64,000 nucleotides of DNA, from assembly GCA_004565275.1 (NCBI GenBank), contig SDOX01000011.1:25116-89115 (forward strand), in the 5' to 3' direction. Each line of letters starts with the position of its first letter. The stretch's first letter is position 1. This DNA comes from Nannochloropsis salina CCMP1776 (Eukaryota; Sar; Eustigmatophyceae; Eustigmatales; Monodopsidaceae). The notes beneath the pieces were generated by a model that worked only from the letters and a program-made list of their open reading frames with translations, did no database searches and was not told where the DNA came from. Positions 1 through 64,000 of this stretch are shown piece by piece. The position numbers and the translations under genes are program-made.

Positions 1-69
1 TCCCTCCCTCCCTCCCTCCCTCCCTCCCTCCCTCCCTCCCTCCCCTATCTCCCTCCCTCCCTCCCCCCC
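1..69. repeat. (TCCC)n microsatellite inside an intron
   Basis: Near-perfect TCCC repeats fill the left edge and are broken by one ctatc interruption near position 46. Read on the minus strand they are GGGA repeats lying directly after the 5' splice site of the flanking minus-strand gene, so this is intron sequence. The tract runs off the window. Confidence 0.9.
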
Positions 70-71
70 AC

Positions 72-911
72 CTGGTATCGCTCCGCCAACTGGCGCATCT
101 CCCTTTCGGGATGATACTTCATCTCCAAGGCCACCATGCTTGCGGGAGGCTCCTGCGTCAAGACCTGCGCCAGGACCGTCGCCAGCCACCCTACCACCAC
201 CCGCTGGGCCCACCCGGCCCCGGCCAGGCGGAGGGAGAAGGCGGGAAAGTCCAGGCTTTGCGACGACGCCGGGGCCGCGGGCGAGGAAGACGGATGGCCA
301 AAGACGACCCGTACGGCTGCTTCGACCGCCGAAACCCCCGGCCCATACACGGCACGCAACAAAGTCTCCACGTCGCGCGCGTCCACACACCCGCCCTCGG
401 CCCCTCTTCCTCCTCCACCGAGGCCCATGAGGTTGCCTTGATTGCCTAAAAGCGCCGAAGAGACCTGGCCCCTAAACAGGGAATCGCCCCCTCCGCCCCT
501 CCCTCCACCCCTTCCTCCCCCTCCCTCCAGCCTTCGCAGTCCCATGACCTCGTACACTCGGAAGGCCAGCTTCATACGCTGCTCTGCGCTGCCCATTAAC
601 AACACTGCGGCCATGCACATGAAGTCATCCATAACCACAAGACCTTGTCCTCTTCCTCCCTCCCTTCTTCCACCCGCCGTCGCGTCTATTGCATCAAATA
701 GAGTCCGTACCACAACGACGGGCATGGCGGGGAAGGCTTCCAAAACATGCCGATGAAAGGTCCGCTGGTCGATCCCGTCTCCCCTTCCTCCATCATTTGC
801 ATTTACGCTTAAGCGACTGAATCCTTCCTCCACGCGCTGGCTTAATTCCGGCCCCAGCAACCCTGCTGCCTCGTCAGGGGTGAGGAGGCGAGTTGATGCA
901 TATGCACCCAT
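72..911 (-). CDS. mEAK7/TLDC1-like EF-hand protein, N-terminal exon (partial)
   Basis: This is the 5' exon of a gene that continues beyond the left edge. The first in-frame ATG is at 911 and gives MGAYAST, which fits an N-myristoylation signal (Gly2, Ser6); mEAK7/TLDC1 is also myristoylated at Gly2. The visible 280 residues are helical and EF-hand-like, with a DxxxF-type segment followed by a region of Gly/Arg low complexity. The order resembles the N-terminal half of mEAK7, a lysosomal TLDc protein acting in alternative mTOR signalling. The TLDc domain itself would lie outside the window, so the family call is tentative. The exon ends at CAG before GTGGGGG at 71, and the intron is the GGGA repeat. 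The reading frame stays open upstream of 911, so a 5' coding exon cannot be excluded. The gene is divergent from the uL15m gene. Confidence 0.5.
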
Positions 912-1532
912 GACCTCAAGTGTGTCCTGTTGCGGACGTGATACCCCGGTTACTGCTTTAATAAAAATGAAGGGTTTACTCGTGTAATGCCCTGACAATT
1001 CACTAATTCTGGCTGCTTCGTACAGAAGGGACTAGAATTTACTGCTGCCCTCTCCCCTCTCATACGATGGAGAGCTGCGCCGGCAGCACCCGCCACAGAC
1101 AATATGGACGACCTGTAAAACATGCGTGTGAGGATATGTCAATGTTGCCCAATATAGCACGCACCGACATGTGTGTACCGTTCTTCCGCAGGAGAACTTC
1201 TTTTGTTTTGTGAACAGGGCGGAGGAAAGTAACGCGCAGCATCGAGGGGAGGGAGCGAAGAGAGAGCGAAGAGGCCGCAGGGGAAAGCCCGGGCTTGCAG
1301 CATAAGCCCCCGAATATAACTACACTTGACCACGTCAAGCCCTCACATGGGCAGGGCAGGATGCGGTGGGTGCAAGGAAATCGCGGCTTGCATGTGGAGG
1401 ATGTTAATTCTTGACGGGATGGTCATGGCACTGTCCATGTCTCCTCTTAGCTTGTATCCCGTCGCGGCGTGCGTTCCTACTTCTCAATGCTTTTCATTTA
1501 CACGGCACATCAAAACCCCTCACAGAGACGGT
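912..1532. promoter_or_regulatory. Divergent intergenic region, mEAK7-like / uL15m
   Basis: About 620 bp separate the two opposed start codons. Nothing in it looks like a coding exon: ORFs on both strands are short and carry no recognisable motif. It presumably holds both promoters and 5' UTRs. No TATA box or named operator was recognised. Confidence 0.4.
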
Positions 1533-2720
1533 ATGCTCTCGGTGTTGTCAAGAAATGTTCGCACTATCGGTGGATGGGACAGAAGAAGGATAGGTGGTGT
1601 ACTGCGGGCGCTGCCCCTGCTATCTTCACAATCACCATCAAGTGGTGCGACACCACCGGGAGAGCCGCGTATGGGAATAAGTGCCTCGTCAATTTTAGTT
1701 GCGCATTTTTCTACCGGCTCTTTCCTCAGTCTAAGTGACCTCCATGACAATCCAGGGGCTAAACGAGAGGTACGTGGACATGCACCCTTAGAGGGCAGCT
1801 TTTACCGGCCTTTCGAATGGAGGCCACGCTTCTCAACTAAGCAGGTTCTGTTTGTCACGCACTTTTTAACCCCCTCTACCTGCACAGCGCAAACGCGTGG
1901 GTCGGGGCATTGGTTCTGGATCCGGGAAAACGTCAGGCAGGGGCATGAATGGGCAGAAGAAACGATCGAGCGTGAACATCCCCCAGGGCTTTGAAGGCGG
2001 TCAGACGCCCATGCATCGCCGCTTGCCCAAGACAGGGTTCAAGAACATGTACGTACCACATATTTGCGCGGATTTTGCGAAGGGACGGGCGAATCCTTGC
2101 GTGTACACCTGTCTTGCACGCAACGCTGCCCGCTCTGTGGCACCTCCCGACGCTCGTTTTCACAACTCTCTTCCTTACCTCCCTAACCGTGACGACACAG
2201 CTGGGCGGAGCCTCTGACCCCACTCTTCGTTGGGACGGTGCAAAATTGGATCGACATGGGCCGTCTCGTGGTTCCTGCCGACCGCTTGATGACGATGAAG
2301 GACCTGGTGGACGCCGGGATCTTCAAAGCGAACAGAGTGAAGCACGGCATCAAGCTGTTGGCCCGAGGGGGCGAACACGTCCACACCCCTTTCCACATCG
2401 AGGTCTCCCGGGCATCTTTGGGGGCGATTGACGCCGTGGAGAAGGCGGGGGGAACTGTTACCTGCGTGCACTTCAACCGACTGGCCCTGCGCGCCTTGTT
2501 GAAGCCCGAGGCATTCCGGGTCCCCGTGCTGGGGGAGGACGGTCAAGTAGAGGAGACGTTGCAACTACCCAGACGGGCCCGGCCACCTCCCCGCTTGATG
2601 CCCCTTTACCTGGATAGTGACCGGAGGGGGTACCTGTCTCCCGAGGTGCAGCGGAGGAACAAGGGCCTTTTCAACGGCCAAGTCACGAGCGAGGAGATAC
2701 CCAAGCTGGCTTTGGATTAG
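1533..2720 (+). CDS. MRPL15: Mitochondrial (or organellar) large-subunit ribosomal protein uL15
   Basis: The gene has three predicted exons: 1533-1769, 1888-2052 and 2211-2720, all joined in phase 0. The middle exon carries the L15 signature [19 protein letters not shown] followed by [15 protein letters not shown]. The last exon begins in the strand reading [10 protein letters not shown] and contains the L15 fold segment GIKLLARG. Exon 1 contributes a basic, Ser-rich presequence (start [14 protein letters not shown]) and the family motif [10 protein letters not shown]. The product is 303 residues. Bacterial L15 is about 145, and the extra length at both ends is typical of mitochondrial uL15m. 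It would bind the large rRNA in the organelle ribosome. Targeting to mitochondria rather than the plastid is inferred from the presequence. In-frame ATGs exist upstream, so the start is a choice. It converges on IFT172 with a gap of about 140 bp. Confidence 0.88.
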
Positions 2721-2859
2721 GCTAATCAATGCTCTATAAAGAAAAAACATGCCCGGGAGATGTGCTGATGCGAATGGGAGCAAGTGAAAGCCGTCCAACT
2801 CGGAGTTGCTCCTTGTCGTAGGGTCGCGCAAAACAGGCTGTTCCCATTCTTTCTTTTTG

Positions 2860-5800
2860 TCAGGAAAATGTCGTTACTTTAGCCTTCTCCGCCATTTCAG
2901 TTATAGTATCTGATGGGCGTTTCCTTCCTGTCACGGGACACAAATGAAAGCTCTCCACCCACACATCCATATCCTGCCTCGCGGCAAGACACTCTTCATT
3001 CTTTGTACCCCATTCGGCTTCAAATACACCGACACGCCCCTCTTTCGAGGGTAAAGTATCCAACGGATAGCCAGTCAGGGCACACCATTTAACTCCTAGT
3101 CTCCTCGCCTGAGGCCCCGGAGCTGGGGAGTACAAGCCTTCGTACAAGGTGCCCGGCGCCTGCGCAGGGGATAAGATAGGCGTGGCTCTGGCCGTGCTTT
3201 TCGCGTCTTCGAATGGTGGGGATTCGAAGTCGGCACGCGCGTGAATCGCACACACGGACAAGATCCAATTCCTGGCTTCGTCCCTTGCTGTCTCCTTCAG
3301 GTAGTGCTGACCTGGGAGGGGGTGGGTGACCCGCGGCAAGGCTGTGAACTCAGCCAGGCCGGTAAGTTCGATCGGTGCGCCTTCTCCCTCCTCCTCCGCT
3401 GCCCCATCGCGACGTTTCTCCATCGCTCCCTGAAGCTTGTCCTCGATGGCTTCGGCCAGATCCACGTACCGATTAAGAAGAAGGAAAGCCAAATGATGAT
3501 AGGACAAGTTCAGCTCCTCGCTCTCCCCATTTTGAGCTCGACGACGAATCAGCGTCCCTGCCACGTAGTACGCTTTATCCAAAGGAATGATTGCGGGGGC
3601 ATACCGTAGCAGTGTCACCGCCACTTTGCAGGCAAGCGTTAGAAGAGGTACGTGAGGAGGGTTTGACAGCTCGCGTCTCCCTTCACCAACGGTCCTGGTG
3701 CCAGTAATGCCGCCAAGAAGTGTGAGTAGAGCTGTCAGGATGTGGGAATAATGCACGCACGAAAACATTTTCTCGAAATCCTCGAGTTTTTCGACGTCAT
3801 TTTTTTCTTGTATGTCTTTATCTCGTCTGCCAGCGGCGTCAACCTGGTTGCCTGTGACCTTTTCCGTCTTTTCTTCAATCGCCCGGTGTTGCCGTAAGGC
3901 TTTTAACAAAATTTGTCGTAGATCCCGGAGGAGCTTCCCCAGGATCTTGCCTTGTTGCAGCTCCTCTTCCAAGCTTTGATGGTAAAAAAGGGCCCGAAGC
4001 AATTTTCTATACAGATCAAGGTGAGTCAGAGGCGACGGTCCCCCGCTGGCCGTGAGGGCGCCAACAGCTTCTTCCACAACGTGCAATGAAATGAATTTCT
4101 CTATGCCAAGGATTTGCTGGACTTGAAAGGCGATCATATCGTCCCACAGAAGCTGCAGCAGTCCATTTTTTTTGTCACCGGTCCCGCAATTGTCCTTCTC
4201 TGCTTGGTGAGCAAGCATGCTGTAAACGTGCGTCCATTCTTGCCTCTGGCCGAGATACTCCAGGGCCTGTCGAAGGGGAGCTATATCTGCTGGGCCCGTG
4301 AGGGTCAGAATGTCATCATTGCCGGCCTGGACAGATGAGGGAGGGTCTGAACGATACGAGGAATCGGAGGGAGACTGAAGCGTTTTATTGCCCTCGGCGA
4401 CCGAGACAATGTGAGAAAGTTTGAATGGAAGGTAGCTGTGGGCGACCCGAAATGCATCCGGCCAAAGCTCCTGCTTCATGTACATTTTTAAAGCTTTTTC
4501 CGGCAGTCCCGCTTTCAGATAGAGAGACTCCGCCTCCTTCAATTTGAAAATCTTGATGGCTGTCTTATGATTTGAATACTTGAACCCGTTATGGGGCCGT
4601 GCTGGCTGGCCAATTAAAGCGTTCGCCTGGGCCTCTAGGACGGTGGGTAAGAAGGAAGGTTCGTACTCGTCCGCTAGCCGTCGGGCTCTCACGAAATCCT
4701 GCACCGATTCAGATACATACATTTTGATGGCATCGGCGGGGGCCTTGGCCAGCAAATATGATTCTTCCGCCTCGCGGTACAGACCGTGTTTTTGTTGGTG
4801 TCGAGCGTGCTGATGATGCACTGCTGCCGTTCGAGAAGGGAAACCAAGATCACATACTTTGAGCGCATACGCGAAGTCATGACAGGCCGTAGCGTGGTCG
4901 ATCGCAGATTGAATCTGATTGTGAGATGCGAGCAACTGCAAGCCTTTTTCAATGCCGAGGGTTTTGGCCTCGGCGTAGAGCGTTTCAACAGACAAGGAAG
5001 AGGAGTTTTTGCGATTCGAGATTGCAGGAGACGGTTCCTGGGGCTGTTCTAAAGCTGAAGAAGACGCTTTGCTATCGTAGACGTCAAGCGCCCCGCAAAA
5101 GGACCCTACAACCAGCCGTGTACCATCTGGGCTCCAGGCAAGGGCTGTGGCACTGTACATATTCGGTACATGATGTATGCCAAGCTGTTTTACAGGGACG
5201 GATTCGCCCGCTCCATCCGCGTTGCACGTGGCCTGCCCGCAAGAGTAGATGTACAGCGCATTGAAATTTGCAAGCACGAGCATGCGACCCGTTAGGGCTG
5301 CGCAGATGAACTCCCTGCAGGGTGTCGTGGAGGTGGAGTGGTCGTAGACGTGGAAGACGTGGCCTGACTCTGGGTTGTACAGAGCGACACGCCCATCGCT
5401 CCCCGCCGCTACTACCGACGCAGGGGTCCAAGCCAGGGCGAAAGCCGCACATGTATGCTGTGTTAGCACAGAAGAGGAAGAAGGCGAGGAAGTACTTCGC
5501 AGCGAATGTCGATAGAGGCGACCGTCGTAATGTGCTGAGATAAAAGCGCTTACGCCATCTGGATGCAGAGAAATAGCAACGACAAAGCTAGCGCCTAAGG
5601 AGGAAGCAAGCGCTGTAGATCGGTGGCGTTTCAGGTCGCCTTTTACTACCGTTCCATCAGCGAGTCCATAGACCAGGAAAGGATCTTCAGCAGCCAGCTT
5701 TGTCGGCCAGAGCAAGCATGTCGTGGGGATCGCGTGCAAAAATTTGTAACAAATACTTTTTTTGCTACCCCAATCGTGTCCAATCTTGTAAATGCATATG

Positions 5801-6156
5801 CTTCCATCCGTCTGTGCGACGGCTAATTTCGTTGAGTCCGGTGAAAAGGCCAATCCTTTGACAGCATATGATAAAGTATTTTCCATTTCCTTCATGCAGG
5901 CAGCACGGACACCTTTACAAGGGGTTCCGTCGGCCATTTTCTCTTCTTTTTTTTCCTCATTTTTTCTGGCACATTTTGTCAAAAATTTATCTTTTCTCTT
6001 TCCATCACTAGTATCGTACAGCCATATCATTCGGCTCCCGGTTGCAACCGCTACCTTTTTAGCGTCTGGTGACCAGGCGAGGGCCGTGATCTTATCCAAT
6101 GGATTAAAAGGCTCCAGGCAGCAGTGTCGCCAAGATTTCATGTGCTGTAGCACCAT
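2860..6156 (-). CDS. IFT172: IFT172-like intraflagellar transport protein, internally shortened
   Basis: One uninterrupted reading frame encodes 1098 residues. The N-terminus (MVLQHMKSW, then ITALAWSPDAKKVAVATG) matches the start of IFT172. The first WD40 propeller follows to about residue 390, including GLAFSPDSTKLAVAQTDG and GLADGTVV. After a Ser/Pro-rich linker the protein resumes directly in the late TPR region (AEAKTLGIEKGLQLLASHNQ). It continues to the typical C-terminus with PLDKAYYVAG, FLLLNRYVDLAEAIED, LPGQHYLKE and CALTGYPLD. IFT172 is normally about 1750 residues and has two propellers. The second propeller and the first half of the TPR solenoid are absent without any frame break. 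IFT172 is a peripheral IFT-B subunit in cilia. A 3' splice site (TTTTTTCAG) at about 6204-6210 suggests an upstream exon or 5' UTR intron; ATG at 6192 is an alternative start. Confidence 0.85.
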   Translation of the reverse strand: MVLQHMKSWRHCCLEPFNPLDKITALAWSPDAKKVAVATGSRMIWLYDTSDGKRKDKFLTKCARKNEEKKEEKMADGTPCKGVRAACMKEMENTLSYAVKGLAFSPDSTKLAVAQTDGSICIYKIGHDWGSKKSICYKFLHAIPTTCLLWPTKLAAEDPFLVYGLADGTVVKGDLKRHRSTALASSLGASFVVAISLHPDGVSAFISAHYDGRLYRHSLRSTSSPSSSSVLTQHTCAAFALAWTPASVVAAGSDGRVALYNPESGHVFHVYDHSTSTTPCREFICAALTGRMLVLANFNALYIYSCGQATCNADGAGESVPVKQLGIHHVPNMYSATALAWSPDGTRLVVGSFCGALDVYDSKASSSALEQPQEPSPAISNRKNSSSLSVETLYAEAKTLGIEKGLQLLASHNQIQSAIDHATACHDFAYALKVCDLGFPSRTAAVHHQHARHQQKHGLYREAEESYLLAKAPADAIKMYVSESVQDFVRARRLADEYEPSFLPTVLEAQANALIGQPARPHNGFKYSNHKTAIKIFKLKEAESLYLKAGLPEKALKMYMKQELWPDAFRVAHSYLPFKLSHIVSVAEGNKTLQSPSDSSYRSDPPSSVQAGNDDILTLTGPADIAPLRQALEYLGQRQEWTHVYSMLAHQAEKDNCGTGDKKNGLLQLLWDDMIAFQVQQILGIEKFISLHVVEEAVGALTASGGPSPLTHLDLYRKLLRALFYHQSLEEELQQGKILGKLLRDLRQILLKALRQHRAIEEKTEKVTGNQVDAAGRRDKDIQEKNDVEKLEDFEKMFSCVHYSHILTALLTLLGGITGTRTVGEGRRELSNPPHVPLLTLACKVAVTLLRYAPAIIPLDKAYYVAGTLIRRRAQNGESEELNLSYHHLAFLLLNRYVDLAEAIEDKLQGAMEKRRDGAAEEEGEGAPIELTGLAEFTALPRVTHPLPGQHYLKETARDEARNWILSVCAIHARADFESPPFEDAKSTARATPILSPAQAPGTLYEGLYSPAPGPQARRLGVKWCALTGYPLDTLPSKEGRVGVFEAEWGTKNEECLAARQDMDVWVESFHLCPVTGRKRPSDTITEMAEKAKVTTFS

Positions 6157-6959
6157 TTTCGCTCTGCTGAAAATTCGAAATTGCATGTTCATCTTAGAGG
6201 CGTCTGAAAAAACAAAGAGCGTTTTATAAAAATTGACGTGTTTTGTCAGCGAGGTTTTTTTGGGACTCCTCGCTCGTCGTCGCCGGTAACGGAAAGTCAA
6301 AAAAATAGATAGGGACACGCCGACACTCGTTGTATCCCCCCCCAAAAAAGAAGCTGACATGGAACCTTTTCTGAGTACGGAAGTGATGATATCTTGCGAA
6401 AATGGAATCGAGAGAGGTAATGCATGACCCAAAAAAGGATCTCTCTTGCTTCCACTAGGAACCTCCCCGTCGTGAACTCCTTCTATGCCAATTATTCCTC
6501 CAGGCAATATCAGTAAGCGCGCCCCACAAACCACACTTCATGTCACTTGAGCGGGCGCCGATATATCTATCGACATATTTGGTCTTTTCTAGCTCGAATA
6601 TTATGATCGGGAGTGCATGTGTCGTTGCAGAACACAACAGAAGCTATTTATGTGTTGATCTGCTACGAAGCAATCAAGGCGTTGCCTTCCATCCTGACAA
6701 TTATAAGCTCAACACCATCATCATCTCTTACATTTGTCAACACTGATAAACGGGCAATAAGTATTAGTCAGGTAATGAGTTCTACGTTTACTTTTGCATA
6801 ACAATCCAGGCATATGCACATATATGTCTTCAGAAAAATTCGAGGATGCTAAGATGTAGAAAACACTGGGGTGAGCATAATAAATCAGAGCAGGAATAGG
6901 GCACCATCACCATCAGTTAGTTATATTGTCTGCAGGGTTTAGTGAAAATGGAAAGGATG

Positions 6960-6966
6960 AAAAAAA
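6960..6966 (-). terminator. RNA polymerase III T-run terminator
   Basis: Seven consecutive T residues on the minus strand begin six bases past the tRNA discriminator base, as expected for a pol III terminator of the tRNA-Thr gene. Confidence 0.75.
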
Positions 6967-6972
6967 GGAAAT

Positions 6973-7044
6973 AGGCTCCGCCCGGGATTGATCCGGGGAC
7001 CTGTGCATTACAAGTGCACCGCTCTACCACTGAGCCACAAAGCC
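6973..7044 (-). tRNA. trnT: tRNA-Thr (anticodon UGU)
   Basis: The minus strand folds as a complete cloverleaf of 72 nt including the discriminator. The acceptor stem is GGCTTTG with CGGAGCC (two G-T pairs), the D arm is GCTC/GAGC and the anticodon stem is GTGCA/TGCAC. The loop is CTTGTAA, which gives anticodon TGT. The T arm is CCCGG/CCGGG. There is no intron and no encoded CCA. A T7 run follows as a pol III terminator. It reads ACA threonine codons in cytosolic translation. Confidence 0.93.
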
Positions 7045-8074
7045 GTGCAAACCAGTCTTTAGTGGAACTGCACAAATATAAAATTATATATCTGAGGTTT
7101 TACTTACTTGATTTCTGTAAATGCTATGGTGGCTGTCTGGTTATTTAAATCGCTCCTACGCCATCTGCACTTTGCCTGTGCAACGTAAGATCTCTGTTAC
7201 AGAAAGTGCAGTAGACAAATTGCTTACAAATAAGCAGGTCTTACGATTAATGATTTTTTGTTATGGACGTGTAGCCATGCCGCAAGAAGTTTGGAACAAT
7301 AATGTCAAAGCAACACCTCGATCCTTACATCCACCAAAATTCATCAATTTGATCACACAATAGATTTATCGACTCACGACTTGAAAACTGTAGCGCGGTA
7401 AAGGCATCGTCAGAGTTGTGTGATCGCCTTCGTTCACGCGTTACGTAACAAGACGCTTACAGCAACACTACGCGAGCCACAAAAAGTCGGAAAAGGTTTG
7501 TTTACTGCAAGGGATGCGGATAATAACGTTTTTGTAGACTTTTCGTGGATTTTCGCCACAAACAGGTGGCAAACATCTTCCGAAGCACTCAAAGAAAGAG
7601 GGGCGGAGCAGTCGAAGCCCCAAACGACACGGTGACAGGCGCAAACGAGAGGAAGCCATAAGGCCGCATTTAAATACGTAGTGGAGAGCAATAAAGATTA
7701 TCTGGGATTATTTGTAGTGAGAGTAACGTCGAGTCATCGAGTATCTCAACTCAACCTGACCACCGTGCAAGCTTGCTGAAAACTCTACAGGAGATAAGGC
7801 TGTCAAAAGTGATACCGATAGGAAAGCCTTCATCTCGAGAGCACTAAAAAAGGACTTATACGTGGTTTTCAGCCATCACATATGACAATAATTTACCAGT
7901 TAAGCCATGTGTAAGGTCATTCTGATAGTGTAACTCATACTAAATAGAATATAAAACACGCAAAATTCACCATTCATTGCGAGTCATCTACTTTGGGAGC
8001 CATACGAAATCTTGCACTCTCAATAAAAATTTGATTAAGAAATTATTTGTAGTGATCCTCATCATATAGAATCC
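7045..8074. other. Intergenic, no gene seen
   Basis: About 1 kb of AT-richer sequence lies between the tRNA and the first glycosyltransferase gene. The ORFs present (up to 85 codons) lack recognisable motifs and plausible splice partners. No repeat or RNA gene was recognised. Confidence 0.5.
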
Positions 8075-9297
8075 TCTGTATCATGTAAATACGTCAAGGG
8101 GTGGTATTGACCGCCCTTGCAGGCCTCTGCGTGCGCACCCGTCTCTAGAACCTCGAGCTGGTTTATTGTGTGTATGATGAAGATACGTTACTATGACGCA
8201 AGGATTTCATTTTGCTAAAGAGAAACAGGAGCAACTGTCACATGCACTGACCAGATTCATCGTTAGGATCCGTCTGCTTACCTCATCGCGCAGCTCGAAC
8301 CATTTGTTTTTGAAATATTCGCATGCCTCTTTATGAGTATTGATACATGACCAAGGCTTTTGACAGACCGTGAAATGCACGCTCTTCACTGAAGGAAACA
8401 GGCTAGCGTTTTTGCACTGCGGTTGATCAAACATGGTGTTGTACTTGCAGTGGTCCAATTGCAACGACAATTCTGGATCAGAAAGGCTCAGAAAGTAGTA
8501 CGGCAGCAATCCTGGGAATGAAAGAATGATCCAAGTCAAAACAAAGCTTCCGTCTCTCTCCATCCCCATGCGCCTGTACGCACACATCCTTGTAACCATC
8601 ACGAACCTTGAATAGTCATGCCGCCATAGCCCCATCCAATGCCCTCCCCACCCCACCCTGAGCCCTGCCGGAAATCGCCGATCTTAACAGTGTCCACCAG
8701 CCGCTCAAACTCCGTCACGTTGGGACGGAGCAATAAGAAACCCCCTTGCACCATGCAAGCATTCAATCTTTTGTTCGTCATGCCGTAGTCACATGTATAC
8801 ATAAAGATCTTGTCCTCCTTGTCAAAAAGCTCATCCATGGGCTGCAGAAGCATCGAGTCCATATCCAAGTGTACTACCCGATGATAGTCTGTCAGTGTCC
8901 ACGCGTACAGCTTCAAAAGCTCCGTCGCCCCACAGCAGCCATTTTTCGCTATGTGTTCCCGCAAGAAGGTGCCCTGGATATCGGAGATATCCACAGGAAT
9001 ATCCCGCTCTATCACACTGTTACATTCGGATCAAAAGAGGAGGATCGTTAGTAGCTTACATCTCTGTAAAATGGCTCTCTATTCTGGATGCAACGCGTCC
9101 TGAGCTTCCGATCAAAATACCATACTTACTGCCAGCCCGACCGACGGAGTGCCGCACGCGAGGTAGTGACGTTTGGATGCACTATAGCGATTAAATCCAC
9201 GCCGTATTTTGAGGTTGCGGAGGCCTTTCGAATGCCATGGGCCAGAACTGCGGCGCCGTCTGAGTGGGTACCATCCGCTGTCACCGAGATTACGTAC
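8075..9297. repeat. Segmental duplication, copy A (pair with 10473-11695)
   Basis: A direct repeat of about 1.22 kb recurs at an offset of 2398 bp. By eye only about four mismatches were found (near 8083, 8836, 9067 and 9131), so identity is about 99.7%. It spans the 3' flank, the last three exons, all introns and the final part of exon 1 of the GT8-like gene. It ends abruptly inside a codon stretch of exon 1. The 933 bp between the genes is not duplicated. Confidence 0.95.
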
Positions 9298-9539
9298 GCG
9301 ATGGTCTTGCGGTTCAATGTGCTTGGTGGATATAGTGCCGTGGAATACAACGACGATGCAACCGATGCTATATTCTGAAAGCGGTACTGCTGGATCACAC
9401 CCTTCATCCAGAAGAAGTACGAAACGAGCACCACAAAGCTGATGACATAAATAAGAATACAGAGTGGTGACTTCCACTTTTTTTTTGTCAACATTTGCTT
9501 GCTAAATCTTGGTCCCTTATTCATCACGAATCTTGACAT
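8191..9539 (-). CDS. GT8-like glycosyltransferase, type II membrane protein (copy A)
   Basis: There are four predicted exons on the minus strand: 9130-9539, 8607-9016, 8282-8511 and 8191-8214 (357 residues). The first intron has a TACTAAC branch point. Exon 1 gives a short cytosolic tail and a hydrophobic anchor (residues about 25-45, SPLCILIYVISFVVLVSYFF). It then enters the catalytic domain at AYVISVTADGTHSDGAAVLA. The domain carries the metal-binding DxD motif in VVHLDMDSMLLQPMDELFD, the acceptor-site block MVQGGFLLLRPNV and GGMTIQG. It ends in the glycogenin-type C-terminal motif HFTVCQKPWSC. This arrangement is that of Golgi GT8 enzymes of the glycogenin/PGSIP group. The sugar donor and acceptor cannot be read from sequence. 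It is tandem with a near-identical copy that has another N-terminus. Confidence 0.82.
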
Positions 9540-10472
9540 CGTAGCCCCTGTGAATGCTTAGTTACTAGGAGCATGCATAAAGAATTTTATGTTTGTCATC
9601 TATCGCTCGGAGAAATTTTGAAATGCGTCAAGCTACAGCTCAACAGGCCAGATTGCGTAGTCGTCATTTTTTACAGCGCTATGATGATCAGGACAAACTT
9701 AAACATATTTTTTGGACCATGCCTCGCGAAGACTTGTTGTGGGTGGTCAAATCTTGTCCCACACATCTCTTGGCCCATGATCATATTGGACTGGGGCTCA
9801 GCGTAGTAGGGCTTCGGTACTTGGCCGGTTAATCGTAGATTAACGGCTCCCTTTCCGCAAGCTTGAGTTTAGAGTACAATATGTATGTAAATGTATATAT
9901 AGAGAGGGAGATGAATATGTCAAGTCACAAAAGTCGGCTGGATTGCGTATTTTTTTAAGGTTTAAATGCTAGGAAAAAAAGACAGAAATTAGGATACTGC
10001 TACGAATCTGAGGAAAGAGATACAACGATTGGCGGAATGAGGGCATTGTACGTCACTATGCGTGTATATAGCTTCTCAACCGAGATAATCATATTTTTGA
10101 CCAAGTGGCCGCAAAAGAGTGCAGACGGACGTTTCACGTTGAACACCTTCCAGCGAGAACTACTCCGGAAGATCTCGGTGGTGACACAAAGTAAACGGAC
10201 TCGATTGAAATGTGAGACGCGTAGTGTACTTATCAGAGGGATCCCTTCAATTTTCCTTCCGATATTTATCGCTGGACTCAAGTGGGATCCACTACTTCAT
10301 CCCGCATTAGATAAAAAAATTGCCTTTGCCCTGCGGCCATTTATACACATGTTGCTCTTTTCAAAGTTGTCAAAAAACTATTGCCACTGCGAGCCTGTCA
10401 TTGACGCGTATAATTTCAATAATTTTTTATACAAATATGCTTGTCTCTGTGGCTTCTTCCACTGACAAATTT
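9540..10472. other. Intergenic between the two GT8-like genes
   Basis: This 933 bp is unique sequence, unlike its flanks. It presumably holds the promoter of copy A and the 3' flank of copy B. Apart from the small ORF at 9623 and an ORF at 10037-10465 with no recognisable motif, nothing was seen. Confidence 0.5.
9623..9832 (+). CDS. Possible small protein, unknown (69 aa)
   Basis: An ATG-started frame of 69 residues begins 84 bp upstream of, and divergent from, GT8-like copy A. The sequence is basic at the start (QQARLRSRHFLQRY), then amphipathic (KHIFWTMPREDLLWVVK), and ends in GLSVVGLRYLAG. The composition is protein-like, but no family was recognised and chance cannot be excluded at this length. 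Confidence 0.2.
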   Translation: MRQATAQQARLRSRHFLQRYDDQDKLKHIFWTMPREDLLWVVKSCPTHLLAHDHIGLGLSVVGLRYLAG

Positions 10473-11695
10473 TCTGTATCGTGTAAATACGTCAAGGGGT
10501 GGTATTGACCGCCCTTGCAGGCCTCTGCGTGCGCACCCGTCTCTAGAACCTCGAGCTGGTTTATTGTGTGTATGATGAAGATACGTTACTATGACGCAAG
10601 GATTTCATTTTGCTAAAGAGAAACAGGAGCAACTGTCACATGCACTGACCAGATTCATCGTTAGGATCCGTCTGCTTACCTCATCGCGCAGCTCGAACCA
10701 TTTGTTTTTGAAATATTCGCATGCCTCTTTATGAGTATTGATACATGACCAAGGCTTTTGACAGACCGTGAAATGCACGCTCTTCACTGAAGGAAACAGG
10801 CTAGCGTTTTTGCACTGCGGTTGATCAAACATGGTGTTGTACTTGCAGTGGTCCAATTGCAACGACAATTCTGGATCAGAAAGGCTCAGAAAGTAGTACG
10901 GCAGCAATCCTGGGAATGAAAGAATGATCCAAGTCAAAACAAAGCTTCCGTCTCTCTCCATCCCCATGCGCCTGTACGCACACATCCTTGTAACCATCAC
11001 GAACCTTGAATAGTCATGCCGCCATAGCCCCATCCAATGCCCTCCCCACCCCACCCTGAGCCCTGCCGGAAATCGCCGATCTTAACAGTGTCCACCAGCC
11101 GCTCAAACTCCGTCACGTTGGGACGGAGCAATAAGAAACCCCCTTGCACCATGCAAGCATTCAATCTTTTGTTCGTCATGCCGTAGTCACATGTATACAT
11201 AAAGATCTTGTCCTCCTTGTCAAAAAGCCCATCCATGGGCTGCAGAAGCATCGAGTCCATATCCAAGTGTACTACCCGATGATAGTCTGTCAGTGTCCAC
11301 GCGTACAGCTTCAAAAGCTCCGTCGCCCCACAGCAGCCATTTTTCGCTATGTGTTCCCGCAAGAAGGTGCCCTGGATATCGGAGATATCCACAGGAATAT
11401 CCCGCTCTATCACACTGTTACATTCGGATCAAAAGAGGAGGATCGTTAGTAGCTTACATCTCTGTAGAATGGCTCTCTATTCTGGATGCAACGCGTCCTG
11501 AGCTTCCGATCAAAATACCATACTTACTTCCAGCCCGACCGACGGAGTGCCGCACGCGAGGTAGTGACGTTTGGATGCACTATAGCGATTAAATCCACGC
11601 CGTATTTTGAGGTTGCGGAGGCCTTTCGAATGCCATGGGCCAGAACTGCGGCGCCGTCTGAGTGGGTACCATCCGCTGTCACCGAGATTACGTAA
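10473..11695. repeat. Segmental duplication, copy B (pair with 8075-9297)
   Basis: This is the second member of the 1.22 kb direct repeat. The left edge falls in ctgtatc-tgtaaatacgtc and the right edge in gattacgta within exon 1. Introns are conserved as well as exons, so the copy was made at the DNA level or has been homogenised by gene conversion. Confidence 0.95.
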
Positions 11696-11940
11696 GCGAC
11701 AGTTTTACGCTCGTATTTCTTTATTCCGAAAAGATTGAAAGAATTGTCGTAGGAGAATCGCGGGGATGAAGACAATGCTCTTGCTCCAGAGTCTCGATCA
11801 ATCTGCCAGGTGACGCTCCGCATGAACAAAAAACAGACACATATCAGGAGCAACCCTATGATCCTGAACCAACTCCGCTGCCGTTGGCTGGATGAGACAA
11901 TTCGTTGATGCACATTACCATCGGTTGTACCCCTGAACAT
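10589..11940 (-). CDS. GT8-like glycosyltransferase, type II membrane protein (copy B)
   Basis: The predicted exons are 11528-11940, 11005-11414, 10680-10909 and 10589-10612 (358 residues), at the same phases as copy A. From AYVISVTADG onward the protein differs from copy A at only two residues: MDGLFD instead of MDELFD, and Asn instead of His at the first splice junction. The N-terminal 85 or so residues are unrelated to copy A. The start is MFRGTTDGNVHQRIV, followed by an anchor SWFRIIGLLLICVCFLFM and a different luminal stem. Catalytic DxD (DMDS) and HFTVCQKPWSC motifs are intact. The two genes would place one catalytic domain behind two different Golgi anchors. The frame stays open upstream of 11940, so a longer N-terminus is possible. 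Confidence 0.82.
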
Positions 11941-12504
11941 GACGGCTGGCGGTCTGTGTATATTTGGTAGAGGGCGGGAGGTCGAACACTTGCTCTTCTG
12001 GTGATATGCCTTGCCAACATGGGAACCACCTGTCCTACTGTCCCCATAAGCCCCCTGCAGGAATCCCAACAAGAGCGTGTGATTGACTTGATGACTTTCA
12101 AGCAGTATGCAGCAAGGAGCACGTCTTTTCCTCGCCATAGATCCGTGGCACTTTTCGTTGCCTCCGATGTTCGTCGCCCCGTACTAAGTAAGCGATCGTG
12201 GGCATGGACGGACCTTCGGCATCGGCCCATATCGTGTCGGCCCATGTGCCTCGATGCAAGGGCTCGCACACAAGATCGGGCAGTCCGGCATCTGCTTTGG
12301 TGCTTTCCCTACGATTGTGGATAAAAGCAGGAAAAGACGGGCACCAAAGTTTCAGAGCAGGAGCAAGTACGTGGCAAATACCTTAGTTCCGAGTATCTTT
12401 ATGGTATTATCTTAGAGACTTGTTTCCCCTAAACCGATTCCGCCTAAACTACTCCATCTGAAAACTATATTATATTGTTGCTTCATACTTTGCGCAACCT
12501 ATCT

Positions 12505-15500
12505 TTAGACACTAAAGGAAGTAGCTGATGGGATCCCATAGGGCCCCACAGCAACCCCCATATCAATCTGCTTCTTGTCTTTCGGTCGTATGGTCGCCTC
12601 CTCCACCCTGTGCTCGTCTCGACACGCTAATCCTGCCAAGGCACGACAGGTGGCTGCAACACAGTCACGAATGGTTTCAGATTCTACTGTTGCCGGGTCG
12701 ATTGCATCATATTCCCCTCCATCCACTGCTTCCTCGTGGTCTTGCAAGTAGCGGCTGATGCCCGCAGACGAGGCAGCTCTGGCGGACCGCGTATTTGGAG
12801 GACGACAGCAATAACCGCCTTCCATCACCGCTACTAGCCGACCCATACTGTGCCGATTGGCAAGATTCACCACCCGAGAGACGATGTCAAAGTAATCGTC
12901 ACTGCTCAGGCGGCCTATGGGGGCGACAGTGTTTTTCCCTCCCCCGACGAATTCTTTGCTACCTATAGGATCATTCCAATGGGCATCATGGCCTGCCGAC
13001 AAGAGAATTAATTCCGGCCCGAAGGCGTCCACGGCTTCGTCTACTTTACACCAGACTTTGCGGTATTTGTGTGGAGTCAAAGGGGGGGATAAGGGAAGGT
13101 TCACAACTCGCGGCCATCGAGCCCGGGAAGCTTCGCCCGTGTAGGGGAAGATGCCTGCAGCATGCACGGAGATGAACTGGAAGGCAGTGTTCCGGTGCAA
13201 ACTCAAAATCTCTTCCGTCCCATTGCCATGATGCAGGTCAATGTCGACCACCGAAACCCTGGACAGTCCCCACCGTTCCACGGCATGTAAGGCGGCTCCA
13301 GCCACATAATTCAGGAAACAGAAACCCCAACCCACGTCCTGAGCCTTTTCATCAGCGTCGCAGTTCAGAATAGGCTTGCCGTTCCGACCTACATGATGCC
13401 CAGGCGGGCGGCAGGCGACAAAGGCGTTACCCGCCCGACCTTGAATCACCGCGTCGACTGCTTGCAGGGTTCCGGCAAAACCTACACTCGCCGCCACAAA
13501 ACTCTCCTTGTTCCCAAAGGTGTCTCCGTCCACTTCTTCCTTCTCTTTCTCACCGCCGCTGGCAGCCTTTCGAGGGGACTGTGTGATCAAAAATGGGTGA
13601 TGGTACAGATGGCCAGGGGCACATTCGCCCAGCCCCACGCCCAGCAAAGGAGCCGAGGAGTAAGAGTCGGTCGCAGTAGATCGAAGAAGAGGACGGGAAG
13701 AGGATGAAGCGTCAGCATTTGAACCAACGCTGCCGTTTTTGTGTTTGTTCAACCAGGCTTGCACACGCACAGTAGCAGCCGCGACACGGGGAGGCGCCGA
13801 GAGCCGCGTAATATCCGAACCGGCGGCTTCGCAACGGATTCGAATGCCGTCCAAATGGGCCGCCGTATGCACACGCAAGATTTCGTCCCTGTATCCTTCC
13901 TGAGGTCCGCGCCAGAGGGGGAAATAGTCCGCTGTAATCTCTGTCTGGAGTGCAAAGGCTTCTGGATTACTTTGCATAAGCTGCCGCATGGCCGCCGCAG
14001 CGTGCAAAAATCGTTGCGGCTGCTCCACATGGGCCTCGGGCACCTTGTGATTGGCGCAGCGTATATCGTACAACAATAGGGTCTTCTTTTTGCCCCCCCG
14101 ACCAAGATCACCGTGCCTGAGGAGTTGACACCGCAAGGCTCCCCACTGCACGATACAAAGCCGGACAGCATCGTCAAGCTGGGCATCGTGGGCGAGGGCA
14201 AGGCTTCCCACATTTTCCAAGCGCTCTACCAGGGGAGTAAGCCGTTCTGCCAACCACGCTTTCTCCTCCAAGCTACCATTGGAGGCTTCAATCGGCCCAG
14301 GCGTGACGCGTGCGTCTTGGTTTCCGAGCAATGGCTCTAGGCCATGAGACGTGCGCTCGTCCAGAGCAAGAGCTTCCCTGAGCTTGTGCTCGTAAGATGC
14401 CACTGTCTGACGCATCATGAGCTTTCCTGTGGATGAAACGAGGTTCGACAATAGCTCTTTCATCTGCATCAGGTCCGCTTCTAGATTCGCCGTGTGGTGT
14501 TTGGCATGGTCCTTGGTCTCACCATGCACACAGCCTTTCTCCACACCGATCGTCGGTCCCCCTCCATCATTTGTTTGATTATCTTTAAAAGATTTCCTCT
14601 GCACCTGTGCGGCTTCCTCTTCCTTCTGCGCTAGCACCAAAATCATGACGTCGCGGGCCGCTGCGCCTTGCTCAAAAGCCACTAATCCGGCATAAGCCTC
14701 CGTTCCTATGTCCACAAGCGCCCGCCGAAAGTCCGCTTTGATCTTCTCCATTTCGTTCCGCTTCGCTTTCCTGACTTTCAAGCCAAGAACTTGAATTTCC
14801 TCCATGGCGTGACGCACCACCTGATGGGCGAAGGTCAGGTCTCGATCCACGTCCAATTCTTTGGCCTCACAACGTGCCAGCAACTGGGGCAGGACCACAC
14901 TTTCCACTGCCTTGACTGAAACAGGCTCTTCCGTCCAGCACGCAGGCACGTTGGTGGCCAGGGAGGAAGCCTGGGACCGCAGCGTGCTCCAGGCACACCG
15001 GAAGGAGGAGACGGCTGCGTCCAAGTTTGGCGGCTCTTCCACACAGGGCAACGGTATAGAACGCGGCGGCGAGAGCACGGGTGATGGTGGGGGGCGGGCC
15101 GCAACACTACGATGGGTCCGACGTTCTCTCCCTTTGCGTGCTTTCGTGCCATGCGTGGAGGGCGTTTGCACGGACGAGGATAGGAGGGAACCGGAACAAC
15201 TGCCCATTTTCTGGCATGCTTGATCCAAGCTTGCTGCTGGTGATGGCAAAAAAATGGGAGCAGAGGCTGTCAAGACGTCCATGTGCTTGGTTTCTGTGGC
15301 TTGCGAAGACATGTAAGCATCCTCCATGTCGGCAATACGATCCGTATCCAGGCTGGCCGGATGCTCCTGGAACTTGCGTTTCCCTACACACGGCCCCTCC
15401 TCCGCCCGCATGGCCCCGTGCTGGACAGGCAAGGGATGAGGGAGGGCGTACTCGACGCGATGCTTCAAGTAATGCAGGGCCATACCCAGAATCTTTGGTG

Positions 15501-16557
15501 CAGTGCAATCTTGCTGGGATGCGAAGCATTGGTCGCAGTCGCGAAGACCTGGGAAGTCTTGGGAATACACCCTTTCGTGTGCCGCATCTTCTACAGAACA
15601 AGCCTCCCAGGGGTTGTTCAATTGCCCGGCAATAAAAGCCGTCACACGTGCTTCGTTGCGAACGGGACGTTCGACCGAAACGTCCTCCCGGCCCAAGCGT
15701 GCAAACGCTTGGGCATACAAGAGGCCTGCCACGAATTCGAGCCCCAATTGCGTCGTCCTCAAGGGCTGACCTAGCGTCACACCTGCCTGCAGCTTTTCTC
15801 CGCCGTTGAACCAAAGATCCACCATGTAATCGAGCTCCTCGAGCGTCACTCGCCGACACGCATCTTGCTTGACGGAGGTCAGGACATGATGCCCACCTAC
15901 GCACAAAAACACGAGCACCACCATTTGCTCCTCCTTCCTTCCCCGCATACCGTGCTTTTTTCGGAATTCCAGCGCCTCTTGCTCGGTAGCCACACGGGCA
16001 GGCCAAAAAGTCTTGAATTTGGCCTTTTCGAATGGGGCGGGGCCCATCACGACACAGTCCGACGCCCTGTCGGGAACTGTTTATGGCGACGATACGCGTC
16101 ATACACACCGTCGCGATGGAAAATAAGACAAGGTGCGAAACACGAACCTGGGGTCATGCAGTTTTGAGAAGGTCGCCCTGGTCGCTTCTCTTTGGCATCG
16201 AAGTAGGCGATCATGCGCTTGGTCACAAAAGTCAGGTAGTCCTCTTTGGATTTGAAGTACTCGCGTCCTTCCTCGATAGGCAAAGCCAAGATGCGCTTGC
16301 GCTCGCCTTCCGGTGTATAAAAAATGCCTGAACGGTGTACCACGATCGTAGATGAGCGATATAGTGCATGTTCGACGCGACCTCCCACACACACACGTAC
16401 AATTGCTTAGAGGATCTTTCCCCTTTTCGCGGTCTTTCCATCCCGCTTTCCGCATCGGACCGAATGTACTTCGGAGCCATGCCAAATCTGCCTTCCCCCC
16501 CGGCATGAGTGCATCGAGCCGAGCTTCCCATGGAATAAGCTCTGGAGAGGTATTCAT
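12505..16557 (-). CDS. Large histone deacetylase (class II-type, zinc-dependent)
   Basis: The predicted exons are 16401-16557, 16148-16327 and 12505-16076, giving about 1302 residues. The C-terminal 450 residues are a zinc-dependent deacetylase. They show RPPGHHV (tandem His), VVDIDLHHGNGTEEI (zinc-binding Asp and His), SAGHDAHWNDP (second zinc Asp) and MEGGYC (Gly-Gly-Tyr loop). The order and wording fit class II enzymes. The roughly 800-residue N-terminal part is unusual. It begins with two small modules (IFYTPEGERKR and a PWWP-like FKTFWPARV segment) and then has a long charged, partly coiled-coil region (MEKIKADFRRALVDIG and neighbours). This suggests a chromatin-binding platform fused to the deacetylase. 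Class II HDACs remove acetyl groups from lysines of histones or other proteins. The splice between exons 2 and 3 was chosen by phase among several AG sites. Confidence 0.85.
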
Positions 16558-17592
16558 GATCCTTATCAGCCCGGCAGTTGCTGTTTTTCACGGACAGGTT
16601 TGCAGCAAACGGAAGGTCATTTTGCGGAAAGATTCTTACTCCGTTCTTTCACGCCACGCATTTCCATTTTCCCCTGATATATTGGGAAAGGTTAAAAAGT
16701 AAATGTGTAATAGTACGATAACTCAAGTCCATGTATGTATGTGAAAAGACGTAACGAGATGGGGAGGTGTGGTGCGGGAGCTTGTTCACTTTACACGTCT
16801 ACGGTGATTCTTGGCCAGAGGTTCGCCAATTTCCTGCCAATTTAATGTATCAGATTATATTTATTGTCAAGGTGGCATTAAGGGGTGAAAAAAATGAAAA
16901 TTGGGCCGGTTAAAAGCTCAACAAAAGTGTGAGACGGTGGAAGAAACTGCGTATTTATGCGGTTTGCGCGTGGCGGTCTATGAAAGACGATAATTGCCAT
17001 CCAAACAAAAACTGTAAAAGACACCAGAGCAATGTCACCTGTCGTAATTTTTCAATCTCGGCCCTAAACGGACGGCCAAACCCGCGTGTACGTGGCGCAG
17101 GGTCTTAAAAGGCAGACGGGAAGGGATGCGAGAATCAGGACCATCCTCCATCGCCTTCCTCGGATTTCCGAGTTTGCGGCAAAGTCAAATTTAAGCCCCA
17201 AGGTTGCTTAAATTGCGATTCTTGCCTGTCGTAGCCAACGACAAGCGGAGCCCTCCCATGTCCAACGCATAAGAAAATCGAGACACGGCATTTTCTTGGA
17301 TACTTACAGCGTTTCTGGTTTCTGTCCGGGCCATGACTTGCTTGTATCTGTTTTAATATTGCGTTGCGTGCGATGACTTCGCATGATGCGGAGACCCCAT
17401 ACAGGCCCATGTACCTCCTAAACTTGGCGGTATCAACCCCATTTCCTGCTTCACCTTTCCCTTATCTTTACAACATATCCGGCAACATTTATAGACGTTA
17501 TCATCTTTACATCATTAACATAACCATATAGCCCGGTCTTGGCTTGACTCTTCAAGGCGTTCCATCACCGGGTCCGAAGCACCCATCTAGGC
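16558..17592. promoter_or_regulatory. Divergent intergenic region, HDAC / GT15-like gene
   Basis: About 1 kb separates the two opposed start codons. Several AT-rich stretches occur, but no coding segment, repeat or RNA was recognised. It should contain both promoters. Confidence 0.4.
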
Positions 17593-18840
17593 ATGGATGG
17601 TCTAACACACCGTGTTGGGGTTAAGCAGCCAGCTTTGGCCCCTGACTACACGTCGTCCTTTTCTGTGCCTTCCTTCTCGGTCATCCCATCCTTTGCCAAA
17701 AACTGGCTCTGGGGAAAGCGCCGGCGTCTGCTCTCATGGAGTCGGTCTAAGGCCTTTCAATCAGGCATCTTACTAGCCTTTTTGGGTACTCTGAGCTGGT
17801 GTATACTTTCGCCTGCTACCCCGCACGAAGAATCGCGCTTGGGTCCACCTATTTCTGCGAGTTACGTCGAATCGCTCCGTCAGGCCATGGGATGGGTACC
17901 TGTCAATCACTGGAGCCGTTTGCCGCATAAAAGATTGCTTGTCACCCAGTTTGCCTCGGCTTCCCACGCGGCCCAATTTCTGAGCACGTGGGAGAACCAC
18001 GAAAGCAAATTTATGAAAGTGCAACAGGATGCCTCCCTCCTACTTGCCTGCCCAGCCGCCGACAAAAGCAGACTCCTGCAAGAAGTGATCGAAAGGCAAA
18101 AGTGGCAGTATGTCGGGAGCTGGGAGCACGACCATCCTTTTGCACACGGGCCATTGCTCCAGTACCGCACCCCCAAGGAAGGCATCGACGTGTTCTTTCA
18201 GCCGATGAACCTGCATTTCCCCAAGTACTACAACGAGAGCCATCCGAAGCCCATTCCTACATGCGCGGGCGGGCGGCCTTTCAGCTGGCAGTATGCCCTC
18301 TACAGCGGCGCGGTTTTTGCGTACCAGCTGATTCATCTCCCCTTCTTGGCAAAGTACGACTATTTCATGAAGATCGACGGAGACTTGAGCTTTGGCCGCA
18401 CTTTTCCGTTCGATCTTGGCGCCGACATGGCTGCGCGCAAGTGCATCGTGGCCCATTCAGCCATCCATGGCTCCGTCGACTGTGAAGACCAGAATTTGGC
18501 CGCGCTGTTGGCCGCAGACAAAGCATTGGGATGGCCGGAGCCCAGAAGTCTGGCTTATTCCTGGTGCAACAAGAATGGAGAAGGGAGAAAGGGAGACCTG
18601 ATGTTCTTCGGAAATTTTCAAGCCTACAAAACGCAAGGTTTCTTGCTTTCTCCCCAGATTTTGAGCATTAGTCGATACATGTACGAGGAGTGGAAAGACG
18701 GCTACTACAAGCACCGGTGGGGGGACCAAGGCCCCTTCGTGATGTATGCCTGCCAGATGCTTGACGTGCCAGACCTGTCGGACGACGCGAGAATATGTAG
18801 TTATGCCAACTTTCGCGAAGATGGCTTGCTAAACCATTAA
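17593..18840 (+). CDS. GT15-like alpha-mannosyltransferase, type II membrane protein
   Basis: This is a single-exon gene of 415 residues. A basic stretch (KRRRLLSWSRSK) precedes a transmembrane anchor at about residues 57-74 (SGILLAFLGTLSWCILSP), the topology of Golgi enzymes. The luminal domain has YDYFMKIDGDLSF, in the place where GT15 (KRE2/MNT1) enzymes have their metal- and donor-binding acidic segment. FFGNFQAYKTQGF corresponds to the family's WSNFEI region. YYKHRWGDQGPFVMYACQML corresponds to the family's ERWGDAPVHSI. GT15 enzymes add alpha-1,2-mannose to glycoproteins in fungi. Similarity is clear in motif order but moderate in sequence, so the sugar specificity is open. No introns are needed, unlike most neighbours. 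Confidence 0.7.
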   Translation: MDGLTHRVGVKQPALAPDYTSSFSVPSFSVIPSFAKNWLWGKRRRLLSWSRSKAFQSGILLAFLGTLSWCILSPATPHEESRLGPPISASYVESLRQAMGWVPVNHWSRLPHKRLLVTQFASASHAAQFLSTWENHESKFMKVQQDASLLLACPAADKSRLLQEVIERQKWQYVGSWEHDHPFAHGPLLQYRTPKEGIDVFFQPMNLHFPKYYNESHPKPIPTCAGGRPFSWQYALYSGAVFAYQLIHLPFLAKYDYFMKIDGDLSFGRTFPFDLGADMAARKCIVAHSAIHGSVDCEDQNLAALLAADKALGWPEPRSLAYSWCNKNGEGRKGDLMFFGNFQAYKTQGFLLSPQILSISRYMYEEWKDGYYKHRWGDQGPFVMYACQMLDVPDLSDDARICSYANFREDGLLNH

Positions 18841-19702
18841 GATCAGTGTCAATTGAAAATAGGGGACGAACGAAAGAAACGTGGTCTTTGTCGCAGCGTA
18901 GATTAAACAATGAATTTTGGACATATACACTCCAATGAAATGTGAGCAATGGACCTTCTCACGCATACAATGACCTCAGAATATTATTCAATCCACTTCG
19001 ACTCAAAGAATCTTTCCTAATACACGCCAAACGTGACATTTTGCCGCCTTACAGTCCAATTTACCAAAGCCCTGGCGACGCCATGATCGTCACCATCACA
19101 ACCTTGCCATCCTTGCTATTCCAGATCTATGCCATCGCATCGTAGCAAGCCTTGAGGTCTAGCACCGGCAAGATAATAACACTTGTTGACCTCCTAGGTT
19201 CAGAGGAGGTAGTTGAAGTCTTACATGCATCCTCTCCCCGCGAGCCTAGAAATGAATGGATTTCAACCACCTCTGACTCACTTTCACACGCAAATTGACA
19301 TCGGACATCAAATCAGTTGTAATTGAGCACATTGACTCAATAGGCAGACTTCTTTCCGACTATCGGCTCTTTTTTCCATTGTGCCTCCCTCCAGTCCCTG
19401 ATGCTTTGCGGATGACGTGCCTTGAAAACCGGCATTGCCCAAAGGACAAAAAAGAGCAACTTAGCACTGGCACGCGACCATGAGGGTGAATGAATGACAC
19501 GTGTAGAAGATTTTTCTCATCTGTACATGTTTTCCAAACTTTTATGGCCCTACAGGGATGGAAGTTTTTCATCATTTCTCCGGCCGTGGCTGTCATCGCC
19601 GAGAAAGAGGCATCCGTTGTACACTCCACGTGCTAATTCTAGAAAACCATCCACAAATTCCAGGTCTATTACTCAAAGAAGCATCAGTGGGCCCTTCGAA
19701 GC
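18841..19702. other. Intergenic, no gene seen
   Basis: The 3' flank of the GT15-like gene and the promoter of GET3. Short ORFs on both strands show no motif. Confidence 0.45.
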
Positions 19703-21656
19703 ATGGCTTCTTCCTCTGCCGATGCAGCCGCTGTCGTGGCAAGGAATGACGGGATGGAAGAGGATGACTTCCCTGAAGCCTCCCTGCGCAACATTATCGA
19801 GTCGGACCTAAAATGGATCTTTGTGGGTGGGAAAGGTGGGGTAGGCAAGACCACAACTTCTTGTTGTCTGGCCATCCAGGTGAGAATGTTTAGGGGCTGG
19901 ATCTGAGAAAGCGGTCACGGGGGGCTAAGCCTCGCGGTGACGCAAAGGCCAGACAGCCTTCTCCGAGATCCTTGTAACGGAGTCGAGCACCACCGTTCGG
20001 GGTAGCACTAGAGGGGCAGAAGGCAATAATAAGTGTAAACGTGTGGGGACCGTGCATTCTTCCGATCTCTCAAATCTTTTTGTTGCGCCGTCGTGCACAC
20101 ACATTCTACCTCCTACCAGCTAGCCAAAGTCCGGGAAAGCGTCCTCATCATCTCCACCGATCCCGCACACAATCTGTCCGACGCATTTGGTCAAAAATTT
20201 GGAAAAGAGCCTGGGAAAGTGGACGGGTTTGAGAATCTGTTTGTGATGGAGATAGATCCTTCCTTTGACTGGGAGGAGATGAACGCGATGGTGGCGCGGT
20301 CAGGGTCCATCCCGGGGGCAGAGGGTGAGTGTTCCCCCGCATCTTCTTTTCAGTCCGTCTCCCTATTATTTTGCCCGTGACGCTTTGGTCGTACCTTTAA
20401 TATGCCTGTAGCGGCTGTTGCATGCGCCTCGCCACCCACCTATCAGTCCAAATCACTCCCTCTGTGTCTCCCTCCCTCCCTCCCTCCCTCCCTCCCTACT
20501 TTCCTACCTCCCTTTCTTTTTTTAACCCCTATAGGCGAAGGCGGAGGCTTGCAAAGTATGCTTCAAGAGCTTACTTCCTCCATCCCAGGTATCGACGAAA
20601 TAATTTCGTTCGCGGAGCTCATGAAGCAGGTCGAGCAGATGGATTACTCCACGGTCGTCTTCGATACCGCCCCCACGGGCCACACCCTCCGCCTGCTCTC
20701 TTTCCCCTCCACCCTGGAGGGTGCCTTTGGGAAAATCATGGCCTTGAAAAACAAATTTTCGGGCCTCATGTCTCAATTTGGAAGCATGATGGGCCAGGCC
20801 CCCGGGGCGGAAGACGCCTTGCTCGGCAAACTTGACCAGACCCGAGATACTATCGAGAAGGTGGGAAGGGCGGGGAGCACGTCTGTCCTGGCATAGAAGC
20901 TGTCAAGCTCGCAGGCCTCTACAATTTCCTCCAAAATATCCTGATGAACAGTCTCGCATGAATGTGCTTTGGTGGGAGACCGTTTCTTGGCCCCCCTGGC
21001 TGGACTGACCGCATTTGACTACTCCTTTGAGGACCTCTGAGACAGACTCACGACCTGGTTGCACGTGTGCCCCTGTTTCATACTAGGTCAACAAGCAATT
21101 TCGAGACCCGCTGGCGACAACTTTTGTTTGCGTTTGTATTGCCGAGTTCCTCTCCATCTACGAGACGGAAAGGCTTGTGCAGGAGCTTGCCAAGTTTGAG
21201 ATCGACACGCACAACATCGTCGTGAACCAGGTGCGAAGCCGTTTTTCATCTCATCGTAGTCTCATTCCGGGTGCTCGAAAAGATTAGGCGGAGCATCAGG
21301 GGGCGTGACGTGTCAAAAGAAGTCTGCCGTGTAGGCTCATCTTGTTTCCCCTCCTTTTCTTCCTCTCTTTCCTCTTCTTCTCTCACGTGCTTTAGGTCCT
21401 TTTCCCTGACAAGGACGCTACGGAGATGTCGGCCTGGCATGAGAAGACCAAAGCCACGCTTCCGGGAGAAGCAAACGAGATCATCAGTAAATTCTTGGCG
21501 CGAAAACGGATGCAAGATAAATACATCAATCAAGTATTCGACTTGTATGAGGACTTTCATGTTGTGCTGATGCCGTTGCTCGACCACGAAGTCAGAGGTG
21601 TGGAGAGCCTTCGGCGATTCAGCGAAGCTCTGCTCACCCCTCCCGAGAATGAGTAG
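19703..21656 (+). CDS. GET3: GET3/ArsA-type tail-anchored protein targeting ATPase, CxxC-less
   Basis: Five predicted exons (19703-19879, 20120-20324, 20535-20860, 21087-21230 and 21396-21656) encode 370 residues. The deviant P-loop is [12 protein letters not shown], switch I is [16 protein letters not shown] and switch II is [33 protein letters not shown] and [10 protein letters not shown] complete the family signature. GET3 is a cytosolic dimeric ATPase that carries tail-anchored membrane proteins to the ER receptor. The N-terminus ([20 protein letters not shown]) looks cytosolic, without an obvious transit peptide. The zinc-binding CxxC that bridges the dimer is missing: where relatives have CxxCxAR before KMQ-KY, this protein has [14 protein letters not shown]. 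Such loss is known in plastid GET3 paralogues of plants. The second intron contains a CCCT repeat used as a pyrimidine tract. Confidence 0.9.
20469..20497. repeat. (CCCT)n tract in GET3 intron 2
   Basis: Seven consecutive CCCT/TCCC units lie in the pyrimidine-rich part of the intron, about 40 bp before the TATAG 3' splice site at 20534. Confidence 0.9.
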
Positions 21657-22004
21657 GATGAGAGCAGAGATTACAGCCGCTTCAAGAAGGAACCAAAGCG
21701 GTGTCCAGAGGGATTGGAAGGGAAGGGAATATACCACTCTGGCACAGTACGCATATCGTGAATGACATACTCGTCGTTTAGAGAGCTAAAAGGTCATTCA
21801 TTTCCGGTCTTCTAGATGCTTGTACTTTTTCCTGTGTCAAGCTTCTCCCATCGGGAGCTCCTTTTTATCCCTCCCCGGCTAAAGGGGCAACCAACACATT
21901 CACCACCGCAAAATCTCTCTCCGCCCGAGTCAGTCCATATGCTCATAGGAACATCATCGGCCACAACTGCCTCCTTATCGATGGTCCGTCGACTGAGCAC
22001 GGCG

Positions 22005-22042
22005 ACCGTAAATCCTCCCCCTTACCGTAAATCCTCCCCCTT
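22005..22042. repeat. Two tandem 19-bp units
   Basis: The unit accgtaaatcctccccctt occurs twice without a spacer, in the convergent gap between GET3 and the RBR ligase gene. No function is evident. Confidence 0.85.
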
Positions 22043-22178
22043 TACACATTTCAGTCCCTCCACGCCTGTTCCAGGCCGTCTTCCTCCAATTTTAACGCGT
22101 CAATTTCCAAGCCAGCGCTATCTTCTTTCCAGGGCACGCCCCGCAGACACCATTACTTTACTCTTTTTCTTCCTCTTC

Positions 22179-24447
22179 TCACGAATGCTGCCGACAGGGT
22201 TTGGACCCCCCAAAATGGTCACTGGCCTTGCGAAACGTGTGACAGCCGCAGACCGCACAGTAACTCCTTCGGCAGGCGCCGCAGCGTCGGTGGTTATTGG
22301 AATCCGTTTTCAAATTCATGGCATGGCACGCCCCGCAACGCACCAGCTTCACTCCATCTTCATTGGCGTCCTCCCCCCTCCAGCGGCCTCTCCGCCGTCG
22401 GCGTCCTTCCCCTGGGCCTTCGCCCTCCCAACCTCGACCCCATTGCAGCATCCGAACCATCTCTCCATGAAGATCCCCCCCAGCTCTTCTTCTATCGCCA
22501 CCTCCTCCCCCATTTCCCATTCCTCCTCCTTCCATCATAAGCATTTGCCGTTGCCAGGCTAGTAACGCGTCCCTTTCCCATAAATTACATCCCCCGGTTG
22601 CGTTTTCGCTGAAATGGGCATACCCCTCAGTCGAGATATCTTTCCTGCATTTCCAGCACCACAGCACTCCACACTGGCACCTTGGAAAAGATGAAAAAAG
22701 GGACGGCAAGAAGGTAAGGTGAGGGGTAAGTGTCTAGACCGCCGAAGGTTGATACAAAATAGCCCGTTTGTACAACTCGTGGCTGCCACTAAAGAAAGAT
22801 CTCCAAAGGGAAGTCGGGCGAAGAGCCCGTGAGAAGGAGAGGAAAGAAAGGAGGGAAAGGAGGGGGGGGGGAAGGGAGGAGAGGTCAGAAGAGGCACCTC
22901 ATTTTGTTGCAACCCTCTGTTTTCTGAACAGACATGCCGCAGGCAGGACAGGACTTGGCGTCTTTCTCCACGACCTTCCTCGACAAGGACTCCTCCGCCG
23001 CCCGTCGGAGTTTTTCTAAGCGGGCGTTTTGGGACGGGGCCAAGGCCCGGCCACCCTGTGTGGACGCCATCAAACGGGCAATTTCTGACTCCACTTGCTT
23101 CAGCCTTGCCTCGGAGGAATAACAGGGAGTCCCGGCGTGGTAGGCATCCTGGCACTGAGGACAAAAAACAAAATTGCAGGTGGGGCACTCTCCCAAATCT
23201 GCCCCGCCAGTTTTCGACCTTCCCTTCCCATCCACTTTCCCTTCGTCTGACCCTCCTTCCCTCCCTCTTCCCCCTTCAGTGAGGCACGGTGTCTGGCATC
23301 GCGGGCAGGGAGCCACGTCCTCCATCCGGTCCAACGCCTGCTGCAAAGACAGCCGCTCCCAGCGCGCGAACTCCTCCGAGGTCAAGAGTTCGTGACGTAA
23401 AACGTCCGGTGTGATTTCCAAGGCGCAGTCTGGGCGGGGGCAGACCAACCATTGTAAGTGATGGCCCCCTTCGGTCACGTAGGTACTCGCCATACTCCGC
23501 AGGCACGATCGGCACCACCAATGACCGCATTGCAATGTCACGAAGGAGAGACCTGGCTGTTCATCGAAGCAGATGAAGCATGTGTGGGTGCCTTGGAGAA
23601 ATACGGCGCTGGTCTTCGCGTAGGCATGGGCCACCAGATGGCGGAAACGCGACTGCCAGGTAGGAGCGACCTCGGCGTGAGTAGTTTTTGGAAGGGACCA
23701 ATCCGTCTCCTTGACATTATGCCCGGTGGACAAAGCTTGTGGCGGAGGACCTTGCAATATAAGCCTCCGTCGACTCAGGTCGTTGAGTGCTTCTCCCTCG
23801 CCTGGTCGGGGGGCTTCAGATGCGCCTGCCCCAGTGTCGTTCGCATCTTTTTCTCTCACTTCTCGGCCCAAGATGGGCTCCACCAGCAATACTTCCATCA
23901 AGTCGTGACGCAACCATTCCACCCACGAGTATATCACGGGACCTCCATGATATATCTCCTCCCACATTCGCGTCAGCTCTGCTTTGATTCGTCTGGAACT
24001 CGGCTCGTCGACCCACAGACCTTCAATCGTCAATTCAGGGGGGCAAGTAACAGGATATGTGGATGGTAGAGCCAAATACAGTGTAAGTGGCGATAAATAT
24101 TTGATGCCGCGCAACTCTAATTGGGGAGAAGGATCTATTGCAGATGTATTTTTGGAACAAGCAACCTCAGCATTAACCTCCCCGTCATTTTCAGAAGAAT
24201 CGTCGTGCTCCCTGTACGACTCGGAGGTTCTTGTCCCACCCGTCACGATAATATCGATAGCTTCTTGAGCCGGTAGCTCGATGTCTACCTCGCATCGAAG
24301 GCGGAAGGGACTGCCTGTTGAACCGTCGCCTCGGACGTCGAAAGAGACCTCATCAAGCTCAACCCCTGCATGGCCTGCTCCTAGAATGGCCTGAAGCGCT
24401 TCCACCTCCAAAACCTGCTGTTCTTGGCATTCTTCCTCCTCCGACAT
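22179..24447 (-). CDS. RNF14-like RBR E3 ubiquitin ligase (RWD-RING1-IBR-RING2)
   Basis: The two exons, 22898-24447 and 22180/22179-22680 joined in phase 2, give about 683 residues. The start at 24447 (MSEEEECQEQ) follows a CATTCACAG acceptor that may end a 5' UTR intron. An RWD domain occupies about residues 1-170 (QVLEVEALQAIL, ALPSTYPVTCPPELTI). RING1 starts CFICFDEQPGLSFVTLQCGH. The IBR is CPTCNFVFCPQCQDAYH. RING2 is SCPACGMSVQKTEGCNKMRC, crossing the intron into CGVLWCWKCRKDI. The Cys in TEGC is the expected thioester-forming catalytic residue. A C-terminal zinc-binding tail (VRCGACHAMN, CAVCGCHTFRKASDHFG) is also an RNF14-group trait. The enzyme would transfer ubiquitin from an E2 to its own cysteine and then to substrate. 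Confidence 0.88.
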
Positions 24448-24841
24448 CCTGTGAATGAAGAATGCAGACAATCGTCATGAATTGTGTGGAATGGGAAAGT
24501 TCCACGCCAGCAAGGCAAAGAACGGATTCAGATCTCTCGGCCGTTTGCTGTCGAGCCGTTCGGGTCCATCTATCCGTTATGCCCCGCCAGTGCTTTCTTT
24601 ACGGGTCCCAGAGTTCTTTGCCAAAATCTTCATTTCCACCACCTTTCAGGAGAAATTATTAGATGTGAAAACAAAAATTGGCAATCATTTTTTATTTTCA
24701 ATAAATAGCACAATTATCTCTTTCTTTCATTTTTTGATTCTTGTTTTCTTGCCATTTTACGTAGAACAATTTCAGGTTTTGAGCTGTAGACAAGGTCGAC
24801 GAAAGCTTTTTAATAAAAAGACAAGGCCCCCGGAGTGGAGC

Positions 24842-27800
24842 ATGACGCCATTTTTTTTCGTGCTATTGCTAGTTGCGAACATTGCCTCTGCGCAACATGA
24901 TAAAGAGGGAACGATTTTCCCGACTCCAGGTCCTTCAGTGAATTTGGATGTCGTTGAGGCTGAAGTCGAGGCAGTAACTCCTGACGTGACACATGTGTCT
25001 AACATGTTAGGCACAGAAACAGACGAAGAGCTACAACATGATCAACATCTGCTGGATTTTTTGCTTCGGTGGGAGTGGCGGCGGTTGTTGAACGACAGCA
25101 ACAATGCTACAACTAGCCCCCAAGGAATGCCGCTTAGCCACATCGGGACAAATACTACTCCTTTCATCATGTGCACCGAGGGAGGACGCGCTGCAGTCCA
25201 AAGTGTGCTGGAAAACTCTATCTTTTCGGCCCCTTTTGCTCATTCGCTAGTTTCATCTTCGTCGCCCGCCTCCCTCGTCGGACCTCCCAGAGAAAGGAGT
25301 TTTGGATTAGCTACTGCTGTATCCATCCCTCTTTTCGCGAAATTCAACCTGACGTGCTTCATAGTGCAAAGTCAGCCTGTGGAAATTTTGAAGAAAGTGG
25401 AGAATAATCAAATAAAGTATCTTGCACCCTTACCAGCCACCCTCAAACTTGCGCGCGGACTTTTCAAAGACGTATATCAAGGTCAGCTCTTTACCACGAC
25501 AGCATCATGTGCTATAGGCATCCGGGTGGTTCTCTCTCCAGGAATCGATATAGATGAGGCTAAAGTCATTGATTTCGTGGCTTCTGCGCGGGAGGACTTA
25601 CGTTGCGGTGCATACCGCGACAAACTTGTAACCACGTTCCCTTTCGCGAATTATACCTTGGTCCGCGAGGCTAATGAGATCAGCCGTCAAACCGCCATGC
25701 TCCGTGCAGCGGAGGCTCAAAACTCAAAGTCTGTGATGTCTCTCGAAACAAAGTCGAACACAAGGCTTCGACACGGCGGGGGAAGAGAGGCACCAGCGTC
25801 CCGCCCTTCAACAAATACATATGCAGCCCGAGCGCTGCGCTGGTGGTCAAAAATCAAACCCGTCGTGAACGGTTCTCTAGCCTGCGACTGGAGTAGCTTG
25901 AATATATCCGTAGAACTCCCTTATCTTAGCGTGCACGGCTACTGTTCAGTCCTGCCCGACCCGGTCGAACGCCTGGTAGACGCCACCGCATGCTTGACCT
26001 CGCTTGTCGCCTACTTTGCCTCGCACCCTGAGGTGATTTTTTTGGAAACCTTTCCTATCGTAAAACCATCCGATGCAATCGCGGCCGCGACAGTCCAATC
26101 TGGGGAGCAGACTTCCACGCCCTTGTGGGATGCAGGGCTGGACGGCTCAGGGCAAATAATCCAAGTAGCAGATACTGGAGTTGACATGACATCTTGTTTC
26201 TTTAGCGATCCGACCGGCAATGTTGCACCCACCCGCTGGGATGCGGGAATGTACGACTTGTCGCGACGGAAGGTCGTGCAATTGGTGGTTGGAGAGGACG
26301 CTTTTGACACGCCGGCCGGGCATGGGACGCACTGCGCGGGCACGGCCCTTGGCAATTCCGCCACCCCCTCCCGTTTCAATTTGAATTTTCGCGGTGTCGC
26401 TTACATGGCCAAGCTCGCATTCTACGACGGGGGGACCGCAAATGGAGGGTTGAAATTCCCCGCAAGCATGCAAATGAAAATGTTCGCACCAGGCTATCAT
26501 GCGGGGGCGCGTGTATTTAGCAACTCTTGGGGCAGCAATCAGCCAAAATACACGTATATGGACACCGAATTTGACGGTTTTATGTACTCACAACCCGACG
26601 CTTTAATCGTAGTCTCTGCAGGTAACCTCGGTGCCCGAGGGTCGGGAACGGTTTTCTCCCCCTCACTGTCCAAAAATGCGCTTTGTGTGGGCGCATCTCA
26701 GTCGCTTCGTCGTTCTTCCTACCGGGTTGAAAATATCCCTCACTTCAGCGGTCAAGGCCCCACCTTCGACGGTCGAATCAAACCCGATCTTGTGGCACCG
26801 GGTGCTTTCCTAACGTCGGCTAACTCATCGAGTGGGGATCCACGATATGCTTGCTCTGTTACCAGCAAAAGCGGTACCTCAATGGCTACGGCAGTGGTGG
26901 CTGGATCAGTCGCCTTACTCCGCCAATTTTTCCTGGAAGGACGCTATCCCTCTGGAGCACCAAATCCACCTGATGCATTCGTACCTACGGGTGCATTACT
27001 CAAGGCCCTTCTCATCAACTCTGCGGTTCCAATGGAACGCTACATCCAACCAAACGGACAGTCTATCGCCCTAGGACTACCCCCCGACAATTATCAGGGC
27101 TTTGGACGCCTCCAACTTGACATATTCCTGCCTTTGAAGCCTCAAAATCCTGTCATTTTATTCGTCCGCGACGCGGTGCCTTTGGCAGAGGAAGAAACCC
27201 ACACTTATAAGTTCACCGTCCCGGATACCCGCACATCCACACTCAAGCCGTTCCATGTCACTCTGACATGGACCGACCCCACAGTCCCAGCTTCTGCTGG
27301 TGCCATCGTCCTGCACGACCTGGATCTTCGGCTCTCTCGATGGCTAGGTAGCACGGTAGAGACCTATTACCCAAACGGATTAACAAACACTCCGGACAGA
27401 ATCAATTCCGTGGAAAAGGTTGTCTTGTATGCCCCCATACCTGGCGACGTGTACACAGTGACAGTGACTGGAACCTCAATCTCAACGACTCAATACCAGA
27501 ACTATTCCTTGGCTGTAGCAGGTGCAAACGTGGTAATGGGGGCTTGGTATTGTCAGGATCCTTCTCCGAATCGTACCGATTCCGAGTACAGGACTGAATA
27601 CTGCAGCATACCATGCGCGGATACACCTTTTCAAACCTCACCCATTTGTTGCTCAAGCAGTGCAGGTGCGACATGTACACGTGGAGGAAAGCATTCGAAC
27701 GACGGCTCCTTTTGCTTGGATGCTAGTCCGCCGCCCCCGGCTTGCGTACCTGCGGCTACAGCCCGTCCGACCCAAGTGCCAACATGTGCCCCTACGCGTG

Positions 27801-28306
27801 CTCCAACACCGAAAGCGACGATTGCACCCTCACAACATCCTACGCTGATTCCGCCAATTCCGACGACGGCCACGAATAGTGACGAGCTTCAGAGTGGTCA
27901 GTCGGCCTCTATGACAGGAGCGACGCCTCCGACGGAGAATGATAGCTATCTCGAAGGCAATACGATTCCCTTATCACCTACGCGTGTACCACTAGCACCA
28001 GGGACTGACAATGTTGCCTCAGACCTTTCTTTAACTCCAACTCAAAGTCCATCTGAGGCTCCCTCTCACGTATCTTCAGCGAGTCCAGCACTTCCAATAG
28101 ACCCTTCAGGAACTCCCTGTCCGCCTGTCGCACATTCTCCAACACCTTGCACTTCAGAAGGGCAAAATTCAGATGTGAATCAATGGGACGTGACAGATTC
28201 AAACGGTGAGACGTCAAGTGGGACGCGGCGACAGATGTCTGCAAACATTGGTATCACCTGGGGAACGCTATGCATCATTGTAAGCTGGCTTTTCCTCGTC
28301 TTTTAA
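24842..28306 (+). CDS. Secreted subtilisin-like serine protease (S8) with Ser/Thr/Pro-rich tail
   Basis: The start at 24842 gives a clean signal peptide (MTPFFFVLLLVANIASAQ); the same frame runs further upstream but without such a leader. The product is 1154 residues. An N-terminal pro-region of about 400 residues precedes the S8 domain. The catalytic Asp is in QVADTGVDMT (about 442), the His in GHGTHCAGT (about 494), the oxyanion Asn in VVSAGNLG and the Ser in SKSGTSMATAVVAG (about 679). A beta-rich segment with HVTLTWTDP follows, resembling the P-domain-like module after some eukaryotic subtilases. A Cys-rich piece and a long Pro/Thr/Ser stretch (CAPTRAPTPKATIAPSQHPT) come next. The C-terminus is hydrophobic (WGTLCIIVSWLFLVF), consistent with a GPI-anchor signal or a membrane anchor. 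It is probably a cell-surface or wall protease. The gene is a single exon. Confidence 0.85.
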   Translation: MTPFFFVLLLVANIASAQHDKEGTIFPTPGPSVNLDVVEAEVEAVTPDVTHVSNMLGTETDEELQHDQHLLDFLLRWEWRRLLNDSNNATTSPQGMPLSHIGTNTTPFIMCTEGGRAAVQSVLENSIFSAPFAHSLVSSSSPASLVGPPRERSFGLATAVSIPLFAKFNLTCFIVQSQPVEILKKVENNQIKYLAPLPATLKLARGLFKDVYQGQLFTTTASCAIGIRVVLSPGIDIDEAKVIDFVASAREDLRCGAYRDKLVTTFPFANYTLVREANEISRQTAMLRAAEAQNSKSVMSLETKSNTRLRHGGGREAPASRPSTNTYAARALRWWSKIKPVVNGSLACDWSSLNISVELPYLSVHGYCSVLPDPVERLVDATACLTSLVAYFASHPEVIFLETFPIVKPSDAIAAATVQSGEQTSTPLWDAGLDGSGQIIQVADTGVDMTSCFFSDPTGNVAPTRWDAGMYDLSRRKVVQLVVGEDAFDTPAGHGTHCAGTALGNSATPSRFNLNFRGVAYMAKLAFYDGGTANGGLKFPASMQMKMFAPGYHAGARVFSNSWGSNQPKYTYMDTEFDGFMYSQPDALIVVSAGNLGARGSGTVFSPSLSKNALCVGASQSLRRSSYRVENIPHFSGQGPTFDGRIKPDLVAPGAFLTSANSSSGDPRYACSVTSKSGTSMATAVVAGSVALLRQFFLEGRYPSGAPNPPDAFVPTGALLKALLINSAVPMERYIQPNGQSIALGLPPDNYQGFGRLQLDIFLPLKPQNPVILFVRDAVPLAEEETHTYKFTVPDTRTSTLKPFHVTLTWTDPTVPASAGAIVLHDLDLRLSRWLGSTVETYYPNGLTNTPDRINSVEKVVLYAPIPGDVYTVTVTGTSISTTQYQNYSLAVAGANVVMGAWYCQDPSPNRTDSEYRTEYCSIPCADTPFQTSPICCSSSAGATCTRGGKHSNDGSFCLDASPPPPACVPAATARPTQVPTCAPTRAPTPKATIAPSQHPTLIPPIPTTATNSDELQSGQSASMTGATPPTENDSYLEGNTIPLSPTRVPLAPGTDNVASDLSLTPTQSPSEAPSHVSSASPALPIDPSGTPCPPVAHSPTPCTSEGQNSDVNQWDVTDSNGETSSGTRRQMSANIGITWGTLCIIVSWLFLVF

Positions 28307-28866
28307 TGAAGACATACAAGAGTCCAGAACAGATTATAGGTCAAAGTATCTCTAAAAAATTAAGAAATCATTTTTTTAAAAGGACACTTTATTAAAATAA
28401 ATAAGAACCAATGTACTGCGAAAGAATGACCTTTCGACAGGATCGGTTGGCCCATGTCACTTCAAACAGCGAATCGTGCAACCCGACTCTTCCTTCTTCC
28501 GCCTTTCCACCTACCGACCATCGTATTTATTTTAAGATGTTCTTTTTTCAGGTGTACGCTTGGTATGTCATAGATTGAATATGTAGAGACTGAAGCACGT
28601 TCCAGCTCTCGACACAGCCAATCGGGCAGGACTTCCGAAGATCTGCAATGGAGAAGTCATTGTATCCTCCTCATCCTCTTGTCTCGCTTTTCTAGGGGCC
28701 CTTCACACCGAGTCACAGCTTCTTGCGCTCCATGGACTGCTCTAGATCGCTACAAGAACGGATATCATTTGTCGATCAGGTGAATTTGAAACACTTTAAG
28801 AAACTTCACCAACGTTACGAGTCTTAAATTTTTAATCCTTCCGCTTCACCTACCTGCCTCCATGCA
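28307..28866. other. Intergenic, no gene seen
   Basis: The 3' flank of the subtilase and promoter of the START-like gene. AT-rich at its left end. No motif, repeat or RNA recognised. Confidence 0.45.
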
Positions 28867-31498
28867 ATGCAGCATCACACATGGCCCGATCCAGAAAAAG
28901 AAGGCAGAGACGGGTCATATCGCGGATATACGATGGAGGTAGCTGCAAATGAGATTCAAGCATTGCAAGTTGGAGAAGAAAATGTGCAAGTGGCGTATCG
29001 ACTTGTCCAGCTGTTGGACGCCGATACACGATTATTCCTAGCGGACGACTTGCTCCAAAAGATAGAGGCGTTCACTAGAAACGGTGAGCGTCAGACATCG
29101 ATTGCCGATCGAATTGCCAAATATATGACGAAGAGAAATTGCATGCGGAGCCCGCCATGTCACTGTGCTTCTCTGGACTTACACCTTCCTGATCAGGGGC
29201 ATACGCCGACAGCAAGCACGAGATCTTCTCCCCTCCATCCCATGTATAAGTCACACTGTCTTTTATACAATCACAGGCACGGGGCCACAAGTAGAGTGGG
29301 CGATGCACGTCATGGCACGTCCAGAAGATTCTCAGCGCTTGGAGGAGCTTCGTCGGCGGGTCCAGGTCTGTCGACAGGCAGCCAGGTATAGAAGCGCCGA
29401 GAATGAATTCAAGCATCGTGACCACTTTATCTTTTTTTAAAGGTTGCGTGCAATTTGGGATCTAACTTTTTCAAATTTTCCTTGTGACCCTTGCTTTTTC
29501 TATCACTTCTCGCAGAGATATGCAGTCGGAGGACTGGGAGCTTGCCCATACGGAGGAAGGCATTCAGACTTTCTTGAGAAGGGACGAGGGGGACAACACC
29601 TTGGCTTGGCGGACTCACGGAGAAATTGAGGACTGTCCTGTTATTTCTCAGGTGGGAGGGATTAGACGAAGGAGTGCAAGGCGATAACACTTTTTACCCC
29701 CCTACCTCCCTGTCCACTTTCTCCCTCTCTCTTTTTCTCCATTTCTTTCTCCCTCTTTCTTCGTGCATCGCCATCTCACAAGCTTTACGCCGTAATATCT
29801 TACATCACCCCTGTCTACAATTCTTTCCTATAATAGCTGGCGGTTTTACGCGAAGCCGACCACTACCACGATTGGATTCCCCTGATGGACAAGAGCAAGG
29901 TTGTCAAGCGCTTAGGGAAAATCGAGCAAATGCTCTGGTTTCGTGTGGCTGGCCGTGGGTACGTCCTATCTAGATGCATAAAGCCTTAATTTAAGTCCTC
30001 TGAGCTGGATCGTCAATACCTTGGTAGCATCTTTGCATTCTGTTGTCCGCAACCCATTCATATCGAGATGGTCTGGCAGGACTCTCCCACATTAGACAAT
30101 GTTTCGTTCCCAGAGCGCTTCCTCGCCCGTCCCTCCATCCGTTCCTACTTAGCAGAGCTTGACATTGTAGTACGCCTTTGATACTTTCTCCATTTTTGTA
30201 ATGCTCGTCTGAATGCATTGATGTCCCCCCGTCTTCTCTCTTTGCCTTCACTAGACTTCCTTTTGTTCGCGACGCCGTCCTGCACCTCTACGGCTGCGAT
30301 GCGTCGGAAGAAGACTTGATAATCCTGTCAGGCGCCTCCATACCTGAGGATGAGATCACAGAATCGATGGGCGTACGCCCTCCCAAGAAGAAATGGAATC
30401 ACGCCCGGGTCGATATCAAGTATTTTAGTATCCAAGTACGACTCTCTGTTTAGCCTCCTTCATTCTCTCCTCATATCCTCTGAATCTTATCCGCTGAATG
30501 TCACCCCAAAATACTTTCTTGCCTCTTTGACCGACGATGTGCGGCACTGTGCATGCCTCTATCAAATTGCTCGTTGCATGCTCATACTCCCTCTTTCCCT
30601 CCTTCCCTGCTAGCTCCGAATCCTTTCTCCCACTCATACCAAAATCGATTTGATCTACAAGTTGGACGTCAAAATCAAGTTCGTCCCCCAAAAAGTGATC
30701 AATTATTTCTCGAAATTTTTGTGTGGCTGGGTCATATGGTTTTTGTTTCAAGAGGTACGCGCCGAAAAAAGGAAGACAATGCAGTAGGAAAGGGCTTTGT
30801 ACAGGAAGGCATCTCGATTTAAACTTCGATTTGAAAATCAGATCTACAAGGACGATGAGATACTGGGTGCAAATTCTCAACTGTCCATTTTATGTACTGC
30901 GTTTCTTTCCCTGCGACACCCATACAGATGCGGCGTCTCCAGACCGATCCTATGGAAAGTCCCACCGCCCAGCTTATGCGCTCTGAACCCTTCTACGCCA
31001 ACTACTTGGTCCCTTACTGCCTAAACCTTGCTTATACGAAGGTACTCAAGGGCTCTCGATCTTGTCTATAATTCTCTTTTGCCCTATTTCCGACGTGATT
31101 ATTTCGTGGTTTCCCAGTCGCTCTGTGTCAGCAATCTTTGGGACCGAAACAAATGTCTTCAGTTTCGTGTAGTGCGTGCAGTGATTTCGAAAATGCCGTT
31201 GTCTTGGTGTGAATACTAGGTCTAATCCTAGCTCTTGAGTACTGTCTCACTGCATCCTTCCTAACGCCCGTAGGGATGGGAAGTGCCTCCGGTACCTGCT
31301 TTCGAGATAAACAAGGATTGCGCTTCCGCCCAAGCTTGGCGACAAGAATACCACGAGTTGCTGGCTAAGAATAGGTTGTTAGGTGACGAAGAAAACTCAA
31401 GTATAAAAGAAACCGTGGATAAAGAACACAGAGACAGCGGTGGAGAGTCAAGGAAACAAGTAGACTATCAAGGAGAGGAGGAATGTGTAGGTAAGTGA
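28867..31498 (+). CDS. START-like lipid-binding domain protein (full-length copy)
   Basis: Eight predicted exons are phase-consistent: 28867-29083, 29277-29385, 29516-29651, 29837-29958, 30255-30435, 30614-30754, 30928-31041 and 31274-31498. They encode about 414 residues. The core runs from TLAWRTHGEIEDCPV through LREADHYHDWIPLMDKSKVV, RDAVLHLYGCDA and IDLIYKLDVKIKFVPQKVIN to YFSKFLCGWVIWFLFQE. This is the helix-grip layout of START domains, ending in the long amphipathic helix that caps the lipid pocket. A charged tail follows. The ligand cannot be told. The last exon ends GTAGGTAAGTGA, where GTAAGT could also be a donor, so a further exon is possible. Start at 28867 or 28933 (MEVAANEIQ). 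The last three exons are duplicated at 35950-36774. Confidence 0.72.
30601..31426. repeat. Dispersed duplication, source copy (pair with 35950-36774)
   Basis: The segment starts in the pyrimidine tract just before exon 6 of the START-like gene and runs through the introns into exon 8. It matches 35950-36774 with a one-base indel in an intron (near 30797) and few substitutions, which cluster at the right-hand end. Confidence 0.95.
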
Positions 31499-31919
31499 TG
31501 GACACTGACCCAAACTACACGATGGGGAGAATAGTGATAAGTCTATGGCGACAGATGGATCCTGATCAACAGCTTTAGCGCAGCCCTAAAACTAAAGTGA
31601 CACCTCAAGAGGAATAGATGTAACCGATTCACTCCCACAATATATGTTTGACAGCACTGATTGTGAAGTAGGATAGCGACGTGAGATTGAAGTCAAAGCA
31701 TTCCAGGCAATAGAAAGAATCTAAGGGATACGAAAACAGGAAAGATGATCCGTCACAAATTTGTTGTTTTCTCCGTTTTTCTGCCTCCTTCTCCGCTACG
31801 AAATGTCCAATAAAAAGGACTGAATAAGTCAACACCATCGTATCCATGACCATCATCCGCTTTCCCTTCCCTTAATAATCATGTTTTGTATGCCTCATGG
31901 TCGATACTCAGGTGGCGCC

Positions 31920-32495
31920 TCAGTCGGAATCCCTTTCAGGTATCTCTCTAATGAAGCCGGAAAGTCTAAGGACGGAGAAATCGTGAGAAGATACACTCTC
32001 ATCCTCAAATCGAAAGGGAAAAACAAGGCGCGCCAATCCGACCCACAGAGAAGAAAGGAGGCCAAGGCCCCATCTCAACGTCGATCTCTTCAAGGCCTCC
32101 CTCATACTGCGCTGCTCTCCTCTCTCATGCTCAACCCCTCCCTCACTCCCCCTCCATGTACACGCCGCCCAGGATGCATCGACGACAGGAACGGCCGCCA
32201 CATTCTCCCCCGCCATGACAATGTCGTAGGAAAGCGCCGCTGTTGTCACACCCGACAGGTCCAGCAGCCAATCATTACCGCCATGCTCTACCAAGCTACA
32301 CGGCGGCCGACTGGGACGTGCCTGCGCAGGGCCTGTCTCCGTCTTGCCGCCCGCAGCTTTCCAAGCCGAAAGACCCCCCATGAAGGATACTTGGACCAAA
32401 TAGCTTGGGCAATTAAGAACAGGAGAATAAGAAGTGGAAGTCTCGATTTCTGCTTCAAATTCATTAGAGCATGTGTTGACGAATTTGATCGACAT
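31920..32495 (-). CDS. Uncertain coding exon with rhodanese-like tail motif
   Basis: An open minus-strand frame of up to 191 codons holds FMGGLSAWKAAGGKTETG, which resembles the C-terminal end of rhodanese/sulfurtransferase domains (GG-AWKAAG). VEHGGNDWLLDLSGV and a hydrophobic segment GLGLLSSLWVGLARLVFPF follow. The upstream part of a rhodanese fold, including the active-site Cys loop, was not found in the neighbouring 400 bp. It may be one exon of a small gene, a remnant, or a chance frame; the plus strand is open over the same stretch. Confidence 0.3.
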   Translation of the reverse strand: MSIKFVNTCSNEFEAEIETSTSYSPVLNCPSYLVQVSFMGGLSAWKAAGGKTETGPAQARPSRPPCSLVEHGGNDWLLDLSGVTTAALSYDIVMAGENVAAVPVVDASWAACTWRGSEGGVEHERGEQRSMREALKRSTLRWGLGLLSSLWVGLARLVFPFRFEDESVSSHDFSVLRLSGFIREIPERDSD

Positions 32496-32855
32496 AAAAT
32501 CTACAAAGAGGTGAGTTGATTTCGAGTTGATTTCTTCAACACTCTCGACGGAATGTCCTCATATATTGAGTCAATGTCATTTCGGGTATCTAATTTGTTC
32601 ACCGTCCTACCTACAGAAATCATTCACGTCCCTCGCTTGCATTTGCTGCAGTTTTTTGATTCTGTTGATACCTAGGTCCATATCAGACTACTCCAGAAGC
32701 TCAATTTACACTTCTGGAGGATTCAATTATCTATCGACGCATAAGAGTGCCAGCAAGAGAGAGGCACAGGCGACGAGTGAACGTATAACATGCCTCCCAC
32801 AAAATCTCCTCGCATTACCGCTAACTTCAGCCTTGCGATCTTCTTCATGACCTTC

Positions 32856-34849
32856 TTACTTTTCATGTATTCTCTGAGCCTTCTCTTCTTTCTCACTTTT
32901 TAAGTGGACGATCACATCCTCTACCAGAGTAACACCCTTTCCCCTATTTCGTAATTTCGAATCAGTCATATGCCAGACCGTGAAGCTCTCAAATCCCCCA
33001 AGATCATCGTCGATCGGAAGAACTTTGCGAATATCCTGACAGCTTCTAGGACCCCTGAATAGCTAAAATGGAGAACATAGGGAAATCAAAAGTGTATATG
33101 AAGATGAAATTTGCGAGATACGTCAGTATGATTCATTCATTCGCAGCAATTCCGACATACTACGTACTTGCAGGGCTCCGCTGTAAAACTGGAGGTGGCC
33201 ATGGATGGGTAATTCATATTGCACGTAGGGTTTATGATATGGAATGAGTATGTGCAACGATTGAAGATGCATTCAAAACTGCTGCTCCCTATGGTGCGTC
33301 AAACATGTTCTGCACCGCCTCCTTTCCTGCTACCACCGTATCCCATGTCGCCTCACCTCAACCCATGCTGCTTCGTTGGGATTTGTCAAATTTAAGAAGC
33401 CGCCAACACATCGGCTCTCAAAATTGTAAATTTGCTCCCTTGTCGCCATCCACATGGCCTGATGGGGATTTCCCTTCACTCGTGCCCACCAACCTGCTCC
33501 GGGGATTTCCAAAGCTTTGTATTCCTCCGCCAGGGTCTCCCACAAAGCCCAGGCCCGATCCTCTCGTAGCAAGTCGTGTTCTTTCCGGGAAAATCCCACC
33601 ATGAAATGTTCACGGGCGTCCGCGTCGGTGGCGAGAGCAAGCCGGCCGCTCGCGTGCACATACGCATCCACCATCAACGGTGTGAGGTAGATGTCGTCCT
33701 CGATGGAGATGAAAAAATCGTACTCATCTGTGTGCAGAAAAGAGAATGAGAAGGAGCAGTGTAGCCGTGTTATGAGAAACTTGAGATTTTATTTCTGGCC
33801 TCTGAGTGCCATCACCGTCTCTAGAAAGAAGGAATGCCTCGTTATTGTATTCTCCGCCCCTTCTCATTTTCATGTTCCTTCAATGTCTTACCGATCACTT
33901 CCGCCATCGCCAGCCGATGGCGGGAGCTCAAAAGGCTTCTGATGTCGGGAGAAAAATGATCCCAATACCGAATGTGGATAGGCTTATGAATTCGCTGGCA
34001 AAATAATGCTTCCTCTATTATTTTCTCATGTTGCGAGATCTTCCACGCTGCAATGAACCACACGGTCAAATCAAAACCACGCTCGCAGAATTCCCGGACA
34101 CTAACCAAAGTCTCTTGGATTGTCTGCAGCTTATCCCCGGCCCACAGGTGGGAAATGCGCTGACCTTGGTCAAAGCTGGATATCGTCAGCATAATTTTTT
34201 GTATATGCGTCTCGGAAGCAGGGCGATGCAACGGAGGTCGGCCAGAGATTGGAGGACGGATGGCTTTGTCGCCTGCAGGTTGGAGCACCGGAATGGCCGG
34301 GTTTCTTTCTTCTGCCTCGACAAGCTGTACAATGGACGCTTTCTCTTCCGATGGGTCCCTATTCTCGTCTTCTTTGTCGCTCTCTCGCTGCTTTTGTCTT
34401 TCTTCGTTTGTATGAGAAGCATTCTCATTTGTGTCTCGCGAAGCTAGCTCCAGATGTTCCTGGCTCCCGATGCTATTTTCTGATGATGTTTGAATCAGAG
34501 GCATTGTAAGACTTCCTTTTTCAAAATCTTGAAGAGACGTTTCTTGTCGTCGTGGAGGATCATCACTCACTGCTTTGCCATGAGGAAGCGCTGGAAGGGG
34601 CATTGCCAGATATTCATTATTGCTCAGCTTTCCAACCAAGGAAATTGGATCGCTACGCCGCCCTCGGAGTGACACAATGTTTAGCATCAGCAGTACCGTA
34701 ATAAGAATGCCTACGATTAGCCATCTTAGGCGTTTATGCGGCCAATTGCAGCAATTTATCAAGGTGAAATCTTTGTCTTTCCTCGTAGTTGGGGGTGCAG
34801 GTTTACGAGCCGACAAGTGTCGTGTGCCAGTGCCGGATGAATTTCTCAT
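32856..34849 (-). CDS. Type II membrane glycosyltransferase with a 21-nt microexon
   Basis: The predicted exons are 33892-34849, 33357-33727, 33168-33188 (21 nt) and 32856-33062, in phases 1, 0 and 0, giving 518 residues. The N-terminus is a basic tail and anchor (LRWLIVGILITVLLMLNIVSL, about residues 42-62). A long acidic stem rich in Glu, Asp and Asn follows. The catalytic part contains RYWDHFSPDIRSLLSSRHRLAMAEV in pieces, then EYDFFISIEDDIYLT. The acidic EDD is the likely metal/nucleotide-sugar site. FLNLTNPNEAAWVE and the C-terminal block FESFTVWHMTDSK come later. I recall a group of stramenopile glycosyltransferases with the same order (SRH, EDD, nQa-W, FE-F-V-H), but no CAZy number can be given. 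It is likely a Golgi enzyme. It is flanked by the two copies of the START-like gene. Confidence 0.68.
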
Positions 34850-35949
34850 ATGCGGTGAATATTTAATGCAGTAATAGAAGTAGTGCCTCCGTACTTAAAG
34901 ATTGCTTGAAATGTACTGTCACTTACGTGTTATCTGATGAAATACATAATATATAGATGATTTCTTTAAGACTTATTGACATTTGACATTAAGCCTGGAC
35001 ATCAATGACAAAAACTCTGAGCCTTTCTCGGGGGTGAGGCAGCCCGTGAGATGGATTCTCTGCGTGTCTAAAGTGAGAAAAATATCAATATACATATAGA
35101 CATATATATATATATATATATCAACCCAAAGCATACGTAAATTGTTGGTGCATGTATCTATCTGCAATGCAAGGTTTAAAACCTCACCGAAACATGTCAA
35201 GAATGGCTATGTTTCTTGGCTTGATTGATGTTTACGACGTTCAAGCCAGGACATCCTCAGCAGCCCGTTATGCCACAAGCGTTACACACCTTTCATGCCA
35301 GAGGCTGGATTTTTCAAACTTTCAAACTTCAAACAGCAACCCGACGACCGTTAGCGAGTCGGCGGCTGGGCTTGGTGCGGGAAATTATCACACTTGGAAA
35401 AACAAAGTGAAATGTAGAGTGCAAATGAATACATCGCGGTGCAAATAAGGGGTAAATAAAGTGCCACTGAAATACATACGTTTCTAGGGTGTGCAGGGGC
35501 CACAGAAGGCTCCTAACGTGTTCCGAAATGCCAAATGCGCAAGGAATGAAATCAGGATCGACACGACAATGGAATTCTGATGTCGACCTGACATTGTCGC
35601 CCTTTTTTCACAGCCGACGTATGTCGCAAACTTTTGAGCATTCGACATTGGGGGGGTGTCGTGATTCTTGGGTTAAAAGGTATGCATATACACTGTGTCA
35701 GTCTGAGAGACTGGACCGGGGTGCAAGGAGCAAGAGAGCTATGTCCTACCGCCGCTCAAAGGCACGGATCGGAGCGCCTGACCGCCTTATTCTTCATTTT
35801 CGAAAGGAAAATCTTCCTCACAGCTTGACTTCCCGTTATCATTAGCTATTTATATGTTGTGTGTGCACATGTCTTCTCTCCATTGTGACAAAAAAATAAT
35901 ATTTCCACTCAATCACTTTTCCCCCACTAACACTACTTACATTCCAAGT
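34850..35949. other. Intergenic, no gene seen
   Basis: This 1.1 kb holds a TA microsatellite and several short ORFs without motifs. It is the 5' flank of the glycosyltransferase and lies directly before the truncated START-like copy. Confidence 0.45.
35102..35121. repeat. (TA)n microsatellite
   Basis: About ten TA units in AT-rich intergenic sequence. Confidence 0.9.
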
Positions 35950-36774
35950 CCTTCCCTGCTAGCTCCGAATCCTTTCTCCCACTCATACCAAAATCGATTT
36001 GATCTACAAGTTGGACGTCAAAATCAAGTTCGTCCCCCAAAAAGTGATCAATTATTTCTCGAAATTTTTGTGTGGCTGGGTCATATGGTTTTTGTTTCAA
36101 GAGGTACGCGCCGAAAAAAGGAAGACAATGCAGTAGGAAAGGGCTTGTACAGGAAGGCATCTCGATTTAAACTTCGATTTGAAAATCAGATCTACAAGGA
36201 CGATGAGATACTGGGTGCAAATTCTCAACTGTCCATTTTATGTACTGCGTTTCTTTCCCTGCGACACCCATACAGATGCGGCGTCTCCAGACCGATCCTA
36301 TGGAAAGTCCCACCGCCCAGCTTATGCGCTCTGAACCCTTCTACGCCAACTACTTGGTCCCTTACTGCCTAAACCTTGCTTATACGAAGGTACTCAAGGG
36401 CTCTCGATCTTGTCTATAATTCTCTTTTGCCCTATTTCCGACGTGATTATTTCGTGGTTTCCCAGTCGCTCTGTGTCAGCAATCTTTGGGACCGAAACAA
36501 ATGTCTTCAGTTTCGTGTAGTGCGTGCAGTGATTTCGAAAATGCCGTTGTCTTGGTGTGAATACTAGGTCTAATCCTAGCTCTTGAGTACTGTCTCACTG
36601 CATCCTTCCCAACGCCCGTAGGGATGGGAAGTGCCTCCGGTACCTGCTTTCGAGATAAACAAGGATTGCGCTTCCGCCCAAGCTTGGCGACAAGAATACC
36701 ACGAGTTGCTGGCTAAGAATAGGTTGTTAGATGACGAAGAAAACTCAAGTATTAAAGAAAGCGTTGAGGAAGAA
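35950..36774. repeat. Dispersed duplication, derived copy (pair with 30601-31426)
   Basis: Direct-orientation copy about 5.35 kb downstream of the source, with introns retained. The left edge falls in intron sequence, so exons 1-5 of the gene were not copied. Confidence 0.95.
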
Positions 36775-36789
36775 CAGGCTGGGGATTGA
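35963..36789 (+). pseudogene. 5'-truncated copy of the START-like gene
   Basis: Exons equivalent to 6, 7 and 8 of the gene at 28867 are present at 35963-36103, 36276-36389 and 36622-36789, with intact splice sites and reading frame. The first five exons are absent and no replacement 5' exon was recognised upstream. The last exon diverges after about 36750 and stops early with EEEQAGD, so it is shorter than the full copy. The encoded piece covers only the C-terminal half of the START-like domain and could not form a lipid pocket alone. Near-identity indicates a recent duplication or gene conversion. A transcribed chimera with an unrecognised upstream exon remains possible. Confidence 0.7.
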
Positions 36790-37359
36790 GCCAAAGTTCT
36801 ATTTCTCGAAAGAAGGTTATTTTATCAAAGAAAAACAAATGCTACAAGGGTGAATCACATAGATAAATGAGCATTAACTTCTATCTCAAAAATTCATTTA
36901 TTACGTGCCAGGGGAAATTATGTGTTAATGATCCCCGCAAATGAACAGTTGATTGTGTTTTTCCTCCCGAAGACGTGATTCGCATGCCAGGAGCAATGCG
37001 AGGTCACGGTCAGTGTATGAAATGGAGAACAAACAAGTTATAGTTACAAGAGAGAATTCTCACAAAGAGTCTGGATATCTAGGCTTCTTCGATGTGGACT
37101 TTCTTATTGTGCTTTCCTTCCTCGCCAGCTACTTTTTCAAACGTCGTACCACACCCTTTCGTACCCTTTCACAGTCTAAGTCGCACAATCCTCGTACAGT
37201 CCCCATCTTTGTGGGCCCCTCACTATGACTCCTAGGAATTCCTCTTTCCTTGAATGCTTCCCGGCCAATAATGAATACACATGTCTAAGCCCTCGCCGTG
37301 ATCTAACAGTGGAGCTGGCAATACACCAGGTGCTGAAACGTGATCGCAATCTATTTGTC
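36790..37359. other. Convergent intergenic region, no gene seen
   Basis: The 3' flanks of the truncated START-like copy and of the methyltransferase gene. Short ORFs only, no motif. Confidence 0.4.
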
Positions 37360-38671
37360 TCAATTTGTTTTCCTCCAAGATCGATACACATGCACCCACA
37401 ATTTCCGCGCCACCCCTCCCTCCCCCACATCCTCCTTCCATACCTCTTCTACCTCCATTGCTCGCTGGCGAAGGCGCTCGAAGAAAGCGTGTTCATCCCC
37501 ACGCTCCAAATGGCCGATGTATACCACCGTGTCAGGGCCCACCACGCCCTTGCACGGAAGTAAGGAGGACGAGGAAGGAGCGGAGGGGTCCAGGGTGTCC
37601 CCAGTGGAAGACAGTGAGGGAGGGAGAGGGGGAAGGGAGGGTGGGACTGGGTCGGTCAGCGTGGCCAGGAGATCGTCGAGGTGCTCTTTGCAGTACGTGA
37701 TGTCGGAACCGATAACGTAGTCGTAGGGTCGACGGGAGGGTAGAGGGAGGGACTGGCCCCAGGTCAAGGGTTCGATGAGAGGAGGGAGGATGGGATGAGG
37801 GAGGCACGCAGTGTCGGAGGCGGAAAGGGAAGAGAGGGAGGTGGTGACGTTGTTCCGAAGGAGGGGGAGGAAGGCGGGCAAGTCGGTTAGGACCACCTGA
37901 GCGCCGAGAAGAGTCAGCGTTATCCCAACTGCGGCATGAAATAAAGAGTTACGATAGGCAACAAAAGGGTGAAAAGGACGCAGACGGGTCAAGCGGTAAG
38001 TCGTTTCCCAAAACTGTACATCGCATGGTCTCTTGTATCACATGGAGATTTCTGGCATTCATGCTCGCATGCAAGCAGCACGGTGCTCCCATTTACGCAC
38101 CGAGGCCTGTGCCGCTTCCGAGCTCCAGAACGCGTGCGCCCTGAAAGTGTCCAGGAGGAAATTCCTTTTGGAAAAAATGATGCATTGCGACGGCAGCGTC
38201 CCACTACAAATACAGTTATAGAAAGAAAGGGACGTCAGCCAATGTTGAGTAAAAATTATGCTGGGGATGAGACTTTGAATCCTTATGTCAGCGAAGTCAA
38301 GGGGGGAGGTTGACAATGATAGGGACTCATTTACATACCACAATGTTGCCGATTCCCATTTCATACCGGCGTCCCATAAGGTCTTGGACGATTGGTACAT
38401 TCACAGTACATCCATTCGAAAATGAAACCTAGGGGAACGTGTCAGGCATGCGAGAAAGAAGTTTTAACATTTTTAAACGGCAGTGACGTATACGTGGCAC
38501 GTCCTGCACAAAAGGCGAATTCCATGGCAAACTTACTTGATAATTGAGCAGAGGCTTGGTCTCTCGGGGCCACAGCTCCTCCAATAAGTTGCCCTCCTCT
38601 TCATTTTCATTCTCATCCCCCTCTGAAGTCACCAAGTTTGTCGCAGAGGGGGTAGTGGGAATAGAGCTCAT
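37360..38671 (-). CDS. METTL21-like seven-beta-strand protein lysine methyltransferase
   Basis: Four predicted exons (38537-38671, 38339-38428, 38101-38203 and 37360-37928) encode 298 residues. VVWDAAVAMHHFFQKEF precedes the SAM-binding motif I in ARVLELGSGTGLVG. LGAQVVLTDLPAFLPLLRNNV is motif II and its following helix. DYVIGSDITYCKEHLDDLL is the post-II/III region, in the position of the family's D-x-x-Y motif. The C-terminal HLERGDEHAFFERL is also typical of METTL21/family 16 enzymes, which methylate lysines of chaperones and translation factors. The actual substrate is unknown. Start at 38671 (MSSIPTTPS) is favoured; ATG at 38782 lies in the same frame. A Pro/Ser-rich insertion sits before the last strand. 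The gene is divergent from the acetylornithine deacetylase gene. Confidence 0.8.
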
Positions 38672-39105
38672 AGCTGAGCTTGATGGGTAAACCGCTGCGT
38701 TTTTATAAAGAACCGTTGAATCATGAAGGGTTTTTAATTGCCACCGAGATTTTACTTTGACAAATGTATTTGTAAAGGGCATCGTTTCGGGGCAACGGGA
38801 CAGTAATGTGCGTCTGGCGATTTGATGGTGGAACTCGCTGGAGCGTCACTCCTCCGAGTCGCCAAGCGGAAGCAATCGAATACACACTGTCCCGGTCGAA
38901 TCGCATGCTAGTCGAAGTACATACGAGCGTTTTTTTAATCTTCTGGTATGAAAATCAGGTTAACTAAGCGACGTGGTATTACTACAAGTGTCTATGACTC
39001 GCACTACACGGTAATTCTTAGTCACCATAATAGCCTTCTTCCCCTACTTTACATGATCATCAAAGCAAGAACATCACATCAATCATCCATCAGGAACAAG
39101 AAGCA

Positions 39106-41813
39106 ATGACCGAGGCCAGCCCTAATGACGTGCACAGGTACGCATGACATGGTCAGTCACTCACAAAAGCTATGCACTCATCCCTTCCACCTCTCCTCGG
39201 ACATACGATTTATCAGCTTCCTCCATGCAATGGAGATGAATGATGAGCGGTACTTGACCCTTCTTGCCAAGCTCATCGGCGAAGCCGAAAACCTGCAAAA
39301 CAATCCGCAGCAAGGCTTGGTTCCCCAAGAGAATCTGGCCGCCAACCACGTGCTTGCTTTGCTGGAGCCGCACAGTAAAGAGAAAGGTAAGTTTCTTGGC
39401 GTAATCCGGCTCGCTCTCATCTCCCCTCACGACCCCGCTCGCTTGGGTGCCCGACATGCAGCCAGCATCCCGACATGGTCATGGCTCTAAAGTTTTCTGA
39501 CAGCGTCTTGCAGCCATACTTCTCTTCAAAGACATCTTGCACTTTCTCCAAGGCCCTCTTTCTGATGATCGCTAGGCTCAGCCTTGCCCCATTGAGGGTC
39601 ACGCGCATGATACGAGACTCTCTTTCCCCCCCGAAATTTGTTTCTCGACAGGTGGCCCGCTTCTTATTGAGCGCATCGAATTTACGCCGGGACGGAGCAA
39701 CTTGATCGTCAAGTACCCTGGAACATCGGAGGCCACCACCGCCTTTGTGGGCTCGCACATGGACGTGGTAGGAAGGGAGGGAGGGAGGGAGGGAGGAGGG
39801 CGGGAGAGAAGGACAGGGGAAAGGGGGAGAAAATCCTTCGACAGCGAGCAATGGAACGCTGACGATGCCTCCGTTGCATGGTCTTTACCCCGGGTCGTCT
39901 AGGTGCCTGCAAACCCTGAGGGCTGGGAGCGCAATCCTTTCGAACTCACGCGAGAAGGCGATATGCTCTTTGGGCGGGGCACCACCGACTGCCTCGGTCA
40001 CGTGGCTCTCATTACGGAGCTCTTGGTCCAGGTACGGAGAAGGAAGGGTTAACGGTTGGAGGCAGGGGTTGGGGGGATAGAGGGAGGGAGGGGGGGAGGA
40101 AGGGAGGAGGGGTGGAAGGGACAACACGATCGAAGCTCCCATGCCAGTCACCCATTCAACGCCCGTTGCTCCCATGCCCGTCGGCTTTCTCCCCTCCAGA
40201 TCGCAGAACACAGACCGGCGTTGAAACGCAGCCTGATCGTTGTCTTCATTGCCAACGAGGAGAACAGCTCGGTGCCTGGGATCGGGGTGGACGGACTCCT
40301 CAAGGCGGGGGCGCTCGAGCAGATCAAGAATGGTCCCCTCTTTTGGGTGAGGAGGCAGGGAAGGGAGGAAGTAGGAAGCGGAGTGCAGGGATGTTGACGA
40401 CCCTCCTCCTTTCCCCTTCTCCCCCTCAAGGTCGATTGCGCCGACTCCCAGCCCTGTCTGGGCACCTGTGGCATGGTGTGCTGGAAACTCAAGGTCCATG
40501 GCCGCCTTTTTCATAGTGGCCTTCCTCACAAGGTGGGAAGGGAAGGAAGGAAAGATTGGGGGAGGGGGTAAAAGGAAGAGACAGGAATGGGGGGAAGTAA
40601 CGCCGGGAGGGGAATGACGTGAAGAGCCTCCATATGGGCCAGGCGATACTCTGTGCCGCCACCGCCTCCTCGGCCCTGAGCCCGGAAGAGCTCATGAAAG
40701 GAGCAGTCCTTCGCATGTTGTCATGTCAGCGACTTGCTACTTTGTCCTCTTCCTCCCGCCTTTCATCGGCCCCCCTCCCCTCCTTCTTCCCATTTGTCTT
40801 CCTCAGGCCATCAACCCCATCGAGCTGGGCACCGTCGCTCTGCAAGAAATTTTGAGGCGGTTCTATGCCGATTTCCCGACCCACTTAGAGGAGAGCAAGT
40901 ACAACTACGTCGTGTCCTCCTCCATGAAACCAACACAGGTCACTTGCTGAATATCTTCGTCCTTCCCCCTCCTTCTCTTCTACCTCTGTCCCCTTCCCCG
41001 CTACCTCCCTCTAGCCTTTCGCATGTCAATCTACCCTTCCAAACTTCTCCTTCTTCCATCCCCCTGACCTGCATCTGGTAGGTGGAATGCGCGCGCGGGA
41101 GTCTCAATCAGGTGCCTCCGCATGCCACTTTCAGCGGTGACATCCGTTCGGTCCCTTTCTATGAGATAAAGGATGTAAAGGCCAAGGTGGAAAGGTACGG
41201 GCGGAGGGATATGTGAGTAGAGGCATGAAAAGGGGCAAGCAAAGATTTATGAGGAGAAGCTGGGTTGACGGGGAGGTAGTTGAATGCCGGGGGCCTAAGC
41301 ATGCGATGTAAGATCTCTCCTCGCGCTACTTCCTCCCCATTGTTCTTTCCCTTGTCCTCCACACCCCCCTCGGCCTGCCACTCACCCATGATCCTTTCTT
41401 TGCTTCCTTGTATCAGCTACGTTGCCGATCTGAACCAGAACATCACCAGCCTTCCCTCCCTTGGCCCCTTTTCTTCCTACGTGGTTTCTTCGGAAGACCC
41501 GCCCATTCGAGGCAAGCTAGAATTGGAATGGATCGGAGAGGGAGAAAACGGGATTGCGGTCAAGCTGGGAACGGTGGGCAATATTGCCTTGACGGAAGCG
41601 ACCAAGGAAGTGTTGGGTTCCGTCACCCCGTACTCCATTACAGGCTCGCTCCCATTGGTTCGGTACTTGCAAGATAACGACTTCGACGTCCAATTAGTGG
41701 GCTATGGAAAAAGCGCCAAATACCATGCCGAAAACGAGGCAGCGGATTTGAAGGACTTCCGTCAGGCGCTGCGAATACTGGCAAGGGTGGTGGCGCACTT
41801 GGAGAAAGTGTGA
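39106..41813 (+). CDS. Acetylornithine deacetylase (M20 metallopeptidase family)
   Basis: Nine phase-consistent exons are predicted: 39106-39137, 39217-39386, 39652-39767, 39903-40031, 40200-40346, 40431-40532, 40807-40938, 41082-41194 and 41417-41813. They encode 445 residues. Metal ligands of the M20 fold are visible: the His and Asp of GSHMDVVPA, the Asp of GRGTTDCLGH, the Glu pair of IANEENSS, the Asp in WVDCADSQP and a late His in SAKYHAENE. HSGLPHKAINPIELG and ATFSGDIRSVPFYEIKDVK match the plant-type ArgE group. It would hydrolyse N-acetylornithine to ornithine and acetate in arginine and polyamine synthesis, probably in the cytosol, since no targeting peptide is visible. Several introns begin with G-runs and end in C-rich tracts. 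Confidence 0.88.
39774..39800. repeat. (GGGA)n tract at the start of an intron
   Basis: GGGA repeats begin a few bases after the GTAGG donor at 39768 in the acetylornithine deacetylase gene. On the transcribed RNA they are G-rich. Confidence 0.9.
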
Positions 41814-42778
41814 ATGAGCAGGGAAAAAGAGAAGGTGTCAGTATCGCTCTTGCGAGAAGACAGACAAATAAAGATTCGGGGGTTATTGCAAGCGGCTGTT
41901 ACAACGAACTAAAAGCTCATGTCATTATGACTTTCTAGGAAATAGGCGAAAGGCAAGGATCGCGATCGTTTGTGTGTTTCACGCGATTGAAGGGAGGCTC
42001 GATGGTTGCCTCCATCCCATGCATCTCTGTAGCTAAGGACGGTGACACAATTAAGTGTACCGGCGTGCGACATCATCAAATGGAAAAAAAAATTGACCAC
42101 CCGATGGTATGAAAACTTATCGTCGAGTCACGCATACGAGGAACTAAACTGAATCTAGATTGACGGGTTGTCCAATTATCTTTCAAGCGTTGAGATTAAA
42201 GCGACCCGGAGGAGAGAGGTTACGAGGTGGCGTCCCATGCTTCGACAGACGTGCGTCCTCAACAATTGTACCTCTCGCGAATATGGCTGGCGTTTTTGCG
42301 TGTGACACAATTCATCAAGTTAAAAGGTAGTAGTCATGATTTCTGAACTTCATATCGACATCTCAACCGTCAGGAACGACCAGACAGAGGGGCAGGCAGG
42401 ATTATGCTCTTGAACCTAATGGGCCGTGACGTTCAAGTTCTTTATTTGTGCGCATTCACCTGTTTATGAGTCTTGCACGCGATCCAACAAAAGCTCCTTC
42501 CACAGAGGCTTATATTGACAAGAATACGAAATCGTAATTTTTGCACGTTGCATGCCTAATTCGAGCCCCTAACCTCCCCACTGTGAGAAGCATTACTTGA
42601 CAGTGTGCTTTTACATAGGAAAGAGGTTTGGGGGGGCTATATTGTTCTACGAGCGAAAGCGAGGCGCTTACATTCAATCCACTTTTTCATGTGCTAATAA
42701 CTTTGCAATTTGCAATTATTTTTTTTGAATATACACGCAAGTCACACATTCAAGGATCGAGCTCTCCGATACCATCGT
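41814..42778. other. Intergenic, no gene seen
   Basis: The 3' flank of acetylornithine deacetylase and promoter of the next gene. No ORF of note, repeat or RNA gene was recognised in this 965 bp. Confidence 0.5.
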
Positions 42779-45413
42779 ATGGGTCGCCTGTGGTAAGTTG
42801 GACGAAAATCGAGCTAGGCTTCTTTTCATCACAATTAAGTCATTGTTACTCTCTCCATCAATTAGGAAGTGCGTAATTTTGATAGCGTGCCTCCGTATCA
42901 CCGCAGTTTCTAGACTCTCTGCCAATTCTCCGACCATTGAAGATTCAGTCGAGCAATCAATAGTGAGTCATGTACGTCAAGCATTGGGTGTCACCAACGA
43001 GACTAACACCACTGATCCAAGCATGCTTCGTGGTACTACTGAGAATATCAGAAAACGACATTTGGGTGGCCGTAGTCCGTGGCGCACTTTCCCATCTCTA
43101 GCACTTCCGACCTTTATGCTTGGAGATTCCGGCAATGGCGCTTCACCACCTCGCTTTCCTGCAGCGCAAGGAACTAAAGAGATCCAAATTGGGTGCGCTT
43201 GGAGTGCTACTGTAACTGCTGCCACATACAACCTGGCTTTCCCTGATTTAAACTGTGTCTATCAGGTTCTCTTGTACTGGGGCATAACAGAAAAGACAAC
43301 CTTACGGATTGACGGTCAATTTCCACACGTCCGTTATTTTTCGTACCAAAGTTACGATCTAGAAAATGGCGAGCCAATCGCCTCATTGATTGATTATGAA
43401 ATTGAGCCCTCGAAGGGGGTAAATCCCTTCCATGAAAGCCCTCAAAATAGCAGAGTATGGGGAACAGAACGGGAACAAGGGTTTGAAAGCAAGCGTCGCG
43501 ATATCTGGAACCGCTATTCAAGTGAGGAAAATGGAGGGTACCAAGATCGTAGTCACAATCAGGGTAAGGAAATGAGGTACATGGGACCTCGCGTCGAAAG
43601 CAGCTTGCTGGACAGTGAGACTAACAACGCGTATACTGATGCTTGGTCGCCTAACGAGCCACCTGACAAGCATACCTCCAGTGCTGGGCATTTTGGGTCC
43701 GATTCTGGGGAGGAAATTTTTGGCAGCTATCAAGTACACATTACAGATACTGGTCTCCATGGATTTCCTAATGAATTGGCAGCAAGCAGCAGCAGCGCTG
43801 GTCGTTTTAGCCATCAACAGTGTGGGGGCAAAGGTTGTCTCGCCTTGGTGATCCTGCGTCTCTACACTGCCGAACCAGGTGAAGATGCCTTTCGTCATCA
43901 TCATCCTAGGCGATACAGCGCTAAATCTCATGATTATAGTCGACTGTGGGGCTATGTCCCCCCACCGAAGGTCAGCGTGCGGTACGGAGAACGAATAAAC
44001 GAGTGGACAGGTTGGTCTGTACCAGCGCGGTACAAAGAACTTGGCCAGTGTCAGGAAGACAGATCCACTGTAGTGAGATCATTCTTGGACTGGAAAATAC
44101 CTCAACTAAAGCGTGATTGGGAGGGTCAATCTTCTTTAGACAATGTAGACGACAATTTTATAGTTTACACCCCCAGCACCTCAAGTCGCGCACTTTTTTC
44201 CAATGCTGACGCATCCTACCTCTTTGCGACGGCCAAGAACAATCGCTCTGTTTCCATTGGCGATCAAAGCAGCGGTCCGCAAAGGAAAGAGCTAGTGACC
44301 CGTATTACAGGCCATTTACCAACCGTCCCGCATGGCTTCATGGAAACTAATTATGATGATGAAATGCCTAGGAATCATGAAAACTATCACCGATCGTATG
44401 AAACAGAGCACACTTACCGTGCTATTGCCGACATTGATAGCTATGAAGCTCGCTATGTGTCACTGAGTACTATAGCCTTAAAGGGCGCCGGTCCTGTTGT
44501 TGACACAGTAATGGACACGGTCATTGAGCAAAAGTATCGGAAGCAAGAAGGTTGGGAGCAGACTCGGTACTTCTCCGTGGTAGCTGCTCCTGGAACAGGA
44601 CTTTTATCTCGTTGTCCTCCACGAGTCTATCAACAAGACCGTGACCTGTTCCTAAACACAGTTCCACCGGGACAAAGCGAACCGCCTGCGCACATGGCTT
44701 TTTTATACCGGCAGATCCTCTCCCAATGGCAGACAAGAGGCCGCATTGACAAATCCATTGCGCGTGCAAAGCACGAGTGTCTAGGTCGCAATGATGGAGG
44801 ACACGCGTGTAAACTTCGATCCTTTTTTATAAACAAGATGGGATCTCGCTATCCGAGCATTAAGTACTTTTATTGCTGGGAAAATGTTACACGTGGGTGT
44901 AGCTGTGAGGATTCTCAGGGCATACTAGTCACCTGGGAAGATATAGGAGAAGGCGATCACCAGTGGAGAGATTGGGCGCTCCCAGATTACTTCCACCACA
45001 GTCACCAAAGCACTTGGGGGGAGGACGACAACGCCGGCGTGAATGCGGATTTAATGCGATCCCACAATATTCAAGATAGAAACAAATGGAAACGTACAAT
45101 TCCAGCTGTCAACACAAGCGTTTCCACACCACTAAATGTTTCCAATGCTGAAAATGTAACAAGAACCGCCTCTTCTACGTCGACTAAACTTCTGCTCAAC
45201 GCATCTGCATTGTTTGTCCGTACGTCGCCGTACTCGTGGAACCAGACTCAAGCATACTACTACTATATGAAGCAAACACAGGAGAATCGCCCTCTCGTGA
45301 AAACCCAAAATCGTGACAATGAAACCTTCATGTCCTACCAAGACTCTATGGCCCCAGCACGATATAGTTTAGCGACAGAAAAGAATAGGAGCATTAGGAA
45401 TAACGAGCAATAA
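42779..45413 (+). CDS. Large secreted protein of unknown function (853 aa)
   Basis: A 14-nt first exon (42779-42792) and one large exon (42866-45413) are joined through a GTAAGT donor and an ATTAG acceptor. This gives the signal peptide MGRLWKCVILIACLRITAVS; without the small exon the frame has no nearby ATG. The mature protein has a block YWGITEKTTLRIDGQFPHVR-type sequence, with ARYFS/YVS-like strands recurring: VRYFSYQSYD near residue 160 and ARYVSLSTIAL near 540. It also has SLIDYEIEPSKGVNPF, several Cys pairs (CSCEDSQG, HECLGRNDGGHACK) and many N-x-S/T sites. I recall similar ARYFS/DYEI-P-GS-NP blocks in secreted algal proteins but know no function. The N-glycosylation sites and lack of a membrane tail suggest export. 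Composition is AT-richer than the neighbours. Confidence 0.65.
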
Positions 45414-45681
45414 CGTTGAAGAAAAGAACAACGTCAACATTATAATCCAGCGTATACATACGGGGGACGACAGAGATATGAACAACCGCACAAGCAAATT
45501 ATCTTCAGTAATCTTATATCATAAACAAGACTTCAAGGCAGTATCATAAGCAATACGATTTCAAAGGCTTGCGGGGATCATTGAATGAAAGTGGAAAGCA
45601 AAAATCCCATCAACACTTTATGCGTCAGGCCTTGTTAAGCTGTTATATTATTTTAGCGCGCCATACAACACCTCACGCGCT

Positions 45682-47175
45682 CTAGTGCGATTCACTCGAA
45701 TTCATGTTCATTGACTCACAGCCTTTTACATGCTGCTTAAGGTTGGGAATCGTTTTTTGCACCGCACCGCACGCATGACATCTCAGTGATAATTTTAACA
45801 AGGCTTCGGCATCCTCGTGTCTTACAGTTACCTGACCATGGGTTCGCAAGGCAGTTTCTACTTGCAACAAGTCCAGGAAAAAAGGTGTGGTAAAGCTGTT
45901 CCAGTGTCTTTTTGTTTTTAGTGCAGGTGAATCAAATTCTTGTGAGATAATGTGGATATGTAGAGGGCGAAGGGACGGTAAACTATGGTATCCCATACGG
46001 AGACGCAGTCCATTCGTGTCCTTTCCCAACTTGGTAGCGATGCATCGGGCCGCAGAATGCAGCCTACTTATTTGCTTGTTGTGCTTGTCATGGCTGAGTT
46101 CCGTGACAGAATTAATAGTCAAGAATTCGGGTTTGGGAATCAAGAGCAGGTGGACCTTTGCTTTAGGGTAGCCGTCATAAATAGCCATCCACTCCGAAGT
46201 CTCATAGAAGATAAAGTGCCTGAGTTCTGGGGTGTGATCCAGGTACCGTATTAGAGCACCAAGCCAGCCACCACCCTGGGGTGGCTGGCCAGGATGCTGG
46301 TAGACAGGGATATGTGGTGACTCGACGTGACACTCCTCTCGCTTATCCAACGAAGGTGGCGCTGTGGTGCTGTTGCCCTCCGTCTTACTATCCATCTTCT
46401 GCGGAAGTACTTGCCGTGTCACTTTTTCAACTAGTTGCTCTAAAAATACCCTGATCAAGTTTTCATAGGTGCATTGTAAAGAATTTGACCAACCATCAGG
46501 CAGGACAGATGCAAGTGCCTGACACGGAGGCATCGCTAAAAGTACGTACTCGACACCTTGCTGTACGCACAAAGCGCTTGACTTTGTCAGTTTAATTGGA
46601 TAGACATGGCCTGGTTCAGCATTGTGAAAAAGCAATCTCGCCGTATTTGTTAGCTGCGGTCCTGCGTTTTTGAAAGTTTCCATGGCCACGGGATGATCTG
46701 TAGGAAGAAATGAACGGGAACATGGTACGGCAATAACCTGAGGATACCCTGAGCCCCTTGTCTCCTCTGTCAGTGCGCCAATTTCCCCTTGATGCAAACG
46801 TTGACGCGGCTTTGTGATTGTGCATGTCATGGCTCTGGTAACATACCCCGCCCGAGCTGCTAATTTTGCCGCGTCTCCATCCGGGGCCTCTTTAACCACC
46901 ACGAATTCCAAAACGAAATTTAAAGGTTTTAATACGCCGGCACTTTCATTCAACCTTACAATGAACTTTGAATCCAAAAAATTTGCCACGGAGGTAATAA
47001 GGATTTGGAGGCTTGCATTAACTCTCTCGGCAGGCCCGAAGTTTGGGATTGCGAGTGTCACTACCGCAGGCTCACGGTCGTTCGCAGCGGCACCGTTACT
47101 GGATGCACAACTTCTTTTGATTGTGGCCCTATCTCCTTCGCTCGACTGTACATCTTTATCTGTCGCACGTTTCAT
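45682..47175 (-). CDS. APTX: Aprataxin-like DNA repair protein (macro-like + HIT + zinc finger)
   Basis: This is a single-exon gene of 497 residues. The C-terminal half is an aprataxin HIT domain: SLRPLHIHIISQEFDSPALK with the nucleotide-binding His residues, KRHWNSFTTPFF after it, and a C2HH-type zinc finger LRCHACGAVQ...LKQHVKGC. HFIFYETSEWMAIYDGYPKA forms the N-terminal HIT strands. Upstream, PQVIAVPCSRSFLPTDHPVA and FKNAGPQLTNTARLLF resemble the macro domain found before HIT in plant aprataxins. Aprataxin removes AMP from aborted 5'-adenylated DNA ligation intermediates in the nucleus. The ATG at 47175 (MKRATDKDVQSS) is the first in frame and leads into a basic, possibly nuclear-targeting stretch. 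Confidence 0.87.
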   Translation of the reverse strand: MKRATDKDVQSSEGDRATIKRSCASSNGAAANDREPAVVTLAIPNFGPAERVNASLQILITSVANFLDSKFIVRLNESAGVLKPLNFVLEFVVVKEAPDGDAAKLAARAGYVTRAMTCTITKPRQRLHQGEIGALTEETRGSGYPQVIAVPCSRSFLPTDHPVAMETFKNAGPQLTNTARLLFHNAEPGHVYPIKLTKSSALCVQQGVEYVLLAMPPCQALASVLPDGWSNSLQCTYENLIRVFLEQLVEKVTRQVLPQKMDSKTEGNSTTAPPSLDKREECHVESPHIPVYQHPGQPPQGGGWLGALIRYLDHTPELRHFIFYETSEWMAIYDGYPKAKVHLLLIPKPEFLTINSVTELSHDKHNKQISRLHSAARCIATKLGKDTNGLRLRMGYHSLPSLRPLHIHIISQEFDSPALKTKRHWNSFTTPFFLDLLQVETALRTHGQVTVRHEDAEALLKLSLRCHACGAVQKTIPNLKQHVKGCESMNMNSSESH

Positions 47176-47629
47176 GCTTGTGTACACTGGAGAACTTCAC
47201 CTCCCGGCCTTGCAAAACTCTGTCCTGTCCCGTCTATGGAAGACTATCGATGAGGAAAAAAAAATGACACACAGCATCAGGTCCAAGAAATCTTTTCGCA
47301 CAACCCACATCGAAGGACTTGTGCTTAGGCGCCCTGTCTACTACGGGCAACGACATAGTTCCAAGTCCTTCTGGCTTGTGGACGGCCAAAGCCGTTAAGG
47401 TCCGTTACGTGTCGGGCATGAGACGCCTCGGGCGTCGAATTCTAGGGCTGGCACGCGATCGCAATGCGAATGATCATGGTATATGGCGTATATGTGTTGA
47501 TAAGTGATGCCAGTTTAGGGCTAGACATCGCGATATAGTGGCATGTAAAGTCACCTCACTAACTGTGACAGTGATATCCTCATTTCCTTCCTCGTCAGCG
47601 GCTGTGACCAGGAATTGAATTGGACGTCT
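47176..47629. promoter_or_regulatory. Divergent intergenic region, aprataxin / TPR-like gene
   Basis: About 450 bp between two opposed starts. No coding motif. Presumed shared promoter region. Confidence 0.4.
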
Positions 47630-50600
47630 ATGCCACACAAAACTAGTAGAAGCGGCTCGGTCAAATCGAAGCCAACTACTTCAAATCAAGAAGGGAAAGA
47701 TTGTACATCGATAGCAGCCGCCAAAAGGGACGTCAATGTGTCTGGGGGCGTAAGTGAGACTAAGGCACATGCTCCTCCCTCTCTTCCCGAGGATACTCTC
47801 CTACCTCCTACCGCTGCGCCATCTGCGCCACCGGTGCCTGACAAGGCGGAAAGCAGGGCATTCGATCCTCAAAAGAATAACAATCGTAATCGGAAACCTG
47901 ATACGGGGTCTGTCACAGCTTCCGCGATGAAGAAGAAAAACGCCAGTAGCGACCATTCCGTCAAAGTGTCGGGGTTCTCTGCGCCCATTCTTGATTGGCT
48001 CAGCACAGGCTTCTTGCTCCAGGCAGCTGGAGCATCAACTGTCCTCAATAAATTTTTGACGGATTTATCGAAAGAGTACTTTGGCCAGGTACTCTTGCAG
48101 GTTCAACGTCAAGATGCCAAGGGGTTGCGGGAGGTGCTTATGCAGCACGCACAGGAGCCACGTGCAACAGCCCTTGGCGTCGGTATGTCTGCAACAGAGA
48201 ACAGCAGCGGCAGTAAAAGAAAGCTCGTCAAGAGTAAGGACAAGATCAATAAGAGGAACGGGAACGGGACCGAGCAGGTGGGGCTGACAGGGCCGAGCTC
48301 AGTCCTGGGTCCTGTCGCTCTGTCCTGGGAGAACACCACGCTCAGCCGCTTAAAACACCCAGTCAAAGGGGCTTGGGAAGCCGCGAAAATCTATGGCCCT
48401 TCTTTAGGACCTACCCCCCTGGCCCTTTCGGGGCAGGCGACCCCTGAAACGAGCGATCCCGACCTGAAGCTCGCCGTCCTCACCAAGTACAAGGCCTTTT
48501 CTCCCGTGCTTGACCCCTCCCTCACCTCCACGGCGGCGGCAACAGCGCAGGAGTGGGTGAAGTCTACCACCTGGATGAAGAAAGGTGGAGGAGGAAGGTT
48601 CGACAAAGCCTTGGACAACCTCTCGGCGCTGCTGAGCGGCATGGCAGCAGTCTACCCGTCTGTGCGTGCTGCCCTCCCCACCGCCCTCGAGGGTTTGCAA
48701 AAGGTCCAGGAGGTACGAAGCAGCTTAAGCAGTGGGGAGGAAGGGAAAGGGATGGGAAAAGAAGAGGTGGAAGGGCTGATTCGGTGGCGGGTGCGCAGGT
48801 TACTGTGTCAAGCTTGGGCCGGTCGAAAAGCGAAGGAGAAGGGAGAGGTTCTGGCTGCAGAGAATGCTCTGACAGCCTTACAGACAGCCATGGATGCCGA
48901 GGATGTCCAGGTCGGCGATTTTGTCCGGGCGTGTAGGAAGGAAGAAGAAACGAAGATCGAGACCGCCGACGCAAAGGGACAGGGGGGAAATGACAGCGAA
49001 GGGGTGGTGGATGGGAGAGGCGAGCTCTCTGAGAGGGCTGTGAGCAATAAAGAGGAGGAGGTGGAAGAGAGGACCAGCATGAGTGCAGCGGAAAGCAAGT
49101 CGGAGCAGCGCGCCTGGGAGGCTCACCTCAAGCATCACTCAGGCCTCTCTCAGGCCGTCGCCTCGCGCATTGCCGCCTTTCGACAGTGCTTGCAGGATGG
49201 CAAGGCCCAAGACGTGATCCGAGACGTCCTCCTTTTGCTTCGACAGCACCAGCACAAGGAGACTTGCCTCCTTCCCGTCGATGTGCACGTGTTGCAGGAG
49301 AATCTTGGCAAGGCGGCCTTGGTGGTGGGAAATCCGACCCTGGCCCTGTCGGCGCTCGACAAGGCGGGGAAGGTGGGCGTCTGTACTGAAGGGGACAACC
49401 CTACCCTGCCTCCTTGCGTGGAGTACTGTCCCCTGGCGCTGCGTTTGAAAGCCCTCGCATTGGAAGTCAAAGGAGAGGAGGAGGCGACCAAGCGGGAAGG
49501 GAGCGCGGAGGAGAAGACAGAAGACGAGCCGCACGCGACCGAGTTGGCACTGCACGTATTGGGGGACCTGAGGAAGGAGGATATAGAGAGAAACGACAGT
49601 GTGAGACGTGCGAGTTACTTGACCTCGGCGGCGGTGCATACGTACCACCGGCTCAAGCGCTTGAGCAATGGCGAAGGTGGCCAGGGAGAAGCTCCGGAGA
49701 AGACACGAGTTGTAGTGGAGCGAGGGCTTGGCCTCTTAGAGCAGGCGCGGGGCATGTTTGACGCGGACAGGAATGAGGAAGGGACAGAGGGTGGTCGATG
49801 GGTGAGCCTCGTCGATCCGAAATGGGTGTCCCTGTCCCAAGACGGAGACGCCATGCTCTGGATCCAAACCAACCGGTTGCTGGCCATATTTTATGCGGAA
49901 CCCTGCCTCGCTCCCTCCCTCCCCCATCACCATGACCTTTCCATCGCCGCCTACCAAGCTGCCCTCCTCCCTGCCGCCCACCTTTTAGATGGGACGCTGG
50001 AGGCCCATTCCATGGTTCATACGCTTCGATTTGAACTCGCGAGAGCCTACGCGCGGCGCGGTAAGAACGAGCAGGACGAAGCAACCTGCCTTGCCCTCTT
50101 GAGAGAGGCGGAAGCTGCTTTGCTGCCCTCGCAGAGGGAGGAGATGGGGCGGCTTTTGCATTACACCGGGCGATTATTGGAGGAAAAGGGTCGCAAAAAA
50201 CTGGAGGATGAGAATGAAGGCGGGGGCGAAAAGGAATTGCGGGAGGCAATAGAATTGTTTGGACGGGCTGTGGAGGCTTTCGAGGGTGTGCGGGCCAAGC
50301 CAAAGGGAGAGGAGGAGCGACTCAATTACATGATTGGATTGAACAAAAGCATGGCCGGCATCTATGTCACATTGATGAAGAGCATGGACAAAGGGTGTGA
50401 AGGCAGGTCCGACAGAACAGAAGCAGGTGAAGAAGGAGGGAAGGACAAAAACAGGCAGCAACAGCTGTCCGGGAAGCCCTCTTCCTTCCCCTCCTCGCCG
50501 TCTCTGTCGCCTCCCACACAGGCGATTTGGAACGCAGATTTGGAGAAAGCCATCAACAGGTACACAAATGCCTACACTCTCCTGAGTGCAGTGGCGGGAG

Positions 50601-51031
50601 GAGGCGGGAAAGCCTCCTTCGAAGCGGGCCAAGTAGCTTTTGCCATCGGAGACTTGTACTTGCAACGTCGGAAGGAAAAACGGGCGCGGAATGTTGAAAA
50701 TGCGATCGCTTGGTTTGAAAAAGCTGAGCGGGACATCCGCCGGAGCGCTCCAGATCGGAAGGATGCGAGTGGGCGGTACTTACCGTTGTACACACAATTA
50801 TACGGAAAGCTGGCTGGCTTGTGGCACGAGCGCGCGGGGTTGCGAAAAAAGGAGGGGGGAGGGAGCAGTGGAAAAGTGAAGGAAGATTTGAGAAAAGGGG
50901 AGGCGTACGGTGTACTGTTTACAAATGCAAGAAGAAATTACGAATTGCGGGCGGACGTGTTGGCGGGCAGGATGGCAGATGGACTGAGAGTAGAGGAAGA
51001 GGGGAAGGATAGGGGAAAGGAGGAGCGTTGA
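47630..51031 (+). CDS. Large TPR-like helical repeat protein, unknown function
   Basis: One open frame of 1133 residues from the first ATG (MPHKTSRSGSVKSK). The first 110 residues are disordered and basic. ILDWLSTGFLLQAAGASTVLN starts the folded part. From about residue 500 the chain is a series of amphipathic helix pairs of TPR type, such as NPTLALSALDKAGKVG, MLWIQTNRLLAIFYAEP, LRFELARAYARRG and SFEAGQVAFAIGDLYLQRRKE. Charged linkers rich in Glu, Lys and Gly lie between them. Such solenoids are scaffolds for protein complexes. No catalytic motif was seen, and I could not place it in a named family. The segment 50395-50521 is low in complexity and ends CCCACACAG, like an intron, but removing it would break the frame, so I leave it coding. 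Confidence 0.7.
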   Translation: MPHKTSRSGSVKSKPTTSNQEGKDCTSIAAAKRDVNVSGGVSETKAHAPPSLPEDTLLPPTAAPSAPPVPDKAESRAFDPQKNNNRNRKPDTGSVTASAMKKKNASSDHSVKVSGFSAPILDWLSTGFLLQAAGASTVLNKFLTDLSKEYFGQVLLQVQRQDAKGLREVLMQHAQEPRATALGVGMSATENSSGSKRKLVKSKDKINKRNGNGTEQVGLTGPSSVLGPVALSWENTTLSRLKHPVKGAWEAAKIYGPSLGPTPLALSGQATPETSDPDLKLAVLTKYKAFSPVLDPSLTSTAAATAQEWVKSTTWMKKGGGGRFDKALDNLSALLSGMAAVYPSVRAALPTALEGLQKVQEVRSSLSSGEEGKGMGKEEVEGLIRWRVRRLLCQAWAGRKAKEKGEVLAAENALTALQTAMDAEDVQVGDFVRACRKEEETKIETADAKGQGGNDSEGVVDGRGELSERAVSNKEEEVEERTSMSAAESKSEQRAWEAHLKHHSGLSQAVASRIAAFRQCLQDGKAQDVIRDVLLLLRQHQHKETCLLPVDVHVLQENLGKAALVVGNPTLALSALDKAGKVGVCTEGDNPTLPPCVEYCPLALRLKALALEVKGEEEATKREGSAEEKTEDEPHATELALHVLGDLRKEDIERNDSVRRASYLTSAAVHTYHRLKRLSNGEGGQGEAPEKTRVVVERGLGLLEQARGMFDADRNEEGTEGGRWVSLVDPKWVSLSQDGDAMLWIQTNRLLAIFYAEPCLAPSLPHHHDLSIAAYQAALLPAAHLLDGTLEAHSMVHTLRFELARAYARRGKNEQDEATCLALLREAEAALLPSQREEMGRLLHYTGRLLEEKGRKKLEDENEGGGEKELREAIELFGRAVEAFEGVRAKPKGEEERLNYMIGLNKSMAGIYVTLMKSMDKGCEGRSDRTEAGEEGGKDKNRQQQLSGKPSSFPSSPSLSPPTQAIWNADLEKAINRYTNAYTLLSAVAGGGGKASFEAGQVAFAIGDLYLQRRKEKRARNVENAIAWFEKAERDIRRSAPDRKDASGRYLPLYTQLYGKLAGLWHERAGLRKKEGGGSSGKVKEDLRKGEAYGVLFTNARRNYELRADVLAGRMADGLRVEEEGKDRGKEER

Positions 51032-51643
51032 CGGGCAACATCACAGAAAGAATGATGTTTTGGTGCTCTGGCAATGGTTCCGCGACTGATGTGAGGAAAG
51101 GAAAGCGGATTAGAATCAGGCACACTTCATTTTAAAAAGACACTTTTTTAAAAAAGGGGAATCCGCCATGCAACGTAGGACTGTGATAACCATTGTCAGA
51201 AGGGATATGTGGAGAAGAGAGCTACCGGAAATCTCACGTTGCAAGATCGAAGCGGTTTATTGTCAAATGACCGTGGACGAAGCAAGGGGCAGCCCAGCAT
51301 GTTTTTTGTCAGCAGAAGACAGAAAAAATTAGATGTGTAGGAAGACGTTTATATACAAAGAGCACGGGAGGCACCCTGGGAGTTTCCTTGGATAGGGAGG
51401 CATCTCTGGCTCCGAGGGGTAGGACTCTTCCACTTCGACCCCTTCTTTTTCACGACTTGTTTCACACATGCTGTCACGCCCCCGCTTCTTCTCATCATTT
51501 CTGTCCCTCCAAGCGTCACATCTATATCTCCCTGCGCCTTTCCATCTCCCAATCGTATCAAAAGCTAAGCAGCCCTCAAGGTGGCTCCTCCCCACCTCGC
51601 TCTCCAAAATACCACCTCCAACCCGATCCACCTACCGCGTCAA
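51032..51643. other. Convergent intergenic region, no gene seen
   Basis: The 3' flanks of two genes. Short ORFs without motifs on both strands. Confidence 0.45.
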
Positions 51644-53374
51644 TTATGTCCGTCGGCTTCTAAGGTACCAATCGTCTTGGTCCAAGTCCTTCTGGTAAGA
51701 ACCTTCATCCTGGGTGGGATCCATCTTCGCCACCGTCAATCGGACATACTCCTCCTCCAACCGGGCCACCAGGGCGGCGTCCCCTTCCGCGAGGGCCGCG
51801 CGCAATCGGTCCTTGACCCGCCCACGTTCGCTTTTGTTCGCTTCCAAGGCTGACACGGTGCTCCAATCCTCCCGTTCAACCGCCAAGGCAATGCGAGCTT
51901 CCCGGCGCACGGTTTCGTCCAGGTAGGGAAGCAGGGCAATGTCGAGTTCCTGGGGCCCTTGTCTCCTCTTGGGGATCACGTCCGCCCCGCTTTTGATCAG
52001 GCACAGCCTCTTGCTGCGACTGTCCATGCTCCGAAAGGCCTCCACCGAAGAAATTTCCCATGCTGGCCGGACGTTTTCCATCACCGTCATCATGTTCTCC
52101 TTCCGCCTCTCCACCGCTCCTTCCCCCTCCCCCACCGCCTCTAATTGCAGGATACCATCCGAACCCCGTCCTAGGACCCGGGAAGCTACCGCCGTCCCCT
52201 CGTACAGGTCCACGGGCATCTTGATGGCTCGGTTGAGCGCTAAGGCGAATCCCACCACCTCATCAACGAGGCAATCCACCAGCGTGGCCCGCCCCTGCTC
52301 GGAGGGTGCCGTGCCCACCTGTACGGTAGTGGGCGGTGGAAAAAGAGACGGGGGGAATGAAACGAAAAAAGGCGTCGAATAGGAGCAGCTCAAGCCGGTC
52401 TACAGACTGCCCCTGTGGCCTGTACTGGACAAGCCCGCCATACGAGGCATCTCCTCCCTCCTTGAGCCCTTCCTTTCCTTTTTCCTCACCTCCTCTTGCA
52501 ATGTAAGTACAGGACCGAAGGTAATTCCCGGACCGCGGGGGCTGTCTTCCTCATCGATCAACAGCTCCGAGACCGCGGCGCCCAGGGACCGTGTGATGAC
52601 GTGCAGCATCAGTGCGTAAGGAGAGGAGGTCCAGTCTGCCCGTACATTCTTACCGAAAACAAAGGCGTCGAACGCTTCCTTTTTAACATTCGTCGCTGCA
52701 ATAGTCGGCACGCTCTGCCCGCTTTCTCCTGCCTCCCTAGCGGTCCTTTCAACCCACTCCCAGGGCGCGTTATCGAAAAAGCCGTTGTCTTTGGTGGACA
52801 AATGCCTGCCCGTCCACATCGAAGATGCTTTGAACTGGCTCTTAGAGCCCTGGCTGTCCTGCAATCCCTCCGCCTCCATTTTCCGTCTTCGTTCAGCTTC
52901 TTGAAATGCTGCTCGCAGCATCTCCAAGTCGCCGGAGGTGAAGACCGGTACTGGCAAAGCCTCCAGGCGCCCACCGTTCTCTTTTTCGACCTCTTTCCGC
53001 CGCCCTAAAAAAACTGCCGTCTGTCCGCCGTATAATCCCAGCCCGAGAGGGTACACTCGCACCCATTTTTTCCCTCTTCCCCCCTCTGAGTCGTCGTCAT
53101 CGCCAGCCTCATCGGGTACTTCCGGGCGTAGCTTACCGATCTTAAGATCACGACGCCGGGGGCGTGTGCGTGAGCCTGTCAGTGTGCTAGCAGCAACAAG
53201 GCATGCTTTGCGTGTGAAGCCGATTCGGAGGGATGACGGCGGGTTTGTTGTACTGTAGGTATGCACTTGGGTGAGAAATGCGACGGTGTGTCCAAGTAGG
53301 AGAGGCAGGCAGACGATACCAACAAAGGCGAGTTTTATGACCCCTTGACGTTGAAGCCGTGCTTTACCTGACAT
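51644..53374 (-). CDS. Probable plastid-targeted protein, function unknown
   Basis: Two exons (52490-53374 and 51644-52318, joined in phase 0) encode 519 residues. The N-terminus has a signal-peptide-like helix (IKLAFVGIVCLPLLLGHTVA) followed by FLTQ. A signal peptide ending A-F before a Ser/Thr/Arg-rich stretch is the heterokont plastid presequence pattern. The mature part has KKWVRVYPLGLGLYGGQTAV, a domain with PYALMLHVITRSLGAAVSEL and DEVVGFALALNRAIKMPVDL. The C-terminal coiled region LRAALAEGDAALVARLEEEY resembles a UVR motif. The layout recalls DUF151 (bifunctional nuclease)-type plant proteins, which also end in UVR motifs, but I cannot confirm that domain. Plastid targeting is inference from the presequence only. 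Confidence 0.55.
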
Positions 53375-54578
53375 AAACTGACAACAGAAGTGAAGGATAA
53401 TGTTTCAACAGTCAGAAAGAAATGAAAGGATCCGCACCTCCCCTTTTGTCATTGCATTCTTGTTCTGGTTCACATCTGGGCCTAACAAGGAATCGCCGCA
53501 AGCGATTTCACCATTCCATTACTAAGAGCGTCTGAGCGTATTTGAACACCTGGGGGTTCGATATGCTTTGTTGTACCGTTTTCCCTTTCTGGAGCGACTG
53601 CATCTCTTTGTACACGAACCAAAAGCCAAAAGCACGTACAGGGCGTCTCCGAGTGGCTAGAATAAAAATTGCGCGAAAAGTGAGGATGGGCCCAAACCCA
53701 TTGGGGCTAGGACTGTGACTACAAGTCCATATCACAAATTCTTGACCTACTGATTACATTTTCAGCTCCAAATGATGTTTTTTGCATGTACATTCATCCA
53801 AAAATAAGTTACCTATTTCCATTTATCCCGCTAAGCTGGAGTTTGGGACAGGTGAAAATTGCGCGAAACACTAGAAGACATCTCAACTATTTCGCACTTT
53901 TTGGTCGCTTAATAAAACGCGTCAACCCATTGTCGAACGCAATTAAAAGAGTTCAACGATCTGTAAAAGAGAGGTTCTTACATCACCCAAGCGAGATTGG
54001 ATAACATGCACTGGAGGTGATTGTGATGAGTTCGTGAGCGGAAAAGGAAGAAGTGTGATGCTGAGACATATTGGTGGACTGTACGTATTGCCTACTTTTT
54101 TGGTAGATAAGTCTTTTCAAGGCTTGCAAATGCCATGGTCCGGAATTTTCCCCTCCCTTTCACTGGGTCGTATTTCCATGGACGCTTCATATGACGCGGT
54201 CAATGCTCCAGAGATATCGGAATGCACGGCATACGAGTCGAACAACAGCTCCAGACACAACATTGGTTGCCAATGGTAGGCATTATACGTGTCTTATCTC
54301 TCGCTGCTTATCCCCCCCCCATGTCTTGCATCCCATGACAGCTCGCTGATAAATATTCTCGGCAGCGGTGACAGCTTGGGATTTGCAAGGCAGTCCTAGC
54401 ATAGCTGTAACCTAGACAGACGCGGCGGACAGGAGGGGGAAAAGGAGAGCGGAGAGTGCGCCGGGAAGGGACTGTTCCGGTGGAAGTTGCTTTCATTCCT
54501 CCTTGGAGAATTTAAACAAAAACTCGGAAATTTGTTGGCGCGTGACAAAGTGGGAGTAAAAAGGACACGCTCCTAGTC
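53375..54578. promoter_or_regulatory. Divergent intergenic region, no clear gene
   Basis: About 1.2 kb between opposed starts. It contains a 75-codon minus-strand frame at 53508-53735 (RRRPVRAFGFWFVYKEMQ and neighbours) and a 72-codon plus-strand frame at 53786-54004. Neither carries a known motif, and both are weak candidates for small genes. Confidence 0.35.
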
Positions 54579-55893
54579 ATGATGATGAGAGCGCCATTAC
54601 CCGCCACTGCGTCTGCATTTCCCGGGCCGGGAGGAGGAGGAGGAGGAGGGAGCGGGATCGGCGGTGGAGGTGGACAAGCGGGCAGTAATCTACGAGGCGT
54701 CAACCCCTCGCGCATCCATGCCGCTGTACCAGCATTGGCGCCACAACAGCGGACAGTGGTGCTGCAACGGATCTTGAAGGATCAGGCCACCTTCTTGGCG
54801 ACTCAGAGCACCCCGTCCGCAGACCTTGGTTCAGGTTGGGGCGGAGGAAAGGGAGGGAAAAGGAAGACATACATCGGGAAAAATAGATGTATGTTTCGTA
54901 ATCGCCGCGGCAGAGGCGTCGCTCAGAGTTAGTGCTGTCCCTCGGTGCTGTTATAGGACGGTGATTCTCACTCCTCCCTCCCTCCTTTCCCTACTTCTAC
55001 AGAGACATTGAGTTGGTACTGGGATTCGAGCGAGAAGCGGACGCACAACCTCGAGTACATGTACCGGGCTATATTGAATTTTTGCCTCTTTCGGGTTCCG
55101 ATCCAGGACCGACGCATAGTCAAAGCCTTGATCCGCCTGTGTCAATCCTCCACGCAGGCATGTGCCTCTTCCCAGACCCGGTGCGGTATCCCCAACTGGT
55201 TTACCTCGGCCTTGCTGCTGTGGATGACGTTGCAGGAGTTTCAGGAACAGGCCTCCGCATCGCGGGGAGCGGAAGCCCCCAACAAGAAACCGGACCCGCC
55301 CCCCCCGATGCAGTCAGAAAGCGACCCGGGTGTGGAGGGGGGGAGGAATCCGGGGGAGGGACCAGCAGGCCATGTGCGAGGCAAAGAAGAGGAGAGGAAC
55401 AGCGGAAAAGGCACAGGGAAAACGAATTGGACGATATTCTGCCCTTTTGTAAAGCAACAGTGCCGGCCGCAAGTCGTCACTTTTCTCCACATCATCCGAC
55501 TCCAGCTTCAAGCAGAGGTGCGGCAGCATGAAGAGTCTTTGACCCTTGCCTCCTCGTCCACTTTTTTTCTTTTCCCTTTCCTGTGCGTTCATGTGCTGAT
55601 CACTTCCCCCACCTTGTGGACTTCCTCTTGTCAGGCTTCCATTTCATCTTTCCTCATTCTCCTTCTCTGCTCAGGAGTTCCTGTACATGAAGCTTGAAAA
55701 ACGAACGCCTCGGCTCTGGATCAGTCGCAGCGGCCTCCCCGCCCTCCCCGTGGAGTGCCTGCTAGCGATTGTTCGGTTCGTCAAACAGATCTTTGAGGGG
55801 GATATGGAAATCGGAAGACTGGCGCAGAAGGCAGAAGAGACTGTTCTGGAGATCGTGGCTGAGCGGGGGGAGGAAAGGAAAGAAGAAGGATAG
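54579..55893 (+). CDS. Unknown protein with Gly-rich N-terminus
   Basis: Three phase-consistent exons (54579-54834, 55003-55517 and 55675-55893) give 329 residues. A Gly/Pro-rich leader (FPGPGGGGGGGSGIGGGGGQ) is followed by a helical piece HAAVPALAPQQRTVVLQRIL. Exon 2 holds LSWYWDSSEKRTHNLEYMYR and helical sequence, then a disordered linker rich in Pro, Glu and Gly. Exon 3 encodes EFLYMKLEKRTPRLWISRSG and a terminal amphipathic helix. I do not recognise the family. The last exon faintly resembles armadillo-type repeats of HUWE1/Tom1-like ligases, but this is too weak for a call. Reading the second exon in another frame also gives a long ORF; the chosen frame is the only one consistent with both splice junctions. 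Confidence 0.5.
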
Positions 55894-57025
55894 GTGGAGG
55901 GGGCGTGTGGGGAGGGAGACCTGTCATCAAGAGCGTAGAGTGGCTCCAATTTGTGCATAAGTACATGATAATAGGAAGAAGGTGAAGCAAAGCTGTTTTC
56001 AAAGGTACATACGGTGACAAACGGGAGGGGCAAGGTGTCCTTGAAGGACAAATATGTACAACGAACAGAAGGTGGCGAAGCGAGGGACAACATTGCATGC
56101 TACAGGAGGCGCTGCAGTAAATTATTTTAGAGAGATACCTGGAACAGTAGTCGCCTCCCTCGTCGGAGCCAGGCGATTATCTCCATCGTTCTTTATATCT
56201 CTCCTCTCGTCATTCCTAATTTTTAAAGAGCTTTATCGCACACAAAGAAGAAGTCAGGTTCGCGGACGGTTACATTCAGGACTTGCAGAGCCCACATATG
56301 TTGCATAGCAGCGAGAATTTGCACATTCTACACACAGATGTATAGCATTACAAAAAATATTTTGGTACCTTCACTTACTATCTCCGCTTGGAGAGCTACA
56401 TTTCTAGGGTGTGGTGGTCATGTTGGAGGGACATAGACATAGCGATGGGGTATGCGCATTAATGGCACTACTCATAAAATTTCCAGTATTATCCTGTGCG
56501 AGACCTGCTTGTCGTTCAGTCTTGAAGGCCAAAGAAAGAAGCAGACTTTGAACCCCCATCGGGGTGCTCTTCTCGCTCGGACAGCGGCTAATCGCTTTAA
56601 CTCGTGCTCACGACTTGCAACTTTTGACATTATCAGCATATATATGCCTCAAAGGTCGTTAAACGAAAAAAAATCCTTAACCAAATGCCCCGGGAGGTTG
56701 AACCGTTTGTCGCCGGCCGTTGAGATCCGTTGAGAGGCGATGATCTTTCTGTTTCGTCTTGAAATCCGCCTCTGAATTACTGACCATCACGCCGTCGCTG
56801 GCCATCATCAAGGATGAAATGGAGGGAAACATCTTGATTATAAGATTTACACACCAGCTCAGGGATTGTGTTTGTTTTCATCCGTCAATCTTTTCCTGGC
56901 CAGGTACCTCGCGGATTGCCTCGAGGACTTACTAACAAGCAGCCCTCTTCAAGCAAGCAAGTCAAAATTGTCCGCACGGACTCTTTCGACGCAAAGACTG
57001 AAAGGCTTTTATCTCAAGTGGTGAC
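55894..57025. other. Intergenic, no gene seen
   Basis: Between two plus-strand genes. Short frames only; no motif, repeat or RNA gene recognised in 1.1 kb. Confidence 0.45.
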
Positions 57026-59021
57026 ATGAGCACTTTTTCCAGTGACCGCAGCGCTCTTTTTGCCAAGAGCACAGACGACAAAGGGAGCAAGTCCACATCT
57101 CAGGTACGTGCTTGCTCTGGGGCTTGTCGCGTACGCTTAAATCCGGGGCTATCTCTCCTTTCGGCATTGAGCGTAGAAAAAAGAATCGATGTTAAAGCTG
57201 TACTGCTTTTCATTCTGTAACATCTTGCAGAATCGGCCCGGCACCACGAGCACATTTACAACACCTTCGGCAAGGGGGTCCTCCACTTTGTCTTCTACTC
57301 GCCACACCTATCTATCCTCTTACCGAACGGGCGATGTGGCAGCTGCTGTACCGAAGAGGATGAATCTAGAAAAACTTAAGGAAGCGGAGCAGTGGCGCGT
57401 GAAAGCTGTGAAAACGTTGAAAACCTCCTTGTTTGGAAATTGGCAGCCTGATTATCTGTCAGCTGCGCCGTATTTCGACAAAGCTGCATCGTTGTACAAG
57501 GCAGCGGGCGCAGAGGAGCAGGCAAAGGCAGCATATGTAAAATCCGCGGAATGCAACGAAAAAACTAGCACGTATGCGGCCGCGGCCATGGCGTACCGAA
57601 ATGCTGCTCAAATTGCCAAAGTGGAGGAGGAGGAAGAAGCTGCCGGAGAGCTCTTGGCACGAGAGGCAGACATGTGGGTGCTACAGGGCGACGTGGGCCG
57701 CGCCGCTGACTCCCTGATTAAAGCCGGAGTCCAGGTGGAAGACGCCTGCCCCAAACAGGCCGTTGCGTACTGCCTCCAAGGCGTTTCCTTGCTGGCACCC
57801 GGACAAAGAGAAAGCGTCGACCTCCGGAGCGCCCCCTTGGCCAGCGACGTTTTGAGCCGGTCCCTCAACCTGTGTCTTAGGAACGAACAGGTGCATCCCG
57901 CCCTCGACATCTCCGACAAGGCGGGGCGGGTTTTGCGGGCGCAGGGCCTGACCTCCTCTCTGTACAAGATGTACTGTACCACCACGGTCCTACAGCTGTA
58001 CATCGGCGATGTGGTCGCAGCGGACAAGACTTTCATGGAGGTGCATCTGCAGGACTCTGGGTACATCCGTTCGGTGGAGTGTGAGTGCGCCGAGAATTTG
58101 TTGTCAGCCGCCAAGGGCATGTCGAGGACGGCCTTGGAGGGGGCAGTCCACGCGCTCTCCCGGGCGTATTTGGACAACAGCGTCCTCAAATTCGCCCGAC
58201 GCTTGACAGTGGATCGGATCTCGGGGGGACTGGGGGGGGAAGAGGAGGAGGAGGAGGAGGAGGAAGAGGAGGAGGGAAGGAACGGCGGACCGCAGCATGG
58301 GGGAATGGGCCCTTCTCTAAGTGCCCCCGAAGCCCCCCCTTCTCCTCCTCCTCCTTCCGGCCCTGAGCCTCCTGTGGCCAGGGACATTCCCACAGGGACA
58401 CAGCTGTCGGGGAGGCCGCCTGCTCCCCCCGAGCCGCCCAAACCTGCCTCTTCCTCCTCCGCTTCTTCCGCTTCCTCCTCCTTCCTCTTCGAACGGAGCA
58501 AAGCAGAGGCACCGTCCCCTCCTCCCTCCACATTCCCCTTATCCCCTTCTAATCCAGGGGTGCGGCCTTTTCCTCCTGAATCTCCCTCGTTGAGTCAGAA
58601 TTTCCTGGACATGACAGAGCTGCAAGCCGAAGTGTTGAATTACGGGTGTCGGGAGGGAAGGAAGGAAGGGGAAGAGGGGGGGAAAGCGGGTGGGGACAGC
58701 TCTGGGGGAGGTTGGGGGGAGGGAGGTAGGGAGGGAGAGGGGGAGGACGAGCTGGAGGTCGCGATCCGGGAGGCGAAGGAAGCGGCGCAGCGGGCTTCGG
58801 CGATGGATGTGATGGACGAGGTACCCATTGATGGGAGCGGAGGAGGAGGAAAAGGAAGGGGAGGAAGTGCAGGAGAGAGGCTAAGTGAGGGGGAAGAGAC
58901 TTCGCGGACGTGGTTGAATCCGTTCGACGAGCAGGAGGACGAGCGGGGGAGGGAGGGGAAGGGAGGCTTGGTGGACCTGGAGGAGGAAGAAGTGGAAGAG
59001 GAGGAGCTAGATCTGCGATGA
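57026..59021 (+). CDS. NAPG: Gamma-SNAP with long low-complexity C-terminal extension
   Basis: Exons 57026-57103 and 57231-59021 encode 622 residues. After a Ser/Thr-rich leader, residues about 80-375 match gamma-SNAP. The TPR-like helices begin AEQWRVKAVKTLKTSLFGNW and QPDYLSAAPYFDKAASLYKA, with AAAAMAYRNAAQIAK and DSLIKAGVQVEDACPKQAV later. SNAPs bridge NSF to SNARE bundles for disassembly after membrane fusion. Animal gamma-SNAP is about 312 residues. Here a tail of about 240 residues is added, with a poly-Glu run (58245-58275), a Pro/Ser-rich part, Gly/Glu repeats encoded by GGGA-like DNA, and an acidic end (LEEEEVEEEELDLR). The acidic end has a short counterpart in other gamma-SNAPs. The extension stays in frame and may be disordered. 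The gene converges on TUG with a 250 bp gap. Confidence 0.85.
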
Positions 59022-59268
59022 GGCCGGAAGAAGGGAGGGAAGGAGGTGGAGGAGGGCTTAAGGTTTTGCGAGAATGGAAGGCGAGCAATGAGGGACGGGG
59101 TGGAGAAGCTCCTGAGGGAGGGTTCAGGGAGGACGCGAAGGGTCTGCGGATTGAACGAGGAAGCAACCAGGCGGAGCGCCCATTCCTTTATTGGTCGTGG
59201 TGAGGCCCGCCGCCAACATTTCCCGGACATTAGTTACTTTAAAAACCCATGCGGGACACCTCACAGCT

Positions 59269-61519
59269 TCATCCACGCTGGTTTTCTCCCCGCCCCCCCT
59301 CCCTCGCCTCGCCCTCCCCCCAAACCGCCTTCCCCCCTCCTCCCCCTCCCTCCCCCCCCCCTACCCCCCCCCGCCGGCACCCACCGCTGCTTTCTTCGTC
59401 AACGCCACCCCCACGGGGTACGCTCCTCCTATCTCCCTCCCTCCCTCCCTCCAATCCCGCCCTCAAATACCTCCCTCCCGCCACCCCGGAAGCTGCTCCT
59501 TCCCAGGTCACGTGGATGACAGCCGCTGGGACCATCCCTCCCTCCTCCAGAACCATGCTGGTCTCCAAGACCCGCCGAGGAGGCGTGGTGTGTAAGACCA
59601 GCCGCCCTTCCTCCCCCACCGCCGCGCGCCCTTCCTCGTTCAAGGCCTCGTCCCACAGGACCCTCCGGACGTTACCGACCGTTTCTCGAGGATGGGCTTG
59701 CAGTTGCAGCACGTAACGGTCGGGAAAATGGAAACGGAGCAAGGTGTGCGGGTATACCTTGGCGCCTTCCAACGCCTCGATTTCCCGCTGGGCTCTTGTT
59801 CGGAAGGGAGCCTCCTCGTTGCGTTTTTTCACGGCTTGTTGACGTGCCAGGCTCTGGGCCAGGGTGCGCATGTCGGTGCTCGAGGAGGCAGGGGTCCAGG
59901 AGGAGGCAGGAGGGAGGAAGGGAGGGAGGGAGGCCGGCGCGAAGACTTGAAGGTCCCGTGCAGGAAGGGCGTGCTGGAGGGCAGCTTGTTTCTGCTTGAG
60001 CTCCGCCAATTTTCTATCCGTGAGGGAGCAGCCGCCGGTGTTTCGGGGAGGCTGTGGCGCCAGGGAGGTAAAGGCAGGGCGATACGGGTCGAAGGCGGGG
60101 GAGGAGGGCGGGAGGGAGGGAGGGCGAGGGGCCGTGGGGGGGGCCGGGGGCGGCCCCAGGGAGAGCTCGAGGGTCTCTGCGAGGGGGAGGAGGAGGCGGC
60201 GGGCGCGTCGGAGGTGGGAGGCCTCGTGGGGAGAGCAGGGGAGGACCAGGCTCGTGGGGGACGCGGCGTCAGGGCAAAGGGGACCAGGCGGGTCAGGGAC
60301 AAAGCCGATGGCGAGGAGGAAGTCCAAGGCCCCCCGACGGGGGAGAATTTTGGCGCGAAAATGTGGATTGCTGCATTTGATGCGGCGGGGCTGGGGGTCG
60401 GTGGGGCGGGCGAGGAGGTTGTCCAGGTACCGAGAGAGGAGGAGGAGGCTCTCCCGCACGTCGCAGTCGAAGTGGGAGCCACCCAGGGCGGCCAAGGCTG
60501 CTTCGGCATCTTCGAGGGAGGGAGGGGAGGGTGGGGTGGTCATCTCGCTGGCCTCCCTGGGGTGCGAAGAGGCCGTGCTCAGAGCCAGGTCCTCGTTCGT
60601 GTCCCTTGGCCCCTCTTTCCCTCCCTCGGTCCCTCCCTCGACCCCTCCCTCGACCCCTCCCTCCCCCCCCCCTTTTCTCCCCGGCCCCATCGCGTCATCC
60701 ACCCGCGACGGGAGGGGCGGAGGACGGACTGCATACTGTTCCCATGTTTTTCCTCCTCCTCCTCCTCCTCCACCTCCTGCTCCTCCCCCCCTTCCTCCCT
60801 CCTCCCCTCGGCCCAAGGCATAAGGGGAAATTTTCGCAGGAAGAACCGCTACGCGACAATGGAGGAGGGCGCTGCCCCCCCCCCGCAATCCCATAGACGC
60901 GAGAGTGGTCCGTTTCAACGTCTCCCAGCCTTGGAAACTCTGGCGGAGGTACACGATGCCGATGGCGGAACCCTCTTGAAAGAGGGCCGGGTCCAAGGGA
61001 GGGGACAGGGGGGAGGGCGGGAGGGAGGGCGGGGAGGAGCATTGGACCAGGATGTCGGCCAAGGAGGTCTCTGGATCAAAGCTCCCTGTGAGACGCCGCC
61101 CTCCCTCAAGTTGAAGGCCTACGCGGACCTTGTGCCCCGCGCCTCTGCTGCCTCCAGGTCCGGGCAGGGAGGACGAGGGCGTCTCACTCAATTCAAGCGC
61201 GGCGTTGTTCGGAATCCCCGTGAACCGAAAAGGTTGGGAGAGATCGATGGGGCCTTTTTTGTAGAGTAAGACGTAGCCCGGCCATGCTGCCTCACCAATG
61301 CCGTGCTCTCGACAGGCGTGCTGTCAATTTAAGGAGGTGCATCATGGCATTAGGGAGCGGGTGGAGCCACGTTGGAGACAGGAAGCTGAGTGACAAAATG
61401 GAAGGGGGTGAGACGACGTGCAAGCCGCTTGGACATACCTCGAGCGCGGTCTGCATGGTGCTGTTGGGCGAGCATTTTATTTGCTTTTTGCGGCCATTGA
61501 AAAGCACGTTCAGGGCCAT
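59269..61519 (-). CDS. ASPSCR1: TUG/ASPSCR1-type UBX protein with inserted PUB domain
   Basis: Exons 61439-61519 and 59269-61320 (phase 0) give 710 residues. Exon 1 (MALNVLFNGRKKQIKCSPNS) and the start of exon 2 (DLSQPFRFTGIPNNAALEL) form the N-terminal ubiquitin-like fold of TUG. KVRVGLQLEGGRRLTGSFDP begins its second ubiquitin-like part. A central segment LLLLSRYLDNLLARPTDPQP, then NPHFRAKILPRRGALDFLLA and IGFV, is a PUB domain as in UBXN6/PNGase. The UBX domain is LLRFHFPDRYVLQLQAHPRE and following. PUB and UBX both bind the AAA ATPase p97/Cdc48. Animal TUG retains vesicles and remodels p97 hexamers, and it has no PUB domain to my knowledge. The C-terminal 60 residues are Gly/Arg-rich and encoded by repeat-like DNA. 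A 525-codon antisense frame is a shadow. Confidence 0.82.
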
Positions 61520-62001
61520 GCCGCTGCTCTCCGTTGAACGGGATGCTCTCTTCCTCACAGGCGGGCCGGGCAACTCAACCTGTGACACCGTTTAGGCGCC
61601 AACGATAGTGGAGCAGTGTGCATACATGTGAGTCATTGAAAGGCTTACCAAGATCACCACAAGTCGTGCCAGAGCCGTGGCGGGATTCATATCAGGGAAA
61701 AGAGAGGGAGGGGAAAGGAGGCGGTCAGCCCAATCCCCCCCCTGAAGTCCCTCCCTACTAATGGCAATGGTCGAGTCAATTCAGCCATATCGAACGCACA
61801 CCAAGACTCCAGCGACGGCATCCGTGCTGAACGCAAGACACCAGCATGGCATTTTTCCAAGGCCCCCAAGGTCCTGTGGTATTCCCCTACGTTTTCTCGC
61901 CAAGACCGTCCAGCGACGAGCGCACGTTGCTCTCCTGGCCTCCCTCTCGCCTCCGCTAACACCCGTCATATTGCCCTTTTACACAGGGGAAGGGTGAAAA
62001 C
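61520..62001. promoter_or_regulatory. Divergent intergenic region, TUG / hydroxylysine kinase
   Basis: About 480 bp between opposed start codons; no coding motif on either strand. Presumed shared promoter region. Confidence 0.4.
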
Positions 62002-63768
62002 ATGTCAGCTGAGGATGAGGAGCAGCGGAAGGTGCGTTGGTGGCATGTGTTGTAGCGGATTAATGGGCATGCCTTCTTGCAACAGAGATTCTAGCAGTCC
62101 TAGTAATATCACCCCTTGCCTCCTGCCCCCTATTCTTTCAGGGCCTGAAGCCAGTGGTGGATATAGCCACCGCCGTACATATCGCACACCAGATCTGGGG
62201 ACTACGTGTGGCAGACGATGACGACCCACCGCGCCCGCTTGAGTCCTATGACGACTGTAATTTTTACATGGTATGTCTAGTCTCGTCTCCTCACTCCCAT
62301 TCTTGATCTTTCGTTTATCCTGTAAAAAGTGCCTGCTTCATTCCCTTTCTCATTCCATCCATTGCATAACTTGGTGGCCGATGAAGCATTTTAAAACTTA
62401 TGGCCAACGATTTGCATTCCGTCACCCAGGATATCTCATCATCCTGCCGCTCACTGACCCCCTTTGTCACCCACCCAATCCACACAATTCCCGTGCCCCT
62501 AGCCCGGTATTTTGCCAGCCTCGCTTGAGCCTTCTCAACAACGCCATAAATACCTGCTTAAAATCCAAAACGGCGTGGAAAGTCGCACACCTGAGGTCCT
62601 GGCATTCCAGCACGCCACCATGGCGCGGTTGACCGCCGCTGGCCTTTCCTGCCCCCGTCCTGTCCCCCTCCCTCCTTCGGTCCCTCCCCCACGCCCTGCA
62701 TCCACACCTCCCAGCACAGAGAAAGCCATGCCCCCCGCCTCCTCCCACACCGTCTTCCACACCCTCCCCGTCCGGGTAGGACCCGCCACTCCCCTGGCCG
62801 TTCGTCTCTTCCATTGGGTGGAGGGTACCCCCCTCGTCGACGTCCCCTTCCCGCCCCTCCCTCCTCCTTCCTCCCCCCCTCCGGCCTCCCCCTCTCCCTC
62901 CCTCCCACCCCAGGCCGCCGCCCTGCTTGCAGCAGGGCGGTACCTCAGTCGTATCGAGCAAGCGCTCACGGGGTTCGACCATCCGGGTAGTCATCGTCGA
63001 CACATGTGGGACGTGCGTCATTTCGCCTCCTTAAGACCCTGGACCAGGTACCTCCCGGAAGAAGGCGGGAAGCGCGCCTTGGTCGTCTCGGTCCTTGAAG
63101 CCTTCGTGCGGGAGGTGGTCCCCGTGGCGGAGGGCGGGGGGAAGGGCGGGGGGGAGGACGGGGGGGAGGGCCTTCGGATGGACTCAAGCCAAGCAGGGGA
63201 GGAAAGGGCCATGGCTGGTTTTCGGGAGGGTGTGATCATGGGGGACTGGAACGACGCCAACATCATAGTGGCTCCAAGAGCCCCCTCCCAGGTGCGTGGA
63301 TTGATCGACCTGGGCGACGCTCTCTGGACCTGGCAAGTCAACGAGGTGGCCATCGCCATGGCTTACGCCGCCGTCTCTGCCCTGGGGAAAGCTTACCCCG
63401 TCCAGGCAGCGGCCTTGCTTTTGAGGGGTTGGGCGGCGGGGAGCTCGACCTTGCCTCAGAGGGAGGGGGCCCACCTCCGCACCCTGACATGCGCTCGTCT
63501 TGCCATCAGCGTCACCTTGGGTGCGTACTCCTTCGCGCAAAATCCTGAGAATAAGTATTTGTTGATCCATGCCCAGCCAGCCTGGAGCGCCTTGAGGACC
63601 TTGTGGGGATCGGAACGGAAGAGGGTGGAGGAAGTGTTTACGATGGCGTGGGAGGGAGGGAGGGAGGGAGGGAGGGAGGGAGGGGGGAAGGAGGAGGATG
63701 CGGTCTTCTGGGAGAGGATCATCTTAAAAGGCTTTCCTCTTGTAGGCGAGGAAAAAACAAATTGGTAA
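62002..63768 (+). CDS. HYKK: Hydroxylysine kinase-like phosphotransferase (APH fold)
   Basis: Exons 62002-62031, 62142-62270 and 62530-63768, all phase 0, encode 465 residues. ESYDDCNFYM and RHKYLLKIQNGVESRTPEVL match the N-lobe of AGPHD1/HYKK (SYDDQNF...LK), with Lys as the ATP-binding residue. MARLTAAGLSCPRP and VRLFHWVEGTPLVDVPFP follow. The catalytic loop is GVIMGDWNDANIIV and the metal site is GLIDLGDALWTWQVNEVAIA. In hydroxylysine kinase the loop reads HGDLNDHN, so the His has become Met while the catalytic Asp and Asn remain. The family phosphorylates 5-hydroxylysine with GTP in animals, so the substrate in an alga is uncertain. A Gly/Arg/Glu repeat near the C-terminus is encoded by GGGA units. 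Acceptor of exon 3 was chosen by phase. Confidence 0.8.
63650..63687. repeat. (GGGA)n repeat inside a coding exon
   Basis: About nine GGGA units encode a [10 protein letters not shown] peptide near the C-terminus of the hydroxylysine kinase-like protein. The period of four against a codon of three gives a 12-nt, four-residue protein repeat. Confidence 0.9.
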
Positions 63769-64000
63769 AAGCTGATCGTGATCGGCTCGAGGTCGGTGTC
63801 TTTGGGCACGCTGTCGTACCCGCGGGCCTCTTCTTTGGTTACAGGGAGTCTATTCACAGTGTATGGGACAGGCCCTTTCTATACATGACTGGAGGCATTG
63901 ATGTACCGAAAGACTCATTGAAGACGACCTCGTCTGCATTTCGGCGAAAGCACTTTTTGCCGTTTGCCTCCCTCCCGCTCCCACGCCCGGAAAGGCCAAG
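63769..64000. other. Right edge, unresolved
   Basis: Frames on both strands stay open to the window edge: a plus frame containing WDRPFLYMTGGIDVPKDS and a minus frame ending EVVFNESFGTSMPPVMYRKG before a stop near 63860. Either could be the end of a neighbouring gene. The fragment is too short for a decision. Confidence 0.3.

What the first reader, a model, noticed from the sequence alone, without database searches (positions are those of the whole stretch)
2860..6156. A naturally shortened IFT172 lacking the second propeller and half of the TPR solenoid
The frame is continuous, yet the first WD40 propeller joins through a Ser/Pro linker (about 4980-5100) to the late TPR region. About 700-750 residues are absent compared with the 1750-residue canonical protein, while both termini are well kept. 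If the host makes no flagella, as reported for Nannochloropsis, an intact but reduced IFT172 would suggest a retained non-ciliary role. If it is ciliated, this is a minimal IFT-B subunit.
Basis: partly seen in the sequence, partly recalled or inferred. Interest (0 to 1): 0.8.

Follow-up and report, generated by a model that had tools for sequence, protein, structure and literature searches.

The report
Internally shortened IFT172 gene
This is an intact gene for a flagellum-transport protein (IFT172) that lacks a large, well-conserved middle part while keeping both ends, which makes it a useful case for asking which parts of that protein are needed and whether it can work without a flagellum.

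Summary
The minus strand at 2860-6156 carries one uninterrupted 1098-residue frame that is an IFT172 homologue: its propeller, TPR-block and C-terminal pieces each find IFT172 first among solved structures. Between propeller and TPR block about 770 residues (Chlamydomonas 321-1092) are absent: the second propeller, the published IFT80-binding segment (626-785) and close to half of the TPR solenoid. A 25-residue linker joins the two anchors. tblastn and HMM do not find the missing part elsewhere in the window. The lost propeller is the best-conserved of seven segments compared between human and Chlamydomonas (57%), so its loss is surprising. Propeller 1 has changed about as much as that of Chlamydomonas, though more than human; the kept TPR block is strongly accelerated, and residues 589-838 are unrecognisable. 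Kept are the parts that elsewhere bind IFT57 or membrane (propeller 1) and IFT-A (last TPR), plus a probable U-box-like tail. I read it as a genuine, reduced IFT172 that lost IFT80 docking. Host, flagella, other IFT genes and expression could not be tested (no genome held, no RNA). Nannochloropsis remains a guess; a published table counts 7 and 4 IFT-B genes in two Nannochloropsis species.

The parts
2860..6156 (-). IFT172-like coding sequence, single exon, 1098 aa (open frame continues upstream to 6534)
5068..6156 (-). first WD40 propeller (aa 1-363 = Cr 1-320)
   Evidence: PDB search of 5062-6156 alone: 8bd7_S E 4.1e-50, next best a generic WD40 protein at 1e-10; tblastn of Cr 1-320 E 3.3e-52
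5872..5961 (-). about 30-aa Lys/Glu-rich insertion in a propeller loop (aa 66-95)
   Evidence: alignment; likeness to the IFT80-binding segment tested and judged chance
4993..5067 (-). 25-aa Ser/Pro/Gln linker at the deletion junction (aa 364-388)
   Evidence: no similarity to either edge of the gap beyond shuffles in 4 tests of aa 361-400; codon score positive only in the coding frame. The human tblastn match does run through it (Hs 1-369 to 4939)
4408..4992 (-). kept TPR block (aa 389-583 = Cr 1093-1266)
   Evidence: PDB search of 4389-5010 alone: 8bd7_S E 3.4e-30 at Cr 1093-1266; IFT144 next at E 0.45
3643..4392 (-). diverged middle (aa 589-838), expected position of Cr 1267-1564, no reliable homology
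3256..3642 (-). last TPR with the published IFT-A (IFT144/IFT140) binding helices (aa 839-967 = about Cr 1565-1665)
   Evidence: pairwise hhalign of aa 839-1098 with Cr 1565-1743, E 2.2e-15; 9h2d E 4.8e-7; site from PMC13290226 (passages)
2863..3084 (-). probable U-box-like C-terminus beginning at the CxxTGYP motif (aa 1025-1098)

Best explanation
A genuine IFT172 gene that lost about 770 residues from its middle in one or more old in-frame events and has since been kept as a smaller protein. Shown: one open frame, colinear ends, absence of the middle from the window, a constrained propeller 1, an accelerated TPR block. Inferred: propeller 1 still docks on the IFT57 CH domain or, alternatively, on membrane; the last TPR can still meet an IFT144/IFT140-type partner; the U-box-like tail stabilises it; docking on IFT80 is gone. 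It would therefore act as a short two-ended tether (membrane or IFT57 at one end, IFT-A-like partner at the other) instead of a full-length strut of an IFT train. If the host has no flagellum, this would be a cell-body membrane-traffic role; if it has one at some life stage, a pared-down IFT-B2 peripheral subunit.
For: Open 1098-residue frame, P about 7.5e-16 by chance; codon log-odds positive in the coding frame and negative in the other two in 6 of 6 segments, linker included, and the coding frame scores highest in 22 of 22 slices of 150 bases (stops count -3, which lowers the other frames). Each of 3 pieces finds IFT172 first in the PDB. An HMM from human and Chlamydomonas: only this ORF of 1544 six-frame pieces passes the inclusion threshold (E 4.2e-102), with no domain from the missing middle. 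Changes unique to one sequence: propeller 1 window 55, Cr 41, Hs 30 (window vs Cr p 0.18); kept TPR 51, 11, 18 (p 2.8e-7 and 8.8e-5). Published functions: propeller binds IFT57, Cr 626-785 binds IFT80, Cr 1604-1669 is the modelled IFT144/IFT140 site (PMC13290226, passages); the N-terminal part binds membrane in competition with IFT57 (PMC6224603, passages). In the IFT-A site the residue equivalent to Cr L1615 (fla11) is kept, and the U-box positions equivalent to human I1688, F1715, P1725 read L, W, P (alignments).
Against: No transcript, no relative with the same deletion, no host identity, no IFT57 or IFT-A gene seen. Even propeller 1 has changed more than human (p 8.8e-3). Only 7 of 26 human=Chlamydomonas columns beyond the last TPR are kept. 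The U-box alone is not significant by phmmer (0.2 bits). The position equivalent to human D1605 reads E, which is a human ciliopathy variant. No IFT-specific Pfam model passes its cut-off (PF23387 17.9 of 25.6 bits). AlphaFold from the single sequence gave mean pLDDT 36, so no structural support.
Confidence: 0.55

Rival explanations
1. Decaying remnant: the host lost its flagellum, the gene is under little or no selection, and it merely has not yet gained a stop.
For: Accelerated TPR block and tail, unrecognisable stretch 589-838, several insertions, loss of the best-conserved segment. Decay of flagellar genes after flagellar loss is the title subject of PMC3471859, a downy mildew (search listing only).
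Against: No stop or frameshift in the 1098-residue frame while the kept parts have diverged deeply; in-frame codon signal in every segment; propeller 1 keeps 85 of 140 human=Chlamydomonas columns.
Confidence: 0.17
2. Functional minimal IFT-B subunit in a host that does build a flagellum at some stage.
For: Both interaction ends kept. In Tetrahymena, IFT172 lacking parts of the C-terminal solenoid still supports anterograde IFT (stated in PMC6224603, passages), so truncated forms can work.
Against: The IFT80-binding segment and second propeller, conserved from human to Chlamydomonas (48% and 57%), are gone; no other ciliary gene was recognised in the part of the window's ORFs that I scanned (8, 8, 10 and 10 entries, some the same ORF).
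Confidence: 0.15
3. Split gene: the missing half is encoded elsewhere as a separate polypeptide and the two work together.
For: The rest of the genome could not be searched. Spliced-leader trans-splicing is known in eustigmatophytes (PMC8570151, section 13), but that adds a leader at the 5' end.
Against: Not in this 64-kb window by tblastn or HMM; the junction lies inside an open frame with a coding linker, leaving no evident place for joining in trans.
Confidence: 0.06
4. Assembly collapse or a deletion private to one sequenced strain.
For: Not excluded without reads. A collapsed repeat would leave one copy, which a repeat scan of the window cannot see.
Against: The join is not a clean join of canonical residues: a 25-residue linker without demonstrable homology lies between, and the frame is kept. 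No tandem or simple repeat is reported at the linker.
Confidence: 0.07

Closest known systems
IFT172 (Chlamydomonas 8bd7 chain S; human)
   Same: Propeller 1, a TPR block, last TPR with IFT-A site, CxxTGYP tail, same order
   Different: Lacks Cr 321-1092: second propeller, IFT80-binding segment, close to half of the TPR solenoid; 589-838 unrecognisable; extra loops
Experimentally truncated IFT172 (Tetrahymena; Chlamydomonas constructs in PMC6224603 and PMC13290226)
   Same: Show that parts of IFT172 act separately
   Different: Those seen in the passages are man-made truncations of one end; this is a natural internal gap that keeps both ends
IFT-B genes counted in aflagellate Nannochloropsis (PMC6610115, Table 4)
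   Same: Precedent for IFT subunits kept without flagella (IFT-B 7 in N. oceanica, 4 in N. gaditana; IFT-A 2 and 0)
   Different: Counts only; candidates filtered for full length; the text I saw does not name IFT172; host of this window unproven
WD40-TPR coat relatives (IFT144, IFT80, COPI)
   Same: Propeller plus solenoid plan (recalled, and PMC6224603 passages)
   Different: Not listed, or far weaker, than IFT172 in each of 3 pieces

Membership tests
IFT172 | N-terminal WD40 propeller (IFT57 docking) | tested here: met
   8bd7_S E 4.1e-50 for the piece alone; binding itself not tested
IFT172 | second WD40 propeller (Cr about 321-625) | tested here: not met
   no convincing hit in the ORF or elsewhere in the window; Z at most 0.5 against all 6 pieces of the protein
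IFT172 | IFT80-binding segment (Cr 626-785) | tested here: not met
   no colinear match. Cross-scores Z 7.9 (propeller 1) and 6.9 (TPR block); the first was followed: the insertion alone is matched by 368 of 1000 shuffles against whole Cr, 724 against whole human, 41 against Cr 626-785 alone, 564 against its human counterpart; the second I take for a TPR cross-hit
IFT172 | long TPR solenoid | tested here: inconclusive
   Cr 1093-1266 met; Cr 786-1092 absent; Cr 1267-1564 not recognisable
IFT172 | last TPR with IFT-A binding helices | tested here: met
   hhalign aa 839-1098 vs Cr 1565-1743 E 2.2e-15; Z 17.5; binding itself not tested
IFT172 | U-box-like C-terminal domain | tested here: inconclusive
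   CxxTGYP and a PVTG end match; Z 5.8 but 0.2 bits by phmmer alone
IFT172 | member of an IFT-B complex acting in a cilium | not testable with these tools
   no genome, RNA or protein data for the host
other WD40-TPR coat proteins | closest sequence relative is IFT80, IFT144, WDR35 or COPI | tested here: not met
   IFT172 is first for 3 of 3 pieces; IFT144 only E 0.45 for the TPR piece; only proteins with solved structures were compared

The most novel reading that the evidence does not exclude
An alga without flagella has kept a stripped IFT172 as a short cytoplasmic tether: the membrane/IFT57-binding propeller stays constrained, the IFT80 dock and half of the rod are discarded, so IFT172's membrane role is separable from train building and more general than the cilium.
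Probability: 0.3. Interest if true: 0.75.

Novelty: new variant of a known kind. Interest (0 to 1): 0.52.

Why it matters
[quoted passage not shown] A natural form that drops its best-conserved propeller and its IFT80 dock but keeps both ends is a ready-made deletion experiment. It makes testable which contacts (IFT57, membrane, IFT-A) suffice, and, if the host lacks flagella, whether IFT172 has a job outside cilia.

Tried and rejected
Pfam alone does not name the protein IFT172: general WD40 models dominate and TPR_IFT80_172 stays under its cut-off. A global three-way alignment misplaces the C-terminal half because of the gap, so piecewise alignment was used. hhalign of the whole protein ran through the gap (856 columns on Cr 1-901, 781 on Cr 869-1743) and was not used to place it. 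A resemblance of the propeller-1 insertion to Cr 626-785 (Z 7.9) was followed as a possible moved IFT80-binding piece and rejected: 368 and 724 of 1000 shuffles do as well against whole Cr and whole human, 41 of 1000 against Cr 626-785 alone, 564 of 1000 against its human counterpart. Derivation of the linker from the edges of the gap: 81 to 409 of 500 shuffles do as well in 4 tests, although the human tblastn match extends across it. An unspliced intron in the propeller insertion was looked at by eye only. The repeat scan of 2500-7200 (4 direct families, 4 inverted pairs, none inside the linker) cannot test a collapse, and short microhomology was not tested. Structure prediction: mean pLDDT 36, not used, no fold search made. 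Host: spliced-leader sequences of three eustigmatophytes (from PMC8570151, section 13) were looked for; none above shuffled controls, which says little because the paper counts 24-239 such genes per genome. Tandem repeats cover about 1.3% of the window, below the 12-21% simple repeats reported genome-wide for Monodopsis and Vischeria, but methods differ and one window cannot decide.

Literature: ten searches of the held open-access library. Nannochloropsis + intraflagellar transport (13 papers); IFT172 + eustigmatophyte (0); Eustigmatophyceae + IFT + flagellum + loss (2); IFT172, non-ciliated, gene loss, at least two (60, 30 listed); Nannochloropsis + flagellar + genes + IFT (4); IFT172 + U-box + TPR (1); IFT172, stramenopile, diatom, IFT-A, at least two (1,567, 25 listed); Monodopsis + Vischeria + flagell + genome (4); IFT, retained, aflagellate, algae, cytokinesis, at least four (41, 15 listed); IFT172 and eustigmatophyte names, at least two of five (544, 5 listed, these 5 with no IFT172, which does not exclude IFT172 lower in the list). 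I saw no shortened natural IFT172 in these listings and the passages read; supplements could not be opened. The general idea of non-flagellar use of IFT genes in non-flagellated algae is already stated in PMC13360157 (passages), and reviews of non-ciliary IFT roles appear in the listing.
Full report
What is there. On the minus strand, one open frame runs from 6534 down to 2860. The frame looks coding throughout: codon log-odds trained on seven other window ORFs are positive in the coding frame and negative in the other two in 6 of 6 segments, including the linker and the propeller insertion. In 150-base slices the coding frame is the highest in 22 of 22; it is itself slightly negative in 2 of 22 (5856 and the last slice, which holds the stop). 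Stop triplets count -3, which lowers the other frames. An open stretch of this length has probability about 7.5e-16 by the window's stop frequency.

What it is. Searched whole against the PDB, the protein finds Chlamydomonas IFT172 (8bd7_S) at E 6.1e-72 and the human IFT172 C-terminus (9h2d) at 5e-6; the other 3 of 5 hits are generic WD40 proteins. Cut into three, each piece finds IFT172 first: propeller 4.1e-50, TPR block 3.4e-30, C-terminal half 4.8e-7 to the human chain and 0.38 to the Chlamydomonas one. Pfam is less specific: no IFT model passes its cut-off.

Where the gap lies. Residues 1-363 correspond to Cr 1-320, 389-583 to Cr 1093-1266, and 839-1098 to about Cr 1565-1750. Hence Cr 321-1092, about 772 residues, is absent between the first two anchors. 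By the published map this removes the IFT80-binding segment 626-785 (PMC13290226, passages), and with it the second propeller and, taking the solenoid as roughly 626-1669, some 467 of 1044 TPR residues (my arithmetic). The 25-residue linker between the anchors is not shown to resemble either edge of the gap (81 to 409 of 500 shuffles do as well in 4 tests), although the tblastn match of whole human IFT172 extends across it, to Hs 369. tblastn of the missing segment, from human and from Chlamydomonas, finds cross-hits to the kept TPR block (best E 1.9e-7 and 3.5e-7) and otherwise nothing outside this ORF better than E 2.8. An HMM from both sequences against 1544 six-frame pieces finds this ORF alone above threshold, with domains at the kept parts only. 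A segment-by-segment table against 100 shuffles gives Z 84 (propeller 1), 41.5 (TPR block on Cr 1093-1266, against 13.0 on Cr 786-1092 and 6.9 on 626-785), 17.5 (last TPR) and 5.8 (tail). Residues 589-700 reach 3.9 at most (on Cr 1401-1565) and 701-838 reach 1.1; hhalign finds nothing for that stretch.

How it has evolved. Human and Chlamydomonas share 45% in propeller 1, 57% in Cr 321-625 (propeller 2), 48% in the IFT80-binding segment, 43% in Cr 786-1092, 55% in the kept TPR block, 32% in Cr 1267-1564 and 42% in Cr 1565-1743. So the lost part includes the best-conserved segment. Counting changes unique to one of the three sequences (a star tree is assumed), propeller 1 of the window has 55 against 41 (Cr, p 0.18) and 30 (Hs, p 8.8e-3). 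The kept TPR block has 51 against 11 and 18 (p 2.8e-7 and 8.8e-5). The last TPR has 21 against 11 (p 0.11) and 6 (p 5.9e-3); the tail 19 against 6 (p 0.015) and 9 (p 0.087). Three sequences are few, the human one is recalled, and the columns of 584-838 are not reliable. The simple reading is that propeller 1 still does its work while the rod has been relaxed or retuned.

How it may work. In Chlamydomonas the N-terminal propeller binds IFT57, and the N-terminal part binds and remodels membrane in competition with IFT57 (PMC6224603, passages; PMC13290226, passages). [quoted passage not shown] Counterparts of all three are present here in order, the U-box least surely. The residue equivalent to Chlamydomonas L1615 (the fla11 site) is kept; the one equivalent to human D1605 is E, the residue of a human ciliopathy variant. 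The U-box positions equivalent to human I1688, F1715 and P1725 read L, W, P (alignments). IFT80 docking must be gone unless re-evolved. The anatomy is shown; the tether role is inference.

Host. No genome is held for the window. One protein scan each of viral and prokaryotic contigs found no relative. The window is eukaryotic by content: a uL15-type gene whose exons join across a GT-AG intron (read by eye), HIT/C2HE (aprataxin-like, my naming), SNAP, RWD-RBR and histone deacetylase genes, a tRNA-Thr; G+C 52%. If it were right, IFT relics in such algae are partly in print: Guo et al. list 2 IFT-A and 7 IFT-B genes in N. oceanica, 0 and 4 in N. gaditana, no BBSome (PMC6610115, passages and section 9). 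RABL2 is missing there (PMC4736243, passages). Flagella-related homologues are reported in Monodopsis, in which zoospores were never documented (PMC8570151, passages). Against a general rule, pennate diatoms, also without flagella, do not seem to keep IFT genes (PMC5654045, passages). PMC13360157 states that several IFT genes in non-flagellated algae were co-opted for other processes (passages), so the non-ciliary idea as such is not new.

Verdict. It is a reduced variant of IFT172, not a canonical member: two defining features (second propeller, IFT80-binding segment) were tested and not met. Whether it serves a flagellum, a non-ciliary job, or is on its way out cannot be settled here.

Noticed in passing
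window 1981-2720 (+): A uL15-type ribosomal protein gene (Ribosomal_L27A; mitochondrial by my reading) lies tail-to-tail with the IFT172 gene; by eye a GT-AG intron at about 2049-2200 joins two coding exons in frame.
   Followed up: partly
window 6973-7044 (-): tRNA-Thr (TGT), found by ARAGORN and Rfam, upstream of the IFT172 gene.
   Followed up: no
window 20402-20896 (+): ArsA/GET3-type ATPase exon (ArsA_ATPase, E 6.4e-30).
   Followed up: no
window 42798-45413 (+) and 47615-51031 (+): Two long open frames (871 and 1138 aa) without any Pfam match at the thresholds used.
   Followed up: no
window 62512-63768 (+): ORF with a match to the APH phosphotransferase family (E 4.6e-11); function not examined.
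   Followed up: no
window 5872-5961 (-): Lys/Glu-rich insertion in propeller 1 shares DGT-x4-VRA with the lost IFT80-binding segment of Chlamydomonas; judged chance.
   Followed up: yes
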